This document shows, piece by piece, positions 1 to 64,000 of a DNA stretch of 64,000 nt (the stretch's first letter is position 1; every line of letters starts with the position of its first letter). The notes below the pieces were generated by a model. It saw only the letters and a program-made list of their open reading frames with translations. It ran no database searches and was not told the origin of the DNA. The position numbers were made by a program, and so were the translations under genes. The stretch spans positions 1,496,242 to 1,560,241 of the forward strand of contig NZ_SMFX01000001.1 of assembly GCF_004339085.1 (NCBI RefSeq). The letters are read 5' to 3'. The DNA is from Thiogranum longum (lineage in GTDB: Bacteria > Pseudomonadota > Gammaproteobacteria > DSM-19610).

Positions 1-224
1 TGGTCCAGTTTCCTGAAAATCTCCTTGGCGCGACCACGCAGTGAGTGGTAAAGCGTAGAGAGGGTATACAGCAGGAACAGGGTTGTGCCATAGATACTGA
101 AACTCACGATTTTCCACGGGTCGCCCTGCAAGGAGGCGAACACGACGAGAACGACCATGCCTGCCAGCGCCAGTGCTGCGCCGATCAGATGGCTGATGCC
201 GTTAAAGCGTTCTCCATAATACAT
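1..224 (-). CDS. trhA: TrhA/hemolysin III family membrane protein (partial, N-terminal 74 residues)
   Basis: The gene runs off the left edge of the window, so only the N-terminal 74 residues are present. They begin MYYGERFNGISHLIGAALAL and continue into two hydrophobic segments (about residues 8-30 and 40-60) that end at LYHSLRG. This is the usual start of hemolysin III / YqfA (PAQR-like) inner-membrane proteins, whose His in the SHLIGA segment is a conserved family feature. The family has been linked to membrane energetics and fatty-acid homeostasis; true haemolysin activity is doubtful. The start is the first ATG, just before the ERFNG motif. A small lipoprotein candidate lies 35 bases upstream on the same strand. 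The family call is firm, the physiological role is not. Confidence 0.85.
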   Translation of the reverse strand, partial: MYYGERFNGISHLIGAALALAGMVVLVVFASLQGDPWKIVSFSIYGTTLFLLYTLSTLYHSLRGRAKEIFRKLD

Positions 225-259
225 AGTGAGGTAGTAACAGCTTGCCCGGAGCTACTGTC

Positions 260-367
260 TTAACAACCTGGAATGCCAATCGGACCCGGCACATCAGGTA
301 ATACACAGCAGCCACCAGCGATTGACAGTGAAATAACAATAACAACCAGTTTGATAAATTTTTGCAT
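260..367 (-). CDS. Small lipoprotein candidate (35 aa)
   Basis: This short reading frame encodes 35 residues starting MQKFIKLVVIVISLSIAGGC and ending PGPIGIPGC. It has a basic N-terminus, a hydrophobic stretch (residues 5-17) and a lipobox-like AGGC with Cys20, followed by a Cys- and Gly/Pro-rich tail (C20, C21, C35). This is the layout of tiny entericidin-like or other small lipoproteins. It lies 35 bases upstream of the trhA start on the same strand and could share its transcript. The Shine-Dalgarno signal is weak, and the lipobox has Ala rather than Leu at -3. It may be a real small gene or a chance frame. No homologue is recognised. Confidence 0.45.
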   Translation of the reverse strand: MQKFIKLVVIVISLSIAGGCCVLPDVPGPIGIPGC

Positions 368-551
368 CTCGATGCTTCACATTTTCCGTAATGACTTTGA
401 ACCGGGAGTTTAGTGTAAAACAGCATTCCATGCACCGGGAAACGTGAATGACAGCATGGACATAAAGACATTCTTGCCTGTACTGCAGTATTTGGTTGAT
501 TTCAGGGGCAGGACTGTCTAAGTTAATGTTCCCCAAAGCAGGAGAAATAAC

Positions 552-965
552 ATGTCAAGGAAAGCAGCGATCAACCCACTATCAGTCGCCCTCGGCACTG
601 TATTCACCGTGTCCCTGGCAAACAGCACCATCACCAGTGCCGCTGAAAACCCGTTCAGCATGCAGCCGGTAAATAGCGGTTACATGGTACTGGCAGAAGG
701 CAAGTGCGGTGAAGGAAAATGCGGCGCAGGAAAAGGAAAAGGCCGTGAAGGCATGTGCGGCATGGAGCGCATGGATACTGATGGTGATGGAAAAGTCAGC
801 AAGGATGAATTCATGAAAGGGCACGAAGCCAAGTTTGAACAAATCGATCAAAACAGTGATGGTGTAATCGATAAAGCCGAACATGATGCTCACATGAAGA
901 AAATGATGGGCTTCATGAAAGAGGGAAAATGCGGCGAAGGCAAATGCGGTGGTTCAAAGAAATAA
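552..965 (+). CDS. EF-hand protein with EGKCG repeats (HvfA/oxazolin-type copper RiPP precursor-like)
   Basis: This 137-residue exported protein has a signal-like N-terminus (1-31) and the segment ENPFSMQPVNSGYMV (32-46), then EGKCGEGKCG (49-58) and a degenerate EGMCG (66-70). Two canonical EF-hand loops follow at 75-86 (DTDGDGKVSKDE) and 99-110 (DQNSDGVIDKAE), and a second EGKCGEGKCG pair lies at 124-133. The leader and EGKCG motifs match what I know of HvfA-type precursors, in which an MNIO (DUF692) enzyme turns EGKCG cysteines into copper-binding oxazolone/thioamide pairs. Paired Ca-binding EF-hands between two such clusters is unusual. No DUF692 enzyme or HvfC-like partner is adjacent: trhA lies on one side and ychJ on the other. 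An AGGAGA ribosome binding site precedes the ATG. Signal, motifs and EF-hands are seen; modification and copper binding are inferred. Confidence 0.8.
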   Translation: MSRKAAINPLSVALGTVFTVSLANSTITSAAENPFSMQPVNSGYMVLAEGKCGEGKCGAGKGKGREGMCGMERMDTDGDGKVSKDEFMKGHEAKFEQIDQNSDGVIDKAEHDAHMKKMMGFMKEGKCGEGKCGGSKK

Positions 966-970
966 TTAGA

Positions 971-1137
971 TCCCCTGTGGCATGAGTCCGAGTATTTGAA
1001 CCTGTGCGACTCACCTGTATGGGCCGAGTGACATTTCAGGAGTTCCGTCTAGCGGACCTACACACCATGTCAACAACCGCCCGGCATGGTTCGGAAAATT
1101 TAGGATCCAAATTTCACCGGACTCATGCCACAAGGGA
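971..1137. repeat. Imperfect terminal inverted repeat, MITE-like or long hairpin
   Basis: A 20-base arm at 971-990 (TCCCCTGTGGCATGAGTCCG) is repeated in inverted orientation at 1118-1137 with one mismatch. About 127 bases with no convincing open frame separate the arms. Flanking TTAG/CTAA extends the symmetry slightly. The element fills most of the 368-base gap between the EF-hand gene and ychJ. It could be a non-autonomous transposable element or a transcribed long-range hairpin. No other full copy was noticed in the window. The rest of the gap (1138-1333) shows only AT-rich, promoter-like sequence. Confidence 0.5.
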
Positions 1138-1333
1138 CTAAAACGTACCGTTTTTTGTCCTGGTAAAAGACGATGCAAAGCTGATGCCAACCTGGTGAAA
1201 ATGTGCGTAACTATATTTGTGTCAGTGAGTTAGCGTGATGCAGGAAATTAACCGGTATTATTTAGTGTCGTAAAAAGGAAGAAAATCTGAATATTTCGTC
1301 ATATTTTTGTCAGCTAGTTCTGGTCTGCTGCCC

Positions 1334-1831
1334 ATGAGCGAAGACACGCCCTGTCCCTGTGGTTCCGGTTTGCCCCTGAATGCATGCTGCAAGCCTGTGA
1401 TCGACGGCACGGTAAAGGCAGCAACTGCCGAGGCACTTATGCGCTCCCGGTATACCGCTTACACCTTGCACAATATCAACTACCTTGGAGCAACCCTGGA
1501 CGCTGGCGAGTTACAGGGCTTTGACAGGGACGGTACGACGGTGTGGGCGAGAGACTCCACATGGATCGGACTTGAAATAGTAAAAACGTCTGCGGGTGGT
1601 CCGGATGACAAGGACGGCAGCGTGGAATTCAGGGCACACTACGAGCGTGACGGTGTGATGCAGGAGCACCACGAAGTCTCACGGTTTCGAAAAATCAATG
1701 GTAGCTGGTTGTACAGTGGCGGCAAGGATGTAGGCCCGGTACAGTTTCAGCGAGACACACCAAAGACGGGTCGAAACGATCCCTGTCCCTGTGGAAGTGG
1801 CAAGAAGTATAAAAAATGCTGTGGTAAATGA
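1334..1831 (+). CDS. ychJ: YchJ family protein with N- and C-terminal SEC-C motifs
   Basis: This 165-residue protein has a cysteine motif at each end: [13 protein letters not shown] near the N-terminus and [15 protein letters not shown] at the very C-terminus. Both are SEC-C zinc-binding motifs. Between them is the YchJ/UPF0225 core with [10 protein letters not shown] and the NTF2-like WLYSGG region. SEC-C motifs are known from SecA, where they bind zinc and assist SecB or ribosome contacts; the function of YchJ is not established. I chose the ATG that gives [10 protein letters not shown]. An upstream TTG would add nine residues and has no ribosome site. The length agrees with the family (about 150-165). 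Confidence 0.9.
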
Positions 1832-1839
1832 AGGCCTGG

Positions 1840-2226
1840 TTACTGACTGTCAGCGGGCCTGGTCGCGGTAGCTTCGGTACCGGACTCGCCCCTGGTGATT
1901 TCTTGCTGCATCGCAAAATCCAGCTGTGGTGTCTGGATAGCATCGCTGCACAAGTGCGCTGAGCCACTCGCCAGGTGCTCGTAGACATTCTTGTAGCTGC
2001 TGGTCATTTCCTGTACCAGTTCCGAAGTGCGCTGGAAATGTTCTGCGACTTCGCCACGGTACTGCTCCATTTCTTCCTTTAGCTGGTCCAGTTCCGCTTC
2101 CAGTTCTTCACTGTGCTTGTTATCGGAATTTACGAAGAAGTGAATGGCATAGCCGGCAGCTATACCAAAGGCAAAGGAAATCAATCCAGTAGACCACATC
2201 CAGCCAGTTTCATCACCAGTCATCAA
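1840..2226 (-). CDS. zapG: YhcB/ZapG family inner-membrane protein (DUF1043)
   Basis: This 128-residue protein has one N-terminal transmembrane segment (about 10-31), a coiled coil rich in Glu/Leu (about 38-60) and the family signature VAEHFQRTSELVQEMTSSY followed by NVYEHLASG (about 60-90). The C-terminal tail is disordered. YhcB/ZapG proteins are gammaproteobacterial membrane-anchored coiled-coil proteins connected with the elongasome/divisome and envelope synthesis. The gene converges on ychJ with eight bases between their stops and has its own promoter region upstream. MM at the start leaves two possible initiators three bases apart. Confidence 0.88.
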   Translation of the reverse strand: MMTGDETGWMWSTGLISFAFGIAAGYAIHFFVNSDNKHSEELEAELDQLKEEMEQYRGEVAEHFQRTSELVQEMTSSYKNVYEHLASGSAHLCSDAIQTPQLDFAMQQEITRGESGTEATATRPADSQ

Positions 2227-2286
2227 ACAGCACTCCCATTACAGGTTTGAATGAAATCATAGGTGAAATTGGCAACTATTTATACC

Positions 2287-3258
2287 TCAATCCAGACTCT
2301 GTCTGTGTCTATGGCGAACACTCCCGGGCGGAACCCCGAACTCCCGCCTGAACGCCCTTGAGAATGCCGCTTCGGATTGATAGCCGAAGCGGTCTGCGAG
2401 CACCGCGAGCGAGTCGGCCGATTCCTGAAGCTCAAGGCGTGCAAGCTGCATTCTCCACCGGGTGAGATAGCGCTTTGCAGATTCGCCGACCAGGCTTGTG
2501 AAACGCGCCGAGAATCCCGAGCGCGACATGCCGACGGCTTTGGCCAGCGACACGACGGTCCAGTCTTTTTCGGGTTCGCGGTGCATCGCTGCGAGTGCCT
2601 TGCCGATCTGTTTATCACGCAAGGCTGCCAACCAGCCGCGCTCTGTTTCAGGCACCGAATCGATCCACGAACGGATCGCCTGAATAATGAGAATATCGGC
2701 CAGGTGCGTAATGACCGTTTCTCCTCCCGGTTGCGGTTCCCTGGCTTCCCGGGCAATAAAACGCAGCGTACTTTGCAGCCAGCTACTCTCTTCATCGCCC
2801 CAGGTGTCGATTACCAGCACCTGCGGGAGCAGGGTAATAAGTTGCCGTCCTGCCACATGGTCGAAGCGCACCACACCGCAGGTCAAATGGGTGAGTTCAC
2901 CGGTGCCGCCATAACGCATGATCTCGTACCGGTCGCTGACTGACTCGACCGGTATATCGAACAACGGCACCACGTTGTCGCCGGGGTCGCTACGGATACG
3001 GTGACCGTGGCCCTGGGGAACGAGTGCCAGACTACCTTGTTGCAGCAGGCGTGGTTCCTCGCCCTCGACGTCGAGCCAGCAATGACCGCCGGTGACGACA
3101 TGGAACATCATGTGGCCTTCAAAGGCAGGCATGTCGATCCCCCAGGGCGCAGTCAACTCGGACCGGCAATACAGGGTGCCGGTCAGTTTCAGCAAGTGCA
3201 GCGTTTCGCCGAGCGGATCGGAGAACGCGGGGATCGTGCCATTCGTGCGTCGTTTCAT
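2287..3258 (-). CDS. AraC family transcriptional regulator with N-terminal cupin-type sensor
   Basis: The N-terminal half of this 323-residue protein (about 5-190) is the cupin-like effector domain of the AraC_binding type (GHMMFHVVTGGHCWLDV, ALVPQGHGHRI). The C-terminal 100 residues carry two helix-turn-helix units: VVSLAKAVGMSRSGFSARFT and DRFGYQSEAAFSRAFRREFG. The start used is ATG MKRRTNG; longer frames upstream cover the intergenic promoter and lack a ribosome site. It is divergent from the NmrA-like gene at 3403, the typical setting for a regulator and its target, so control of that gene is likely. The inducer is unknown. Confidence 0.9.
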   Translation of the reverse strand: MKRRTNGTIPAFSDPLGETLHLLKLTGTLYCRSELTAPWGIDMPAFEGHMMFHVVTGGHCWLDVEGEEPRLLQQGSLALVPQGHGHRIRSDPGDNVVPLFDIPVESVSDRYEIMRYGGTGELTHLTCGVVRFDHVAGRQLITLLPQVLVIDTWGDEESSWLQSTLRFIAREAREPQPGGETVITHLADILIIQAIRSWIDSVPETERGWLAALRDKQIGKALAAMHREPEKDWTVVSLAKAVGMSRSGFSARFTSLVGESAKRYLTRWRMQLARLELQESADSLAVLADRFGYQSEAAFSRAFRREFGVPPGSVRHRHRQSLD

Positions 3259-3402
3259 ATTCAGCAGCTTGCCATGCCTCCCGCAGGAGAATCCAGTAGA
3301 AATGGACGAATTGCAAATAGATATAGACGATAAGTGATTATAAATCCAGTTCTGTCCGCCCATACTCTACAACACGATCAACACACACCGGGAGTAGAGA
3401 CC

Positions 3403-4251
3403 ATGAAACAGTCACCCATTCTGATCATCGGTAAAAACGGAAAAACGGGCAGCCGGGTCAACCAGCGGCTGCAGGCCCTTGGCTATGCAACGCGCCCCGT
3501 ATCCCGCAGTACCCAACCCGCGTTCGACTGGAACAACCCCGCAACATGGCAATCGGCCATCGAGGGTACCCAGGTGGCCTATGTCACCTACCAGCCGGAC
3601 CTGGCCGTACCCGGTGCAGCCTCGACCATCAGGGCATTTGTGCAAATCGCTGCACAAGCCGGCGTGCAACACATCGTTCTGTTGTCGGGCCGGGGAGAGC
3701 AGGGTGCCGAGCGTGCAGAGGCGATACTCAAATCCAGCGGCCTTGCGTGGAACATCGTCAGGGCCAGCTGGTTCAGCCAGAACTTCAGTGAGAGCTTCAT
3801 GCTCGAAGGGATCCTGGCGGGAGAACTGGTATTGCCGGCAGGCGACACCGTTGAGCCCTTTATCGATGCCGATGATATTGCTGATGTTGCAGTTGCCGCG
3901 CTAACCGAACCCGGGCATCGGAACAGGCTGTTCGAAGTCACCGGTCCACGCGCGATGACCTTTGCGCAATGTGTCGAGGAAATTTCCGGGGCACTCGGCC
4001 GGCCACTCAAGTATACCTGTGTCCCGATCGATGCCTACATGAACGCGTTACAGGAACAAGGCATCCCCGAAGACCTGCAGGGGTTGTTGCATGAATTGTT
4101 CACCGTCGTGTTTGACGGCAGAAACTGTCATGTCATGCCGGGGGTGGAAGATGTACTTGGCCGGCCAGCGACGGACTTCAAAACCTATGTGCAGAAGACA
4201 CTTCAATCCGGTGTGTGGGATGCCGTCATACAGAGGGAGATTGTTGCTTGA
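3403..4251 (+). CDS. NmrA/SDR-a family NAD(P)-binding protein
   Basis: This 282-residue protein of the atypical short-chain dehydrogenase (NmrA-like) type has the nucleotide-binding motif GKNGKTGSRV near the N-terminus (glycine-rich loop), then HIVLLSGRG and IVRASWFSQNF, which are typical of NAD(P)H sensor/quinone reductase-like YtfG/NmrA proteins. The C-terminal part resembles the EISGALGRPLKY substrate region. Family members reduce quinones or act as redox sensors; the substrate here is not known. A GGAG site lies 9 bases before the ATG. It is divergently transcribed from the AraC regulator, which probably controls it. Confidence 0.88.
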   Translation: MKQSPILIIGKNGKTGSRVNQRLQALGYATRPVSRSTQPAFDWNNPATWQSAIEGTQVAYVTYQPDLAVPGAASTIRAFVQIAAQAGVQHIVLLSGRGEQGAERAEAILKSSGLAWNIVRASWFSQNFSESFMLEGILAGELVLPAGDTVEPFIDADDIADVAVAALTEPGHRNRLFEVTGPRAMTFAQCVEEISGALGRPLKYTCVPIDAYMNALQEQGIPEDLQGLLHELFTVVFDGRNCHVMPGVEDVLGRPATDFKTYVQKTLQSGVWDAVIQREIVA

Positions 4252-4320
4252 TCAGGATCAAGTCATTCGAACAGTCGAACCTTCCAGGCTGCCCGAATCA
4301 ACACATGAGTAAGGATTATC

Positions 4321-4479
4321 GTGAGAGAAGAGAACCTGTCTCTGCGTGCCAAATATAATATTACGGCCCTGTTCTATGACATCCTGGATTACCCCTGGGA
4401 ACGCATGTACAGGGAGTGGCTCCCACTGATCTTTTATTTCGAGTCCGGGTATCCAAGGCGCCGATTCAATACATCCTGA
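4321..4479 (+). pseudogene. 5' remnant of a class I SAM-dependent methyltransferase
   Basis: A GTG start with a good AAGGA site opens a frame that reads LRAKYNITALFYDILDYPWE RMYREW. This is the characteristic N-terminus of a class I SAM methyltransferase, the part just before the VLEAGVGTG SAM-binding motif in relatives. The similarity ends after the YREW-P-L segment. The frame closes after 52 codons, before any SAM motif, inside the convergent 3' end of the next gene. The remaining ~150 codons are missing, so a deletion or insertion probably fused this stub to the neighbouring gene. The N-terminal match is from memory of the family. Confidence 0.6.
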
Positions 4480-4871
4480 GGGAGATTTATTTTTCGGGAG
4501 AGTTTGAGTGACCCGTGATGTGCTTCGAATTCCTCCCGGGACAAAATAGTATCCGTATTTTCCATTCCTTCACTGGCGACGAGTTGTTGCAGTTTTCCCA
4601 GGGCACTTCCTGTTTCGGAATCCTGTCCATAGGTGATACCTGACCTGGAAGCGCTGACCAAAAATCCCCGGCATATTTTTACGTCACCTTGTTCGATATC
4701 ATCGACCGTCATCCCGTCCTTTCTTTGCAGATGGCAGCTGAACAATTTCTCTTGTTGCTGTGCATCCAATACACCTTCCAGTGTGTGCGACCCCAACCAT
4801 CCACGTAGAGAAGATTTACTGAAAGGACATTCCGTGCATATTTTTTTGCAGACTGTCAGATTCATAATCAC
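4434..4871 (-). CDS. Small Cys-motif protein of unknown function (CxxCPF)
   Basis: This 145-residue soluble protein starts with a cysteine cluster VCKKICTECPF (C8, C12, C15) and has further conserved-looking cysteines in LFSCHLQ and ICRGFL. The spacing suggests a zinc or iron-sulfur site formed by four or five cysteines. The rest is charged and helical with no recognised domain. The start is GTG with an AGGA site about six bases upstream; an in-frame ATG lies two codons later. Its 3' end overlaps the methyltransferase stub, so it may have arrived with the rearrangement that truncated that gene. Function unknown. Confidence 0.6.
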   Translation of the reverse strand: MIMNLTVCKKICTECPFSKSSLRGWLGSHTLEGVLDAQQQEKLFSCHLQRKDGMTVDDIEQGDVKICRGFLVSASRSGITYGQDSETGSALGKLQQLVASEGMENTDTILSREEFEAHHGSLKLSRKINLPQDVLNRRLGYPDSK

Positions 4872-5071
4872 TTTATCCTCTTGTCAGGCTTATAGTCATT
4901 GTCAAAGCATGCTTGTCATTGTACGGCTCACAGAAGGCCACGTATATTGCGCGTGAAAATCACGGTCAGACACAGGTCCAGTTTGTGTTTTCTTGTTGAT
5001 TATGTGGCTATACTAGTGCAATTAGCCATTACCATACTAATAATCTGTTGGACAGGGAAAGCACAAGGAAT

Positions 5072-6154
5072 ATGGAACCAGGCTCCAAAGCACAGGCCCA
5101 ACAACGTGCGGACCAGATCAGGTCATTCCAGGCGGAGCTTTCCCGGTTGGAAGCCGAGGGTGTAGTGCGACTCAGTACCGATCAGCAGGGTGCCATTAGC
5201 CGCTACCACGGCGCGCTGCTTGCCGACTTCTCGCAAGCCTTTGACATCGATCGTAACCGGCAGGCCATGCAACTCTCGCTGGGCATGCGTATCGCGTCGT
5301 TCCTGGGCGCGCTGGCGCTGGCGGCCAGTGTGTTTTTCCTCTTTTACCAGTTCTGGGGCGGCTTTGGCAGCACGACACAGGTCAGTATCCTGGTACTGGC
5401 ATCGCTTGCCAGTTTCAGCGCCACAGGTCTGATCACCAGAGTCGACGAAAGTGGCTATTTTGTAAAGCTGGCCGCCATGGTCGCCTTTGCCTGTTTTGTG
5501 CTAAATGTCTTTATGCTCGGGCAGATCTTCAACATCACACCCTCCGACAACGCGCTGCTGGTGTGGGCGGCATTCGCTCTGTTGCTGGCTTATGCGCTGG
5601 ATGTGCGGCTGTTGCTGGCCGCCGGTATTTTCTGCCTGATCGGTTATCTATCCGCCCGAACCGGCACCTGGGGTGGTGGCTACTGGTTACACTTCGGCGA
5701 GCGCCCGGAGAATTTCCTGCCGGCCGGACTATTGCTGTTTTTCTTTCCCGCCCTGGTGGATCATCGGAGGCTGTCAGGTTTTGGTCCCATATACCGGGTG
5801 TTCGGCCTGCTCACCGTGTTGTTGCCCGTGTTGATCCTGGCCAACTGGGGCGATGGAAGTTACCTGGTTGCCGGTCGCGATCTGATCGAAGCTGGTTACC
5901 AGGTGGCCGGGTTTGTCATCAGTGCACTGGCCATCTGGTATGGCATCCGTCGCCACCATCCCGAAGTGACCAACACCGGCAATGTGTTCTTTGTCATCTT
6001 CCTCTATACCAAGTTCTTTGACTGGTGGTGGGAGAGCATGCCGAAATACCTGTTCTTTCTCATCATCGGTCTGACAGCAATGCTGTTCCTGGTGATCTTC
6101 AAGCGGCTACGTGGCAGCGCGAATGTAGAAGATGGCGAGGTAACCCACGGATGA
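5072..6154 (+). CDS. DUF2157 family polytopic membrane protein (copy 1, intact)
   Basis: This 360-residue protein has a soluble N-terminal region (1-75, helical, rich in Gln/Arg) followed by about nine to ten hydrophobic segments. The DUF2157-like signature FFLFYQFWGGFG follows the first one, and the last segments contain TKFFDWWWESMPKYLFF. The ATG giving MEPGSKAQAQ is chosen because the second copy at 24129 keeps the same start; an in-frame TTG lies 24 bases upstream. Its stop overlaps the start of the DUF4824 gene by ATGA, so the two are translationally coupled. Function unknown; likely a two-component membrane complex. Confidence 0.85.
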   Translation: MEPGSKAQAQQRADQIRSFQAELSRLEAEGVVRLSTDQQGAISRYHGALLADFSQAFDIDRNRQAMQLSLGMRIASFLGALALAASVFFLFYQFWGGFGSTTQVSILVLASLASFSATGLITRVDESGYFVKLAAMVAFACFVLNVFMLGQIFNITPSDNALLVWAAFALLLAYALDVRLLLAAGIFCLIGYLSARTGTWGGGYWLHFGERPENFLPAGLLLFFFPALVDHRRLSGFGPIYRVFGLLTVLLPVLILANWGDGSYLVAGRDLIEAGYQVAGFVISALAIWYGIRRHHPEVTNTGNVFFVIFLYTKFFDWWWESMPKYLFFLIIGLTAMLFLVIFKRLRGSANVEDGEVTHG

Positions 6155-7005
6155 CCTGGAAAAACCGGCATACCTGGATCGCCGGACTCGGCATTATCAT
6201 CCTGACTAACGCACTGGCATTGGCCGGTCTTGCCTACAATCGTTCCGGGGAACCGGATGCCCGCGTCATGCTCAGTGAACGGGAGCTGAAGTTACCCTAT
6301 TACTGGGGGCGCAAGCGTGAAAACAGTGGTCTGGCACTGACACTCAACTGGCGAATGAATAGTGCCAGTGACAATAAATCTTACTACTCCTCCCGTTACT
6401 CCCCGGCGCCGTGGTTGAATCAGGCAAAACTGGCCTTGCTGGGTTTTCCGGTAGAGGAGGCCACTGGCCACGCAGAGAACCGGCGTCGTCTGAACCACAG
6501 CCTGCCACGGGAGGCCTTCCTGGTGCTGGAATTCAACGGCCCGGCCTACCAGGCTGAACTCACACGCCAGCAGATGTTATCGAAACAACAGCAGGCACTG
6601 GCCGATCGCAACCCGGGTAACCAAAAATTGGCCAAAGCGGCCAAAGACAGCCAGGAGCGTCTGCAGCACGAACAGTACAAAGCCTCACGTCTGTTTGTCA
6701 TCGACGTAGGGCTGGATGCCCAGGTGCTGCGCCAGCACTACCCCGATAGCGCTCGCTATATCGTGCAGCGCGGATCCATACGCGCCCGAGTCAACAAGCA
6801 GGATGATCAACAATGGGTGGTGCAGGGCTTTGTGAGTGAGATCGCCATCACCCGGGTCAACATACCACTGCAATATCGTAGTGCCTTCGAGCCATTCATG
6901 ATCGATGATGCGGGTAAGCAAGCGCGTGATCCGAACTACCAGGTAACGCTGGCGTATGGGCAGCGGCTGGAGCCGTGGGTTGTGAGGGTGGAGTCTGGTA
7001 AATAG
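6151..7005 (+). CDS. DUF4824 family membrane-anchored protein (copy 1)
   Basis: This 284-residue protein has one N-terminal membrane anchor (about 8-26) and a periplasmic body. Family hallmarks are SGEPDARVMLSERELKLPYYWG and ENSGLALTLNWR near residues 32-68, then a long helix with Gln-rich heptads (about 130-170) and a C-terminal β-rich part. It overlaps DUF2157 by four bases. The same pair recurs at 24.1-25.6 kb, which argues for obligate partnership. No enzymatic motif is visible, and the role is unknown. Confidence 0.85.
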   Translation: MTWKNRHTWIAGLGIIILTNALALAGLAYNRSGEPDARVMLSERELKLPYYWGRKRENSGLALTLNWRMNSASDNKSYYSSRYSPAPWLNQAKLALLGFPVEEATGHAENRRRLNHSLPREAFLVLEFNGPAYQAELTRQQMLSKQQQALADRNPGNQKLAKAAKDSQERLQHEQYKASRLFVIDVGLDAQVLRQHYPDSARYIVQRGSIRARVNKQDDQQWVVQGFVSEIAITRVNIPLQYRSAFEPFMIDDAGKQARDPNYQVTLAYGQRLEPWVVRVESGK

Positions 7006-7022
7006 AGTGTGTTAACGGTTCC

Positions 7023-7787
7023 TTAACCGGAAGACCTGGCCCGTTTGATCGGGTCCTGCCTGAAAAAAAGACTCAGCGCTTCGTACACCTTCGGGTAGGC
7101 GTCATAGAGTACCTCGGGTTTTTCAAAAAAGACTTCACTCAGTACGGCAAGAAACTCGGCCGGTGCAGTGGCGCCATAGCGGCTAAGTCCCGGTTTCGGA
7201 TTTTTTTGAAAATCTTCATACGCCGTGCTGAAGCGTTCGGGCCAGGCCTCGGCTTGCGCGCGCTTATGCTGGGGAGGAAACCCGTCTGCGGCACCGTTCA
7301 GCATATCCAGTTTGTGGACGAATTCGTGGATAACCACGTTGTGTCCATCCACTATGCCTGCGGTTTCACTGTCCTCCCACGACAGGATAACCGGCCCGCG
7401 TTGCCATGCTTCACCGATCAATTCGTTTTTGACAGTGTGCACCAGGCCGAATTCGTCAACCACCTCTCTTTTCGGTGCAAAGCCGGCCGGATAGATAATG
7501 ATGGTCGTCCATCCCGAATACCAGTCAAGACCGAGATGCAGGATGGGCAGGCAGGCTTGCAGTGCAATGAGCAGCTGCATTGCCTCACTGACGTCGAGGT
7601 CATGTGCGCCGATGAATGACTTTTCATGCAGCAACAAAATCGCAAGACGACGCAGCTGGTTGCGTTCCGCTTCAGACAAATAATCGAGTAGCGGCAACTG
7701 CTGGAAGGCCTTGTCCCAACTGGCAGGAGAAACCGTGCTGCGGCTGATAATTTGCTGCTGCCGCCATTTTTTGAAGAGCTTGAACAT
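7023..7787 (-). CDS. mtfA: MtfA family zinc peptidase (M90)
   Basis: This 254-residue cytosolic protein carries the zinc-peptidase motif HEFVHKLDMLNG with HExxH-type residues at 154-158, and the upstream DEFGLVHTVKNELIGEAW region typical of MtfA. In enterobacteria MtfA binds the repressor Mlc and has aminopeptidase activity, which links it to glucose PTS regulation. The length fits the family (about 260). It converges with the DUF4824 gene, whose stop is 17 bases away, so the two are independently expressed. Confidence 0.9.
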   Translation of the reverse strand: MFKLFKKWRQQQIISRSTVSPASWDKAFQQLPLLDYLSEAERNQLRRLAILLLHEKSFIGAHDLDVSEAMQLLIALQACLPILHLGLDWYSGWTTIIIYPAGFAPKREVVDEFGLVHTVKNELIGEAWQRGPVILSWEDSETAGIVDGHNVVIHEFVHKLDMLNGAADGFPPQHKRAQAEAWPERFSTAYEDFQKNPKPGLSRYGATAPAEFLAVLSEVFFEKPEVLYDAYPKVYEALSLFFRQDPIKRARSSG

Positions 7788-7903
7788 TTAACCGCCAGGA
7801 ATCCCGACAGGCCCCGTGGCGTCAGGCAGAATGATGATGTTCGTTTATTATGCTGTTTTAACAGAGGTAATCAAGGATTACTCTTTCATACTGACAGTCA
7901 ACA

Positions 7904-8599
7904 TCACCAGGGAATGATGCTGCCATCGATATCAAAAAACGTACCTGAGTTCTTGGGTGTGACCGTGCCAAGAATCTCCCTCATCCGGCCGACGCTCTCC
8001 GCCACCGTAATCTCTGCGTTGGGACCGCCCATGTCGGTCTTTACCCACCCGGGATGCAGGATGGCCACTTTCACCCCCCTGGGGGCAAGGTCGATGGCGG
8101 CGCTCTTCATAACGGCATTGAGAGCAGCCTTCGATGAACGATAGATGTAGCTTCCCCCGGACCCGTTATCTGCCATGCTGCCCATTTTGCTGCTCATGGC
8201 GGCTATCAGCTTGTGCTTGCTTGCGGCCACATGGGGCAAAAATGCCTCCATCATCTTCATCGGTGCGATGACATTGATGCGCAGACATTCCAGCCACTTT
8301 GCTTCGTCGGTGTTTCCGAACACGGCATCGGAGGGACCATAAATCCCGGCATTATTGAACAGAATATCGATAGGGTGTTCCTGAAGATCACGGGCGAGCT
8401 TCAGTATCTGGTCTTGCTGCGCAACATCGAGTGCGTAAACTGATACATCAGGAAACTGTTCGACAAGCCGGTCAAGCGCAGTTGCCTGATCAGGCTGTCG
8501 GCAGCAGGCGAGTACCCGCCACCCCTGCGCCGCATACTGGTGAACGAGTTCCAGGCCAATGCCCCGGTTGCTGCCGGTGATAAGGATGGTTTCAGTCAT
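7904..8599 (-). CDS. Short-chain dehydrogenase/reductase (C-factor-like)
   Basis: This 231-residue classical SDR has the cofactor loop TGSNRGIG (8-15), the NNAG motif (about 88-91) and the catalytic YRSSK (Tyr-x-x-x-Lys). Short SDRs of this size ending DGSIIPW resemble the CsgA/C-factor-like group, whose substrates vary. An NAD(P)-dependent oxidoreductase role is supported by motifs; the substrate is unknown. It is a single gene with a 277-base upstream spacer that holds a dispersed repeat. Confidence 0.88.
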   Translation of the reverse strand: MTETILITGSNRGIGLELVHQYAAQGWRVLACCRQPDQATALDRLVEQFPDVSVYALDVAQQDQILKLARDLQEHPIDILFNNAGIYGPSDAVFGNTDEAKWLECLRINVIAPMKMMEAFLPHVAASKHKLIAAMSSKMGSMADNGSGGSYIYRSSKAALNAVMKSAAIDLAPRGVKVAILHPGWVKTDMGGPNAEITVAESVGRMREILGTVTPKNSGTFFDIDGSIIPW

Positions 8600-8817
8600 T
8601 GCGGTCTCCCATAAATGCTATAAGGTAAAAATTAATGACAATCGTTCGACTGTATGAGCCTCAAGATGAGACGCCATTGCGTGATATCGCCCTACAAAAC
8701 TATTGCGCGTTGCGGCTGAAAATGAAGGCTCACGCAAATTCTATCTTAACGAGCAATACCAGGAGAAGTTCGTGGTGATGTCAAAAGTGTTTATTGATTG
8801 AATACGATACACAACGC

Positions 8818-8856
8818 AAAAAGGGGAGCAGAAGCTAAAATAAATCTGTCCCCTTT
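8818..8856. repeat. Dispersed AAATAAATCTGTCCCC repeat, copy 1, with small hairpin
   Basis: AAAAAGGGG is followed about 23 bases later by CCCCTTT, so the segment can fold into a hairpin. The inner sequence AAATAAATCTGTCCCC is part of a 22-base block found identically at 16745-16766. It sits just 3' of the asparaginase gene. It resembles the GGGGACAGATTTATTT ends often left beside transposase genes in gammaproteobacteria, but no transposase is present here. Confidence 0.5.
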
Positions 8857-8876
8857 ACTGCTTTACTACTTTGTTG

Positions 8877-9908
8877 TCAGAGAACCCTTTCGCGGTCGAG
8901 TCCCGGCAACCAGGACGCGGCTGGTCGGATTTCTCCCACGACAAGACCTCGCGAGTTTTCGATAGTTGGAGAGATATGCGCCTGAAGTTTATTTTTCTCT
9001 TCGTCAGATAATGCACCCAGATAATCAAGGATTGCCAATAACGCGACTGAACGCGCACGCGCACTGCCATCCGAAATTTTCAATGCGATCCCCAGGCCTC
9101 GCTCGGGTAAGGCCGCTGTGAGAATACCCTCGGCACCGGTTTTCGCCAGCACAGAACCCCTGGTGACTTCGTTCAACTCACTGACCATAGTGCCATGCCC
9201 GGCTATATACAGTGGCTCATTGGTAATGGCTTCATGAAGACGGTAAATGGCCTGCGCGCGATCATCTGACAGATCGACAGGGTTAGCGAAGCGGGCCGTG
9301 GCACGCGCGAGCTGGATCAAAGGCATCGTGGGGGCCGGCAACCCACAACCATCGACACCCATGGGATACTGCTCAAGATCAATATCAGCCAGGTCGGAAA
9401 GTATATCCAGCGACAACTGCTGTAATGGATGTTCGAGCTGGTGGTAGTTATCCAATGGCAGTTCCAGATACAGTGCCGTGGTTAAAAACCCGGTGTGCTT
9501 GCCCGAGCAATTATGGTGAAGTCGACAGCCTGCCTGCCCGGCAGCCAGTAGCTGGTGAGCACTCTCAGTGTGTTCAGGCAGCACCGCACCACAGGCCAGG
9601 TGTTCCTCGGTTAACCCCAGGCGGTTCAGCCATGATGCCACCAGATTCTGATGCATTTGTTCGCCCTGGTGAGACGAACAGGCCAGTGATAATTCTGCAT
9701 TGTTGAGGGCATATCGGTCACTGGCGCCGCTCTCAACCAGATGAATTGCCAGCAGCGGCTTTAGCGCAGAACGCGGAAATATCAGGCTTTCGATATCTCC
9801 CCAGCGATCCACAACGTCACCCTTGAAATCACACACGACGGCTGCACCGAAATGTCGACTTTCCACGGTACCATTTCGTGTAACTTCGACGAAAAGCTCA
9901 TAAGACAT
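8877..9908 (-). CDS. Asparaginase II family (thermolabile, Rhizobium etli-type) L-asparaginase
   Basis: This 343-residue protein belongs to the AnsA-II/ReAV type, unrelated to the classical EcAII fold. Key residues of that family are visible: S47-x-x-K50 in PRSALKP, S79 in SSHQGE, K256 in AKTGAEG, and the zinc-site cysteines C134 (NCSGKH) and C188 (DGCGLP). It hydrolyses L-asparagine to aspartate and ammonia. The length is normal and the start MSYELFVEVTRNG is typical. The ~300 bases upstream hold no gene and presumably carry divergent promoters for this gene and the ATP-grasp gene. Confidence 0.88.
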   Translation of the reverse strand: MSYELFVEVTRNGTVESRHFGAAVVCDFKGDVVDRWGDIESLIFPRSALKPLLAIHLVESGASDRYALNNAELSLACSSHQGEQMHQNLVASWLNRLGLTEEHLACGAVLPEHTESAHQLLAAGQAGCRLHHNCSGKHTGFLTTALYLELPLDNYHQLEHPLQQLSLDILSDLADIDLEQYPMGVDGCGLPAPTMPLIQLARATARFANPVDLSDDRAQAIYRLHEAITNEPLYIAGHGTMVSELNEVTRGSVLAKTGAEGILTAALPERGLGIALKISDGSARARSVALLAILDYLGALSDEEKNKLQAHISPTIENSRGLVVGEIRPAASWLPGLDRERVL

Positions 9909-10206
9909 GCAGCAACACCCTGAATACGATCCAATTCTGATAAATAACCGTCGACAACTCTACGGCCGATGACAGGTATCGTCAAATGCAGTTCAGGTCC
10001 TGGTACCCGAAACGTGGTATAGTCACCAGACCAATATTTCCCCGTCCCACACACACTGGCAAACGGTGCCATTGCTTGCCAACCTGGTGGTATTTTCGTT
10101 TCAGGCCTGGCCAGGAGATTTTCAAGGGTTGTTTACCCTGTTGCCATGACGTGAGTTTATTCATGTCAGGTGTCTGCGTGTTCGCGAATAACTAACGAGA
10201 TTCAGT

Positions 10207-11217
10207 ATGAGAATAGAAATTATCACCACGTCCAATGAGACGCTTAAAGAGACCGGGTTTGGTACGCTTAAAGCTTGTAATAACGTTCTGGATTCAATCA
10301 GGCGCCTGGGTTACACCGCTACATTGAATGTGTGTGAAACGGCTGGAGATCTGGATGCGGTCACGAAAAGGAAGCCGGATTTAGTGGTTCTGGCCGTAAA
10401 GTACATTTCAGTCGAAAAGGGGAATGATATCTGGTTGTCCGATTATTTTGCGAACAACGGGATTAACTTTTCAGGTTCATCAAGAGAGACCCTGAAGTTT
10501 GATTCTGACAAGGTCCTCGCGAAATCTCATTTAAGAAAAATGGGCATTAAAACGGCTGATTACTTTACTGCAATACCCGGGCAGTATAACGATGAAAGTG
10601 AGTTACCCATCCGCTTTCCCCTGTTTTTAAAACCCTTGGATGCGGCAAACGGAAACGGGATTGATGATTTGTCCTTTGTCACAAGTTTCGCAGACTACGA
10701 AAGTAAAATAGCGTCTTTATATACCTCATTCAATCTTCCTGTACTCGTCGAAGAGTACCTGGATGGCAGGGAATTCACCGCGGCTGTCATTAATACGCCA
10801 GGTGATCGTTTACTGGTATCAGCAGTTGAAGTGGTACCACCCCAATCAACCAATGGCCTTCGCATTCTTGGTGAACAGGCAAAACGGGATGATTCAGAAG
10901 AGCTCAAAAAGTCCGAAGATAATGCATTAATTGACGGGGTAAACAAACTTGCTGTTGATGCGTTTGTTCATTTAGGGGTAAGAGATTTCGGGCGCATCGA
11001 TGTCAAAGTCAACGCAAGTGGGCAATGCTATTTTATGGAAGCCAACCTGGTTCCCGGAATGACGGCCGATTCCAGCTATTTCCCTAAAGCGTGTGAAATA
11101 GAAGGCGAAATATCCTACGACAAAATGATCGGGCTGATACTGGATGAGGGGCTTCGCAGGACATCCGGTAACCTGGCCGATAACACTGCCGCAGATCCTT
11201 TGCCTCTGGCGGTGTGA
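10207..11217 (+). CDS. D-Ala-D-Ala ligase-like ATP-grasp protein
   Basis: This 336-residue ATP-grasp enzyme has an N-terminal Rossmann-like domain (1-100, with FSGSSRETLKFDSDK as in Ddl proteins), the ATP-grasp lysine region FPLFLKPLDAANGNGI, VLVEEYLDGREFT, and the metal-binding end RDFGRIDVKVN...CYFMEANLVPGM. Such enzymes ligate an amino acid or peptide carboxylate to an amine. The true Ddl normally sits with mur/fts genes, so this paralogue is more likely a peptide-ligating specialist. It converges on a methyltransferase gene through a shared terminator. Codon use appears AT-richer than its neighbours, hinting at acquisition. Confidence 0.82.
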   Translation: MRIEIITTSNETLKETGFGTLKACNNVLDSIRRLGYTATLNVCETAGDLDAVTKRKPDLVVLAVKYISVEKGNDIWLSDYFANNGINFSGSSRETLKFDSDKVLAKSHLRKMGIKTADYFTAIPGQYNDESELPIRFPLFLKPLDAANGNGIDDLSFVTSFADYESKIASLYTSFNLPVLVEEYLDGREFTAAVINTPGDRLLVSAVEVVPPQSTNGLRILGEQAKRDDSEELKKSEDNALIDGVNKLAVDAFVHLGVRDFGRIDVKVNASGQCYFMEANLVPGMTADSSYFPKACEIEGEISYDKMIGLILDEGLRRTSGNLADNTAADPLPLAV

Positions 11218-11221
11218 GCGA

Positions 11222-11256
11222 AATAGCGGGCAGACGGAACTTCGCTGCCCGCTATT
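11222..11256. terminator. Bidirectional terminator between ATP-grasp and methyltransferase genes
   Basis: AATAGCGGGCAG (11222-11233) pairs perfectly with CTGCCCGCTATT (11245-11256), leaving an 11-base loop. A/T tails lie on each side. It sits between two convergent stop codons. Confidence 0.75.
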
Positions 11257-11259
11257 CCA

Positions 11260-12048
11260 TTATTGCATGGCGGGTATGATGCCTTTCGATTCCAGAAACG
11301 CTTGCGGAACATCCGCGTTTTTACGCCCGGCAATCGCGTAATAATAAAGAGGTTCACCCTCGATAGAAAGCCGATGCCTGTATCGCTCGATGTGATAGAC
11401 ATGGATAAAATTCGAGAAAAGCAGTTCACGGATCATGGATGAAAATCCAGTCTTGTCGCTTTCGTTAAAAAAGGTTTCCTTGATGTTAAATGCCACCCAC
11501 CCCTGAGCAGAAATAATATTGAATGCTTCAATGAAAGCATTGGTCGGAATATCTCCAAAGCCCAGGGCAGCAACAGTAACCATGCAGTCACATTGCCATG
11601 AGGCAATATCTTCTTTCTTTTCTTTATCAAGGGTTGTGAAATCCTCGACATAATACTCATCATACAAACCGGGTCTGTCACGGATAGTGGCGTCATAAGC
11701 TTCCGGGATGATGTCCACGCCTACCAGACGTGATACCCCGTGCTTTTTCAACTCCTCTCCCATCATCCCGTTACCTGCACCTAAATCCAGTACCCGTAAT
11801 TCTGTGAAATTGTCCTGAGATTGTTTGACAGCGGACTCGAGAATAGTCGCCACTTTTACCGGAGAGGTGCATTTCAGGCGATCATAAAAGATTTGCTCAT
11901 ACAAACCGGGTACCTGATAAATCTCGTCATAATCGTGAAATCTGATTTTCCGCCGCCCCCCCGAGCCTTGCAGATAGAAAAAAGCCTCATCCTGATTGAG
12001 ATTGTCTACCCCGGATTTCGGAAATTGTATTCTGTGTCTTTTCGGCAT
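11260..12048 (-). CDS. Class I SAM-dependent methyltransferase
   Basis: This 262-residue protein has the SAM-binding motif VLDLGAGNG at 86-94, an acidic post-I residue in VGVDIIPEAYDA, and a YVEDFTTLD motif. The N-terminal 75 residues (FHDYDEIYQVPGLYEQIFYDRL) resemble the lid of small-molecule methyltransferases of the Wbscr27-like group. The C-terminus is unusual (RYRHRLSIEGEPLYYYAIAGRK). It faces the ATP-grasp gene and ends four bases from the shared terminator. The substrate cannot be inferred. Confidence 0.8.
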   Translation of the reverse strand: MPKRHRIQFPKSGVDNLNQDEAFFYLQGSGGRRKIRFHDYDEIYQVPGLYEQIFYDRLKCTSPVKVATILESAVKQSQDNFTELRVLDLGAGNGMMGEELKKHGVSRLVGVDIIPEAYDATIRDRPGLYDEYYVEDFTTLDKEKKEDIASWQCDCMVTVAALGFGDIPTNAFIEAFNIISAQGWVAFNIKETFFNESDKTGFSSMIRELLFSNFIHVYHIERYRHRLSIEGEPLYYYAIAGRKNADVPQAFLESKGIIPAMQ

Positions 12049-12153
12049 AACTTTCCCACGTCAATGAATCAATCTGGCCATGACAGGCATGGCAAAAGCG
12101 CCATTATACGCAGATTCCTTGAGTCCCATGGGTAAATCCAACACACTCTATTG

Positions 12154-12906
12154 ATGCTGATACTCTCCGGCGTTTCTAAACGCTATAACGACACGCTGGT
12201 CCTGGCGTCGACCGATCTCCAGGTGCCAGCCGGCGAGACCACGGTGCTCATCGGACCCAGCGGCTGTGGAAAATCCACACTGCTACGCTTGATCGTAGGC
12301 CTCATTCAGCCAGACACCGGTGACATCACGCTGGGAGGGACACAATTAGCGCCATCAAACCTTCTCGAGCTGCGGCAGCGCATGGGCTACGTCATCCAGG
12401 AGGGCGGCCTGTTTCCGCATCTTACGGTCCGTGACAATGTGACCGTGATGGCGCGCTACCTGCGGCGCGATGCCGACTGGATTTCACACCGGCTTGCCGA
12501 TCTGGCCCAACTGGTACGTCTGCCCCTGAACCTGATGAGCCGTTTTCCCGCAGAGCTTTCCGGCGGGCAGTGCCAGCGCGTCAGCCTGATGCGTGCGTTG
12601 ATGCTTGACCCGGAGCTACTGCTGCTGGATGAACCGCTGGGGGCACTGGACCCGATGATTCGATATGAGCTGCAACAAGAGCTCAAATCCATCTTCGCCA
12701 AACTGGGAAAGACGGTCGTCATGGTCACCCATGACATCGCCGAAGCGGCGTTTTTCGGGCATACCCTGGTGCTGATGCGCGAGGGACGCATCGTGCAGAC
12801 AGGCCCCTTCAAGGCACTGGCCCGGACACCGGCCGAAGCGTTTGTTACGCAGTTTATCAATGCCCAGCGTGGGCCCATGGAGCAACTCGCCAGGGTGCTG
12901 CAATGA
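12154..12906 (+). CDS. ABC transporter ATPase, osmoprotectant/glycine betaine (OpuCA/YehX-like)
   Basis: This 250-residue ATP-binding protein has Walker A GPSGCGKST, Q-loop VIQEGGLFPHLT, signature LSGGQCQRVSL, Walker B LLLLDEPLGALD and H-loop VTHDIAEAAF. QEGGLFPH and the ALARTPAEAFVTQFI end are typical of the quaternary-amine subfamily. It lacks the C-terminal CBS pair of OpuCA/ProV, so it is a short form. The start is the ATG immediately after an in-frame TTG. The stop overlaps the fused permease gene by ATGA. It powers import by the next gene product. Confidence 0.88.
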   Translation: MLILSGVSKRYNDTLVLASTDLQVPAGETTVLIGPSGCGKSTLLRLIVGLIQPDTGDITLGGTQLAPSNLLELRQRMGYVIQEGGLFPHLTVRDNVTVMARYLRRDADWISHRLADLAQLVRLPLNLMSRFPAELSGGQCQRVSLMRALMLDPELLLLDEPLGALDPMIRYELQQELKSIFAKLGKTVVMVTHDIAEAAFFGHTLVLMREGRIVQTGPFKALARTPAEAFVTQFINAQRGPMEQLARVLQ

Positions 12907-14393
12907 GCATCAGCCGATGGACAGGCATGCTGCTGTCAGCGTTACTGGCCACGACACTGGCTCACCCGGTTCTCGCGGCCGGTGAGCCCGTCAAGATCAC
13001 CATTGGATCCAAAAGTTTTACCGAGTCGGTCATTTTGGGTGACATGCTCAGTCACCTGGCTCAGCGTGCCGGCATCGAGGCCAGTCACCAGCGACAACTG
13101 GGGGGCACCCGCGTCGTGTGGAATGCGTTACTCAGTGGCGAGATCGACGCCTACCCGGAATACACGGGCACCCTGATGCAGGAGACTCTGGCCAAGGAGA
13201 ATATACAGACCGAGGCGCAACTCAGGCAGGCCCTTGCCGCACATGGCCTGCGAATGACCCGTCCACTGGGGTTTAACAACACCTATGCGATCGGGATGAA
13301 AGAGACACTGGCTGCGCGGCTCAAGCTGCGCAAGATTTCTGACTTGCGCGACCATCCCGAACTCGTGTTGGGTTTCGGTAACGAGTTCATGGATCGGGCG
13401 GACGGCTGGCCTGGTCTGCAACAACGCTATCAGCTACCGCAGCAGAACGTCAGGGGCCTGGACCATGACCTGGCCTATCGTGGCATCGAATCGGGCACAC
13501 TGCAGGTAACCGATCTTTACGCGACCGATGCAGAGATAAGCTATTATCATTTGCGTACACTCGAGGACGATCTGCATTATTTCCCCGCCTACAATGCCGT
13601 GATTCTCTATCGCGCCGATCTGGAACAACGCGCACCGGAAGCGGTAGCCCTGTTCAAACGGCTGGTCGGCCGTATCGACGCACCGGCAATGCGGGAACTG
13701 AACGCCCGGGTCAAACTGAACGGTGAGGCCGAAGCCGTGATGGCGGCCCGTTTTCTGGAAGAAAATCTGGCGCTGGATATAGACCCCCAGGTAAAAACGA
13801 CCTGGCAACGGTTCTGGCAACATACGCGGGAACATCTTGTACTGGTGGGTATCTCACTGTCTGCGGCTATCCTCGTGGCCATTCCGCTGGGCATAGTGGC
13901 GGCACGCCATGCGCGCGTGGGCCATATCGTGCTTGGCATCGCCGGTATTATCCAGACCATTCCTTCGTTGGCGCTGTTCGTATTTCTGATACCCTTGCTT
14001 GGCATCGGTGGGCCACCTGCGGTGGTGGCCTTGTTTCTCTATAGCCTGCTACCGATCATTCGTAACACCCATGCCGGCATCAGAGGCATCTCACCGGCTA
14101 TTGTAGAGTCTGCCCAGGCGCTTGGACTACCATCGCGTGCCAGGCTACGCATTGTAGAACTGCCCCTGGCAACGGGTGCTATTCTCGCGGGCATCAAAAC
14201 GTCGGCGGTTATCAATGTCGGCACCGCAACACTTGCCGCGCTCATTGGTGCCGGCGGGTATGGCCAACCCATCCTTACCGGTATTCGTCTTGACGACACC
14301 GGCCTGATCCTGCAAGGCGCAGTCCCGGCCGCTGTGCTGGCGCTACTGGTGCAGGGGATATTTGAACTCGTCGAGCGAAGGTTGTCTCCGTGA
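12903..14393 (+). CDS. Fused osmoprotectant-binding protein and permease (OpuC/OpuF-type)
   Basis: This 496-residue fusion begins with a signal peptide (1-26, cleavage near VLAAG) and a glycine-betaine/choline-type binding domain (about 30-295). The latter contains TIGSKSFTESVILGDM, EIDAYPEYTGT and DLYATDAEISYYHL, which are OpuAC/OsmF hallmarks. Six predicted membrane helices (about 310-490) follow with the permease EAA loop EVESAQALGLPSRARLRIVELPLA-like region and GAGGYGQPI. With the upstream ATPase this makes a complete two-gene importer. Binding domain before permease is the OpuF-like order. The probable substrate is a compatible solute such as glycine betaine or choline; the exact ligand is not determined. 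Confidence 0.9.
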   Translation: MSISRWTGMLLSALLATTLAHPVLAAGEPVKITIGSKSFTESVILGDMLSHLAQRAGIEASHQRQLGGTRVVWNALLSGEIDAYPEYTGTLMQETLAKENIQTEAQLRQALAAHGLRMTRPLGFNNTYAIGMKETLAARLKLRKISDLRDHPELVLGFGNEFMDRADGWPGLQQRYQLPQQNVRGLDHDLAYRGIESGTLQVTDLYATDAEISYYHLRTLEDDLHYFPAYNAVILYRADLEQRAPEAVALFKRLVGRIDAPAMRELNARVKLNGEAEAVMAARFLEENLALDIDPQVKTTWQRFWQHTREHLVLVGISLSAAILVAIPLGIVAARHARVGHIVLGIAGIIQTIPSLALFVFLIPLLGIGGPPAVVALFLYSLLPIIRNTHAGIRGISPAIVESAQALGLPSRARLRIVELPLATGAILAGIKTSAVINVGTATLAALIGAGGYGQPILTGIRLDDTGLILQGAVPAAVLALLVQGIFELVERRLSP

Positions 14394-14461
14394 TGTCTTT
14401 TCAAGACCCTGGAGCCGATTGCTTAAGTAAGTGCCATTCTGGTCTGTTCCCCAATTAACGA

Positions 14462-15463
14462 TCAGCGGCTGAGCACAATCCTGTAGCGTGCCTGTCCGCT
14501 CCTGAGCCGCGCGATTGCTTCGTTCACCTGTTCTAAACGGAATTGCTCTGTTACCGGTTTGATCTGGTGGCGTGCTGTAAAATCCAGCATGCGCCGAATA
14601 GTAGCCGGACTACCAACCGGCGATCCCGACACCGAACGCTGTCCCAAAATCATGGGAAACACCTGCAGATCCAGGGGGTCCAATGTCGCGCCAAGGAAAT
14701 GGAGGCGGCCCCTGGGCTTAAGGGCAGACATATAGGCATTCCAGTCCAGTTTGATGTTTACGGTAGAAAGGATCAGATCGAAGTGGCCAGTCACAGATTC
14801 AAGTGCCGAGGAGTCTCTGGAGCTGAGCGCATGGTGCGCACCAAGTTTGAGTGCCTCCTCTTGTTTCGCCAGGCTCGAAGTGAAAGCCGTAACCTCGCAA
14901 CCCCATGCGTTAAGAAACTGAAGCGCCATGTGGCCGAGCCCGCCAATACCGATCACACCGACCTTGGCGGTCGAAGAAACGTCAAACTGAGTCAGTGGAT
15001 TAAAAACCGTTATTCCACCACAGAACAACGGTCCGGCAGTCGCTGAATCGAGCGACTTCGGTAGCGGAAACACGCTGACCGCGCTGGCGCGTACTTTTTC
15101 GGCAAACCCACCGTGGCGTCCGACAATTGTAGCCTCGGAATTGGCGCAGAGATTATGATCGCCCGACATACAGGAGTCGCAGGACATGCAGTAGCCGGAA
15201 TGCCAGCCCAATCCCACGCGTTGACCAACCTCAAGGTGTGTCGCAGCACCGCCGACTGCAGCGATTGTTCCGATGACTTCGTGCCCGGGTACGAGGGGGT
15301 ACTCTGTCATCCCCCATTCGTTATCCAACATGCTGAGATCACTGTGACAGATGCCGCAGTGTTCGACATTGATTTCGACCTGATGGGCACCGAGTGGACC
15401 GGGGTCATATTCGTAGGGTCTTAGCTCTCCACCAGGTTTGAATGCCGCATAAGCTTTTATCAT
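14462..15463 (-). CDS. Zinc-dependent NAD(P) alcohol dehydrogenase (YahK/CAD-like)
   Basis: This 333-residue medium-chain dehydrogenase has catalytic zinc ligands in HCGICHSD (C36) and GHE (H61), structural zinc cysteines C92, C95, C98 and C106 in [17 protein letters not shown], and the cofactor motif GIGGLGHMA. It resembles the cinnamyl-alcohol-dehydrogenase-like aldehyde reductases (YahK, AdhC2), usually NADPH-linked and broad in aldehyde substrate. The length is slightly short of typical (~345). It stands alone on the minus strand with a 200-base upstream spacer. Confidence 0.9.
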
Positions 15464-15552
15464 TACGCTTCTCCTGTGAGCGAATTATCCATGCTCTCTG
15501 CATGCACCGCGCAATCAAGAGTTTAGCCTATGGAAAGGGTACGGAAAGGGGG

Positions 15553-15579
15553 CGGAGGGATATAATATTATCCCCTCCG
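15553..15579. repeat. Short palindrome upstream of the alcohol dehydrogenase and DsrC-like genes
   Basis: CGGAGGGA and TCCCCTCCG flank a TATAATATTA core, making a near-perfect inverted repeat in the space between divergent genes. The core contains TATAAT. It could be an operator overlapping a promoter for the DsrC-like gene. No downstream T-run supports a terminator. Confidence 0.4.
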
Positions 15580-15667
15580 TTCCATTTGTCGCCATTTGTC
15601 GATCAATCGACTCTGATCCCATTGACCTATACACTTACACCACTGTTCCTCAGCCAGGTAAAAAACA

Positions 15668-16078
15668 ATGACATACAATATTGAAGAAATCAGTCGTGGT
15701 TTCCAGAAAGCCATGCAGGAAGCGGGCGATGTAAGTGTGGATACCGATACCGACAGCCAGCAGCGCACACGCCGTCAACGCGTACTGGATATGTGGAACG
15801 AAGACATCGGACGTGCGCTGGCTGCGAACGAGGACCTGAAGCTCGATGACGCCCATCTGGCCGTTATTTACAGCCTGCGCGACCATTTTCTTGAACACGG
15901 GTTCGCGAAAGCCGGAAGAGTGCTGGGAGACATGCTCGACGCACGGTTCGAAGATGCCGGTGGTCGCAAGTACCTGCGACGCCTGTTTCCGAACGGGCCG
16001 GTCGCCCAGGGCATGAGGATAGCGGGTTTGCCGGTACCGAACCTGACTGAGAACAAGGGACAGGGAACGGCGCGTTAG
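15668..16078 (+). CDS. TusE/DsrC family protein lacking the catalytic cysteines
   Basis: This 136-residue protein has the DsrC C-terminal fold signature GGRKYLRRLFPNGPVAQGMRI and AGLPVP (about 98-124), preceded by a helical region with MWNEDIGRALAANED and YSLRDHFLEHGF. True DsrC carries a cysteine in the AQGCRIAGLP-type segment and another penultimate to the C-terminus; TusE keeps only the latter. Here the first is Met116, the tail is PNLTENKGQGTAR and the whole protein has no cysteine. It cannot carry a persulfide. It fits the cysteine-less DsrC homologues suggested to be regulatory (RspA-type). No dsrAB or tus genes are nearby. Confidence 0.82.
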   Translation: MTYNIEEISRGFQKAMQEAGDVSVDTDTDSQQRTRRQRVLDMWNEDIGRALAANEDLKLDDAHLAVIYSLRDHFLEHGFAKAGRVLGDMLDARFEDAGGRKYLRRLFPNGPVAQGMRIAGLPVPNLTENKGQGTAR

Positions 16079-16161
16079 GCTGGGGTGTCTGGTTATCACC
16101 GTGATATATTTACCGATATGGGGGCTATACTTAGACGAGGGGTAATGTGAGGTATCGGAGT

Positions 16162-16671
16162 ATGAAACCAGACAAGCACCTGATTGCAGCCATACTATCT
16201 GCCTTGTTAACGCTTGTTGCCGGCGTGGCCTGTGGGTCGGAGATCTACAAGTGGACAGGGGATGACGGCGTTACACACTACGCAGAAGCGCCACCTGAAA
16301 CCAGTTTTTCCAGCCTTGAAATTCTGGATGTTTCTGTCCCCGAGCCTGCTCCACCTGCCACTACGATTTATCAGCCAGTACTCGACGTCGCAAACAGCAT
16401 TGAAGCCAGCCGACTGGAACGTGAACGTGCGCGGCTCGAACGAAAAAAAATACTTCTGCAAGAACGAGAGTTACAGCAATCGCAGCTGGCTGCGCAACCA
16501 AGCTACTATAGAAACAATGCGGTGGGTCCTGCCTACTACCCGCCTCGCTACCGATATCCCCCCCGGCCTTACCCACCAGGGTACTGGCGCTATCCGATGC
16601 CGACACCACATCAAGGCGGTGACCGACCGGGCAGAGATGGCGGTTCGGCACGCGCCTTCTTCAACCGCTAG
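16162..16671 (+). CDS. DUF4124 domain-containing exported protein
   Basis: This 169-residue protein has a signal peptide (1-25, cleavage near VACGSE) and a DUF4124 domain at the mature N-terminus (EIYKWTGDDGVTHYAEAPP), a small β-motif common in gammaproteobacterial periplasmic proteins. An Arg/Glu-rich coiled segment (about 80-105) and a Pro/Tyr-rich low-complexity tail (YYPPRYRYPPRPYPPGYWRY) follow. ATG MKPDKH is chosen because it gives a clean signal peptide; a GTG five codons upstream is in frame. Function unknown. Confidence 0.8.
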   Translation: MKPDKHLIAAILSALLTLVAGVACGSEIYKWTGDDGVTHYAEAPPETSFSSLEILDVSVPEPAPPATTIYQPVLDVANSIEASRLERERARLERKKILLQERELQQSQLAAQPSYYRNNAVGPAYYPPRYRYPPRPYPPGYWRYPMPTPHQGGDRPGRDGGSARAFFNR

Positions 16672-16744
16672 CTATTGGCGGGCGGTGAGGGGATGCCGTT
16701 ATCGAAAGGGTACGCCACCTGGCCCGTATCAACGGCCAGCCGGA

Positions 16745-16766
16745 CTAAAATAAATCTGTCCCCTTT
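16745..16766. repeat. Dispersed AAATAAATCTGTCCCC repeat, copy 2
   Basis: This block is identical over 22 bases to 8835-8856. It is followed here by a pyrimidine-rich tract (TTTTTCCTTCTTTTCCC) reaching the start of the Mut7-C gene. No transposase lies nearby. Confidence 0.5.
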
Positions 16767-16801
16767 TTCCTTCTTTTCCCTTTTTCCCAGGACGTTTCAC
16801 A

Positions 16802-17545
16802 ATGCACGTGCAGTTGCGGTTTTATGAAGAGCTGAACGATTTTTTGGCGCCTGCATTGCGCAAAACGAGCATTGATCACACGTTTGACCGGCGCACTTCA
16901 GTCAAGGATATGATTGAGTCCTTTGGTGTACCCCATCCCGAGGTCGAACTGATTCTGGTCAATGGGAAATCGGTCGACTTTTCCTATATTGTCAAAGACG
17001 GTGACCAGATCAGCGTCTATCCGGTGTTTGAAAGCCTGGATATCAGTCCACTGATTCGCCTGCGGCCTGAACCCTTGCGGGTGGCGCGCTTTGTGATCGA
17101 CTGCAACCTGGGTCGGCTGGCACGCTATTTACGTCTGCTGGGTTTTGACAGTCTGTACCGCAATGACTATACCGACAAATCCATTGCCGACATCGCCCGG
17201 AATGAAAACCGCATTGTACTAACGCGCGACCGGGCTCTGTTACAGCATAAAATCATCACTCGCGGATATTTTGTTCGCGCCACAAAACCCAGGGAACAGG
17301 TCAGGGAAGTGTTGGCACGTTTTGATTTGTATCGACAGGTAAAACCGTTTACGCGTTGCGCCCGTTGCAACGGTGAGCTGAGTGATACAGACAAACAATC
17401 TGTATCAAAACGACTGGAGCCGAAAACCAGGCAGTTCTATGACACGTTCAGGGTCTGTAAATCTTGCGGACAGGTCTACTGGGAAGGCAGCCATCACAAA
17501 CGCATGCAGGCTTTACTGGACAGCTTTACAGAGAGGTTGAAATGA
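16802..17545 (+). CDS. Mut7-C RNase domain protein with N-terminal ubiquitin-like domain
   Basis: This 247-residue protein has an N-terminal ThiS/ubiquitin-like domain (about 1-85: RRTSVKDMIESFGVPHPEVELILVNG and DGDQISVYPVFE). A Mut7-C domain follows (about 90-247: FVIDCNLGRLARYLRLLGFD, then IVLTRDRALL), a PIN-fold RNase relative with the acidic residues D99 region and DR retained. A zinc ribbon (RCARCNGEL and VCKSCGQVYW) closes it. Mut7-C proteins are predicted RNases. The fusion with a β-grasp domain is common in bacteria, but its biological substrate is unknown. Confidence 0.87.
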   Translation: MHVQLRFYEELNDFLAPALRKTSIDHTFDRRTSVKDMIESFGVPHPEVELILVNGKSVDFSYIVKDGDQISVYPVFESLDISPLIRLRPEPLRVARFVIDCNLGRLARYLRLLGFDSLYRNDYTDKSIADIARNENRIVLTRDRALLQHKIITRGYFVRATKPREQVREVLARFDLYRQVKPFTRCARCNGELSDTDKQSVSKRLEPKTRQFYDTFRVCKSCGQVYWEGSHHKRMQALLDSFTERLK

Positions 17546-17634
17546 ATTTTCCCGGCCACCGTGGCATCGAAATGGTGTGCCGCCAGGGCACCCGGCAAGC
17601 TGTGGGTAATGGCATCCACATAACGGGGGCGCTG

Positions 17635-18333
17635 TTAACCGGAAACTTTTTTCAATACCGTCTGTTCATCGGGAAACGGCAACGCATCACCTTCCAGCCA
17701 CTTTAGTAATGACGCCCAGGTCTCGATGTCTTTTTTCGCATCGCGTTCGCCCAGTTCATGGATGCCGAGTCCCTGTTCAGTGGCCGTGACATAGTACTGG
17801 GTGTCACGGATTCTGCCGATCACCGGGATATCCAGGTTTTTCAGAAAACGCTCCAGTTTTTCGACGGCTTTGGTGCGGATACGGGTACGGTTGGTGACAA
17901 TCGCCAGGCGCGTGTTATGCACCCGCGCTTTACCGACCAGCAGCAGGTCGCGGATAAAATCCGCGGTGGAGTGAATGTCGATGGAGGAGGGCAGCACCGG
18001 GATCAGAATGATGTCCGCCTCGGCCACACGGTCTTCGATATCCACCAGGGCATAGCCGGCCGGCGTATCCGTGATAACAAAGCGAGTGTTTTCCGGGACC
18101 TTCATTTGCCAGGTGCGGGTAATGCCTTCGCGCGGCGGCTCAAACGCAGTCACACCGTGGATGGGCGCCCGTTCGGGGGGGCGCGCTTTAAGCCAGCGGC
18201 TGCTGGAGCCCTGCTTGTCGTAGTCGAACAAGGCGGTGCCATAGCCCTGAGCTGCGCAGAAACTGGCCAGATTGGTGGCCACGGTGGTCTTTCCGCAACC
18301 ACCCTTGGTATTCATGACGGTGATTCGCAGCAC
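17635..18333 (-). CDS. ParA/MinD-type partition ATPase (orphan)
   Basis: This 232-residue deviant-Walker ATPase has the motif MNTKGGCGKTTVATNLAS near the N-terminus, switch I FDYDKQGSS, and VITDTPAGY as switch II/Walker B. No parB or parS-like neighbour is seen. Such orphan ParA proteins position plasmids, carboxysomes, chemosensory clusters or other cargo. The start used is GTG (reading VLRITVMNTK) with a GAGG site about 11 bases upstream; an ATG 75 bases further upstream would add a Cys-rich stretch unlike the family. The cargo is unknown. Confidence 0.82.
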   Translation of the reverse strand: MLRITVMNTKGGCGKTTVATNLASFCAAQGYGTALFDYDKQGSSSRWLKARPPERAPIHGVTAFEPPREGITRTWQMKVPENTRFVITDTPAGYALVDIEDRVAEADIILIPVLPSSIDIHSTADFIRDLLLVGKARVHNTRLAIVTNRTRIRTKAVEKLERFLKNLDIPVIGRIRDTQYYVTATEQGLGIHELGERDAKKDIETWASLLKWLEGDALPFPDEQTVLKKVSG

Positions 18334-18441
18334 AGTGGGACGTACCTCGTCGCAAGTCGTTTTTGGTGTATTCAGGGGTTTAAGATAATAACAGGTTTGC
18401 CGGCACATGAAAGTGAGTACGCCAGTCAGATGTATTTACCG

Positions 18442-18648
18442 TCACCGCCTGAAGATATTAATCAGCGCCGTAACAATGACGCTGACAATGAACATCGATG
18501 TAATGGGAATAAAGATCCTGCTGCGACCGCTCTCGACACGGATATCGCCCGGCAGTTTGCCGAACCAGTTCAGCAACCAGGGGGCGAACTGTAAGATTAG
18601 CCCCAGGACCAGAATGATTGAACCTGCAATGATGAGCAAACGTGCCAT
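18442..18648 (-). CDS. DUF2905 family small membrane protein
   Basis: This 68-residue protein has two membrane helices (about 3-22 and 47-65) around the conserved loop WFGKLPGDIRVESGRSRIFIPITS. That loop is the DUF2905 signature. The family is widespread and uncharacterised. It is upstream of the parA gene on the same strand, about 100 bases from its start. Confidence 0.9.
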   Translation of the reverse strand: MARLLIIAGSIILVLGLILQFAPWLLNWFGKLPGDIRVESGRSRIFIPITSMFIVSVIVTALINIFRR

Positions 18649-18673
18649 ATCGAGAATGCTACCTTAATTATTA

Positions 18674-18853
18674 CTAAAGAAACGCTTCAAAGGCACTGGC
18701 AGCCAGTTGCTCCGAAAAGAACAGGGCGAAACCCGTGTTATTTCCCCAGTGTTCGATAACCTGCGCATAACTCAGTACCGAGCCGTCATCCGCGGCAATC
18801 CGGTACGGGTCAGTACTTCCCGGTTGCCGCTGTGCCTGAATCATGCGCCACAT
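18674..18853 (-). pseudogene. Truncated DUF6940 gene (copy 1)
   Basis: The frame reads MWRMIQAQRQPGSTDPYRIA and continues to SAFEAFL before a TAG stop at codon 60. It matches the first 59 residues of the intact 201-residue gene at 22730-23335 with few changes. Identity stops abruptly after GCGTTTCTT and unrelated sequence follows. The last ~140 residues are lost, so it is a pseudogene. It is part of a duplicated higBA-DUF6940 unit. Confidence 0.85.
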
Positions 18854-18969
18854 CGGCGACCCCTGTTATTTACGGATTATGCTCACCTTGGCGGACTTGT
18901 GGTCCCGCCAGAAGCCGCTGTCCTCCGGACCCAGACAATACTCCCGCCAATCGCTTAACGTGCCTTAGC

Positions 18970-19266
18970 TTAAGCCGCATGCGGATGAACCCGCTTCTCA
19001 ATTTCCTTCCCGACAGTCTGTGTCGCGACTCGCAGATCATACTCAGTCTGTAAACCCATCCAAAGTTCCGGTGAGACGCTGAAATAACGCCCAAGACGTA
19101 GCGCTGTATCTGCAGTAATACCACGCTTGCCATTCACAATTTCACTGATGCGACCGGGAGGCACATAGATATCCCGTGCCAGCCGATTGATGCTAATCTC
19201 CATGGGTTTTAGAAAGTCCTCCCGCAGAATTTCGCCGGGGTGGATGGGTGTTAGTTTTTTAGCCAT
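18970..19266 (-). CDS. higA: HigA-type antitoxin, copy 1 (orphaned)
   Basis: This 98-residue HTH protein begins MAKKLTPIHPGEILREDFLK, the HigA/VapI addiction-module antidote signature, with the helix-turn-helix INRLARDIYVPPGRISEIVNGKRGI. It is nearly identical to copy 2 at 23345-23641, with differences at E12 versus V12 and R80 versus M80. Its cognate toxin gene directly upstream is broken. It may persist as an anti-addiction antitoxin able to neutralise the copy 2 toxin, or simply be decaying. Confidence 0.9.
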   Translation of the reverse strand: MAKKLTPIHPGEILREDFLKPMEISINRLARDIYVPPGRISEIVNGKRGITADTALRLGRYFSVSPELWMGLQTEYDLRVATQTVGKEIEKRVHPHAA

Positions 19267-19275
19267 AGCAAAATC

Positions 19276-19355
19276 TCAGTGATAATCCACAATTTCAACA
19301 TCAGTCACTTCGCCGAAATTCCAGCAGAAGCAAAGCACACGAACGCCCGAATCAT
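19276..19355 (-). pseudogene. higB toxin remnant with internal deletion (copy 1)
   Basis: The frame starts MIRAFVC exactly like the intact higB, then jumps to the segment encoding its last ~20 residues, out of frame, and reads a premature TGA. About 200 bases present in copy 2 (23651-23929) are missing. The toxin is therefore inactive while its antitoxin is intact. Confidence 0.85.
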
Positions 19356-19688
19356 ACGGAAAACATAATATGTTAAGCGGCATGGTAAAAGTTTCGGGAT
19401 TACAGAGTGTGGAACGGGTGCCATCCTTGGCCTCCTGAGCAGTGATTTAGTTCAACTGCACGATATTACATCATTCGGAACAAATCGTTCTACGGGCGAT
19501 TACGCATAAAGGGCGACACGCGGAGGTAAGTAAAGCCTATTAGTATCAACTGTTGCCAGGTTCTGATACTCAGCCACGTCGGCAGAGGCTTTTCCGCTTA
19601 CCTTGAAATTCCGTCGAATGCTAAAGCCCCCCGCGCCCGGCGCCGAAACATCCCCTGTTGGCTCTTTACCACACAGGGAAGCTACGGG

Positions 19689-20804
19689 ATGAGACTCGCT
19701 CACTGGCAGGGAAAAGCTTTCGCGATCCTCTTCCTCGTTCTCGCTGCGGCCTGGAACGCCGCGGGTGACAGCGGGGAAGCATCGCGACTCTATGAACAGG
19801 CCCATCGGTTGATGGACGAGGCCGAGGGCAGTCGCGCGAAGCTGCTGCAGGCCGCAGAGATCCTCTCCGAACTGCAACAGAAATTCCCCGAAAGCGAACT
19901 ATCCTGGATCCTGGCGGGACGCCTGATCCTCAAGGCCGGTTATATCAACCGCACCAACTACAGCGAGGAATCCCTGAAGCTTTCCGTTCAGTATTTCCAC
20001 AAGGCGCTGGCAATCAACCCCGACAGCCTTGATACGATGGTTTTCAGCGCCTATCCCTATCTCTATCAAGGGGACCTGGAAAATGCGAAACGACGCGCCG
20101 GGGTAGCCGCGGAAATCGACCCGGACGCGGTGCGCCTGCTTTTTCTCCAGGGGGACATCGCCCATAAGGAAAAAGACTGGCAAGAAGAGATTCGACTGGC
20201 GAAACGGGTTCTTGCGTCCACAGACGACCCGCTGTTTACCGGTTTCGCCTACAGCGACCTGGCCAACGCCTACAGGGTCACGAAGCAGTATGGAAAAGCC
20301 GAACACTATTACCTGAAGATCATCGAACTCAAACCCGACTCGGCCTGGAGCCTGATCAACTACGGCAGCTTCCTGGTCAAACGAGGGGAGTACGACAAGG
20401 CCATCGATATCCTCAACCGGTCGATGCAAATCACCGAATCCGGCATGGGACATCACCTGCTCGCCAAAGCCTGGTACGGCAAGGGTCGCAAGCTGTACTG
20501 GGAAGACGGAAAACCTGCGGAGGGCGTGAAGTCTTTCAAGAATGTGCTGCGCCATGATCCCGACCACGCGAACGCCCTTTACGGACTGGGCCTGTACTAC
20601 TACCGTAAAGGCCACCAGTCAAAAGACCAGGTCGAACTCTACAGGGCCGAAGGCTATTACAAACGTGCCATCGAAGCGGACCCGGAACACGAACAGGCGA
20701 TAGCGCAGCTGGCAAGGCTGCAGAAGCTGCTGGGCTGGCTGAAGAAGCATCCCGCGCAGAAGAAGCCGGTCAAACCTTTCACCAGCCCGCCGTCGCAGGG
20801 TTGA
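19689..20804 (+). CDS. TPR-repeat exported protein
   Basis: This 371-residue protein has a signal peptide (1-25, AAAWNAAG) and about seven tetratricopeptide-like repeats across 30-340, for example SVQYFHKALAINPDS, ANAYRVTKQYGKAEHYYLKIIELKPDS, YDKAIDILNRSM and AEGYYKRAIEADPEHEQA. The tail is Lys/Pro-rich. TPR proteins of this kind act as periplasmic scaffolds; the partner is unknown. It lies between two decayed fragments in the island and is flanked by no obvious operon partner. Confidence 0.82.
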   Translation: MRLAHWQGKAFAILFLVLAAAWNAAGDSGEASRLYEQAHRLMDEAEGSRAKLLQAAEILSELQQKFPESELSWILAGRLILKAGYINRTNYSEESLKLSVQYFHKALAINPDSLDTMVFSAYPYLYQGDLENAKRRAGVAAEIDPDAVRLLFLQGDIAHKEKDWQEEIRLAKRVLASTDDPLFTGFAYSDLANAYRVTKQYGKAEHYYLKIIELKPDSAWSLINYGSFLVKRGEYDKAIDILNRSMQITESGMGHHLLAKAWYGKGRKLYWEDGKPAEGVKSFKNVLRHDPDHANALYGLGLYYYRKGHQSKDQVELYRAEGYYKRAIEADPEHEQAIAQLARLQKLLGWLKKHPAQKKPVKPFTSPPSQG

Positions 20805-20845
20805 GCCCGACGGCGAGGGGAGAGAAAGAAGGGGGCTGAAGCGCA

Positions 20846-21010
20846 TTATGCAGCGTTAATCTCAAACTCCGTTGCTTTTACAACAGGTTTCACCGGCCTG
20901 TTCTTCTTAACAAGCTCAACAAAGCCATAATGCACCATTGTTTTCAGCGTTCTTGAAAGGTTGCTGGGCTCGCGGCCTACCGCATCAGCAAGTGCCTTCA
21001 ATGACTCCGG
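20846..21010 (-). pseudogene. 3' remnant of an HVO_A0114-type HTH regulator
   Basis: The minus strand reads PESLKALADAVGREPSNLSR, then TLKTMVHYGFVELVKK and a 54-residue end. This is the winged-helix C-terminus of the same small DNA-binding family as the TumA-like protein at 22387. An in-frame TAG lies immediately before it (21011-21013) and no start codon with an N-terminal domain follows upstream. It is probably a remnant of a second TumE/TumA-like locus, no longer translated. Confidence 0.6.
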
Positions 21011-21068
21011 CTACATCTCCGCATTGTATTTACCGAAGTACTTTATCCGCCTCAAAGGGTGATGTCCG

Positions 21069-21980
21069 TCACCGCCCCCCTTTAACTGGTCCCGTTTTTC
21101 TAAAGAAAGCTGCCGCGTTGTCCCTGCGTAATTTTTGCGCCAGGTCGGGCGGAAGAAGGCGCAGCCAGCCACGGTGAAAAGCGATGAAACGACCGTACTG
21201 CTGCCAGCCACTGTCCGGTTCGTCCCAACTGTCCAGTCGTTCCACTGACCACACAGGGTCTGAACCCACCATGAATCGATCGGGAAAGGAGCCGATCAGG
21301 TCGCGCCACTCGGGGAGCAGGGCGCCGTCATCGCCAGTAATGGGGTTATTGACGAAACGCCAGGGGTCGCGCGCAGACAATTCGGCCCAAACGTTGGGGC
21401 AACGCTGCAACACATCCGACACTTGCGCGGGTGTGAGAATGGCGCCGGCGTGTGCCCACAGCAGTTTCACACGGGGATAGCGAAGGCAGAGCTTGAGCAT
21501 GTAATCCGCTGTGCTGAATTCGGTGTGCAGCAGCATCGGTACGTCAAAGTCTTCGGCGACAGCGGCCAGACCGGCAATGACCGGGCTGTGCGGTGGCGGT
21601 GCAAAGCCGCCGACCAGGTGCAGTTCGCCGATGCCATGATACTGGCCGGACTCAAGCGCCTTTCGTGCCTGGTCTATCACGTCTGCATCGTGCGCCCAGG
21701 TCGACCAGTCGCCCGGTTTCCGGTACGGGCTCCAGATCGGAATGACACGTTGCGGCGCCAACCTCTGGAGCTCAATCGCAAGTTCTGCCGGGGTGCCGAT
21801 CACCACCGCCAGTGCGACCGCGTTTTCCTCCAGGATCGCTACCGCCTGCTGTGCGCTGGTTACATCCTCCTGGCTCCACTTGTAATGAACGTGTACATCG
21901 GCCAGCGGCGGCGCGCTCCAGGCGGGTAGTGACAACAGGCCAAACAGCAAGTAAACAAGGAAGCGCATGGGTTGCAGCAT
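21069..21980 (-). CDS. Exported amidohydrolase family (TIM-barrel metal-dependent hydrolase)
   Basis: This 303-residue protein has a signal peptide (1-22, LLSLPAWSA), then the amidohydrolase-2 metal motif DVHVHYKW, VPMLLHTEFS, LLWAHAGAI and the late catalytic Asp in FMVGSDPVW. These are the ligands of amidohydrolase-related TIM barrels. The periplasmic location is uncommon. The substrate is unknown. Its 3' end abuts the broken HTH fragment, and upstream sits a short TGTCTGTCCCC motif resembling the dispersed repeats. Confidence 0.85.
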   Translation of the reverse strand: MLQPMRFLVYLLFGLLSLPAWSAPPLADVHVHYKWSQEDVTSAQQAVAILEENAVALAVVIGTPAELAIELQRLAPQRVIPIWSPYRKPGDWSTWAHDADVIDQARKALESGQYHGIGELHLVGGFAPPPHSPVIAGLAAVAEDFDVPMLLHTEFSTADYMLKLCLRYPRVKLLWAHAGAILTPAQVSDVLQRCPNVWAELSARDPWRFVNNPITGDDGALLPEWRDLIGSFPDRFMVGSDPVWSVERLDSWDEPDSGWQQYGRFIAFHRGWLRLLPPDLAQKLRRDNAAAFFRKTGPVKGGR

Positions 21981-22054
21981 AGAACAAAGTCCCTGGAGGC
22001 GGGGATAATTGTGTCTGTCCCCATCTATTGATCCCTGGTTACACTTAAGAAGTT

Positions 22055-22384
22055 ATGGTGCTTGACGCCATATATAATTATGGTGTAAAAGACCATATGA
22101 ACGCAAGGAAGCTGTTCTACCACAAGGCAACCCGTGGTGATGTGATCGTTGAAATGGTGATCTGGCAATTGCCGGAAAACTCCGTGGAAAGACCGCATAG
22201 CCTTAAATACCGATTCTTTTGCGGTACCGCAGAAAGTTGTTATGTGCGCTACGACAATGAGACCGGTAAAGGCGATCACCGTCACTATGGCGCTCAGGAA
22301 GAGCATTATCCTTTCCAGTCTATAGAGAGACTGGTTGAAGATTTTCGCAGCGACTGCGTCCGACTTGCGGACTGGGAGTGGTGA
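22055..22384 (+). CDS. TumE-like toxin (DUF6516) of a type II toxin-antitoxin system
   Basis: This protein of up to 109 residues has the TumE/DUF6516 core VEMVIWQLPENSVERPHSLKY-like region, VRYDNETGKGDHRHYG and SIERLVEDFRSDC. Homologues are toxin genes paired with a small HVO_A0114-type DNA-binding antitoxin, as here. The first ATG (22055) has an AAGAAG sequence before it; a second ATG at 22097 (MNARKLFYHK) matches the typical family start better, so the mature toxin could be 95 residues. It lies three bases from the antitoxin start, a tight operon. Confidence 0.8.
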   Translation: MVLDAIYNYGVKDHMNARKLFYHKATRGDVIVEMVIWQLPENSVERPHSLKYRFFCGTAESCYVRYDNETGKGDHRHYGAQEEHYPFQSIERLVEDFRSDCVRLADWEW

Positions 22385-22386
22385 CC

Positions 22387-22746
22387 ATGAAGCGTATTGA
22401 GATTGAAGTTATGCGTTCCAGTGACGCATTGAAGGCAGCCGTTGAAACCTGGCATAAAGCCAAGGCCGGAAAGAAGGTCACCCCCAGGCTGTCATTTGGC
22501 AGTATCAAGGACCTGTTCTCAGCCATCACAGAGAAACGTCTTGAACTGCTGCGTTACGTGGCAGAGCGTCAAGGCACATTGAATACCCGTCAGTTGGCGC
22601 AGGCATTGGGCAGGGATTATAAAAACATCCACACCGATGTCAGCGCGCTGGACGAACTGGGTTTGATCGAGAAGGGCGAAAAGGGCGTGTTAACCGTTCC
22701 CTACGATGAGATCGTTATTCATGCCGGCCTTACAGAGGCTGCATAG
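22387..22746 (+). CDS. TumA-like antitoxin (HVO_A0114 family HTH protein)
   Basis: This 119-residue protein has an N-terminal segment rich in charged residues (toxin-contact region) and a winged helix at about 50-100: RLELLRYVAERQGTLNTRQL, ALGRDYKNIHTDVSALDELGL. This pairing defines the TumE/TumA type. GGAG lies nine bases before the ATG used; a GTG three codons upstream overlaps the toxin stop. Its 3' end overlaps the convergent DUF6940 gene by 17 bases. It likely neutralises the toxin and represses the operon. Confidence 0.82.
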   Translation: MKRIEIEVMRSSDALKAAVETWHKAKAGKKVTPRLSFGSIKDLFSAITEKRLELLRYVAERQGTLNTRQLAQALGRDYKNIHTDVSALDELGLIEKGEKGVLTVPYDEIVIHAGLTEAA

Positions 22747-23335
22747 TATAGGTTTGATAGGGCGCATACCGGTAGTACTTTGGAACACTATCCAGCCTGA
22801 CGTGCAACCAATAGACACCAAGACCACAGGTACTGACCCACAACGGCTGGTCACTTAAAGCACTGGAAACCGCTTCGGAAACTGACCTCCATAGTTCCAC
22901 CACTGCATTAGCCGGCGCCTGGCGCAGAAAAGCGGCGAGGTGTGTACAGGCACTCACGGGTTCCAGTGGACAAGGTGCAATCAACCGGGCATCGCCACCA
23001 AGATTGTCGAAACTGACCATCATCTGTCCACGGTCTGTTTCGAAGTGTTCAGCAAACGCTGTTGAATCGGGTGATGCCCGGGCAAGCCGGGGGCTGTCTA
23101 CCAGCACGTATTCAAACGGGCGTTGTAAGCTGTCACGGGTAATCGGCGGTGTCTCCCACAAGAATGCTTCAAATGCACTGGCAGCCAGTTGCTTCGAAAA
23201 GAACAGGGCGAAACTCGTGTTATTTCCCCAGTGTTCGATAACCTGCGCATAACTCAGTACCGAGCCGTCATCCGCGGTAATCCGGTACGGGTCAGTACTT
23301 CCCGGTTGCAGTTGCTCCTGAATCATGTGCCACAT
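22730..23335 (-). CDS. DUF6940 family protein, intact copy
   Basis: This 201-residue soluble protein reads DGSVLSYAQVIEHWGNN, then FALFFSKQLAASAFEAFLWETPPITR and FEYVLVDSPRLARASPDSTAFAEHF, and ends with GLGVYWLHVRLDSVPKYYRYAPY. The composition suggests an α/β fold; I know of no described activity. It starts 10 bases after the higA stop, so it is the third gene of a higB-higA-DUF6940 operon. The same linkage is present in the degraded copy at 18.7-19.4 kb. A role with the toxin-antitoxin pair is inferred from linkage only. Confidence 0.75.
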   Translation of the reverse strand: MWHMIQEQLQPGSTDPYRITADDGSVLSYAQVIEHWGNNTSFALFFSKQLAASAFEAFLWETPPITRDSLQRPFEYVLVDSPRLARASPDSTAFAEHFETDRGQMMVSFDNLGGDARLIAPCPLEPVSACTHLAAFLRQAPANAVVELWRSVSEAVSSALSDQPLWVSTCGLGVYWLHVRLDSVPKYYRYAPYQTYTMQPL

Positions 23336-23344
23336 CGGCGACCC

Positions 23345-23641
23345 CTAAGCCGCATGCGGATGAACCCGCTTCTCAATTTCTTTCCCGACCGTCTGTGTTG
23401 CCATCCGCAAATCATACTCAGTCTGTAAGCCCATCCAGAGCTCCGGGGACACGCTGAAATAACGCCCAAGGCGTAGCGCTGTATCCGCAGTAATACCACG
23501 CTTACCATTCACAATTTCACTGATCCGGCCGGGCGGCACATAGATATCCCGTGCCAGCCGATTGATGCTGATCTCCATGGGTTTCAGAAAGTCCTCCCGG
23601 AGAATTACGCCGGGGTGGATGGGTGTTAGTTTTTTAGCCAT
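23345..23641 (-). CDS. higA: HigA-type antitoxin, copy 2
   Basis: This 98-residue HTH antitoxin has the same helix-turn-helix as copy 1 (LARDIYVPPGRISEIVNGK) and the IHPGVILREDFL start. It follows higB by nine bases and precedes DUF6940 by ten. In HigBA systems the toxin is encoded first, as here. HigA binds operator sequence in its own promoter; a palindrome at 23938-23960 is a candidate site. Confidence 0.92.
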   Translation of the reverse strand: MAKKLTPIHPGVILREDFLKPMEISINRLARDIYVPPGRISEIVNGKRGITADTALRLGRYFSVSPELWMGLQTEYDLRMATQTVGKEIEKRVHPHAA

Positions 23642-23650
23642 AACAAAATC

Positions 23651-23929
23651 TCAGTGATAATCCACAATTTCAACATCCGTCACTTCGCCGAAATTCCAGC
23701 AGAAGCAAATACGCCATTGATCGTTAATCCGGATGCTGTGTTGTCCCTTACGGTTGCCTTTTAAGGCTTCCAGACGATTGCCAGGAGGTACCTTCAGATC
23801 CTGCAGGCGTCTGGCCTGATCCAGGTACAGCAACTTGCGGCGGGCAACTCGCTCAATGTTTTTGAAACGCGGAACAACGTTATCGTTAAACAAGGATTCC
23901 GTGTCCTTGCACACGAACGCCCGAATCAT
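23651..23929 (-). CDS. higB: HigB-type RelE/ParE-superfamily toxin
   Basis: This 92-residue toxin reads MIRAFVCKDTESLFND, RKLLYLDQARRLQDLKVPPGNRLEALKG, then GQHSIRINDQWRICFCWN, the HigB/plasmid-maintenance killer signature with the C-terminal WRICF strand and HYxx-like VEIVDYH end. HigB toxins cleave mRNA at the ribosome. This copy is full length, unlike the one at 19276. It is first in the operon. Confidence 0.92.
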   Translation of the reverse strand: MIRAFVCKDTESLFNDNVVPRFKNIERVARRKLLYLDQARRLQDLKVPPGNRLEALKGNRKGQHSIRINDQWRICFCWNFGEVTDVEIVDYH

Positions 23930-23937
23930 ACGGGAAA

Positions 23938-23960
23938 CATATTACGGGAAACGTAATATG
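23938..23960. promoter_or_regulatory. Palindromic operator candidate of the higBA operon
   Basis: CATATTAC and GTAATATG form perfect 8-base arms around a GGGAAAC spacer, directly upstream of the higB start. The ACGGGAAAC unit is tandemly repeated in this copy (14-base period) but occurs once in the degraded copy at 19.36 kb, which therefore lacks the full palindrome. It is consistent with autoregulation by HigA. Confidence 0.55.
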
Positions 23961-24128
23961 TCAAGCGGCATCGGAAAAGTTTCGGGATTACAGAGTATGG
24001 AACGGGTGCCATCCTTGGCCTCCTGAGCGGTGATTTACTTCAACTGCACGATGTTACATCAATCGGGATTCGGATAACCCCCTGTTTATATACTTGCCCT
24101 GAAGAAAACCGTATCCTTGGTGCAACAC

Positions 24129-24825
24129 ATGGAACCCGACTCCAAAGCACAGGCACAACAACGCGCCAACCAGATCAGGTCCTTCCAGGCAGAGGTCGCC
24201 CGGCTGGAAGCCGAGGGTGTGATGCAGCTCAGCGCCGACCAGCAGCGTGCCATTCACACCTACCATGACGACTTGCTTGCCGGCTTCTCGCAAACCTTTG
24301 GCATTGACCGTAACCGGCAGGCCAGGCAGCTCTCGCTGGGTATGCGCATCGCTTCGTTCCTGGGCGCGCTGGCGTTGGCGGCCAGTATATTTTTCCTCTT
24401 TTACCAGTTCTGGGGTCGCTTCGGCAGCACGGCACAGGTCAGCATTCTGGTGCTGGCATCGCTCGCCACCTTCAGCGCCACCGGCCTGATCGCCAAACGC
24501 GATACGAGTGGCTATCTGGGGTGATGGGAGTTACCTGGTTGCCGATCGTGACCTGATCGAAGGGGGTTACCAGCTGGCCGGGTTTATACTCAGTGCGCTG
24601 GCCATCGGGTATGGCATTCGCTACCACAATGCCGAAGTGACCAATACCGGTAATGTGTTTTTTGTCATCTTCCTCTATACCAAGTTCTTCGACTGGTGGT
24701 GGGACATCATGCCGAAATACCTGTTCTTCCTCGTCATCGGCCTGACCGCGCTACTGTTCCTGGTGATCTTCAAACGGCTGCGCGGCAGCGCCAACGTAGA
24801 AGACGGTGGAGTGGCCACCGGATGA
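24129..24825 (+). pseudogene. DUF2157 gene, copy 2, disrupted by an internal deletion
   Basis: The first ~130 codons (MEPDSKAQAQ... SGYL) and the last ~100 codons (GDGSYLVADRDLIEGGYQ... ) match the intact gene at 5072-6154 closely. About 386 bases encoding the central membrane helices are missing at the junction near 24511, and the reading frame shifts there, giving a TGA. The product cannot be full length. The downstream DUF4824 copy keeps its ATGA coupling with the pseudogene end. Confidence 0.9.
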
Positions 24826-25613
24826 CCTGGAAAAACCCGCACACCTGGATCGCCGGGCTCGGCATTATCCTCCTTACCAACGCACTGGCACTGGCCTGTG
24901 TTGCGTACAATCGCTCCGGTGAGCCGGACGCCCGCGTTACCCTCAGCGAGCGTGAGCTGAACCTCCCGTACAATTGGGGAGGTGAACGTGAAAATAGTGG
25001 TTTGGCGCTGAGACTCGACTGGCGTGATAACCCCTCCCGCTACCTGCCAGCCCCCTGGCTGGATCAGGCCAAACTGGCCGCGCTGGGATTTCCGGTAGAA
25101 GACGCGACAAGCCGCGCAGATAACCGGCGTCGCCTCAACCACAGCCTGCCACAAGAAGTCTTCCTGGTGCTGGAATACAACGGCCCGGCCTACCAGGCTG
25201 CACTCGCACGCCAGCAGGCAGTAACGGAACAACGACAGGCGCTGGCTGATCGCAACCCGGATGACGAAGCATTGGAAAAAGCGGCCAGGGACAGCCAGAA
25301 ACGCCTGCAACGTGAACAGCACAAAGCCTCACGCCTGTTTGTCATCGACGCCGGGCTGGACGCACAAACACTGCGCCAGCGCTACCCCGATACCGCGCGC
25401 AACATCGTGCTGCGCGGCACGGTACGCGCCCGGGTGAATCAGCAAGACGATGATCAATGGGTGGTACAGGGACTTGTAAATGAAGTCGCCGTCAGCCGGG
25501 TCAATATACCGCTTGAATATCGAAGTGTATTCGAACGAGACCGCGACCCTGATTACGAGGTGACTCTGGCAGTTGGGCGGTGGTTGGAGCCATGGGCAGT
25601 GGGGGTAAAGTAA
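24822..25613 (+). CDS. DUF4824 family membrane-anchored protein (copy 2)
   Basis: This 263-residue protein is the paralogue of the 6151-7005 product. It has an N-terminal anchor, then SGEPDARVTLSERELNLPY and ENSGLALRLDWR. It lacks the ~12-residue NKSYYSSRY insertion and the MIDDAGKQA loop of copy 1. The frame is intact although its partner upstream is broken, so it may lack its usual complex or team up with copy 1 DUF2157. Confidence 0.83.
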   Translation: MTWKNPHTWIAGLGIILLTNALALACVAYNRSGEPDARVTLSERELNLPYNWGGERENSGLALRLDWRDNPSRYLPAPWLDQAKLAALGFPVEDATSRADNRRRLNHSLPQEVFLVLEYNGPAYQAALARQQAVTEQRQALADRNPDDEALEKAARDSQKRLQREQHKASRLFVIDAGLDAQTLRQRYPDTARNIVLRGTVRARVNQQDDDQWVVQGLVNEVAVSRVNIPLEYRSVFERDRDPDYEVTLAVGRWLEPWAVGVK

Positions 25614-25705
25614 TTCGCCACCTTTATTTTCCAGGGGGATTACCCTTTTATTCTGAGTAAAAAAGATTCCGAAGAGTTTCTACTCTGACCCCAAATATTA
25701 TCATA

Positions 25706-26446
25706 TTACTGTACCGCTACAGTTATAGTTGGCATCCTATCCCATGTTTTCCCCTCCAGCTTTCTGCCATTGGCTTTTTTACTCCGTTTTATCCCGTCTT
25801 TGCCCCATGTGCCCCATTGCTTAAAAAAGAACTCTACGCCGGCCTTTTTGCATTGGTCCCTGACCTTTAAAGCCCATGTTTCTTGCATTGGTCTTGCGCT
25901 AATGCCTGACTCGCCACCCACAATCACCCAATGAATGTTGGAAAGAGGCAGCTTGCCTAAATCTTCAAGTAAAGGTTCGATAGACAAGAAACGTGTTCTT
26001 GCCTTTATTTTTTGCAAGTCTCTAATTCGTGGCTTGCCGTATTCTTTGTCTTCAACGGATACCCCTAACCAGGCATTATCTGGAACTGAATGACTTTGAA
26101 AATACTGGTGCATCCTTGCGCTACGCTTGGTCAATATCTGGTATGTGTGCCAAGGTGTTTCTTCGACAACAGCCATTACTTTTTCAATGAATTCGAAAGG
26201 AACCCCATCCTGAAAAAGATCACTCATGGAGTTAACAAAGTACATCGTTGGCTTTTTTCGTTTCATAGGCTGAGATAGACGATCTGGCATCAGGCTCAAC
26301 TTAAAGCCGTTTTCATAACCTGGCGCACCCATTGCCTGCAATCGTTTTGACATGGTTTCTGCATAGCAGTGTTTGCAGCCTGGTGATATTTTTGTACAAC
26401 CAGTAACCGGGTTCCAGGTTTGCTCTGTCCACTCGATTTTGCTCAT
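25706..26446 (-). CDS. Three-cysteine-motif protein, phage Gp37/Gp68-like (DUF5131)
   Basis: This 246-residue protein starts MSKIEWTEQTWNPVTGC, with three cysteines C17-x6-C24-x2-C27 in GCTKISPGCKHCYAE. They are spaced like an iron-sulfur site in a radical-SAM-like fold. Other family blocks are seen: TMYFVNSMSDLFQDGVP, YQILTKRSARM, WLGVSVEDKEYGKPRI, FLSIEPLLEDLG and WVIVGGESG. Relatives occur in phages and islands, and their reaction is not established. It is co-transcribed with tcmP (18-base gap, GAGG site). AT-rich composition sets both genes apart from their neighbours. A LexA-type box precedes the operon. Confidence 0.88.
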   Translation of the reverse strand: MSKIEWTEQTWNPVTGCTKISPGCKHCYAETMSKRLQAMGAPGYENGFKLSLMPDRLSQPMKRKKPTMYFVNSMSDLFQDGVPFEFIEKVMAVVEETPWHTYQILTKRSARMHQYFQSHSVPDNAWLGVSVEDKEYGKPRIRDLQKIKARTRFLSIEPLLEDLGKLPLSNIHWVIVGGESGISARPMQETWALKVRDQCKKAGVEFFFKQWGTWGKDGIKRSKKANGRKLEGKTWDRMPTITVAVQ

Positions 26447-26464
26447 ATGAACCTCAAAATTGGG

Positions 26465-27325
26465 TTAGTGTTGTTTTTTTAAAATATCTTGGACAACTTT
26501 ATCTGCGAGTCGCCAGGCTTTTTCATTCGGATTAGAAACCGCAAAATAAAACAGGAATAGTGGCCGGTTATTATTGTATAGCATAAGTGGCTTGGCCACG
26601 TAATTGAAAGACTGTTTTAGACGCTTTGTTACCCATTCTTCAAGTTCCTGGATATTCAACCGCTCAGTTGCATCGTCTGGGTCTGTAGAATTAAACAGAT
26701 CACCCGTTGGCGGTTTTTGCTTAGGTTTATAAAGAGCATCTTTCCAATCCCCGGTTCCCAGCAATCGAGTCAGCGTTTTTTCCCATTCGGGCCTGATTTT
26801 CGCGCCGTCCCGTGGTGTCATTCTTGCTATGACAGAAATAGGAAATAACAGCCACAAATCAACTTTTTGAGATTTGGTGACATGTTGCAATGTACGCCAA
26901 TCTAGTTCCGTATTATAGGGATCTAGAAACAATACAGCTCTGTCTGTACTACTTAATGTATTACAGAACTCCGGCACAAATATATTGGCATCTTTCTGGG
27001 TGATATGAATCGTTTTATGCGGGTACTCTTCTCTGATCTGTTTCAGAGGTGTGATGTATTCAGGATTTAGATCGTTGAAATGATACTGGTGAAAACCTGG
27101 ATTCACATCAAGCGCTATTCTTACCGAGCCCTGGAAGTCTTCAGAGGGGAGCATTTGCTCTTGGAATTCTATTTCCTTGGGGTCCTGAGAACCCGTACCT
27201 GCAAATGCATCGACATAGTGTAAAGTAAACGATTTATTGCGTAGCGCTGTTGAATAGAACTTGAGATATTTCTCAAGTACTTCAAGTTTTTTCCGTGTCC
27301 ACGGACCGCCAAAACTATGCCTCAT
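26465..27325 (-). CDS. tcmP: TcmP-like three-Cys-motif partner protein
   Basis: This 286-residue protein carries WTRKKLEVLEKYLKFYSTAL, YVDAFAGTG (DAFAGTG at 39-45), FNDLNP (83-88) and FLDPYN (133-138). The layout of a glycine-rich loop, acidic strand end and DPxN-like motif resembles SAM-dependent (DNA/RNA) methyltransferase folds; catalysis is unproven. TcmP is named for its constant partnership with three-Cys (Gp37/68) proteins, the next gene here. The AAGGA site sits eight bases before the ATG. The first gene of the operon begins 33 bases after a palindromic LexA-like box. Confidence 0.85.
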   Translation of the reverse strand: MRHSFGGPWTRKKLEVLEKYLKFYSTALRNKSFTLHYVDAFAGTGSQDPKEIEFQEQMLPSEDFQGSVRIALDVNPGFHQYHFNDLNPEYITPLKQIREEYPHKTIHITQKDANIFVPEFCNTLSSTDRAVLFLDPYNTELDWRTLQHVTKSQKVDLWLLFPISVIARMTPRDGAKIRPEWEKTLTRLLGTGDWKDALYKPKQKPPTGDLFNSTDPDDATERLNIQELEEWVTKRLKQSFNYVAKPLMLYNNNRPLFLFYFAVSNPNEKAWRLADKVVQDILKKQH

Positions 27326-27357
27326 AGCAAATCCTTGTTCAGGCTACACACATGACC

Positions 27358-27381
27358 AATACTGTTCTTATATACAGTATT
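27358..27381 (-). promoter_or_regulatory. LexA (SOS) box upstream of tcmP-DUF5131 operon
   Basis: AATACTGT and ACAGTATT form perfect 8-base arms with an 8-base AT spacer. The centre TACTGTTCTTATATACAGTA matches the gammaproteobacterial LexA consensus CTGT-N8-ACAG and nearly the E. coli TACTGTATATATATACAGTA. It ends 33 bases upstream of the tcmP ATG, where a promoter would lie. Binding by LexA is inferred from the match. Confidence 0.75.
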
Positions 27382-27544
27382 ATGATATTTGTCAACCTCC
27401 TGAATGATAAAAGAATAATAAGAAGAAGAGAGAAGTGCATTCTTGCGCAGGAGTGTCGGATGTCATTTGCTATTACATGAGTAATAAATCCTACTCCCAG
27501 GAAAGTGAAACCATGGGAGTCAGACCTAAATAGTTTATTCCGTT

Positions 27545-31249
<3,705 letters not shown>

Positions 31250-31319
31250 GGGGTTGTGCCATTGTTCGAATGGCGCCCATTGTACCAGATCTATTAACCG
31301 GCTGCTTTACCGGGGCGGG

Positions 31320-32486
31320 TCACTGCGACGAGGCAACACGCCAGCTGTTGAAGGGTGCGGATTGCCCGAATGCCTCGTAGCCTTCCAGGCCGGCCAGCTT
31401 TTCCGCGTCGAACTGGTAGCCGAAGCCTTCTTCCAGAATATTCAGCACCAGTACGGCGTCGGCATAGTTCTCGGTGAACACCAGTGCATCCAGCAGCACC
31501 CAGTAGTTTTTGATGAAAGCGGGCTCTCTGTTGATGCCGTCGCGGGCATAGGCGATGGCGCTTTTGTAGTCTTCTGTCATCAGGGCAAGGCCGGCGTGAA
31601 GTGTATCCAGGCCGGCATCCTCACCCAGTTGGACAGCGGTTTTATCGAGTGACTTGTGGGCTTCGGCGTAGTCACCATTGACCTGGTGGTATTCGAACAT
31701 CAGAAGGGCATAACTGTCCTGCTTCCGGTATATCGGCGCCAGGTCGGCAAGTACTGTCTGGTAAGTGGCCGGCGAGATACGGTTTGCGGCCTGGAAATAG
31801 GTGTACATCAACAATGAATTCTCCCGGATACCCGGGGGGAGCTGATCGTAGGTTTGCAGTAACTGTTGTGGGTCAGTGCCTTTTACCGCAGCGAAATAGG
31901 CTTTGAGCGCTGCTACACCACCGGAATCCGGTTTCTGGGCGATTGTGCCGACGTTAAGTGCAAAACCACCGATGGCCTTGCTGGCGATTTCACCGAGAGC
32001 GTAGTTCAGCCAGTCGACGATAGTGACCTTGCCGTTCGCACGGCGCAGGTACACTTTCCAGTAACTGATACCGCCGTCTTCAGGTTCAATACGAATCAGC
32101 GCGACAGCCTGGTCGGGCTGGTCGGTATCGTTTGGCATGAGGCGAAGGAAGTCAGCATATTGGACTGAAGAAAACGTATCACCGAAACGGTTATCCACTA
32201 TTTTTTGCAGTGACTTGGCATAGCTGGCCACAGCCTGTTTCTTTACGGCCGCCAGACCCAGCGATGTGAGTGAGCGGCGGGCAAACTGTTCGGTGTCCAG
32301 ACTACGGGTAAACAGCGTGCTGTCTCTGGCAGCCATGGACGCTGCCAGTGCCTTGCCAAACTGCTCAAAACTGCCGGCATCAGGGCGGGAGGCCAGGGTG
32401 TCGGTGACCGTGTTGCTGGCAGGCTGACTGGCGCAGCCCGTTATCAGAACGACCAGCAGTGTCAGTGGCCAAAGTAATGCGCGCAT
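31320..32486 (-). CDS. Lipoprotein with helical repeats, unknown function
   Basis: This 388-residue protein has a lipoprotein signal, MRALLWPLTLLVVLITGCAS, with the lipobox LITGC. The rest is helical and TPR-like, especially in the C-terminal half (YRKQDSYALLMFEYHQVNGDYAEAHKSLDKT, NYWVLLDALVFTENYADAVLVLNILEEGF). The ATG was chosen because it starts the signal and has GGAG nine bases upstream; a longer frame begins 48 bases earlier. It follows the DUF3857 transglutaminase gene by about 50 bases on the same strand and is probably co-transcribed. Its partner is unknown. Confidence 0.75.
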   Translation of the reverse strand: MRALLWPLTLLVVLITGCASQPASNTVTDTLASRPDAGSFEQFGKALAASMAARDSTLFTRSLDTEQFARRSLTSLGLAAVKKQAVASYAKSLQKIVDNRFGDTFSSVQYADFLRLMPNDTDQPDQAVALIRIEPEDGGISYWKVYLRRANGKVTIVDWLNYALGEIASKAIGGFALNVGTIAQKPDSGGVAALKAYFAAVKGTDPQQLLQTYDQLPPGIRENSLLMYTYFQAANRISPATYQTVLADLAPIYRKQDSYALLMFEYHQVNGDYAEAHKSLDKTAVQLGEDAGLDTLHAGLALMTEDYKSAIAYARDGINREPAFIKNYWVLLDALVFTENYADAVLVLNILEEGFGYQFDAEKLAGLEGYEAFGQSAPFNSWRVASSQ

Positions 32487-32535
32487 GATGCGGTCTCCGG
32501 TTCGTGGTGGCATGCGGTGGTTTGCAGCCGTCAAC

Positions 32536-34578
32536 TCAGTTAGTTGAAATTGTGTTCAGGCGATCCAGCAAGGTATTGATCTTTGCGTTGATGCTGCCTT
32601 TCGGGGTGATGTTGTTCAGCTGTGTGGTGTATTCCAGTGTGTTCCTGACCTGGTTAATAGCACTGTAGTAGCTGTCCAGCTGGCCGGGCATTACAACTTC
32701 CTTTCGGGAGCTGTAATGATGCGTGACCGTCAGTTTACGGTCTGCGTAATTGATCGCACGCCGGTAATCGATGAACTTGCCCTTGACGGCGACCGACGGT
32801 TCCCTGTTTTCGTAGTCGATGTCTTCGGGATAGATGATGGTTGACTGATGCCGGACGTTGACAGGGTATGAAATAGCCAGCGGTGCAGTACGGCGGATGG
32901 TGTCCGGCTTTTTGATGTAGGGCGCGATGGATGAACCTATGACATAGGCGATTCTGTTTTCGTTGTCCGCTTTCCAGAAGTCATCGATATGGTAGTGTTC
33001 CACGACGGTCAAACGGTTGTCAGTGGTGTCATTGCTCGCGGTTATATCGTTGTCCAGGCTGATGGACGGATATATTTTTGCATAGTAGTTCATAAACGCA
33101 CGGGCGATTTCAGCGGGTGTATTGGTGGCAAAATACTCGCGCATCGATTCGGCGACGGTGCCGCGATACGTTGTCGTGACGCTGAGTGAAACCGGGGTGC
33201 TGTAACTGCTGGTCAGGAACGCTTCTTCCACGTCGATACTGGATGCCGCGCTGTTGGCGACTTCGATCTTTGCCAGGCGGTTTTCGCCTTTACGGATGAT
33301 CAGCGCACGCTCGAAATCGGGTACGCCCAGTGTGTCGATGCTGCCTTGCTGGTAGTTACTGGTTCCATCCAGCCAGTAGCGTTTGCCATCCAGTTCGGTT
33401 GTGACAATGACATGATCGAACAGGCCGGGGCTGGGTAGCCAGTTGTCGACGTCACGCTGGTATTCGGTGGAAACCAGGGCCGGGTATGCCTTGATGCCCA
33501 GCTGGTCAAGTATTGTCACCAGCAGGGTCGCCTTGTCCTTGCAGTCACCGTAGCGGCGTTCGTAGACTTCACCGGGCGGGCTGGGACGGTGTGAGTTCTG
33601 GCCCAGTTCGATCCCGAAGTAGCGAACCTCATTCTGCACCAGTTTCAGGGCGCGTGCGGTAAGTTGTTTCTTGTCCGGTTCTTCGTCGCGCCATTGTTGC
33701 AGGATTTCGACAAGTGACGCGGGCAATGCATCATCGTGTTTGTACAGGCTGTTTGCCCAGCGCGTAACGTCGCGCCAGCGGCGATATTCACTGATCTGGA
33801 CACCGGGATAAGGCTGGTGCCAGCTGGGAACGGCATCTTCAGAGATAATCGCAGGCGTGTTCTCCTGTGACCATTCGTATTCAATGCGACCGTTGTGGCG
33901 GCGGATGACCGGCTCAAGGTCTGTATTCAATGAGCGGGTATAGAGTTTGCGTTCGGCCGGGGCCGATACCCGTACCCGGGCCCGGTCTACCGGGACATTC
34001 CAGCCCAGGGAAAATGCAGAAAAATACTTGTTTCCGAAAACCGGGTTGCGGCCTTCGATGGAGTAGGCCAGGTCGACCGAGTCCTTGAGTCGCACGTCGT
34101 TAACGATAATCACCGCGGTGACGACACCGTCATACAGTCTTTTATCGAAGTCCTGTTCGCGCTGAATCAGACGAACCTGCTCGGGCTGGAGCTTGTTGGT
34201 TAACTGTCCATCGCGTACCAGGTCCAGCTTGTGCAGCGTAAGGGTCTGGTAAGCCGGGTTGAAGTTGATCTCGATTTCGGCGGCCTGGTTCAGGCCGGCC
34301 TCTGTCAATGGCTGGGTGACCATGCGGCTGAAGCGGGTTTCGCCGGATTCCGATATATACACCTGGTGATCCACCAGGCGGTAGGCGGCTGCCAGTCCGG
34401 GGCGCTGCCCGGGCACTTCGGCCAGGTCCGCCCAGTCGACCCAGCCCGGCAGCGGTTCGGTGGAAAACGAATAACCGCTTTTATCAAACTGCCGGGCCTG
34501 CACTGGCGCTGTAAACAGCACCACGATGGTGGCAACGAACAGTCCGCGTAACACGCTGGGAAACAAGGTAAATGGCAT
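32536..34578 (-). CDS. DUF3857/transglutaminase-like exported protein
   Basis: This 680-residue protein has a signal peptide (1-28, APVQA) and a DUF3857 β-rich region (about 60-230). A transglutaminase-like core follows (about 300-420) with the catalytic triad visible: Cys in RRYGDCKDKATLL, His in LFDHVIV and Asp in YWLDGTS. The C-terminal half (about 440-680) is β-rich with YPVNVRHQSTI. Family members are periplasmic with suspected peptidase or cross-linking activity; the substrate is unknown. It is upstream of and probably co-expressed with the lipoprotein gene. Confidence 0.88.
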   Translation of the reverse strand: MPFTLFPSVLRGLFVATIVVLFTAPVQARQFDKSGYSFSTEPLPGWVDWADLAEVPGQRPGLAAAYRLVDHQVYISESGETRFSRMVTQPLTEAGLNQAAEIEINFNPAYQTLTLHKLDLVRDGQLTNKLQPEQVRLIQREQDFDKRLYDGVVTAVIIVNDVRLKDSVDLAYSIEGRNPVFGNKYFSAFSLGWNVPVDRARVRVSAPAERKLYTRSLNTDLEPVIRRHNGRIEYEWSQENTPAIISEDAVPSWHQPYPGVQISEYRRWRDVTRWANSLYKHDDALPASLVEILQQWRDEEPDKKQLTARALKLVQNEVRYFGIELGQNSHRPSPPGEVYERRYGDCKDKATLLVTILDQLGIKAYPALVSTEYQRDVDNWLPSPGLFDHVIVTTELDGKRYWLDGTSNYQQGSIDTLGVPDFERALIIRKGENRLAKIEVANSAASSIDVEEAFLTSSYSTPVSLSVTTTYRGTVAESMREYFATNTPAEIARAFMNYYAKIYPSISLDNDITASNDTTDNRLTVVEHYHIDDFWKADNENRIAYVIGSSIAPYIKKPDTIRRTAPLAISYPVNVRHQSTIIYPEDIDYENREPSVAVKGKFIDYRRAINYADRKLTVTHHYSSRKEVVMPGQLDSYYSAINQVRNTLEYTTQLNNITPKGSINAKINTLLDRLNTISTN

Positions 34579-34715
34579 CCGCTCTGGTCCAATGAGTTAT
34601 TCCTCCCGGTCTGATCGGCCGTTGCCCGCATCGACTTGAGCGCAGAATCGCTTTCAGCTGTTACTTCACAGGTTTACAATCACTCCGTCATAACCGGACA
34701 AAAGAGGGCAAAACC

Positions 34716-35522
34716 ATGACCAGAAGAATCCTCAAAGCGTTTGTTTACCTGATCCCCGCTTTACTGATGACCCCCGCTGTACAAGCTGACGCGACCCTGA
34801 CCATGAAAGATGGCAGCGGTAAAATGGACTCTGTTATTGAGGTAAAAGGTCACATGGTGCGCATGTCGTCGCCCGGTGATTCGGAATACATGCTCTATGA
34901 CGCACAACGCGACATGGTGATACACGTCAACAGCGCCAAACGCGAGTACATGGAAATTGATCGTAATACGCTGGCCGAGATGGCCGACTCGGTAGCCCGG
35001 GTGAGGAAGGAAATGGCACCGCAAATGGCGATGATGCGTGAGCGACTGAAGAACCTCCCGCCTGAACAACGCGCCATGATTGAACAGCAAATGGGTGGTA
35101 TGGCGAGCCTCGGCGCAATGGAAGCCAAACCGGCGGCCAGGCTAACCTCGGTCAAGCGAGGCAGTGACAAGGTGGCCGGATTCAAATGCGAGCGTTACGA
35201 TGTGATGAGTGACAAGCAGCGCGTTTCCGAGCTTTGCGTGGCGACCCGTACGGGTGCGGGCCTGTCGAAATCCGATTTTTCCACCGTCCGTTCTGCGATG
35301 AAGTTCATGCGTGAGATGGCGGCAGGCGCACAGGAAATAAGCGCTGGCATGGGCGCTACGGAAATGTCGATGGGTGATGTCGATGGCGTACCGGTTTCCG
35401 CGAAAGATCTCAGGAACGGCCGTGAGTTTCACCTTGTGAAGGTCTCCGGTGACAAGCTGGACGAAACGCGGTTCAACGCATACCGCTCGATGAGCAAGAA
35501 GGACATGCCGAAAATGCGCTAG
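34716..35522 (+). CDS. DUF4412 family exported protein
   Basis: This 268-residue protein has a signal peptide (1-25, PAVQADAT). The mature N-terminus (TLTMKDGSGKMDSVIEVKGHMVRM and DSEYMLYDAQRDMVIHVNSAKREYMEID) is a DUF4412 β-sheet domain resembling outer-membrane lipoprotein-binding folds. A Met-rich central helix (PQMAMMRERLKNLPPEQRAMIEQQMGG) may bind metal or simply be flexible. C-terminal KVAGFKCERYDV repeats the domain. Function unknown. A GGGCAAAACC sequence precedes the ATG. Confidence 0.75.
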   Translation: MTRRILKAFVYLIPALLMTPAVQADATLTMKDGSGKMDSVIEVKGHMVRMSSPGDSEYMLYDAQRDMVIHVNSAKREYMEIDRNTLAEMADSVARVRKEMAPQMAMMRERLKNLPPEQRAMIEQQMGGMASLGAMEAKPAARLTSVKRGSDKVAGFKCERYDVMSDKQRVSELCVATRTGAGLSKSDFSTVRSAMKFMREMAAGAQEISAGMGATEMSMGDVDGVPVSAKDLRNGREFHLVKVSGDKLDETRFNAYRSMSKKDMPKMR

Positions 35523-35554
35523 TTCGCCGCAGAAGGTTTGCAGTGAGGCCGGTA

Positions 35555-35995
35555 CTACTGCTTGCACTCGACTTTCAGGATGGTTCCGTCGACACCTGTG
35601 ACTTCGACGCGGGTTCCGGCAGGGCAGTCATCACCGTGCACTTTCCAGGTGGAATCATCCACGTGAATCTTGCCCACGCCATCGATGATCGGCGCTTCCA
35701 GGGTAAAGGTCCGGCCAAGGTATTGCTCGCCGCGCCGGTTCAGGTGCGGCTGGTCGGTGTCTGCAGGCGTGGAGCGGAAATACTTTCGCCAGATCACGAT
35801 GCTGATCACTGACAGTACCGAGAACAGCAGCAACTGGTATTCCCAGATCATATCCGGCAATACGTAGACCACGCCGCCAACGGTGACGGCAGCAAGTCCC
35901 AGCCAGAGGAAGAAGGCGCCGGGTGCGAATACTTCGAGGATGATCAGCACGGCTGCGAGGATCCACCAGTGCCAGTGGCCGATGGACTCGATCAT
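35555..35995 (-). CDS. NfeD family membrane protein
   Basis: This 146-residue protein has hydrophobic segments at about 7-30, 33-48 and 52-68. The OB-fold of short NfeD proteins follows (about 80-146: [28 protein letters not shown]). Short NfeD proteins pair with SPFH/stomatin proteins, here the adjacent upstream gene, with which it overlaps by four bases. The pair probably organises inner-membrane microdomains and protease control. Confidence 0.9.
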
Positions 35996-36924
35996 GCGGC
36001 TGAATCCTTGCTTTTGGCCATGGCATCCCTGGCCAGTTCGGCGATGCCGCCAATGGCGCCAATGACGCCGGAAGCTTCCAGTGGCATCAGCACCAGTTTC
36101 TCGTTGGGTGAAGTGGCAATCGCCTGAAGGGCATCGACATATTTGGTGGCGATGAAGTAATTGATGGCGTTGATGTCGCCGCTGGCAATGGCTGTGGAAA
36201 CCATCTGCGTCGCCTTGGCTTCGGCTTCGGCCTGGCGCTCGCGTGCTTCGGCATCGAGGAAGGCCGCCTGGCGATTACCTTCGGCGTCCAGGATAACCGC
36301 CTGCTTTTCACCCTCGGCCTTGAGAATTTCGGCCTGTCGGAAACCTTCAGCATCGAGGATGTTGGCGCGTTTTTCACGCTCGGCCTTCATCTGTCGTGCC
36401 ATCGCATCGACCAGGTCACGCGGCGGGGTGATGTCCTTTATTTCGATACGCGTTACCTTGACGCCCCAGGGCGTTGTGGCGTCGTCGACCACGGACAACA
36501 ACCTGGCATTGATGCTGTCGCGCTGGGACAGTAGTTGATCGAGATCCATCGAGCCCATCACCGTACGGATATTAGTCATGGTCAGGTTCAGGATCGCAAG
36601 CTCCAGCTGGTTGACCTCGTAGGCGGCCTTGGCAGCGTCGAGTACCTGGAAGAATACCACCCCATCCACGGTGACCATGGCGTTATCCTTGGTGATGACT
36701 TCCTGCGAGGGGACATCCATGACCCGTTCCATCATGTTCAGCTTGGCGCCGATGCGATCGACCACCGGGATGATGAGGTTGAGTCCCGGCCGCAGTGTTT
36801 TGGTGTAACGACCGAAACGTTCAACCGTAAACTCGGTGCCCTGTGGCACGGATTTGACGCCCATGATGACCAGTACTACAGCCAGTACCAGAAAGAGTAT
36901 GACAAATTCCTGAAATCCGAACAT
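35992..36924 (-). CDS. qmcA: SPFH/stomatin-like membrane protein (QmcA)
   Basis: This 310-residue protein has an N-terminal anchor (1-22) and an SPFH/band-7 domain: [34 protein letters not shown] and [28 protein letters not shown] long Ala/Glu-rich coiled coil follows (about 175-240: [34 protein letters not shown]), and then the oligomerisation end. These are QmcA/YbbK hallmarks. Such proteins interact with FtsH or NfeD in the membrane. It overlaps the NfeD gene by ATGA. Confidence 0.93.
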
Positions 36925-36950
36925 GATGCCTCCTTGTATTGTTTTGATAT

Positions 36951-37802
36951 TTATTGAACCGGGTCGGCCTTGATCCAGATACTCTCGCTGTGCCGATCCT
37001 GGGTTGAATAGTATTTTCCCGGTTGTGCAGCGCCACGCTTCAGTTCACCGGTGGTTCCGCCGAGCGGGATCCATTCCCCCAGTCGTCCGCTGATGGTTGT
37101 TGTGGCGCTGCGTGTGTTGATTGCTCCACCCGGGTCAAGCGCATCCCGGTGGGGGCTGATATCGAGTATCACCCGCTCTCCGCTGACCCGTGGGCGCACA
37201 TAAAACCCGCTGGTGACATCCTTGTAGTCAACGCTCGACTCAACGATGCTTTGTCCATTGCGCTGGTAAACCTGGCCGGAAAAGTAGGGGATGGATTGAC
37301 CGGTTTCGATATAGCCCGCAGTGCCTTCCATGATGCGCAAGCGGTGTATGGGGTTGTCCTGCAGGTGTGCCCGTGTGCCGTAAATGCGTCCCGTGGCAGT
37401 CGTCCTGTTCCCCTGGAGGGTGGCGCTGGCGCCACCGGGTGCTGTTGAGCTGCTGCCAAGTTGTATATCGGCATTACTGTCCCGGTAGTGGATGCCGGCT
37501 GCGGCACCAAGCGCCTGCAAGTCACGTTCGCTGCCCTGGAAGACAGAAATCATTAACTGTGCCGCCGCGCGGTCCAGTTTGCTCACCAGTTCGCGGATTT
37601 GTGCCTGGCGCGTGGCATCGGCCTTCAGGATAAGCTGGAAACCCCGTCCCGTGACGGATTCGTCGGCATTCAGCATGGGTTTGATCAAGGGGATGATTTC
37701 CCCGGCAGGGCGGTTGTGGAGGTCAATAATGTCCAGCTCGCTGGCAGACACCAGCACACTGTTGAATACGAACAGCAAGGCGATGAAGAACGGTGCTTTC
37801 AT
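36951..37802 (-). CDS. Secretin-like exported protein (small, stand-alone)
   Basis: This 283-residue protein has a signal peptide (1-19) and a secretin-like N-domain ([22 protein letters not shown], then [23 protein letters not shown]). A segment resembling the secretin core follows ([60 protein letters not shown]). It lacks other type II/III secretion or pilus genes nearby. It is shorter than true secretins (>400), so it may not form a pore. The ATG overlaps the upstream gene's stop (TGATG), indicating co-translation with the DUF7931-like gene. Confidence 0.75.
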
Positions 37803-38332
37803 CACAGATACAGGCGCCGAAATTCGGGATGAACTTCACTGCGTTCCCACACTTCAGTGAAAAAATCCGTTTTGCGTTTTGCCTCGACCGGGTTATAGAA
37901 GTTGGCTGTGCCTTCGTAACGATCAGACATCTTGCGATAAACCAGGCCACATTGGTCAGCGATCATGAAGGCTTCGTTGTGATGCCGGTAATCGGGATGA
38001 GGCTGACGCAATTCGATAGAACTGCTGAGTTTACGCGCCAGTTCGAGGAGTCGCTGGCAGCGTTTAACGGCTTCCTCCGGCTGTTGTACCAGGAAACGGA
38101 TACGCGCCTTGCGGTTGCGCAGGCACAGGTTGCCGAGGTTGTCGAGGAAGTCATTTTGCTCGTAGAGTCCGGGGTCGAGATTGCGCGAGAAAATATCCAG
38201 TGTGTCCTGCGCCTGTTTGGCCATCAGGTTGGTGGCATGCGCGGTGTCAGCCCGGCTGTCCAGTTCGATATCAAGGTCTGACAGTCCAAGCTGCAGCTTT
38301 ACAAAACGCTGGAAGTTTTCTTCGTTCTTCAT
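37802..38332 (-). CDS. DUF7931-like protein (formerly histone acetyltransferase HPA2-like)
   Basis: This 176-residue protein has LFSRNLDPGLYEQNDFLDNLGNLCLRNRKARIRFLVQQ-like and HNEAFMIADQCGLVYRKMSDRYEGTANFYNPVEAKRK segments, followed by FFTEVWERSEVHPEFRRLYL. The HNEAF and RYEGTANF motifs recall PLD-like folds annotated as DUF7931. It probably follows a GNAT acetyltransferase in relatives; here a decayed GNAT fragment sits immediately upstream. The family call is moderate and the function is unknown. Confidence 0.65.
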   Translation of the reverse strand: MKNEENFQRFVKLQLGLSDLDIELDSRADTAHATNLMAKQAQDTLDIFSRNLDPGLYEQNDFLDNLGNLCLRNRKARIRFLVQQPEEAVKRCQRLLELARKLSSSIELRQPHPDYRHHNEAFMIADQCGLVYRKMSDRYEGTANFYNPVEAKRKTDFFTEVWERSEVHPEFRRLYL

Positions 38333-38357
38333 ACACCAAGCCTACTGTGATGAAGGG

Positions 38358-38555
38358 CTACTGTACAGTCACACGCCGCGTGCGGTGGGGGATACCGGCG
38401 TCCTCGAAGGCATCCCCATCGGGCTCAAAACCGGACAGCTGGCAGAAGGGTTCTGTGCCGGGTTGGGCGTGCAGGAAAACCGCCTTGCAACCCGTTTCAG
38501 AGCCTCCTTGTCTTGCCTCCGGCTGGCGTAAATGCTTCAGACTGGTGCAAAAAGG
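38358..38555 (-). pseudogene. GNAT acetyltransferase C-terminal remnant
   Basis: The frame reads LKHLRQPEARQGGSETGCKA and continues to VFLHAQPGTEPFCQLSGFEPDG, DAFEDAGIPHRTRRVTVQ and a TAG. V-LHAQ, F/Y-x3-GF-P-G and EAGIPH are the acetyl-CoA binding and C-terminal blocks of small GNAT enzymes. An in-frame TAA before it (38556-38558) and no ATG mean the N-terminal half is lost. The fragment lies directly upstream of the DUF7931-like gene. The remaining part of the 456-base gap up to 38788 contains a palindrome and promoter-like sequence but no gene. Confidence 0.7.
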
Positions 38556-38656
38556 TTAAGTATTTTTCCCGCCTGGCCGTTATGAGTGGGAAGGACTTGC
38601 AGCCGTATATCAAGGATAGGACGCAAGTCTACGTATTATAAGGAAAATTCGGCTAG

Positions 38657-38674
38657 TCGGACTGATCAGTCCGA
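38657..38674. promoter_or_regulatory. 18-base perfect palindrome upstream of the GGDEF-EAL gene
   Basis: TCGGACTGATCAGTCCGA is self-complementary over all 18 bases. It lies 115 bases before the GGDEF-EAL start, in a gene-free spacer. It could be an operator or a very short cruciform; no T-run follows on the plus strand, so a terminator is less likely. Confidence 0.45.
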
Positions 38675-38788
38675 TGCTTTCCATTTTTTGTATCCCGAGC
38701 GTAGAGGATTGGCAAAAATGCCTTCCGGATGCGTGTTCGTGTGATGTGCCCGGAAATTATTACAGCGCTCAGGGATGGGGACATGTGA

Positions 38789-40489
38789 ATGAAACGCATT
38801 AAAGCCGCGACCGTTATGTCGCAGGGTTTGGTGGTATTGAAGACCTGGTTGGGGAATCTGTCAGCGGGCACAGGTCTGCTGGTGTTGCTTGCCGGCGCAA
38901 TGATCTGGCTGGTGCTGGATATTACCTTTCAGGGTGCCATGCGAGAGCAGCGTACCTGGATGATGCTGGCGTTCGGAGTGTTGCTGCTTGTTGCGGCTGC
39001 GCGCTACGTAACCCGTATTGAACGAGTTCATGCAATTGTCGAAAATTACGCGCAGCGGCTTGGTATTCCTTTGCCGGCGTTTGATCGATGCAATTCAATT
39101 GACCGGTTACAGCAACGTCTTGAGCGCCTCAGTGAAGAAGTCATTGCCGAGAATTATGCACTGGAATACCAGGCGCGCCATGACAACCTGACGAACCTGC
39201 CAAACCGCTCGCTTTTTCTCGAGCGTTTCGAATCCGAATTGCAATCAGCGCATGACAGCAATGCTTCGGTAGCACTTTTTATTATGGATCTTGATCGCTT
39301 CAAGGAAGTGAATGACACACTCGGTCATCATATCGGTGATCGTTTGTTGCAGGAGGTCGGTCGCAGGTTGCTGTCCGTTCTGAGGCGAACAGATACTGTG
39401 GCGCGGCTCGGTGGTGATGAGTTTGCCGTATTGTTGCCTGGCGCCGACCGCGACCATGCAAAATTGATTTGTCGCAAGATTGCCACTGCACTTGAACAGC
39501 CGATAAAAGTCGAGAATCTCCGCCTGCGGGCCGGCATCAGTATTGGAATTGCCTTGTGTCCGGATCATGGGCAGGACGCAAACCTGTTAATGCGGTTTGC
39601 CGATGTTGCCATGTATGAAGCCAAGCGGAAGCAAAAAGGCTTTGCCTTCTATGCCGCAGGCCGTGACAACAAATCTATCAGCCGCCTGGGTTTGTCATCC
39701 GAACTCAAGGAAGCGATAGAACAGGATCAGTTGATCCTGGACTACCAGCCAATGGTGGATATTTCCAGCGGCAGGATTTTTTGTGCCGAAGCACTGGTGC
39801 GCTGGAACCACCCGCAGTATGGGCTGGTTCCACCTGAAGAGTTCATTCCGTCTGCAGAACAGACCGGTGTCATCCGGCCTCTGACGTTATGGGTGATTGA
39901 CCGGGCCCTGGCACAGGTTTCCAGTTGGTCAAAAATTGGTATTGATCTGAGTATCAGTATTAATCTCTCGGTGCGCAGCCTTCAGGACCGTCAGCTACCG
40001 GCACAGGTCCAGAGGCTGGTCATGTTGCATAACGCTGATCCGTCCCGGGTCATTCTTGAAATTACGGAAAGCGCGATTATGTCCGACCCTTTGACGGCAC
40101 GCCGGGTCATGAGGCGTTTGTCGAGCATGGGTTTCCAGTTATCTGTCGACGATTTCGGTACCGGTTATTCCTCGCTGGCCTATCTCAAGCAGTTACCGGT
40201 CGACGAGATCAAAATAGACAAGTCATTCGTGACACAGATGGACCGCGATGAAAATGATGCCGTCATTGTTCGCGCCACGATTGATCTGGCCCACAACCTG
40301 GGCCTGAAAGTTGTAGCAGAGGGGGTGGAAAGCACCGACGTGTGGGATCTTCTGGAAATGCTGGGTTGCGATACAGCGCAAGGTTACTTTATACGCAAGC
40401 CTCAGGGTCCCCGCGAACTGGCCGACTGGATCTGTTCCCGTGAATGGAAACAGGAGCGTTGGGTAACGCCCCTGAAGTTGGCCAAATAA
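38789..40489 (+). CDS. GGDEF-EAL dual diguanylate cyclase/phosphodiesterase
   Basis: This 566-residue membrane protein has two N-terminal helices (about 25-45 and 58-72) and a linker, then a GGDEF domain with intact GGDEF at 208-212 and the inhibitory I-site RRTD (199-202). The EAL domain has EAL at 334-336, EITES, DDFGTGYSSL and KIDKSFV. Both catalytic signatures look complete, so synthesis and breakdown of cyclic-di-GMP are both possible, with product inhibition through the I-site. No sensory domain other than the short membrane hairpin is visible. An intrinsic terminator follows. Confidence 0.95.
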   Translation: MKRIKAATVMSQGLVVLKTWLGNLSAGTGLLVLLAGAMIWLVLDITFQGAMREQRTWMMLAFGVLLLVAAARYVTRIERVHAIVENYAQRLGIPLPAFDRCNSIDRLQQRLERLSEEVIAENYALEYQARHDNLTNLPNRSLFLERFESELQSAHDSNASVALFIMDLDRFKEVNDTLGHHIGDRLLQEVGRRLLSVLRRTDTVARLGGDEFAVLLPGADRDHAKLICRKIATALEQPIKVENLRLRAGISIGIALCPDHGQDANLLMRFADVAMYEAKRKQKGFAFYAAGRDNKSISRLGLSSELKEAIEQDQLILDYQPMVDISSGRIFCAEALVRWNHPQYGLVPPEEFIPSAEQTGVIRPLTLWVIDRALAQVSSWSKIGIDLSISINLSVRSLQDRQLPAQVQRLVMLHNADPSRVILEITESAIMSDPLTARRVMRRLSSMGFQLSVDDFGTGYSSLAYLKQLPVDEIKIDKSFVTQMDRDENDAVIVRATIDLAHNLGLKVVAEGVESTDVWDLLEMLGCDTAQGYFIRKPQGPRELADWICSREWKQERWVTPLKLAK

Positions 40490-40521
40490 AGCGCGAAGCG
40501 AAGTATGGTGTCGATGTATTT

Positions 40522-40547
40522 ATCCCCGCACAAGCGGGGATTTTTTT
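40522..40547 (+). terminator. Intrinsic terminator after the GGDEF-EAL gene
   Basis: ATCCCCGC and GCGGGGAT pair around an ACAA loop (40522-40541), followed by a run of seven T. It lies in the 60-base gap before the convergent purB stop. Confidence 0.85.
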
Positions 40548-40548
40548 G

Positions 40549-44587
<4,039 letters not shown>

Positions 44588-44680
44588 TCAAAGCTCCCGT
44601 GACCCGATTTCAAGTAAGCGCGACATTATGAGCTATTTGATTTGCGCTGGGTAGGGTGCAAGGAACCTCTGGTTAATCCG

Positions 44681-44819
44681 TCATTGCGAGGAACGTAGTG
44701 ACGCGGCAATCTCTAACAGACTGATCCCGATGTATTAAGATTGCCGCGCTTTGCCCATAGAATCTCTCCGGATTTCATAACGGGAACCTTACTCTTACGG
44801 GTCAAGGCATCGCAATGAC
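44681..44819. repeat. Cluster of dispersed palindromic repeats between acnA and hflD
   Basis: The 305 bases upstream of acnA contain TCATTGCGAGGAACGTAGTGA, GCGGCAATCT paired with AGATTGCCGC (44703-44747), and an inverted copy of the 55.94-kb element (TTACGGGTCAAGGCATCGCAA at 44796-44816). This is REP-like intergenic sequence, and the GTCATTGCGAGGA...GCAATCT motif is widespread in bacterial genomes. No gene is present. The rest of the gap (44820-44892) is AT-rich, with a run of ATATA. Confidence 0.6.
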
Positions 44820-44892
44820 AGGAATCCTGAATTAATCGAAGTATCCTTAATATATACAATAAGATATAGAATATAATTAATGTGTTATCGTA

Positions 44893-45528
44893 TTATTGTC
44901 CGGTGTTCACCGCCAGCATGTTACTGGCCGTTTCCACCAGCTTCTTGCGTTCGAACAGCAGGCCCACTCGCGTTCCACCACACTGGCGCCACAGCACCGT
45001 GGCGCGCATGGCGGCCAGTAACAGTGCGCGTACGCGATTCGCCACCAGGGTGTCCGACAGTCGTTCCGGCTGACCGCGTACCATGATCCGGGGCGACAGT
45101 GTGCTGACGGTGTTGGCGTACAGGTCGGCGAGGCTCGCGATCATATTGTCATGCACGATATCAAAATGCGTTGCCTGTGTTTGTGCGCGCTCGATGCCCG
45201 CACTCAACCGGTCAAGCAGATCGGAGCGCTTGCTGAGTTTGCGTTCCAGGTGAAGCAGGGTAACAAGGTAACGGCTGAGTTCGGCATCGGGTCTGCCTTG
45301 CCCCCCGATGAGTTGTGTTTTCAATAAGGTCAATCCGGTACGCAACGGGGTGATGCCACCAAAGACATCGGCGACCGAGTCAGAATCAATTACCAGGATG
45401 CTGCCAACACTGGCCTGCATGGCCGACAGATCGCAGGGTCGTCCGTGGGCGGTTTCCTGTACCAGTTTCAGCGCCTGCAGGACGCCGGCAAAGGCCAGTG
45501 TGCGATCATTTATGTCGTGTTCACTCAT
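44893..45528 (-). CDS. hflD: HflD lysogenization regulator homologue
   Basis: This 211-residue helical protein of the HflD/YcfC family begins [26 protein letters not shown] and contains [25 protein letters not shown] and [20 protein letters not shown]. In E. coli it is a peripheral membrane protein that counteracts phage lambda CII. The gene order mnmA-hflD is conserved and the start overlaps the mnmA stop by ATGA, so it is co-translated. Confidence 0.93.
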
Positions 45529-46625
45529 TGCTGGATAGTACCGCCGCCCAGGCAAATGTCATCATCATAAAACACCACCGCCTGCCCGGGCGCGACGGCG
45601 CGTTGTGGTGTATCAAACTGTACCTCGCAATGCGTGCTATCGAGTGCGCGAATTTCACACGCCTGCACCGGCTGGCGATAACGGATACGTGCCTCGCAGC
45701 GCAGGGGGATTTCAGGTGCCTGACCCGATATCCAGTGGGTGTCACTGGCAACCAGGGCAGGCTGGAACAGGGCCGGGTGGTGCTTGCCCTGGGCAACAAC
45801 CAGCCGGTTGTTGTCGATGTCCTTGCCACAGACGTACCAGGGTTCACCGCTATGGCCTTGCATGCCCCCGATACCCAGTCCCTGGCGCTGGCCGATGGTG
45901 TGGAACATCAGGCCATCGTGTGTGCCGATTACCTTGCCTTCGGTGTCCACGATTTCACCGGGTTGTGCGGGTATGAAACGTTCCAGGAAGGTTTTGAATT
46001 TGCGCTCACCGATAAAACAGATGCCGGTGCTGTCCTTCTTGGCAAAGTTTGGAAAGCCCTCACGTTCTGCAATTGCGCGCACTTCGGATTTATACCGTTC
46101 ACCCAGCGGGAACAGGCTGTGGTTAAGTGCACGCTGGCCGAGGCGGTACAGGAAGTAACTCTGGTCCTTGTCCGGGTCGAGTCCCTTCAGCAGTTCGCGT
46201 TTGTCCCTGTCGCCCGTTACCCGCGCATAGTGTCCTGTTGCGATCCAGTCGGCGCCAAGCGCCAGCGCATAGTCGAGGAAGGCGCGGAACTTGATCTCCT
46301 GGTTACAGAGGATGTCCGGGTTGGGTGTGCGCCCGGCCCTGTATTCGGACAGAAAATATTCAAAAACACGGTCCCAGTATTCACTGGAAAAACTGATGGT
46401 ACGCAGCTTGATACCCAGCCGGTCAGCGACAGCACGAGCATCGATCAGATCCTGTTCCGCCGGACAATGGCCTGCTTCGTCGTCTTCATCCCAGTTCTTC
46501 ATGAACAGGGCTTCTACATCGTAGCCTTGCTGCAGGAGCAGGTGTGCGGCAACAGCGGAGTCCACGCCTCCGGACAGTCCGACGATCACCCGGTTTGTGT
46601 TCTTGATCAGGGCTTCGCTAGACAT
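45525..46625 (-). CDS. mnmA: tRNA-specific 2-thiouridylase MnmA
   Basis: This 366-residue enzyme adds the 2-thio group to U34 of Lys, Glu and Gln tRNAs. The PP-loop [12 protein letters not shown], catalytic Cys in [12 protein letters not shown] and Cys in [12 protein letters not shown] are all present; sulfur comes from the TusE relay. [12 protein letters not shown] is used; a TTG five codons upstream is also in frame. It overlaps nudJ by eight bases and hflD by four. Confidence 0.97.
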
Positions 46626-47061
46626 CGACAAGGAGTTCAAGTGGATAGCGTTTGCCGGCGATATAGTCTTCCAGTGAACGCAGTACCAGCGGGCTGCGTA
46701 GTTCCGGTTGATGTGCGCGGATTTCGTCCAGTGTCATCCAGTGTGCCGCTATGATGTCATTATCCAGCGCACGCCCGGCTTCCGGCCCGGCGCATTCACC
46801 GCAGAAGGTGGCGCGCAGGAACGTGTCACCGCTTTCATTATTACGCCAGCGGTACAGGCCGACCAGCGCCTGCGGCTTGAAGCGGCAGGCGGTTTCCTCC
46901 AGGCATTCTCGCCTGGCAGCCTCGACCAGGCTTTCCCGGTCTTCGAGGTGCCCGGCAGGCTGGTTGAAACGGGTTTTCCCGTACACGTTTTCTTCAACCA
47001 TAAGAAAATGTCTGTTTTTTTCACAGATAACGGCAACCGTTGCGCGTGGCTTCCAGGTCAT
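46618..47061 (-). CDS. nudJ: NudJ-type Nudix hydrolase
   Basis: This 147-residue pyrophosphohydrolase has the Nudix box [22 protein letters not shown], with an N-terminal [12 protein letters not shown] strand and FNQPAGHLE that are typical of NudJ (YmfB). E. coli NudJ acts on hydroxymethyl-pyrimidine pyrophosphate, thiamine pyrophosphate and other (d)NTPs. It heads the nudJ-mnmA-hflD operon. Confidence 0.94.
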
Positions 47062-47172
47062 GAGATTTGCAAAACGCCTGTAAATGATGATGATTTAAAG
47101 TATAAACAATTAGTTATGCATTGTAATTATATTGATGCATGAAAAAACTTGGCCAGTGTATGCGTCATAGAC

Positions 47173-47200
47173 TTGACATTACCTCTGAGCCACATAAAGT
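47173..47200 (+). promoter_or_regulatory. Possible sigma-70 promoter of the structured leader
   Basis: TTGACA (47173-47178) is a perfect -35 match. TAAAGT (47195-47200) lies 16 bases downstream as a poor -10. It would start transcription just upstream of the hairpin-rich leader at 47221 and the gene at 47393. Confidence 0.45.
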
Positions 47201-47220
47201 AACGACCATGACCGACGCTG

Positions 47221-47333
47221 ATTTGCGCGGGTTCGCCTCCGGTTCCTCAGGAACGTTTGCAGGTTTACGAACTCGGGGAGCCGGCAAAGAGGCGAAGGCC
47301 ATAATAATAATGCAGGAGTTGCCCCGCGCAAAT
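47221..47333 (+). ncRNA. Multi-helix structured leader or small RNA candidate
   Basis: P1 is an 11-base perfect stem: ATTTGCGCGGG (47221-47231) with CCCGCGCAAAT (47323-47333). P2 is directly inside on the 5' side: TTCGCCTC (47232-47239) with GAGGCGAA (47289-47296). GTTCC/GGAAC form a third stem (47242-47254). A fourth, TTTGC/GCAAA, lies at 47256-47288. The nested, closed architecture is what structured leaders and small RNAs show. It ends about 60 bases before the ATG of the downstream gene. I do not recognise a known riboswitch class. Pairing is seen directly; function is unknown. Confidence 0.5.
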
Positions 47334-47392
47334 TCCCGCAGAAACCTAAATCCAGAAAGATCTATCACGACAAAACGTGAGGAGGAGTCATC

Positions 47393-48314
47393 ATGCTAAA
47401 AGTCGTAAAACAGTTGTTCCTGTCCGGCGCACTTGTTGCGCTTACGTTCGGCAATGCCTTTGCCGAAGAAGTTCTAAAGCCGTTCGTTCTGGGTTACAAA
47501 ACCAGTGGCGATATCCAGGCTGTAGCCGATGAAGTCAAGGGCAAGGTCGAAGGCGCCGGTTTTGAAGTGGTCGGTTCCTACTCTCCCTATGATGGCGCTA
47601 TCGTTATGGCCATCACCAATGATGAACTGAAGAAAGCGGCTGCCAGCACCGAGTTCGGTGGTTACGAAGCCGGTCAGCGCGTTACCGTGACCAAAGTGGG
47701 TGACGAAATCCAGGTCAGTCAGCTACACCAACCCGATGTACTTTGCCAATACCTACCGTATCGAAGATACCAGCGGTCCGGCCGATGCCCTGAAGAGCCT
47801 TGAAGCGACGCTGGGTAAGGAAACGACCTACGGTACCGGTGAGAAGCAGCTGTCTGCTGCTGATCTGCGCAAGTATCACTACATGTTCGGTATGGAGTAC
47901 TTCGACGACCCCAGCGAGCTGGCTGAGTACGACAGCTACGAAGAAGCCGTTGCTGCTGTCGAGGAAGGTCTGGCACAGGGTCGTGGTGGTGCAACCAAGG
48001 TATACCGCATCGATATCCCGGGTCGTAACGAAACGGTGTTCGGTGTAGCACTGAATGACAGTGGTTGCAGCGGTGACGAGTACATCATGAGCCGCGTCGA
48101 CAAGGAAGCTATTCGTTCCACTGGTCACCTGCCTTACGAGATCCTGGTCTCCGACGGCGATGTCTATGCGCTGTATGCCCGTTTCCGTATCGCGATCAGC
48201 TGGCCGCACCTGCCGATGATCCAGAGCGACACCGGCGCTACTTTCTTCAACATCATGTGTGCACCTAACGCAATTGAAGAAGCTTTGATCGACGCTGCTG
48301 GCGGCGATATCTAG
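47393..48314 (+). pseudogene. Exported protein gene with a 4-base frameshift
   Basis: The frame opens with a GGAGGAG site and a signal peptide (1-24, GNAFAEE). It continues GYKTSGDIQAVADEVKGKVEGAGFEVVG and DEIQVS, after which the intact protein would read YTNPMYFANTYRIEDTSGPAD and on to IEEALIDAAGGDI (total ~305 residues). At about 47717 the sequence GGTCAGTCAGC holds a tandem GTCA; removing one copy restores a single frame. As written, the product stops early at 47803 while the second part has no ribosome site. The C-terminal half contains a MFGMEYFDDP motif and a Cys-containing NIMCAPNAIEEA tail. It resembles DUF302-like periplasmic proteins only weakly. The cause could be a mutation, a phase-variable repeat or a sequencing error. 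Confidence 0.7.
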
Positions 48315-48341
48315 AAAACGACAGTTAAACGTCGCATTGAA

Positions 48342-48372
48342 CCCTCGCAGCCCCTGGCTGCGGGGGTTTTTT
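48342..48372 (+). terminator. Intrinsic terminator after the frameshifted gene
   Basis: CCCTCGCAGCC pairs with GGCTGCGGGGG around CCT, followed by TTTTTT. It lies 28 bases past the stop at 48314. Confidence 0.85.
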
Positions 48373-48435
48373 ATTTGTGCCGCATCGAGCCTCTGGTACA
48401 ATCGCGCGATCTTTTCAGTCTGACCAGGAATCCAC

Positions 48436-49692
<1,257 letters not shown>

Positions 49693-49706
49693 GACGCACA
49701 CAGTTG

Positions 49707-49730
49707 CCCGCCTGACACTGGCCAGGCGGG
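49707..49730. terminator. Hairpin between convergent icd and csp genes
   Basis: CCCGCCTG and CAGGCGGG form a perfect 8-base stem with an 8-base loop, 15 bases past the icd stop. No T-run is visible, so it may work as a bidirectional stem or a weak terminator. Confidence 0.55.
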
Positions 49731-49760
49731 TAGTGCGGTAGCTGTTTCCTGTGCTGCTGC

Positions 49761-49985
49761 CTACTGTGCGGCAGCGGCAGCGGCCGCCAGCATGATTTTG
49801 CTGGCCTGCAAACCTTTCGGGCCGTCTGATACGTCAAACTCGACGCGTTGTCCTTCTTTCAGACTCTTGTAACCTTCCATTTCAATCGATGAAAAGTGAG
49901 CGAAAATATCGTCGCCCCCTTCGTCTGGTGAGATGAAACCGTAACCCTTTGCATTACTGAACCACTTAACAATACCTGTTGCCAT
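49761..49985 (-). CDS. Cold-shock-domain protein (CspD-like)
   Basis: This 74-residue protein has RNP1 [11 protein letters not shown]2 DIFAHFS and the usual CSD ending with [10 protein letters not shown], followed by an Ala-rich tail AAAAAAAQ. It binds single-stranded nucleic acid. Its position beside clpS-clpA matches enterobacterial cspD (divergent, same spacing), which inhibits replication in stationary phase. The symbol cspD is likely but not proven from sequence alone. Confidence 0.93.
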
Positions 49986-50279
49986 GGTCTTGTATCCTCA
50001 CTTCGTTCTGTATGGTGGTGCCCCACCTTATTTTATTGCTTACGCGCCGCTTCTCTCCTCCCCAGGATTGAAGACGACTCCTCCTTTATCCCGTACAGGG
50101 ATCAGAATATTGTTAGTCTCCTGACAAAATTAGTCAAGTACTTACAAAGTCGCGGGTTTCCCCCGAGGGGGGGGCTGATAACGGCACGTACTTTGCTAAT
50201 ATTCATTTCAGGTGTATGGTGTCGAAAAGCGTTGATATTCTGACGCCGGCAATGGTCTAATCAGTTAAACTTGCAGTGT

Positions 50280-50600
50280 ATGGGAAAGGAAACGCGACAT
50301 TCCGGGGATCAGGGGCTTTCAGTACTGGAAGCCAGGCCCAAGCTCAAGCAGCCGCCCATGTACAAGGTCGTGCTGCACAACGACGATTACACGCCGATGG
50401 AGTTTGTCGTGCTGTTGCTGGAGCAGTTGTTCGGGATGTCCAGAGAGAAAGCGACACAGGTGATGCTTCACGTTCATACCCGGGGCAAGGGCGTATGTGG
50501 AGTGTTTACACGAGAGGTAGCGGAAACAAAAGTGGCGCAGGCAAATGAGTATGCGCGCGAAAATGATCATCCGTTACTTTGCGCCATGGAGGAGGCCTAG
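50280..50600 (+). CDS. clpS: ATP-dependent Clp protease adaptor ClpS
   Basis: This 106-residue N-degron adaptor has [17 protein letters not shown], the peptide-binding pocket with its conserved NDD, and the ClpA-binding end [10 protein letters not shown]. ClpS delivers proteins with Leu, Phe, Trp or Tyr at the N-terminus to Clp[14 protein letters not shown] is used; an upstream TTG would add three residues. The clpA start lies 40 bases downstream, probably in the same operon. Confidence 0.97.
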
Positions 50601-50640
50601 AAGCGCAATGCAGTAGTCTGAGGTAGTGAGGTAGTAAAAG

Positions 50641-52902
50641 ATGTTAAGTAAAGAACTGGAGTTTACGCTCAATCTGGCCTTCAAGGACGCACGGGAAAAG
50701 CGTCATGAGTTCATGACGGTCGAGCACCTGTTGCTCGCCTTGCTGGACAACCCGGCCGCCGCTGAAGTGCTGCGATCAAGCGGCGCTGACCTCGACGTAC
50801 TGAAGAAAGAACTGACAAGTTTCCTCGAGGAAACCACCCCCTTGCTGCCACCGAATGACAATCGTGAAACCCAGCCGACCCTGGGGTTTCAGCGTGTCCT
50901 GCAGCGGGCCGTTTTCCACGTCCAGTCTTCCGGCAAGAAAGAAGTCACCGGCGCCAACGTGCTGGTGGCGATTTTCAGCGAGCAGGAGTCACAGGCCGCC
51001 TATTTCCTCAACAAGCAGGACGTCACGCGACTGGATGTTGTGAATTACATCTCGCACGGTATTTCGAAAGTCTCCGGCGATGCCCCGGAGGAAGAATCGG
51101 CGCCTGAAAATGAAGCTGCCGGTAATGCAGAAGCGCCGCAGAAAAAACCGCTGGAAAACTTCGCCACCAACCTCAATGAAATGGCCATGAAGGGCAAGAT
51201 TGACCCGCTTATCGGTCGTCGTCACGAGGTGGAGCGCACCATTCAGATTCTTTGCCGTCGTCGCAAGAACAACCCGCTGTATGTCGGTGAAGCCGGCGTG
51301 GGTAAAACAGCGCTCGCCGAAGGCCTGGCCAAGCTGATTGTCGATGGCGATGTCCCGGATGTGCTGCTCAATGCTACTATCTACTCACTGGATCTTGGCG
51401 CACTGGTCGCCGGTACCAAGTACCGTGGTGATTTTGAAAAACGCCTGAAGAGTGTGCTCAGCCAGCTCCGCAAGGAAGCCGGCTCAATTCTGTTCATAGA
51501 CGAGATCCATACCATTATCGGTGCCGGTGCGGCATCCGGTGGTGTGATGGATGCCTCCAACCTGATCAAGCCCATGCTGGCCTCCGGTGAACTCAAGTGC
51601 ATCGGTTCAACCACCTACCAGGAATACCGCGGTATTTTCGAGAAGGACCGTGCGCTTGCACGTCGTTTCCAGAAGATCGATGTGCCGGAACCGACCATCG
51701 ATGAAGCCATCAGTATCCTCAAGGGGTTGAAATCACGCTTTGAAGAGCACCATGAAGTGAAGTATTCACTGAAAGCCCTGCGCACGGCGGTAGAGCTGTC
51801 TTCACGTTATATCAATGACCGTTTCCTGCCGGACAAGGCGATTGATGTTATCGATGAGGCAGGTGCCAGCCAGCGCCTGTTGCCCCCGTCACGTCGCAAG
51901 AAGACCATCGGTGTCAATGACATCGAGGCCATTGTTTCGAAGATTGCGCGCATTCCGCCAAAGACTGTTTCAGCCTCTGACAAGGATTCACTGCGTACCC
52001 TCGAACGTGATCTCAAGATGGTCGTGTATGGGCAGGACGAAGCCATCGAAACGATGGCCAGTGCCATCAAGATGTCGCGTTCCGGTCTGGGGAATGAAGA
52101 AAAACCGATTGGTTCCTTCCTGTTCGCCGGACCGACAGGCGTTGGCAAGACCGAGGTGACCCGTCAGCTGGCCATGATTATGGGCATAGAGCTGATTCGC
52201 TTTGACATGTCCGAGTATATGGAACGCCACACAGTATCGCGCCTGATCGGTGCACCGCCGGGTTACGTCGGCTTCGACCAGGGCGGGTTACTGACCGAGG
52301 CGATCAACAAGCACCCGCACGCTGTTGTTCTGCTTGACGAGGTCGAGAAGGCACATCCGGATGTATTCAACCTGCTGTTGCAGGTCATGGATCACGGCAC
52401 CCTGACAGACAACAATGGCCGCAAGGCGGATTTCCGTAATGTGGTTATCGTCATGACAACGAATGCCGGCGCGTCCGAGATGAGTCGCCCGTCCATTGGC
52501 TTTACACACCAGGATCATTCCACCGATGGTATGGAAGCGATCAAGAAGCTTTTCAGCCCGGAATTCCGCAATCGTCTCGATGCCATCATCCAGTTCCGTT
52601 CGCTCGACCCGACTGTCATTACCCGTGTGGTAGACAAGTTTATTTACGAGCTGGAAGCCCAGTTACAGGACAAGGGCGTCACGATCGAGTTCGAGGACTC
52701 AGCGCGGGAATGGCTTGCCGAGCACGGTTTTGATCCAAAGATGGGCGCACGCCCGATGGCGCGCATTATCCAGGAACACGTCAAAAAGCCGCTCGCGGAA
52801 GAGTTGTTGTTCGGCCGGCTGGCAAATGGTGGACAGCTCATCATCCGTTCGGAAGACGGCGAGCTGATTCACGAGATCAAGGAAGAAGAAGAGGCATTGT
52901 AG
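50641..52902 (+). CDS. clpA: ATP-dependent Clp protease ATP-binding subunit ClpA
   Basis: This 753-residue AAA+ unfoldase has an N-domain (1-~145, [27 protein letters not shown]), D1 with Walker [14 protein letters not shown] and D2 with [13 protein letters not shown]. The IGF loop (RPSIGFTHQ) that docks on ClpP is present. With ClpS, Aat and Bpt it forms an N-end-rule system. clpP is not in the window. No frame defects. Confidence 0.98.
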
Positions 52903-52936
52903 CCGGGCTGGGTAGCGGCTGACGTGATGTGCGGTA

Positions 52937-53155
52937 TCAGCGTGCCCGGTAGGTGATACGACCTTTGGTCAGATCATAAGGTGTCAGTTGAACCGTCACC
53001 TTGTCACCGGTCAGAATGCGGATGTAGTGCTTGCGCATTTTACCTGAAATATGTGCGGTAACGACGTGCCCGTTTTCGAGTTCTACCCGAAACATGGTGT
53101 TCGGCAGGGTCTCGACGACGGTGCCTTCCATTTCGATGTGATCTTCTTTTGCCAC
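52937..53155 (-). CDS. infA: Translation initiation factor IF-1
   Basis: This 72-residue OB-fold initiation factor reads [19 protein letters not shown], then [27 protein letters not shown] and [21 protein letters not shown]. The length and sequence are standard. It is convergent with clpA. Confidence 0.98.
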
Positions 53156-53246
53156 CTTTCCTCACTCGTACGCTGTCTGAATCAGCCGCGAAGTATAACC
53201 GAATTCCACCCCGTGGGGGTATTTATCCCATTGGAGATAGCGGCGG

Positions 53247-54017
53247 CTACCGATCGGGCGTTTCCGGCGCCACCGAGTAGCTCGCTTCAGGGTCGAAATT
53301 CTCCCAGCGTCCATTGCGAAATACCTGCAGGGGCCTGAACCGGTTCTTGTAGGCCATTTTCTGGCAATCCGGTATCCAGTAGCCCAGGTACAGCCACTCC
53401 AGACTCAATTGCCGGGCCGTTTCGATCTGCATCAGAATGGCCAGTGTGCCTGGACTTCGGGAGGAAAAATCCGGATCAAAGAAGGTATAAACGGACGAAA
53501 GAGCATCCGGCAGACAGTCGGTTACCGCAATGCCCAGCAGGGTACTGCCGGCACGAAATTCCAGGAACAGGGTGTCGCTCCATTCACTGCTCAGGAACCC
53601 CAGGTAGTCGTCCGGTGTCGGGTTTTCCATGCCGCCCCCACCGTGCCGTTGTTCAAGGTAGCGACTGTACAGTTCAAAATGCTCCTGCCGGAAGCCGGCA
53701 TCCAGTGGCGTGCAGGTAATGTCCCGGTTGCGCTGCCAGACACGCTGCTGGTTGCGGCTGCGCCGGAATTTGCTGACGACAACGCGTGCCGGAATACATT
53801 GGTCGCAGCTCGTGCAGGCCGGCATGTACAGGCCGCTGCCGCTGCGGCGAAACCCCAGTGGCGCCAGCTTGTGATAGATGTCAGTGGAAAGCGTGGCATC
53901 GGGATCGGCAAATACGGATATGGATGTGCGATTTTCCAGGTAGTTACAGGCGTGGGGAGCCGATGCGTAGAAACGCAGGCTATGCTGTGTCTTGTCAGCT
54001 CCGTTATCACGCTTCAT
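53247..54017 (-). CDS. bpt: Aspartate/glutamate leucyl-transferase (Bpt)
   Basis: This 256-residue enzyme of the ATE family has the N-terminal cysteine cluster PACTSCDQCIPARV and YLGYWIPDCQKMAYK. The bacterial Bpt branch adds Leu to N-terminal Asp/Glu, creating a ClpS substrate. It sits directly downstream of and overlaps aat by 11 bases. E. coli lacks Bpt; the pairing here extends the N-end rule to acidic residues. Confidence 0.94.
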   Translation of the reverse strand: MKRDNGADKTQHSLRFYASAPHACNYLENRTSISVFADPDATLSTDIYHKLAPLGFRRSGSGLYMPACTSCDQCIPARVVVSKFRRSRNQQRVWQRNRDITCTPLDAGFRQEHFELYSRYLEQRHGGGGMENPTPDDYLGFLSSEWSDTLFLEFRAGSTLLGIAVTDCLPDALSSVYTFFDPDFSSRSPGTLAILMQIETARQLSLEWLYLGYWIPDCQKMAYKNRFRPLQVFRNGRWENFDPEASYSVAPETPDR

Positions 54018-54753
54018 CAGCTTGCCCCCCGGACAGGTATGTCAGCTCGCCACCCGTCTGCCACGCATCAGCGGCCGGTTCGAGGTTGCACAGGATAGCG
54101 AGCCGATCCAGGAACTGCTGGCGGGGGATGCTGTAGGCACCCAGACTTGCCAGGTGCGACGTGTATACCTGGCAGTCGACCAGTTCGAATTGCCAGTCTG
54201 CCAGTTGGCGGACGAGGTGTGCGAATGCGACTTTCGATGCATCGTTCACACGACTGAACATGGATTCACCAAAAAATACCCGGCCAATCGATACACCGTA
54301 CAGTCCGCCAACCAGTTTATCATCCTGCCAGCATTCGATAGAGTGGGCATGCCCGAGTTGATGCAGCCGGGTATAGGCAAGCTTCATTGCCTCGCTGATC
54401 CACGTGCCGGACTCGGTTTTTCTTGGCTCTGCACAGGCGTTGATGACATTTTCAAAGCAGCGGTCATAACTGACTTCAAAGCGCTTTTGCCGCAGTCGTT
54501 TGCGCAGACTGCGTGAAATCTTCGGTTGCCCGGGGTCCACTACCGAACGAGGATTGGGTGACCACCAGAGAATCGGCTGCTCGTCGTTATACCAGGGAAA
54601 TATGCCGCTGCGGTAGGCTTTCAAAAGACGTTCAGGTGAAAGATTTCCTCCCGCCGCCAGCAGACCATCCGGCTCTGTCAACGCGAGGTTGGCATCAGGA
54701 AAGTCTGTGTCCCCGCGATCGGGTGAAATCCAGAAAGGGCCCTGCTGGGTCAT
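54007..54753 (-). CDS. aat: Leucyl/phenylalanyl-tRNA-protein transferase
   Basis: This 248-residue enzyme adds Leu or Phe from tRNA to N-terminal Arg or Lys. Motifs: GLLAAGGNLSPERLLKAYRSGIFPWY, WWSPNPRSVVDP and GHAHSIECWQDDKLVGGLYGVSIGRVFFGESMFSR. The length is normal. The start overlaps the FemAB-like gene stop by four bases, so an operon of three genes is likely. Confidence 0.96.
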   Translation of the reverse strand: MTQQGPFWISPDRGDTDFPDANLALTEPDGLLAAGGNLSPERLLKAYRSGIFPWYNDEQPILWWSPNPRSVVDPGQPKISRSLRKRLRQKRFEVSYDRCFENVINACAEPRKTESGTWISEAMKLAYTRLHQLGHAHSIECWQDDKLVGGLYGVSIGRVFFGESMFSRVNDASKVAFAHLVRQLADWQFELVDCQVYTSHLASLGAYSIPRQQFLDRLAILCNLEPAADAWQTGGELTYLSGGQADEA

Positions 54754-55895
54754 GCCGTGACAACCTCCCGGAACGGGGAACGCTGGTTCAGTTCCTCGAT
54801 GTATTCGTTCATGGCACTGGTCTCGTGTTCGAGAAAATCGGCAATCAATCCACGAAACCTGTCATCGGCAATCCAGTGCGCTGACCAGGTCGGCGTTGGC
54901 AGAAAGCCGCGACTGATTTTATGTTCGCCCTGTGCGCCCGGTTGGAACACGTTAAGGCCGTGTTTGATGCAATACTCGATGCCCTGGTAATAACAGGCTT
55001 CAAAATGCAGGCTGTGGTAGTCCTCGTAACACCCCCAGTGACGACCGTACAGGGTATCGTTGCCGCGGAAACAGATGGCACCGGCCACCATCGTTTGTTG
55101 CTTTTCCGCAATGAAAAACACCAGCTGCTCACCCATGGTTTGTGCGATTTCCCGAAAGAAATCCAGTGTCAGTGTCGGGTGACCCCATTTCTTTTCGAAG
55201 GTGATCCGGTAGAAATCATGCATGGTCTGTAACTGCAGGTCAGTCGCTTCATGGCCGTGTACTGTGATGATATCGATATGCTGTTCCTGGACATAACGAC
55301 GTTCCCGGCGCACTTTTTTGCGTTTGCGCGCACTGAATGATGACAGAAACGCTTCAAAGTCCCGGTAGCCCCTGTTTTTCCAGTGAAACTGGCAACCCAG
55401 CCGTATGAGAAAGCCTTGTTGGCGCAGTCGTTCGGTATCGTCTTTGTCAGTAAAAAGCCAGTGCAGGGATGACAGGTTTTCACTTTGCGACCCGTTGCGC
55501 GCCAGCTCAATCAACGCGGAGGCAATCGTGTCGCGATCGGCCTGGGGATGCACCAGGATGCGTGGCCCGGGTGTTGGCGTGTAGGGAATCGCCACTACGG
55601 CCTTGGGGTAATAAGATAATCCTGCGCGCTGGTAGGCTTCGGCCCAGGACCAGTCAAATACAAACTCCCCGTAGGAGTTGTCCTTGAGATACATGGGCAC
55701 AGCGCCAACCAGATCGTTATTGTTGTCGAAGGCCGCAAGGTGGCGGGGCAGCCAGCCATGTTGTTCACCGACGCAACCGTTACGCTCGAGGGCAAGCATG
55801 AACTCATGGCGGAGAAAAGGGTTGCCCGTGCCTGATACGGCATTCCACCGGGCTGCCGGGATAGTATCGATGCTGTTGAGTATCTCCAGTCTCAT
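54750..55895 (-). CDS. FemAB-like acyltransferase of the GNAT superfamily (DUF482)
   Basis: This 381-residue protein begins RLEILNSIDTIPAARWNAVSG and contains FLSSFSARKRKKVRRERRYV, then FEACYYQGIEYCIKHGLNVFQPGAQGEHKISRGFLPTP, hallmarks of the DUF482/FemAB-like proteins. They resemble peptidyl transferases with two GNAT folds, but no activity is established. It is upstream of and coupled to aat, hinting at a role in protein end modification. ATG MRLEIL is used; a longer frame of 27 residues upstream runs into a REP-like repeat. Confidence 0.85.
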   Translation of the reverse strand: MRLEILNSIDTIPAARWNAVSGTGNPFLRHEFMLALERNGCVGEQHGWLPRHLAAFDNNNDLVGAVPMYLKDNSYGEFVFDWSWAEAYQRAGLSYYPKAVVAIPYTPTPGPRILVHPQADRDTIASALIELARNGSQSENLSSLHWLFTDKDDTERLRQQGFLIRLGCQFHWKNRGYRDFEAFLSSFSARKRKKVRRERRYVQEQHIDIITVHGHEATDLQLQTMHDFYRITFEKKWGHPTLTLDFFREIAQTMGEQLVFFIAEKQQTMVAGAICFRGNDTLYGRHWGCYEDYHSLHFEACYYQGIEYCIKHGLNVFQPGAQGEHKISRGFLPTPTWSAHWIADDRFRGLIADFLEHETSAMNEYIEELNQRSPFREVVTA

Positions 55896-55943
55896 ACCGG
55901 CATTGTAACGGAGATTTAACGAGGAAGGTCTGACAGCCTCGTC

Positions 55944-55982
55944 ATTGCGATGCCTTGACCCGTAAGGGTAAGGCATCGTAAT
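55944..55982. repeat. REP-like hairpin repeat between the FemAB-like and trxB genes
   Basis: ATTGCGATGCCTT and AAGGCATCGTAAT frame a GACCCGTAAGGGT loop, forming a strong hairpin. An inverted, partly diverged copy lies at 44786-44819 in the acnA leader. Its purpose is unknown. Confidence 0.6.
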
Positions 55983-56010
55983 GGCGGGGTTATCCGGAAA
56001 TCGTTATAGC

Positions 56011-56994
<984 letters not shown>

Positions 56995-57109
56995 TCACTC
57001 CGAACTATGACGGGGGGTTCAGTTCTGAGCTGCCGGTCGGCACAATGCCTGGCAACCTTGGTCAGGCGCGTATGGTACGGAATGCCCCGGACAGGGTAAA
57101 GGAGAAGCA

Positions 57110-58183
57110 ATGCATATCGGGGTTCCCCGTGAAATCAAGCCGCTGGAAGCGCGCGTTGGCCTGGTGCCGGATGCGTGTTCGGAACTGGTTGCCGCAGGAC
57201 ATGGTGTATTCGTGGAAATCGGCGCAGGGGTTCCATCCGGCTACCCGGATGAGCAATACCGTGGCGCCGGAGCGACGGTCTGTGATTCGGCGCAACAGCT
57301 TTATGAATTTGCCGAGCTGATCGTCAAGGTCAAGGAGCCGGTAGAGGGAGACCTTCGTTACCTGCACCGGGAACATATCCTGTTCAGTTACCTGCATCTC
57401 GCTGCTGCACCGGCGTTGTTGCAGCGCTTGCAGGCGATCGGACTGACCGCAATCGGTTTCGAAACCGTGCAGGATGATGCAGGGTTTCTGCCGTTGCTGG
57501 CACCCATGAGCGATATCGCCGGACAATTGGCCATACAACTGGGCGCCGGACTGTTGCATGCACCACAGGGCGGAAAAGGGCTGTTGATCGGCGGCACAGC
57601 TGGCGCGGAACGCGGTAAAATCGTGGTCATTGGCGCAGGAACGGCGGGCACTGCGGCTACCTGTGCGGCTGCTTCACTTGGCGCACTTGTAACCGTTTTT
57701 GACCGCAAACGGGAACGCCTTGAAGCCATGCGCGAAGTAGGGAACAACGTGACAGCACTGTATGCCTGGCCTGATTGTATCGCGTCAGCCGTACTGGAGG
57801 CAGACCTGGTGATAGGCGCTGTGTTGATTCCAGGTGCCCGTGCTCCGCATGTGATTTCGGCGGAGCAGGTATCCCGCATGCAGGCAGGCAGTGCGATCGT
57901 GGATATTTCTGTCGACCAGGGGGGCTGCATCGAAACCACCCGTCCGACTGATTACACTAACCCGACGTACCGCGTGGATGATGTGGTTCACCTGGCCGTC
58001 ACTAATCTGCCCGGCGCCGTACCACGCACCGCCTCGCAGGCGCTTTCCGCCGCCTTGTCGCCGTTCCTGTTACCCTTGGCGAATGGCGCGCTGGATGAAA
58101 ACGGGGCATTGCGGCGGGGGATTAACGTCAGGGACGGTGAAATCTGTCACCCCGCCTTGCTATCCTCGCTGAAAGCGAAGTAA
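57110..58183 (+). CDS. ald: Alanine dehydrogenase
   Basis: This 357-residue NAD-dependent enzyme interconverts alanine and pyruvate plus ammonia. The catalytic Lys in VKVKEP, the His in FSYLHLAAA, and the Rossmann loop VVIGAGTAGTAA match the family, although it is about 12 residues shorter than typical (~370). MHIGVPREIKPLEARVGLVP is the standard start. A GGAG sequence precedes the ATG by about 8 bases. Confidence 0.94.
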   Translation: MHIGVPREIKPLEARVGLVPDACSELVAAGHGVFVEIGAGVPSGYPDEQYRGAGATVCDSAQQLYEFAELIVKVKEPVEGDLRYLHREHILFSYLHLAAAPALLQRLQAIGLTAIGFETVQDDAGFLPLLAPMSDIAGQLAIQLGAGLLHAPQGGKGLLIGGTAGAERGKIVVIGAGTAGTAATCAAASLGALVTVFDRKRERLEAMREVGNNVTALYAWPDCIASAVLEADLVIGAVLIPGARAPHVISAEQVSRMQAGSAIVDISVDQGGCIETTRPTDYTNPTYRVDDVVHLAVTNLPGAVPRTASQALSAALSPFLLPLANGALDENGALRRGINVRDGEICHPALLSSLKAK

Positions 58184-58236
58184 AATCACTCTGTCTTTTA
58201 ATAGCTTAAATAGCATACTTAGCGAAAATTCTTACC

Positions 58237-60552
58237 TTGGCTCAAGCGCGTCGCAAAAAGGCTGGAACGCCGAAAATCAACCCACAGGTCAGCAAGGGGC
58301 TGCGCGAGGGCATGTTATTCATCCTTTCCGCGCTGGCCGTTTATTTTTTCCTGTCGCTGGTCACCTATAACCCTGACGATCCGGGTTGGTCGCACCAGGG
58401 TCCGAGTGAAACAGTGCGTAACTTTGGCGGTGTGGTCGGCGCCTGGTTTGCGGATATTTTCCTTTACCTGTTCGGGGTCATGGCCTACCTGTTTCCGCTC
58501 ATGGTGGGTTTCAGCGGTTGGCTGGTCTACCGCGGTCGCACCCCGAGCGGTGGTATCGATGTCCATGTGTTGAGTATCCGCTGGGCCGGGTTCTTGCTGA
58601 CGGTGGCGTCTGGTTGTGGGCTGGCGACACTGCATTTCCATGCCGGGCCAGGCAGCCTGCCGCTGGATGCCGGGGGCGTATTCGGTAACCTGGTCGGGCA
58701 GAATCTTGCTTCGCTGTTCAGTTTCCTGGGCGCCACGCTGTTCCTGTTGGCGCTGTTTCTGACCGGGGTGACCCTGTTTACCGGGCTGTCCTGGCTGAGT
58801 CTGATGGACTGGACAGGGCGCTGGACACTGGACTTTATCAGTTGGCTGGGCGGTCGTGTGGCACAGTTTCGTGAACAGATTGTGGCACGTCGGGCACGCA
58901 AACAGCGCGAAGAACCGTCGGAAACCAGGCGCAAGAAACTGAAGATTGCAACGCGCAAGGCACCCCGTATCGAGCCGGTTATCAAGAAAGTCGAACCCAG
59001 CGAGCGGGTAGATCGAGAGCGTCAGGTCAAGCTGTTCGACGCACCGCCCAATACCGAACTGCCACCCCTGGCGCTGCTGGATGATGCTCGCGAGCATGTT
59101 GACGGTTATTCGGAACCCGCACTGGAAGCCCTGTCGAGACTGGTAGAGATGAAGCTCGCCGACTTTGGTATCGAGGTGGAAGTGGTAGCCGTGCAGCCCG
59201 GCCCGGTCATTACGCGTTTCGAGCTGCAGCCTGGTTCTGGTGTCAAGGTCAGCCAGATCAGTAACCTTGCCAAGGATATAGCGCGTGGTTTATCGGCTAT
59301 CAGTGTGCGCGTGGTTGATGTCATTCCGGGTAAAGACGTCATCGGTCTGGAGATTCCCAACGAAAGCCGCGAGATTGTGGCCCTGAGCGAAATTCTGTCT
59401 TCCAGCGATTATGACGAGGCTGCATCTCCGTTAACGCTGGCACTCGGCAAGGACATTGGTGGACACCCGATTGTTGCCGACCTGGCGCGTATGCCGCATT
59501 TGCTGGTCGCGGGCACTACCGGTTCGGGCAAGTCTGTTGCGATCAATGCCATGGTGCTGAGCCTGCTTTACAAGGCCTTGCCGAAAGATGTACGGATCAT
59601 CATGATCGATCCAAAGATGCTGGAGCTGTCAGTTTACGAGGGTATCCCGCACCTGCTGACACCGGTTGTTACCGATATGAAGGAAGCTGCCAACGCGCTG
59701 CGCTGGTGTGTTGGTGAAATGGAACGCCGTTACAAGCTGATGGCGGCACTGGGCGTACGTAACATCGGGGGCTATAACAAGAAGGTGAAGGAGGCCATCG
59801 ACAGGGGTGAGCCAATTCCGGACCCGTTGTTTAACCCGGAAGAAGTGCTGGAAGAAAATCCGCAAGCACCGATACTCGAGCCCCTGCCTTTCATTGTTAT
59901 CATCATCGACGAACTGGCTGACATGATGATGGTGGTCGGCAAGAAAGTTGAAGAGCTGATTGCGCGGCTGGCACAAAAGGCACGTGCCGCCGGTGTGCAC
60001 CTGGTGCTTGCCACGCAGCGCCCGTCAGTCGATGTTATAACCGGCCTGATCAAGGCCAATATTCCGACGCGTATAGCATTCCAGGTGTCCTCCAAGATTG
60101 ATTCCCGGACCATTCTTGACCAGTCAGGCGCAGAGCAATTACTCGGACACGGCGATATGCTTTACCTGCCGCCTGGTACCGCAATTCCCACGCGTGTACA
60201 TGGCGCCTTTGTCGATGATGCAGAAGTCCATCGCGTGGTAGCCCATCTCAAGGGCATCGGTGAACCGGATTACATCGAGGACATTCTGCAAACCACGACT
60301 GATTTCCTGCCCGGCGGTGGCGGACAGGCGGCCGGGGGAGATGATGCAGAAAGTGATCCGCTGTTCGACGAAGCGGTTCGCATTGTCACGGAAACACGTC
60401 GCGCATCTATTTCAGGTGTGCAGCGCCGTCTGAAAATCGGCTATAACCGTGCGGCACGCATGATCGAGCAAATGGAAAGTATCGGCATTGTCGGGCCACA
60501 GCAGTCCAACGGCAACCGTGAAGTACTTGCACCGCCGCCACCGGAATTATGA
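58237..60552 (+). CDS. ftsK: DNA translocase FtsK
   Basis: This 771-residue chromosome-segregation translocase has four to five N-terminal membrane helices (about 27-185), a short linker (about 190-280) and the AAA+ motor with Walker [16 protein letters not shown]. The γ-domain follows (about 705-771: [37 protein letters not shown]) and reads KOPS and activates XerD. The linker is much shorter than in E. coli (1329 aa), common in other gammaproteobacteria. The start is TTG (reading [10 protein letters not shown]) because no nearby ATG gives the membrane anchor; it is the least certain part. Confidence 0.96.
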
Positions 60553-60610
60553 TGAACGCATGGAGAAACACGTGGTCTATGACCGGTATGCAGGTCAACA
60601 GGATCAATCC

Positions 60611-61231
60611 ATGAGATCAATACTACTATTACGTCTGTTTATGGTCGTTTCAGCTGCACTTTCATTTGCGGTCGAAGCCGATCCGGTCAGTGATTACTTC
60701 TCGGCGCTGAAAACCTTTGAAGCGAAATTCACCCAGCGTGTCGTGGATGCCAACGGTGAGCTGATACAGGAGTCCGGAGGGGAGGTCTGGATCAGCAAGC
60801 CGGGGCGTTTTCGCTGGAACTACACCACACCCTACCACCAGATCATTGTCGCCGATGGCGAACGCCTGTGGAATTATGATGCCGATCTCGAACAGGCCAG
60901 CGTCAGCCCCATCGACGAGACATTAACGAGTACGCCTGCAATGCTGTTAAGTGGCCTGCGGCCCTTGTCTGAAATCATGAATACCACAGCGATCGGTCTT
61001 GCAGAGGACGTGGCGTGGTTCCGCCTGCAACCGAAAGGACAGGATGCCGCGGTAGAAACTGTCAGGATCGGTCTCCACAAGGGACAACTGAAGGTCATTG
61101 AGGTGCGCGATAATTTCGGTAACCAGACGCGTATCCGTTTCAGTGATATCAGGCTGAACCAGCCGCTCGATGAGGCCTTGTTCAGGCTCGAATTCCCGCC
61201 CGGAACGGATGTAATCGGCGATATTCCATGA
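60611..61231 (+). CDS. lolA: Outer-membrane lipoprotein carrier LolA
   Basis: This 206-residue periplasmic chaperone has a signal peptide (1-22), then SDYFSALKTFEAKFTQRVVDANGE, GEVWISKPGRFRWNYTTPYHQIIVADGERLW and a β-barrel that holds lipoproteins. ATG MRSILLL with an AGGA site is used; the longer frame upstream overlaps the ftsK end. It overlaps rarA by ATGA, matching ftsK-lolA-rarA synteny. Confidence 0.95.
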   Translation: MRSILLLRLFMVVSAALSFAVEADPVSDYFSALKTFEAKFTQRVVDANGELIQESGGEVWISKPGRFRWNYTTPYHQIIVADGERLWNYDADLEQASVSPIDETLTSTPAMLLSGLRPLSEIMNTTAIGLAEDVAWFRLQPKGQDAAVETVRIGLHKGQLKVIEVRDNFGNQTRIRFSDIRLNQPLDEALFRLEFPPGTDVIGDIP

Positions 61232-62538
61232 GCGAAGCGCTGGCGGCATTCAGGCCACTGGCTGACCGCATAAGGCCGACCAGCCTGGACACGTTTATCG
61301 GCCAGACACATATTCTTGGCCCAGGCAAGCCACTGCGACTTGCAGTGGAAAGTGGCCAGCTTCATTCGATGATTTTCTGGGGCCCACCCGGCACCGGAAA
61401 AACCACACTGGCCCATCTGCTGGCGAACACCTCCGGCGCAGAATTTGTTGCCATCTCTGCCGTTCTTGCCGGCGTCAAGGATGTACGCCAGGTGGTCGAA
61501 ATTGCAAAGCAGCGGCAGGATATCGAACAGCGACAGACATTGCTGTTTGTCGATGAAGTGCATCGCTTCAACAAGGCGCAACAGGATGCTTTTCTTCCTT
61601 TTGTCGAAGACGGGACCTTGCTTTTCGTTGGCGCCACCACAGAGAACCCTTCGTTTGAACTGAATAATGCCTTGCTGTCACGGGCGCGAACCTATGTCCT
61701 GCGGCGGCTCGAAGAAGCGGACCTGGTCAATGTACTGAAACAGGCGCTCAATAATCGTGAGCATGGCCTGGCTGCGCTTGGGCTTGAAATTGAGGATGCG
61801 CAGCTGCAACAACTGGCACGTGCTGCTGATGGTGACGCGCGTCGTGCACTGAGCCTGCTGGAGATCGCCAGTGATCTTGCGGATGAACAGGGGAGGATCG
61901 ATGCCCCGGTGCTGGCAGAAGTCATTGGTGGTGGGGTACGCCGTTTTGATAAAGGTGGAGAAGCCTTCTACGACCAGATTTCCGCCCTGCACAAGGCGGT
62001 CCGTGGTTCGGCGCCTGACGCCGCCCTGTACTGGCTGGCGCGTATGATCGATGGCGGCTGTGATCCCCTGTACGTGGCAAGACGGGTAGTGCGCATGGCC
62101 TCGGAAGATATCGGTAATGCCGACCCCCGTGCACTTGCCCTGGCGCTCGACGCCTGGGAGACCCAGGAACGGCTCGGCAGCCCTGAAGGGGAGTTGGCCA
62201 TCGCCCAGGCCGTGACCTACCTCGCCTGTGCTGCCAAGAGCAATGCCGTCTACATGGCGTGGAAGGCCGCCATGAAAGATGCCCGCGAACAGGGCTCGCT
62301 GGATGTCCCCCTGCACTTGCGCAATGCACCGACCCGGCTGATGAAAGAACTCGGCTACGGCAAGACTTATCGTTATGCCCACGATGAGCCTGATGCCTAC
62401 GCAGCCAATGAAAACTACTTCCCCGAGGAACTGGCGGGAACACGTTACTACCGGCCTGTCGAGCGTGGCCTGGAAATAAAAATTGCCGAAAAGCTGGCCC
62501 GCTTGCGCGAACGTGATCGCCTTGAGGGCGACAAATGA
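61228..62538 (+). CDS. rarA: Replication-associated recombination protein A (RarA/MgsA)
   Basis: This 436-residue AAA+ ATPase has Walker A GPPGTGKTTLAHLL, Walker B LLFVDEVHRFNKAQQDAFL and sensor GATTENPSFELNNALLSR. The C-terminal tetramerisation region has AARMIDGGCDPLYVARRVVRMASEDIGNADP. It acts at stalled forks. Gene order with lolA is conserved. Confidence 0.97.
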   Translation: MSEALAAFRPLADRIRPTSLDTFIGQTHILGPGKPLRLAVESGQLHSMIFWGPPGTGKTTLAHLLANTSGAEFVAISAVLAGVKDVRQVVEIAKQRQDIEQRQTLLFVDEVHRFNKAQQDAFLPFVEDGTLLFVGATTENPSFELNNALLSRARTYVLRRLEEADLVNVLKQALNNREHGLAALGLEIEDAQLQQLARAADGDARRALSLLEIASDLADEQGRIDAPVLAEVIGGGVRRFDKGGEAFYDQISALHKAVRGSAPDAALYWLARMIDGGCDPLYVARRVVRMASEDIGNADPRALALALDAWETQERLGSPEGELAIAQAVTYLACAAKSNAVYMAWKAAMKDAREQGSLDVPLHLRNAPTRLMKELGYGKTYRYAHDEPDAYAANENYFPEELAGTRYYRPVERGLEIKIAEKLARLRERDRLEGDK

Positions 62539-62575
62539 ATGCGCACCGGCATGCCTTCCGGTATCCTTCGCGCAC

Positions 62576-62950
62576 ATGAGTCAGGTACTTGCCATTGCCG
62601 GAGGCGGCGCACTCGGTGCTGTATTACGATACTGGGTGTCTACCGGGGTTTACGCTATGGCGGGGCGCGGCTTCCCCTATGGCACACTGGCCGTGAATAT
62701 TCTGGGCAGCCTGTTAATGGGATTCCTGTACATCTGGTTGCTGGAGCGTTCGCTGGAAAGCGCCGGCATGCGTGCCTTCCTGTTGATCGGCTTGCTGGGC
62801 GCCTTTACCACTTTCTCGACCTTTTCCATCGAGACACTGATACTCATGGAAGGCGGGCAATATGTCCGCGCCCTGGTCAACACCCTGGCCAGTGTGGTGC
62901 TGTGCGTGGCAGCCGCCGCACTTGGCGTTATGTTAGCGAGGCAGCTATGA
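62576..62950 (+). CDS. crcB: Fluoride exporter CrcB/Fluc
   Basis: This 124-residue protein has four membrane helices and the Fluc motifs GGALGAVLRYWVS, GTLAVNILGSLLMGFL and GLLGAFTTFSTFSIET. A dimer forms the F- channel. The ATG MSQVLAIAG lies 37 bases after rarA. No fluoride riboswitch is seen before it. Confidence 0.95.
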   Translation: MSQVLAIAGGGALGAVLRYWVSTGVYAMAGRGFPYGTLAVNILGSLLMGFLYIWLLERSLESAGMRAFLLIGLLGAFTTFSTFSIETLILMEGGQYVRALVNTLASVVLCVAAAALGVMLARQL

Positions 62951-63252
62951 ACTGGGAAACTGTGATTTTCGTGCGTGTCTACCTCACCGAGGCAGACAAG
63001 ACACTGGAGCCATTACTGAAGCGGCTTCATGACGAAGAGAAGGTGCGCGGCGTGACCGTGTTCCGCGCCGTCAGTGGCTTTGGCGGAAGTGGTCGCCTGC
63101 ACACTGCATCACTGGTCGATCTGTCACTGGATCTGCCGGTAACAGTAGAATTCTTTGATACGCCGGAAAAGACCGAGCGTATTCTGGATCATGTCAAAGA
63201 CCTCGTTGGCGCCGGACACATCGTTCGCTGGCAGGCTGAAATGAACGACTGA
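62947..63252 (+). CDS. DUF190 family PII-like protein
   Basis: This 101-residue protein reads [43 protein letters not shown] and [25 protein letters not shown], the DUF190 fold related to PII signal proteins. It overlaps the crcB stop by four bases. Its regular company with crcB suggests a role in fluoride or ion homeostasis; the ligand is unknown. Confidence 0.93.
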
Positions 63253-63265
63253 ACAAGAGACTCTC

Positions 63266-64000
63266 ATGCTGGATCCCAAACTTTTCCGAAGCGACCTTGC
63301 CGGTGTTGCCGAACAACTCAAACAGCGTGGTTTTAGCCTCGATACGGCGGCTATCGAAGACCTGGAAACGCGCCGCAAGGCCATCCAGGTAAAAACCGAA
63401 TCCCTGCAGGCCGAACGCAACAGCCGCTCAAAGGCCATCGGCAAGGCCAAGGCTGCCGGCGAGGATATCCAGCCGATGCTGGACGAAGTCGCCGGACTGG
63501 GTGAACAACTCGACGCCGCCAGACGCGAACTGGAAGAGGTTCAAAAGGCGCTGGATGCCATATTAATGTCCATACCAAATATTCCGCACGCGTCTGTACC
63601 GGTGGGGAATAGCGAGGAGGACAACCTTGAAGTCCGTCGTTGGGGAGAGCAACCGGTATTTGATTTCGAGGTGAAAGACCATGTCGATATCGGCGAAGGC
63701 CTGCACGGTATGGAATTCGATGCCGCCGTCAAACTGTCCGGCTCTCGCTTTGCGGTGTTACGAGGACCGCTCGCGCGCCTGCATCGCGCACTGACCCAGT
63801 TCATGCTGGACACGCATATCGGTGAGCATGGCTACCAGGAATGTTATGTACCCTATCTTGTCAACGCAGACAGCTTGCGCGGGACAGGGCAGTTACCGAA
63901 GTTCGAGGAAGACCTGTTCGCCACCCGCGGCGACGACCCGTTTTACCTGATTCCGACTGCCGAGGTTCCGCTGACCAACCTGGTACGCGACGAGATCGTG
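63266..64000 (+). CDS. serS: Seryl-tRNA synthetase (partial, 5' part)
   Basis: The first 245 residues of SerRS are present and the gene runs off the right edge. The N-terminal coiled-coil arm (residues ~30-100: [33 protein letters not shown] and [22 protein letters not shown]) binds tRNA. Motif 1 then begins with [24 protein letters not shown] and [11 protein letters not shown], and TAEVPLTNL is reached. The start [19 protein letters not shown] is standard. Confidence 0.97.

Follow-up and report, generated by a model that had tools for sequence, protein, structure and literature searches.

Cysteine-containing EGKCG motifs characterize precursors of the HvfA type, which MNIO (DUF692) enzymes such as HvfB, together with HvfC, modify to give groups that bind copper. 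The modification, taken in the original prediction for the gene described here to be an oxazolone/thioamide pair, has been reassigned to a 5-thiooxazole, with a change of -4 Da per cysteine (PMC13097082, PMC13419390). Modification of HvfA is nearly abolished once the signal peptide is removed, and the signal peptide is reported to serve as the leader (PMC13419390). For the FonBC enzymes, two tandem EGKCG repeats are sufficient as a substrate and one is not (PMC13097082).

Fusions of EGKCG motifs with EF-hands are already known, including loci that lack an adjacent DUF692 gene (PMC12452194; for EfhP, PMC11559002 and PMC4053335), and the chimaera analysed below is not the first of its class. EfhP binds Ca2+ and undergoes a conformational change (PMC9132961). 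Here we examine one such gene in a 64,000-nucleotide stretch of the Thiogranum longum genome, hereafter called the window.

A chimaeric precursor with cysteine motifs on both sides of an EF-hand pair

Residue-level reading of the open reading frame (ORF) confirms that the encoded protein carries four EGKCG motifs and one EGMCG motif around two EF-hands, following a leader that contains AENPFSMQPVNSGYMV (Table 1). The protein has two EGKCGEGKCG units, each with the pair of tandem repeats that suffices for FonBC. Judged from its leader, the protein would be exported to the periplasm.

Table 1. Features of the chimaera gene, in window positions
Feature	Positions	Strand	Residues	Basis
EGKCG/EF-hand chimaeric RiPP precursor	552-965	+	137 amino acids	ORF; HvfA-family domain and EF-hand pair; orthologues in congeners
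Sec-type signal peptide and conserved AENPFxM...SGYMV segment, probable leader for the HvfB/HvfC pair	552-695	+	1-48	Leader-only search
EGKCGEGKCG, N-terminal double motif (C52, C57)	696-725	+	49-53 and 54-58	Direct reading
EGMCG (C69), motif adjoining EF-hand 1	747-761	+	66-70	C69 invariant in 8 orthologues
EF-hand loop 1, DTDGDGKVSKDE	774-809	+	75-86	Pfam PF13202/PF00036
EF-hand loop 2, DQNSDGVIDKAE	846-881	+	99-110	Pfam
EGKCGEGKCG, C-terminal double motif (C127, C132)	921-950	+	124-128 and 129-133	Direct reading

Both Pfam models, EF-hand_5 and EF-hand_1, score above their gathering thresholds, and PF13202 reaches 42.3 bits against a gathering score of 25.9 over two stretches of the protein. 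The earlier assignment to the HvfA/EGKCG class was correct, in that the protein scores 28.9 bits against a cut-off of 19.5 bits with the NCBIfam model NF050137 (KCGExKCG_twice, HvfA family). It falls below the HvfA equivalog NF050188 (31.9 against 95 bits), as does the HvfA encoded by the same genome (38.2 bits). An AlphaFold model has an overall pLDDT of 56.5 and consists of an ordered EF-hand pair (about 70-80) flanked by disordered tails. A fold search of the PDB with this model gave no significant match.

Orthologues with 60-80% identity are found in seven congeners. C57, C69 and the EF-hand ligands are invariant across eight close orthologues, and this conservation indicates that neither the ORF nor its motif layout is a product of chance. 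The key EF-hand residues are also invariant in 31 chimaeras (D75, D79, G80 and E86 of loop 1; D99, D103, G104 and E110 of loop 2). The outer cysteines drift among congeners, with C52, C127 and C132 each lost somewhere among the eight orthologues.

Directly 3′ of the chimaera gene lies a conserved structured element of about 180 nucleotides (positions 967-1142), which is best read on the minus strand and is bounded by a 20-nucleotide terminal inverted repeat. The element is present once in the genome and once in each of nine congeners, at 81-92% identity and at differing locations, and a tenth matches it in part. Its predicted fold is much more stable than those of shuffled sequences (z = -5.55), and at 8 of the 52 consensus pairs both partners change. 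It matches 6S RNA weakly over the full length (26 bits against a gathering score of 46.4) and is a candidate for a new or second 6S-like RNA; the true 6S gene of the genome is located elsewhere. We considered whether the inverted repeat is the terminator of the chimaera gene or another part of its system and rejected this idea. Congeners carry the repeat at sites distant from the chimaera gene, and it also occurs where a genome yielded no chimaera, so that the element is separate from the chimaera.

A complete hvf cluster lies 558 kb away

No MNIO or HvfC gene is present in the 8 kb upstream or the several kilobases downstream of the chimaera gene, and no DoxX gene occurs in the flanking kilobases. 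This search of the flanks bears out the original observation that neither the enzyme nor its partner adjoins the gene. In congeners there is likewise no conserved neighbour or partner gene, and synteny is gone beyond the closest relatives.

The description of the gene as an orphan holds for its position only, because the genome, a single contig of 2.92 Mb, encodes hvfABCX. Its sole PF05114 (MNIO) gene, at C1:2055739, belongs to a complete and compact hvfA-hvfB-hvfC-hvfX cluster (L009, 5164-8013) that is 558 kb from the chimaera. Three proteins of the cluster exceed their NCBIfam equivalog cut-offs: the MNIO as HvfB (454 against 360 bits), its partner as HvfC (340 against 142 bits) and the third protein as HvfX (239 against 80 bits). 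The HvfA of the cluster is rich in EGKCG motifs. The genome-wide search for DUF692 and HvfC-like genes that the original prediction proposed thus yields both, and the lack of a DUF692 enzyme that would have spoken against that prediction is not observed.

Elsewhere, chimaera genes are found directly before HvfB and HvfC genes, as in Xanthomonadales, Nitrosomonas, an Ectothiorhodospiraceae metagenome-assembled genome and some Pseudomonas. They stand alone in the genus of the window and in many genomes of the P. fluorescens group. Within the genus, each of the 11 genomes with a chimaera has an MNIO gene, as do all 22 tested outside the genus, one of these in the form of a contig-edge fragment only. 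Inside the genus this co-occurrence carries little weight, because in the order 19 of 20 genomes encode an MNIO whether or not they have the chimaera. The separation of enzyme and precursor recurs naturally in several Pseudomonas genomes with stand-alone chimaeras. In these (L122, L125, L128 and L130), the MNIO-HvfC pairs examined have no recognizable EGKCG precursor alongside and the EGKCG proteins are encoded elsewhere. Some stand-alone-chimaera Pseudomonas genomes also encode another short EGKCG peptide, and additional MNIOs are present in some, so that the pairing of enzyme with chimaera there is itself inferred.

The leader resembles that of the HvfA encoded by the same genome

The first 48 residues of the chimaera, which include no EGKCG motif, were compared with 9,627 ORFs from the collected loci. 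Every match was an HvfA-type or chimaeric precursor, or came from a locus gathered for such similarity. The HvfA of the same genome was matched with an E value of 5.6e-10. The two leaders are 46% identical, with a score of 119, whereas comparisons with the leaders of EF-hand chimaeras from Xanthomonadales and Pseudomonas score only 22-57.

A similar relationship is evident in Pseudomonas, in which the leader of an EF-hand chimaera (L088) is 71% identical to that of a two-motif precursor without EF-hands that is encoded beside an MNIO gene (L134). Thus, leader sequences track lineage rather than domain layout, as expected if the local enzyme pair reads the leader. The L134 gene (1753-2031, minus strand), situated directly before the MNIO gene, encodes a precursor that is very short, lacks an EF-hand and contains just one EGKCGEGKCG unit.

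The chimaera gene is probably regulated separately from hvfA

A bipartite motif, GAAACTTT-N13-GGTCGTA, is conserved upstream of hvfA in the genus and seems to resemble an ECF-sigma promoter. The genome has one exact copy, about 130 nucleotides upstream of hvfA (about 5113-5140 of L009; G000:C1:2055112-2055139). Among the hvfA regions of congeners, 11 of 12 match the motif at 12-15 of its 15 positions, and the twelfth is cut short by the end of a contig. The motif is absent upstream of the chimaera in all eight orthologues, where the best sites match at 8-10 of 15 positions and the mean for shuffled sequences is about 9.6. Co-regulation with the hvf genes was rejected on this basis, and the absence of the motif makes it probable that the chimaera is regulated separately from hvfA. 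A consensus scan revealed no sigma-70-like promoter.

A probable second substrate for a single enzyme pair

Together, these observations lead us to propose that the chimaera, encoded on its own, is probably another substrate, besides HvfA, for the only HvfB (MNIO)/HvfC (RRE partner) pair of the genome, and that its product would buffer copper in the periplasm and have a core that binds calcium. In this model, HvfC and HvfB in the cytoplasm would bind the signal peptide and AENPFxM..SGYMV segment of the precursor, as suggested by the shared leader. HvfB would then oxidize EGKCG cysteines to 5-thiooxazoles, and the published chemistry of HvfA and FonA suggests that the tandem EGKCGEGKCG units would react most readily. 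The protein would next be exported by the Sec pathway, as its signal peptide predicts. In the periplasm, the flexible modified tails would bind copper and the folded EF-hand pair would bind calcium, so that the product would act as a copper buffer whose calcium-binding core may be calcium-sensing or stabilizing. The lack of an hvfA promoter-like motif suggests that the chimaera is probably expressed under conditions other than those that favour hvfA. Points against this proposal are the missing hvfA motif, which leaves co-expression with HvfBC hypothetical, the low overall confidence of the AlphaFold model and the drift in cysteine number among congeners, a poor fit to a strict copper stoichiometry. 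The coupling of two metals in a single product, raised in the original prediction, is a plausible hypothesis.

Spacing between cysteine and calcium loop

Searches yielded 55 distinct EGKCG/EF-hand chimaeras. Cysteines flank the EF-hand pair on both sides in 38 of them, and this sandwich layout is common outside Pseudomonas; none of the 55 has a cysteine inside the pair. The chimaeras differ freely in motif number, in EF-hand spacing (24-29) and in how far away the C-terminal motifs lie. The nearest upstream cysteine precedes EF-hand loop 1 by 6 residues in 35 chimaeras and by 9 residues in 16 (the Pseudomonas group). On the question, raised with the original prediction, of whether motif number and spacing are conserved, the number of motifs and the distance between EF-hands vary, and the cysteine-to-loop-1 spacing is fixed in this way. 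Such a fixed spacing could reflect coupling of a modified cysteine with calcium loop 1, or it could reflect only a minimal first helix together with shared ancestry.

If coupling is involved, one HvfBC pair might mature two seemingly separately regulated precursors, HvfA as a bulk copper binder and the chimaera as a calcium binder. The thiooxazole nearest EF-hand 1, held at fixed spacing, would then allow calcium occupancy to tune copper binding or release, making the product a two-metal sensor or buffer. We regard this extension as tentative and rather unlikely.

The same spacing, which suggests that both sites are read together, can be taken to favour a role for the HvfBC-modified chimaera mainly in calcium-controlled signalling, in which 5-thiooxazoles report copper or redox state to a periplasmic partner and do not store copper. 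This possibility, which shares its maturation step with the copper-buffer proposal, would parallel the Ca2+-dependent control of iron-uptake genes by EfhP (PMC11559002). However, congeners have neither a partner gene nor a conserved neighbourhood, and the spacing may simply be the shortest first EF-hand helix possible or a trace of shared ancestry. On balance, we find a signalling role unlikely.

A third possibility dispenses with modification. The drift of motif residues (EGMCG, EGRCG and some lost cysteines) while EF-hand residues stay invariant, along with the distance from hvfBC and the lack of an hvfA promoter-like motif, would fit an EfhP-like protein that senses or buffers Ca2+ in the periplasm. 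The cysteines would no longer be modified in this genus, and EGKCG motifs would be remnants or plain-thiol sites for thiophilic metals. EfhP itself has been investigated for its role in sensing Ca2+ (PMC9132961, PMC11559002). Yet C57 and C69 are invariant across the eight orthologues, an HvfA-type leader is retained and the genome has an intact HvfBCX set. Moreover, FonBC tolerated a Lys-to-Arg change at motif position 3 (PMC13097082). These observations make the loss of modification unlikely.

Lanmodulins carry a proline at position 2 of the EF-hand loop. A lanmodulin-like protein whose EF-hand pair takes up rare-earth ions is very improbable and was rejected. In its favour, a sequence search of the PDB ranks LanM first (E about 1e-7), the fold search also lists it (8fns), and its EF-hand spacing is similarly short to the 24 residues between the loops here. 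However, the fold match lacks significance (E 0.23), the NCBIfam LanM model scores 25.9 against a cut-off of 135 bits, only two EF-hands are present, and neither DTDGDGKVSKDE nor DQNSDGVIDKAE has the proline. In addition, no protein of the genome scores above the family cut-off for PQQ-dependent alcohol dehydrogenases.

The proposal of a second HvfBC substrate makes this locus well suited to the question of whether an MNIO pair can act on substrates from distant genes by means of a shared signal-peptide leader. Stand-alone and operon-encoded forms exist side by side across Gammaproteobacteria, which opens to in vitro testing the rule that a leader resembles those of the lineage's own precursors and not those of other EF-hand proteins. 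The case also bears on crosstalk between calcium and copper binding in EfhP-like proteins, and EfhP affects virulence traits of P. aeruginosa.

Comparison with known systems

HvfA (oxazolin) and fontiphorin, the EGKCG captophorins, share EGKCG motifs and a Sec signal peptide with the window protein, whose leader and that of its own genome's HvfA are homologous. In contrast to the window protein, HvfA and FonA adjoin their MNIO, and EF-hands do not feature in their descriptions. The window protein differs from the HvfA equivalog in scoring under its cut-off and in being encoded outside the hvfABC(X) operon.

EfhP (PA4107) of Pseudomonas aeruginosa has an EF-hand pair and four EGKCG repeats (PMC11559002) and is predicted to be periplasmic. 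The window protein has the same combination of EF-hand pair and EGKCG repeats and is homologous to the Pseudomonas chimaeras. P. fluorescens homologues of EfhP also lack adjacent DUF692 and DUF2063 genes, whereas in P. aeruginosa the gene is apparently operonic with PA4106 (DUF692) and PA4105 (DUF2063) (PMC4053335). The Pseudomonas chimaeras examined differ from the window protein in that C-terminal motifs are mostly missing and the cysteine-to-loop spacing is 9 rather than 6.

The closest described class is the Buf_EGKCG|EF-hand_5 chimaera (PMC12452194), which begins with a signal peptide or a hydrophobic stretch, has two EF-hand_5 motifs and carries EGKCG motifs but no 17-residue repeats, and for which maturation by MNIO and DUF2063 proteins is expected. 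The window protein belongs with it by its EGKCG repeats, two EF-hand_5 domains, precursor-class leader and the MNIO and DUF2063 partner, non-adjacent, of its genome. Unlike members of that class as described, in which the EF-hands are C-terminal to the EGKCG part, it has EGKCG motifs on both sides of the pair, and its gene stands alone in a genome that also encodes a classical HvfA. Relative to these systems, the present analysis adds the sandwich layout, the constant distance between cysteine and EF-hand loop 1, the evidence from the leader and the complete hvf cluster at a distance.
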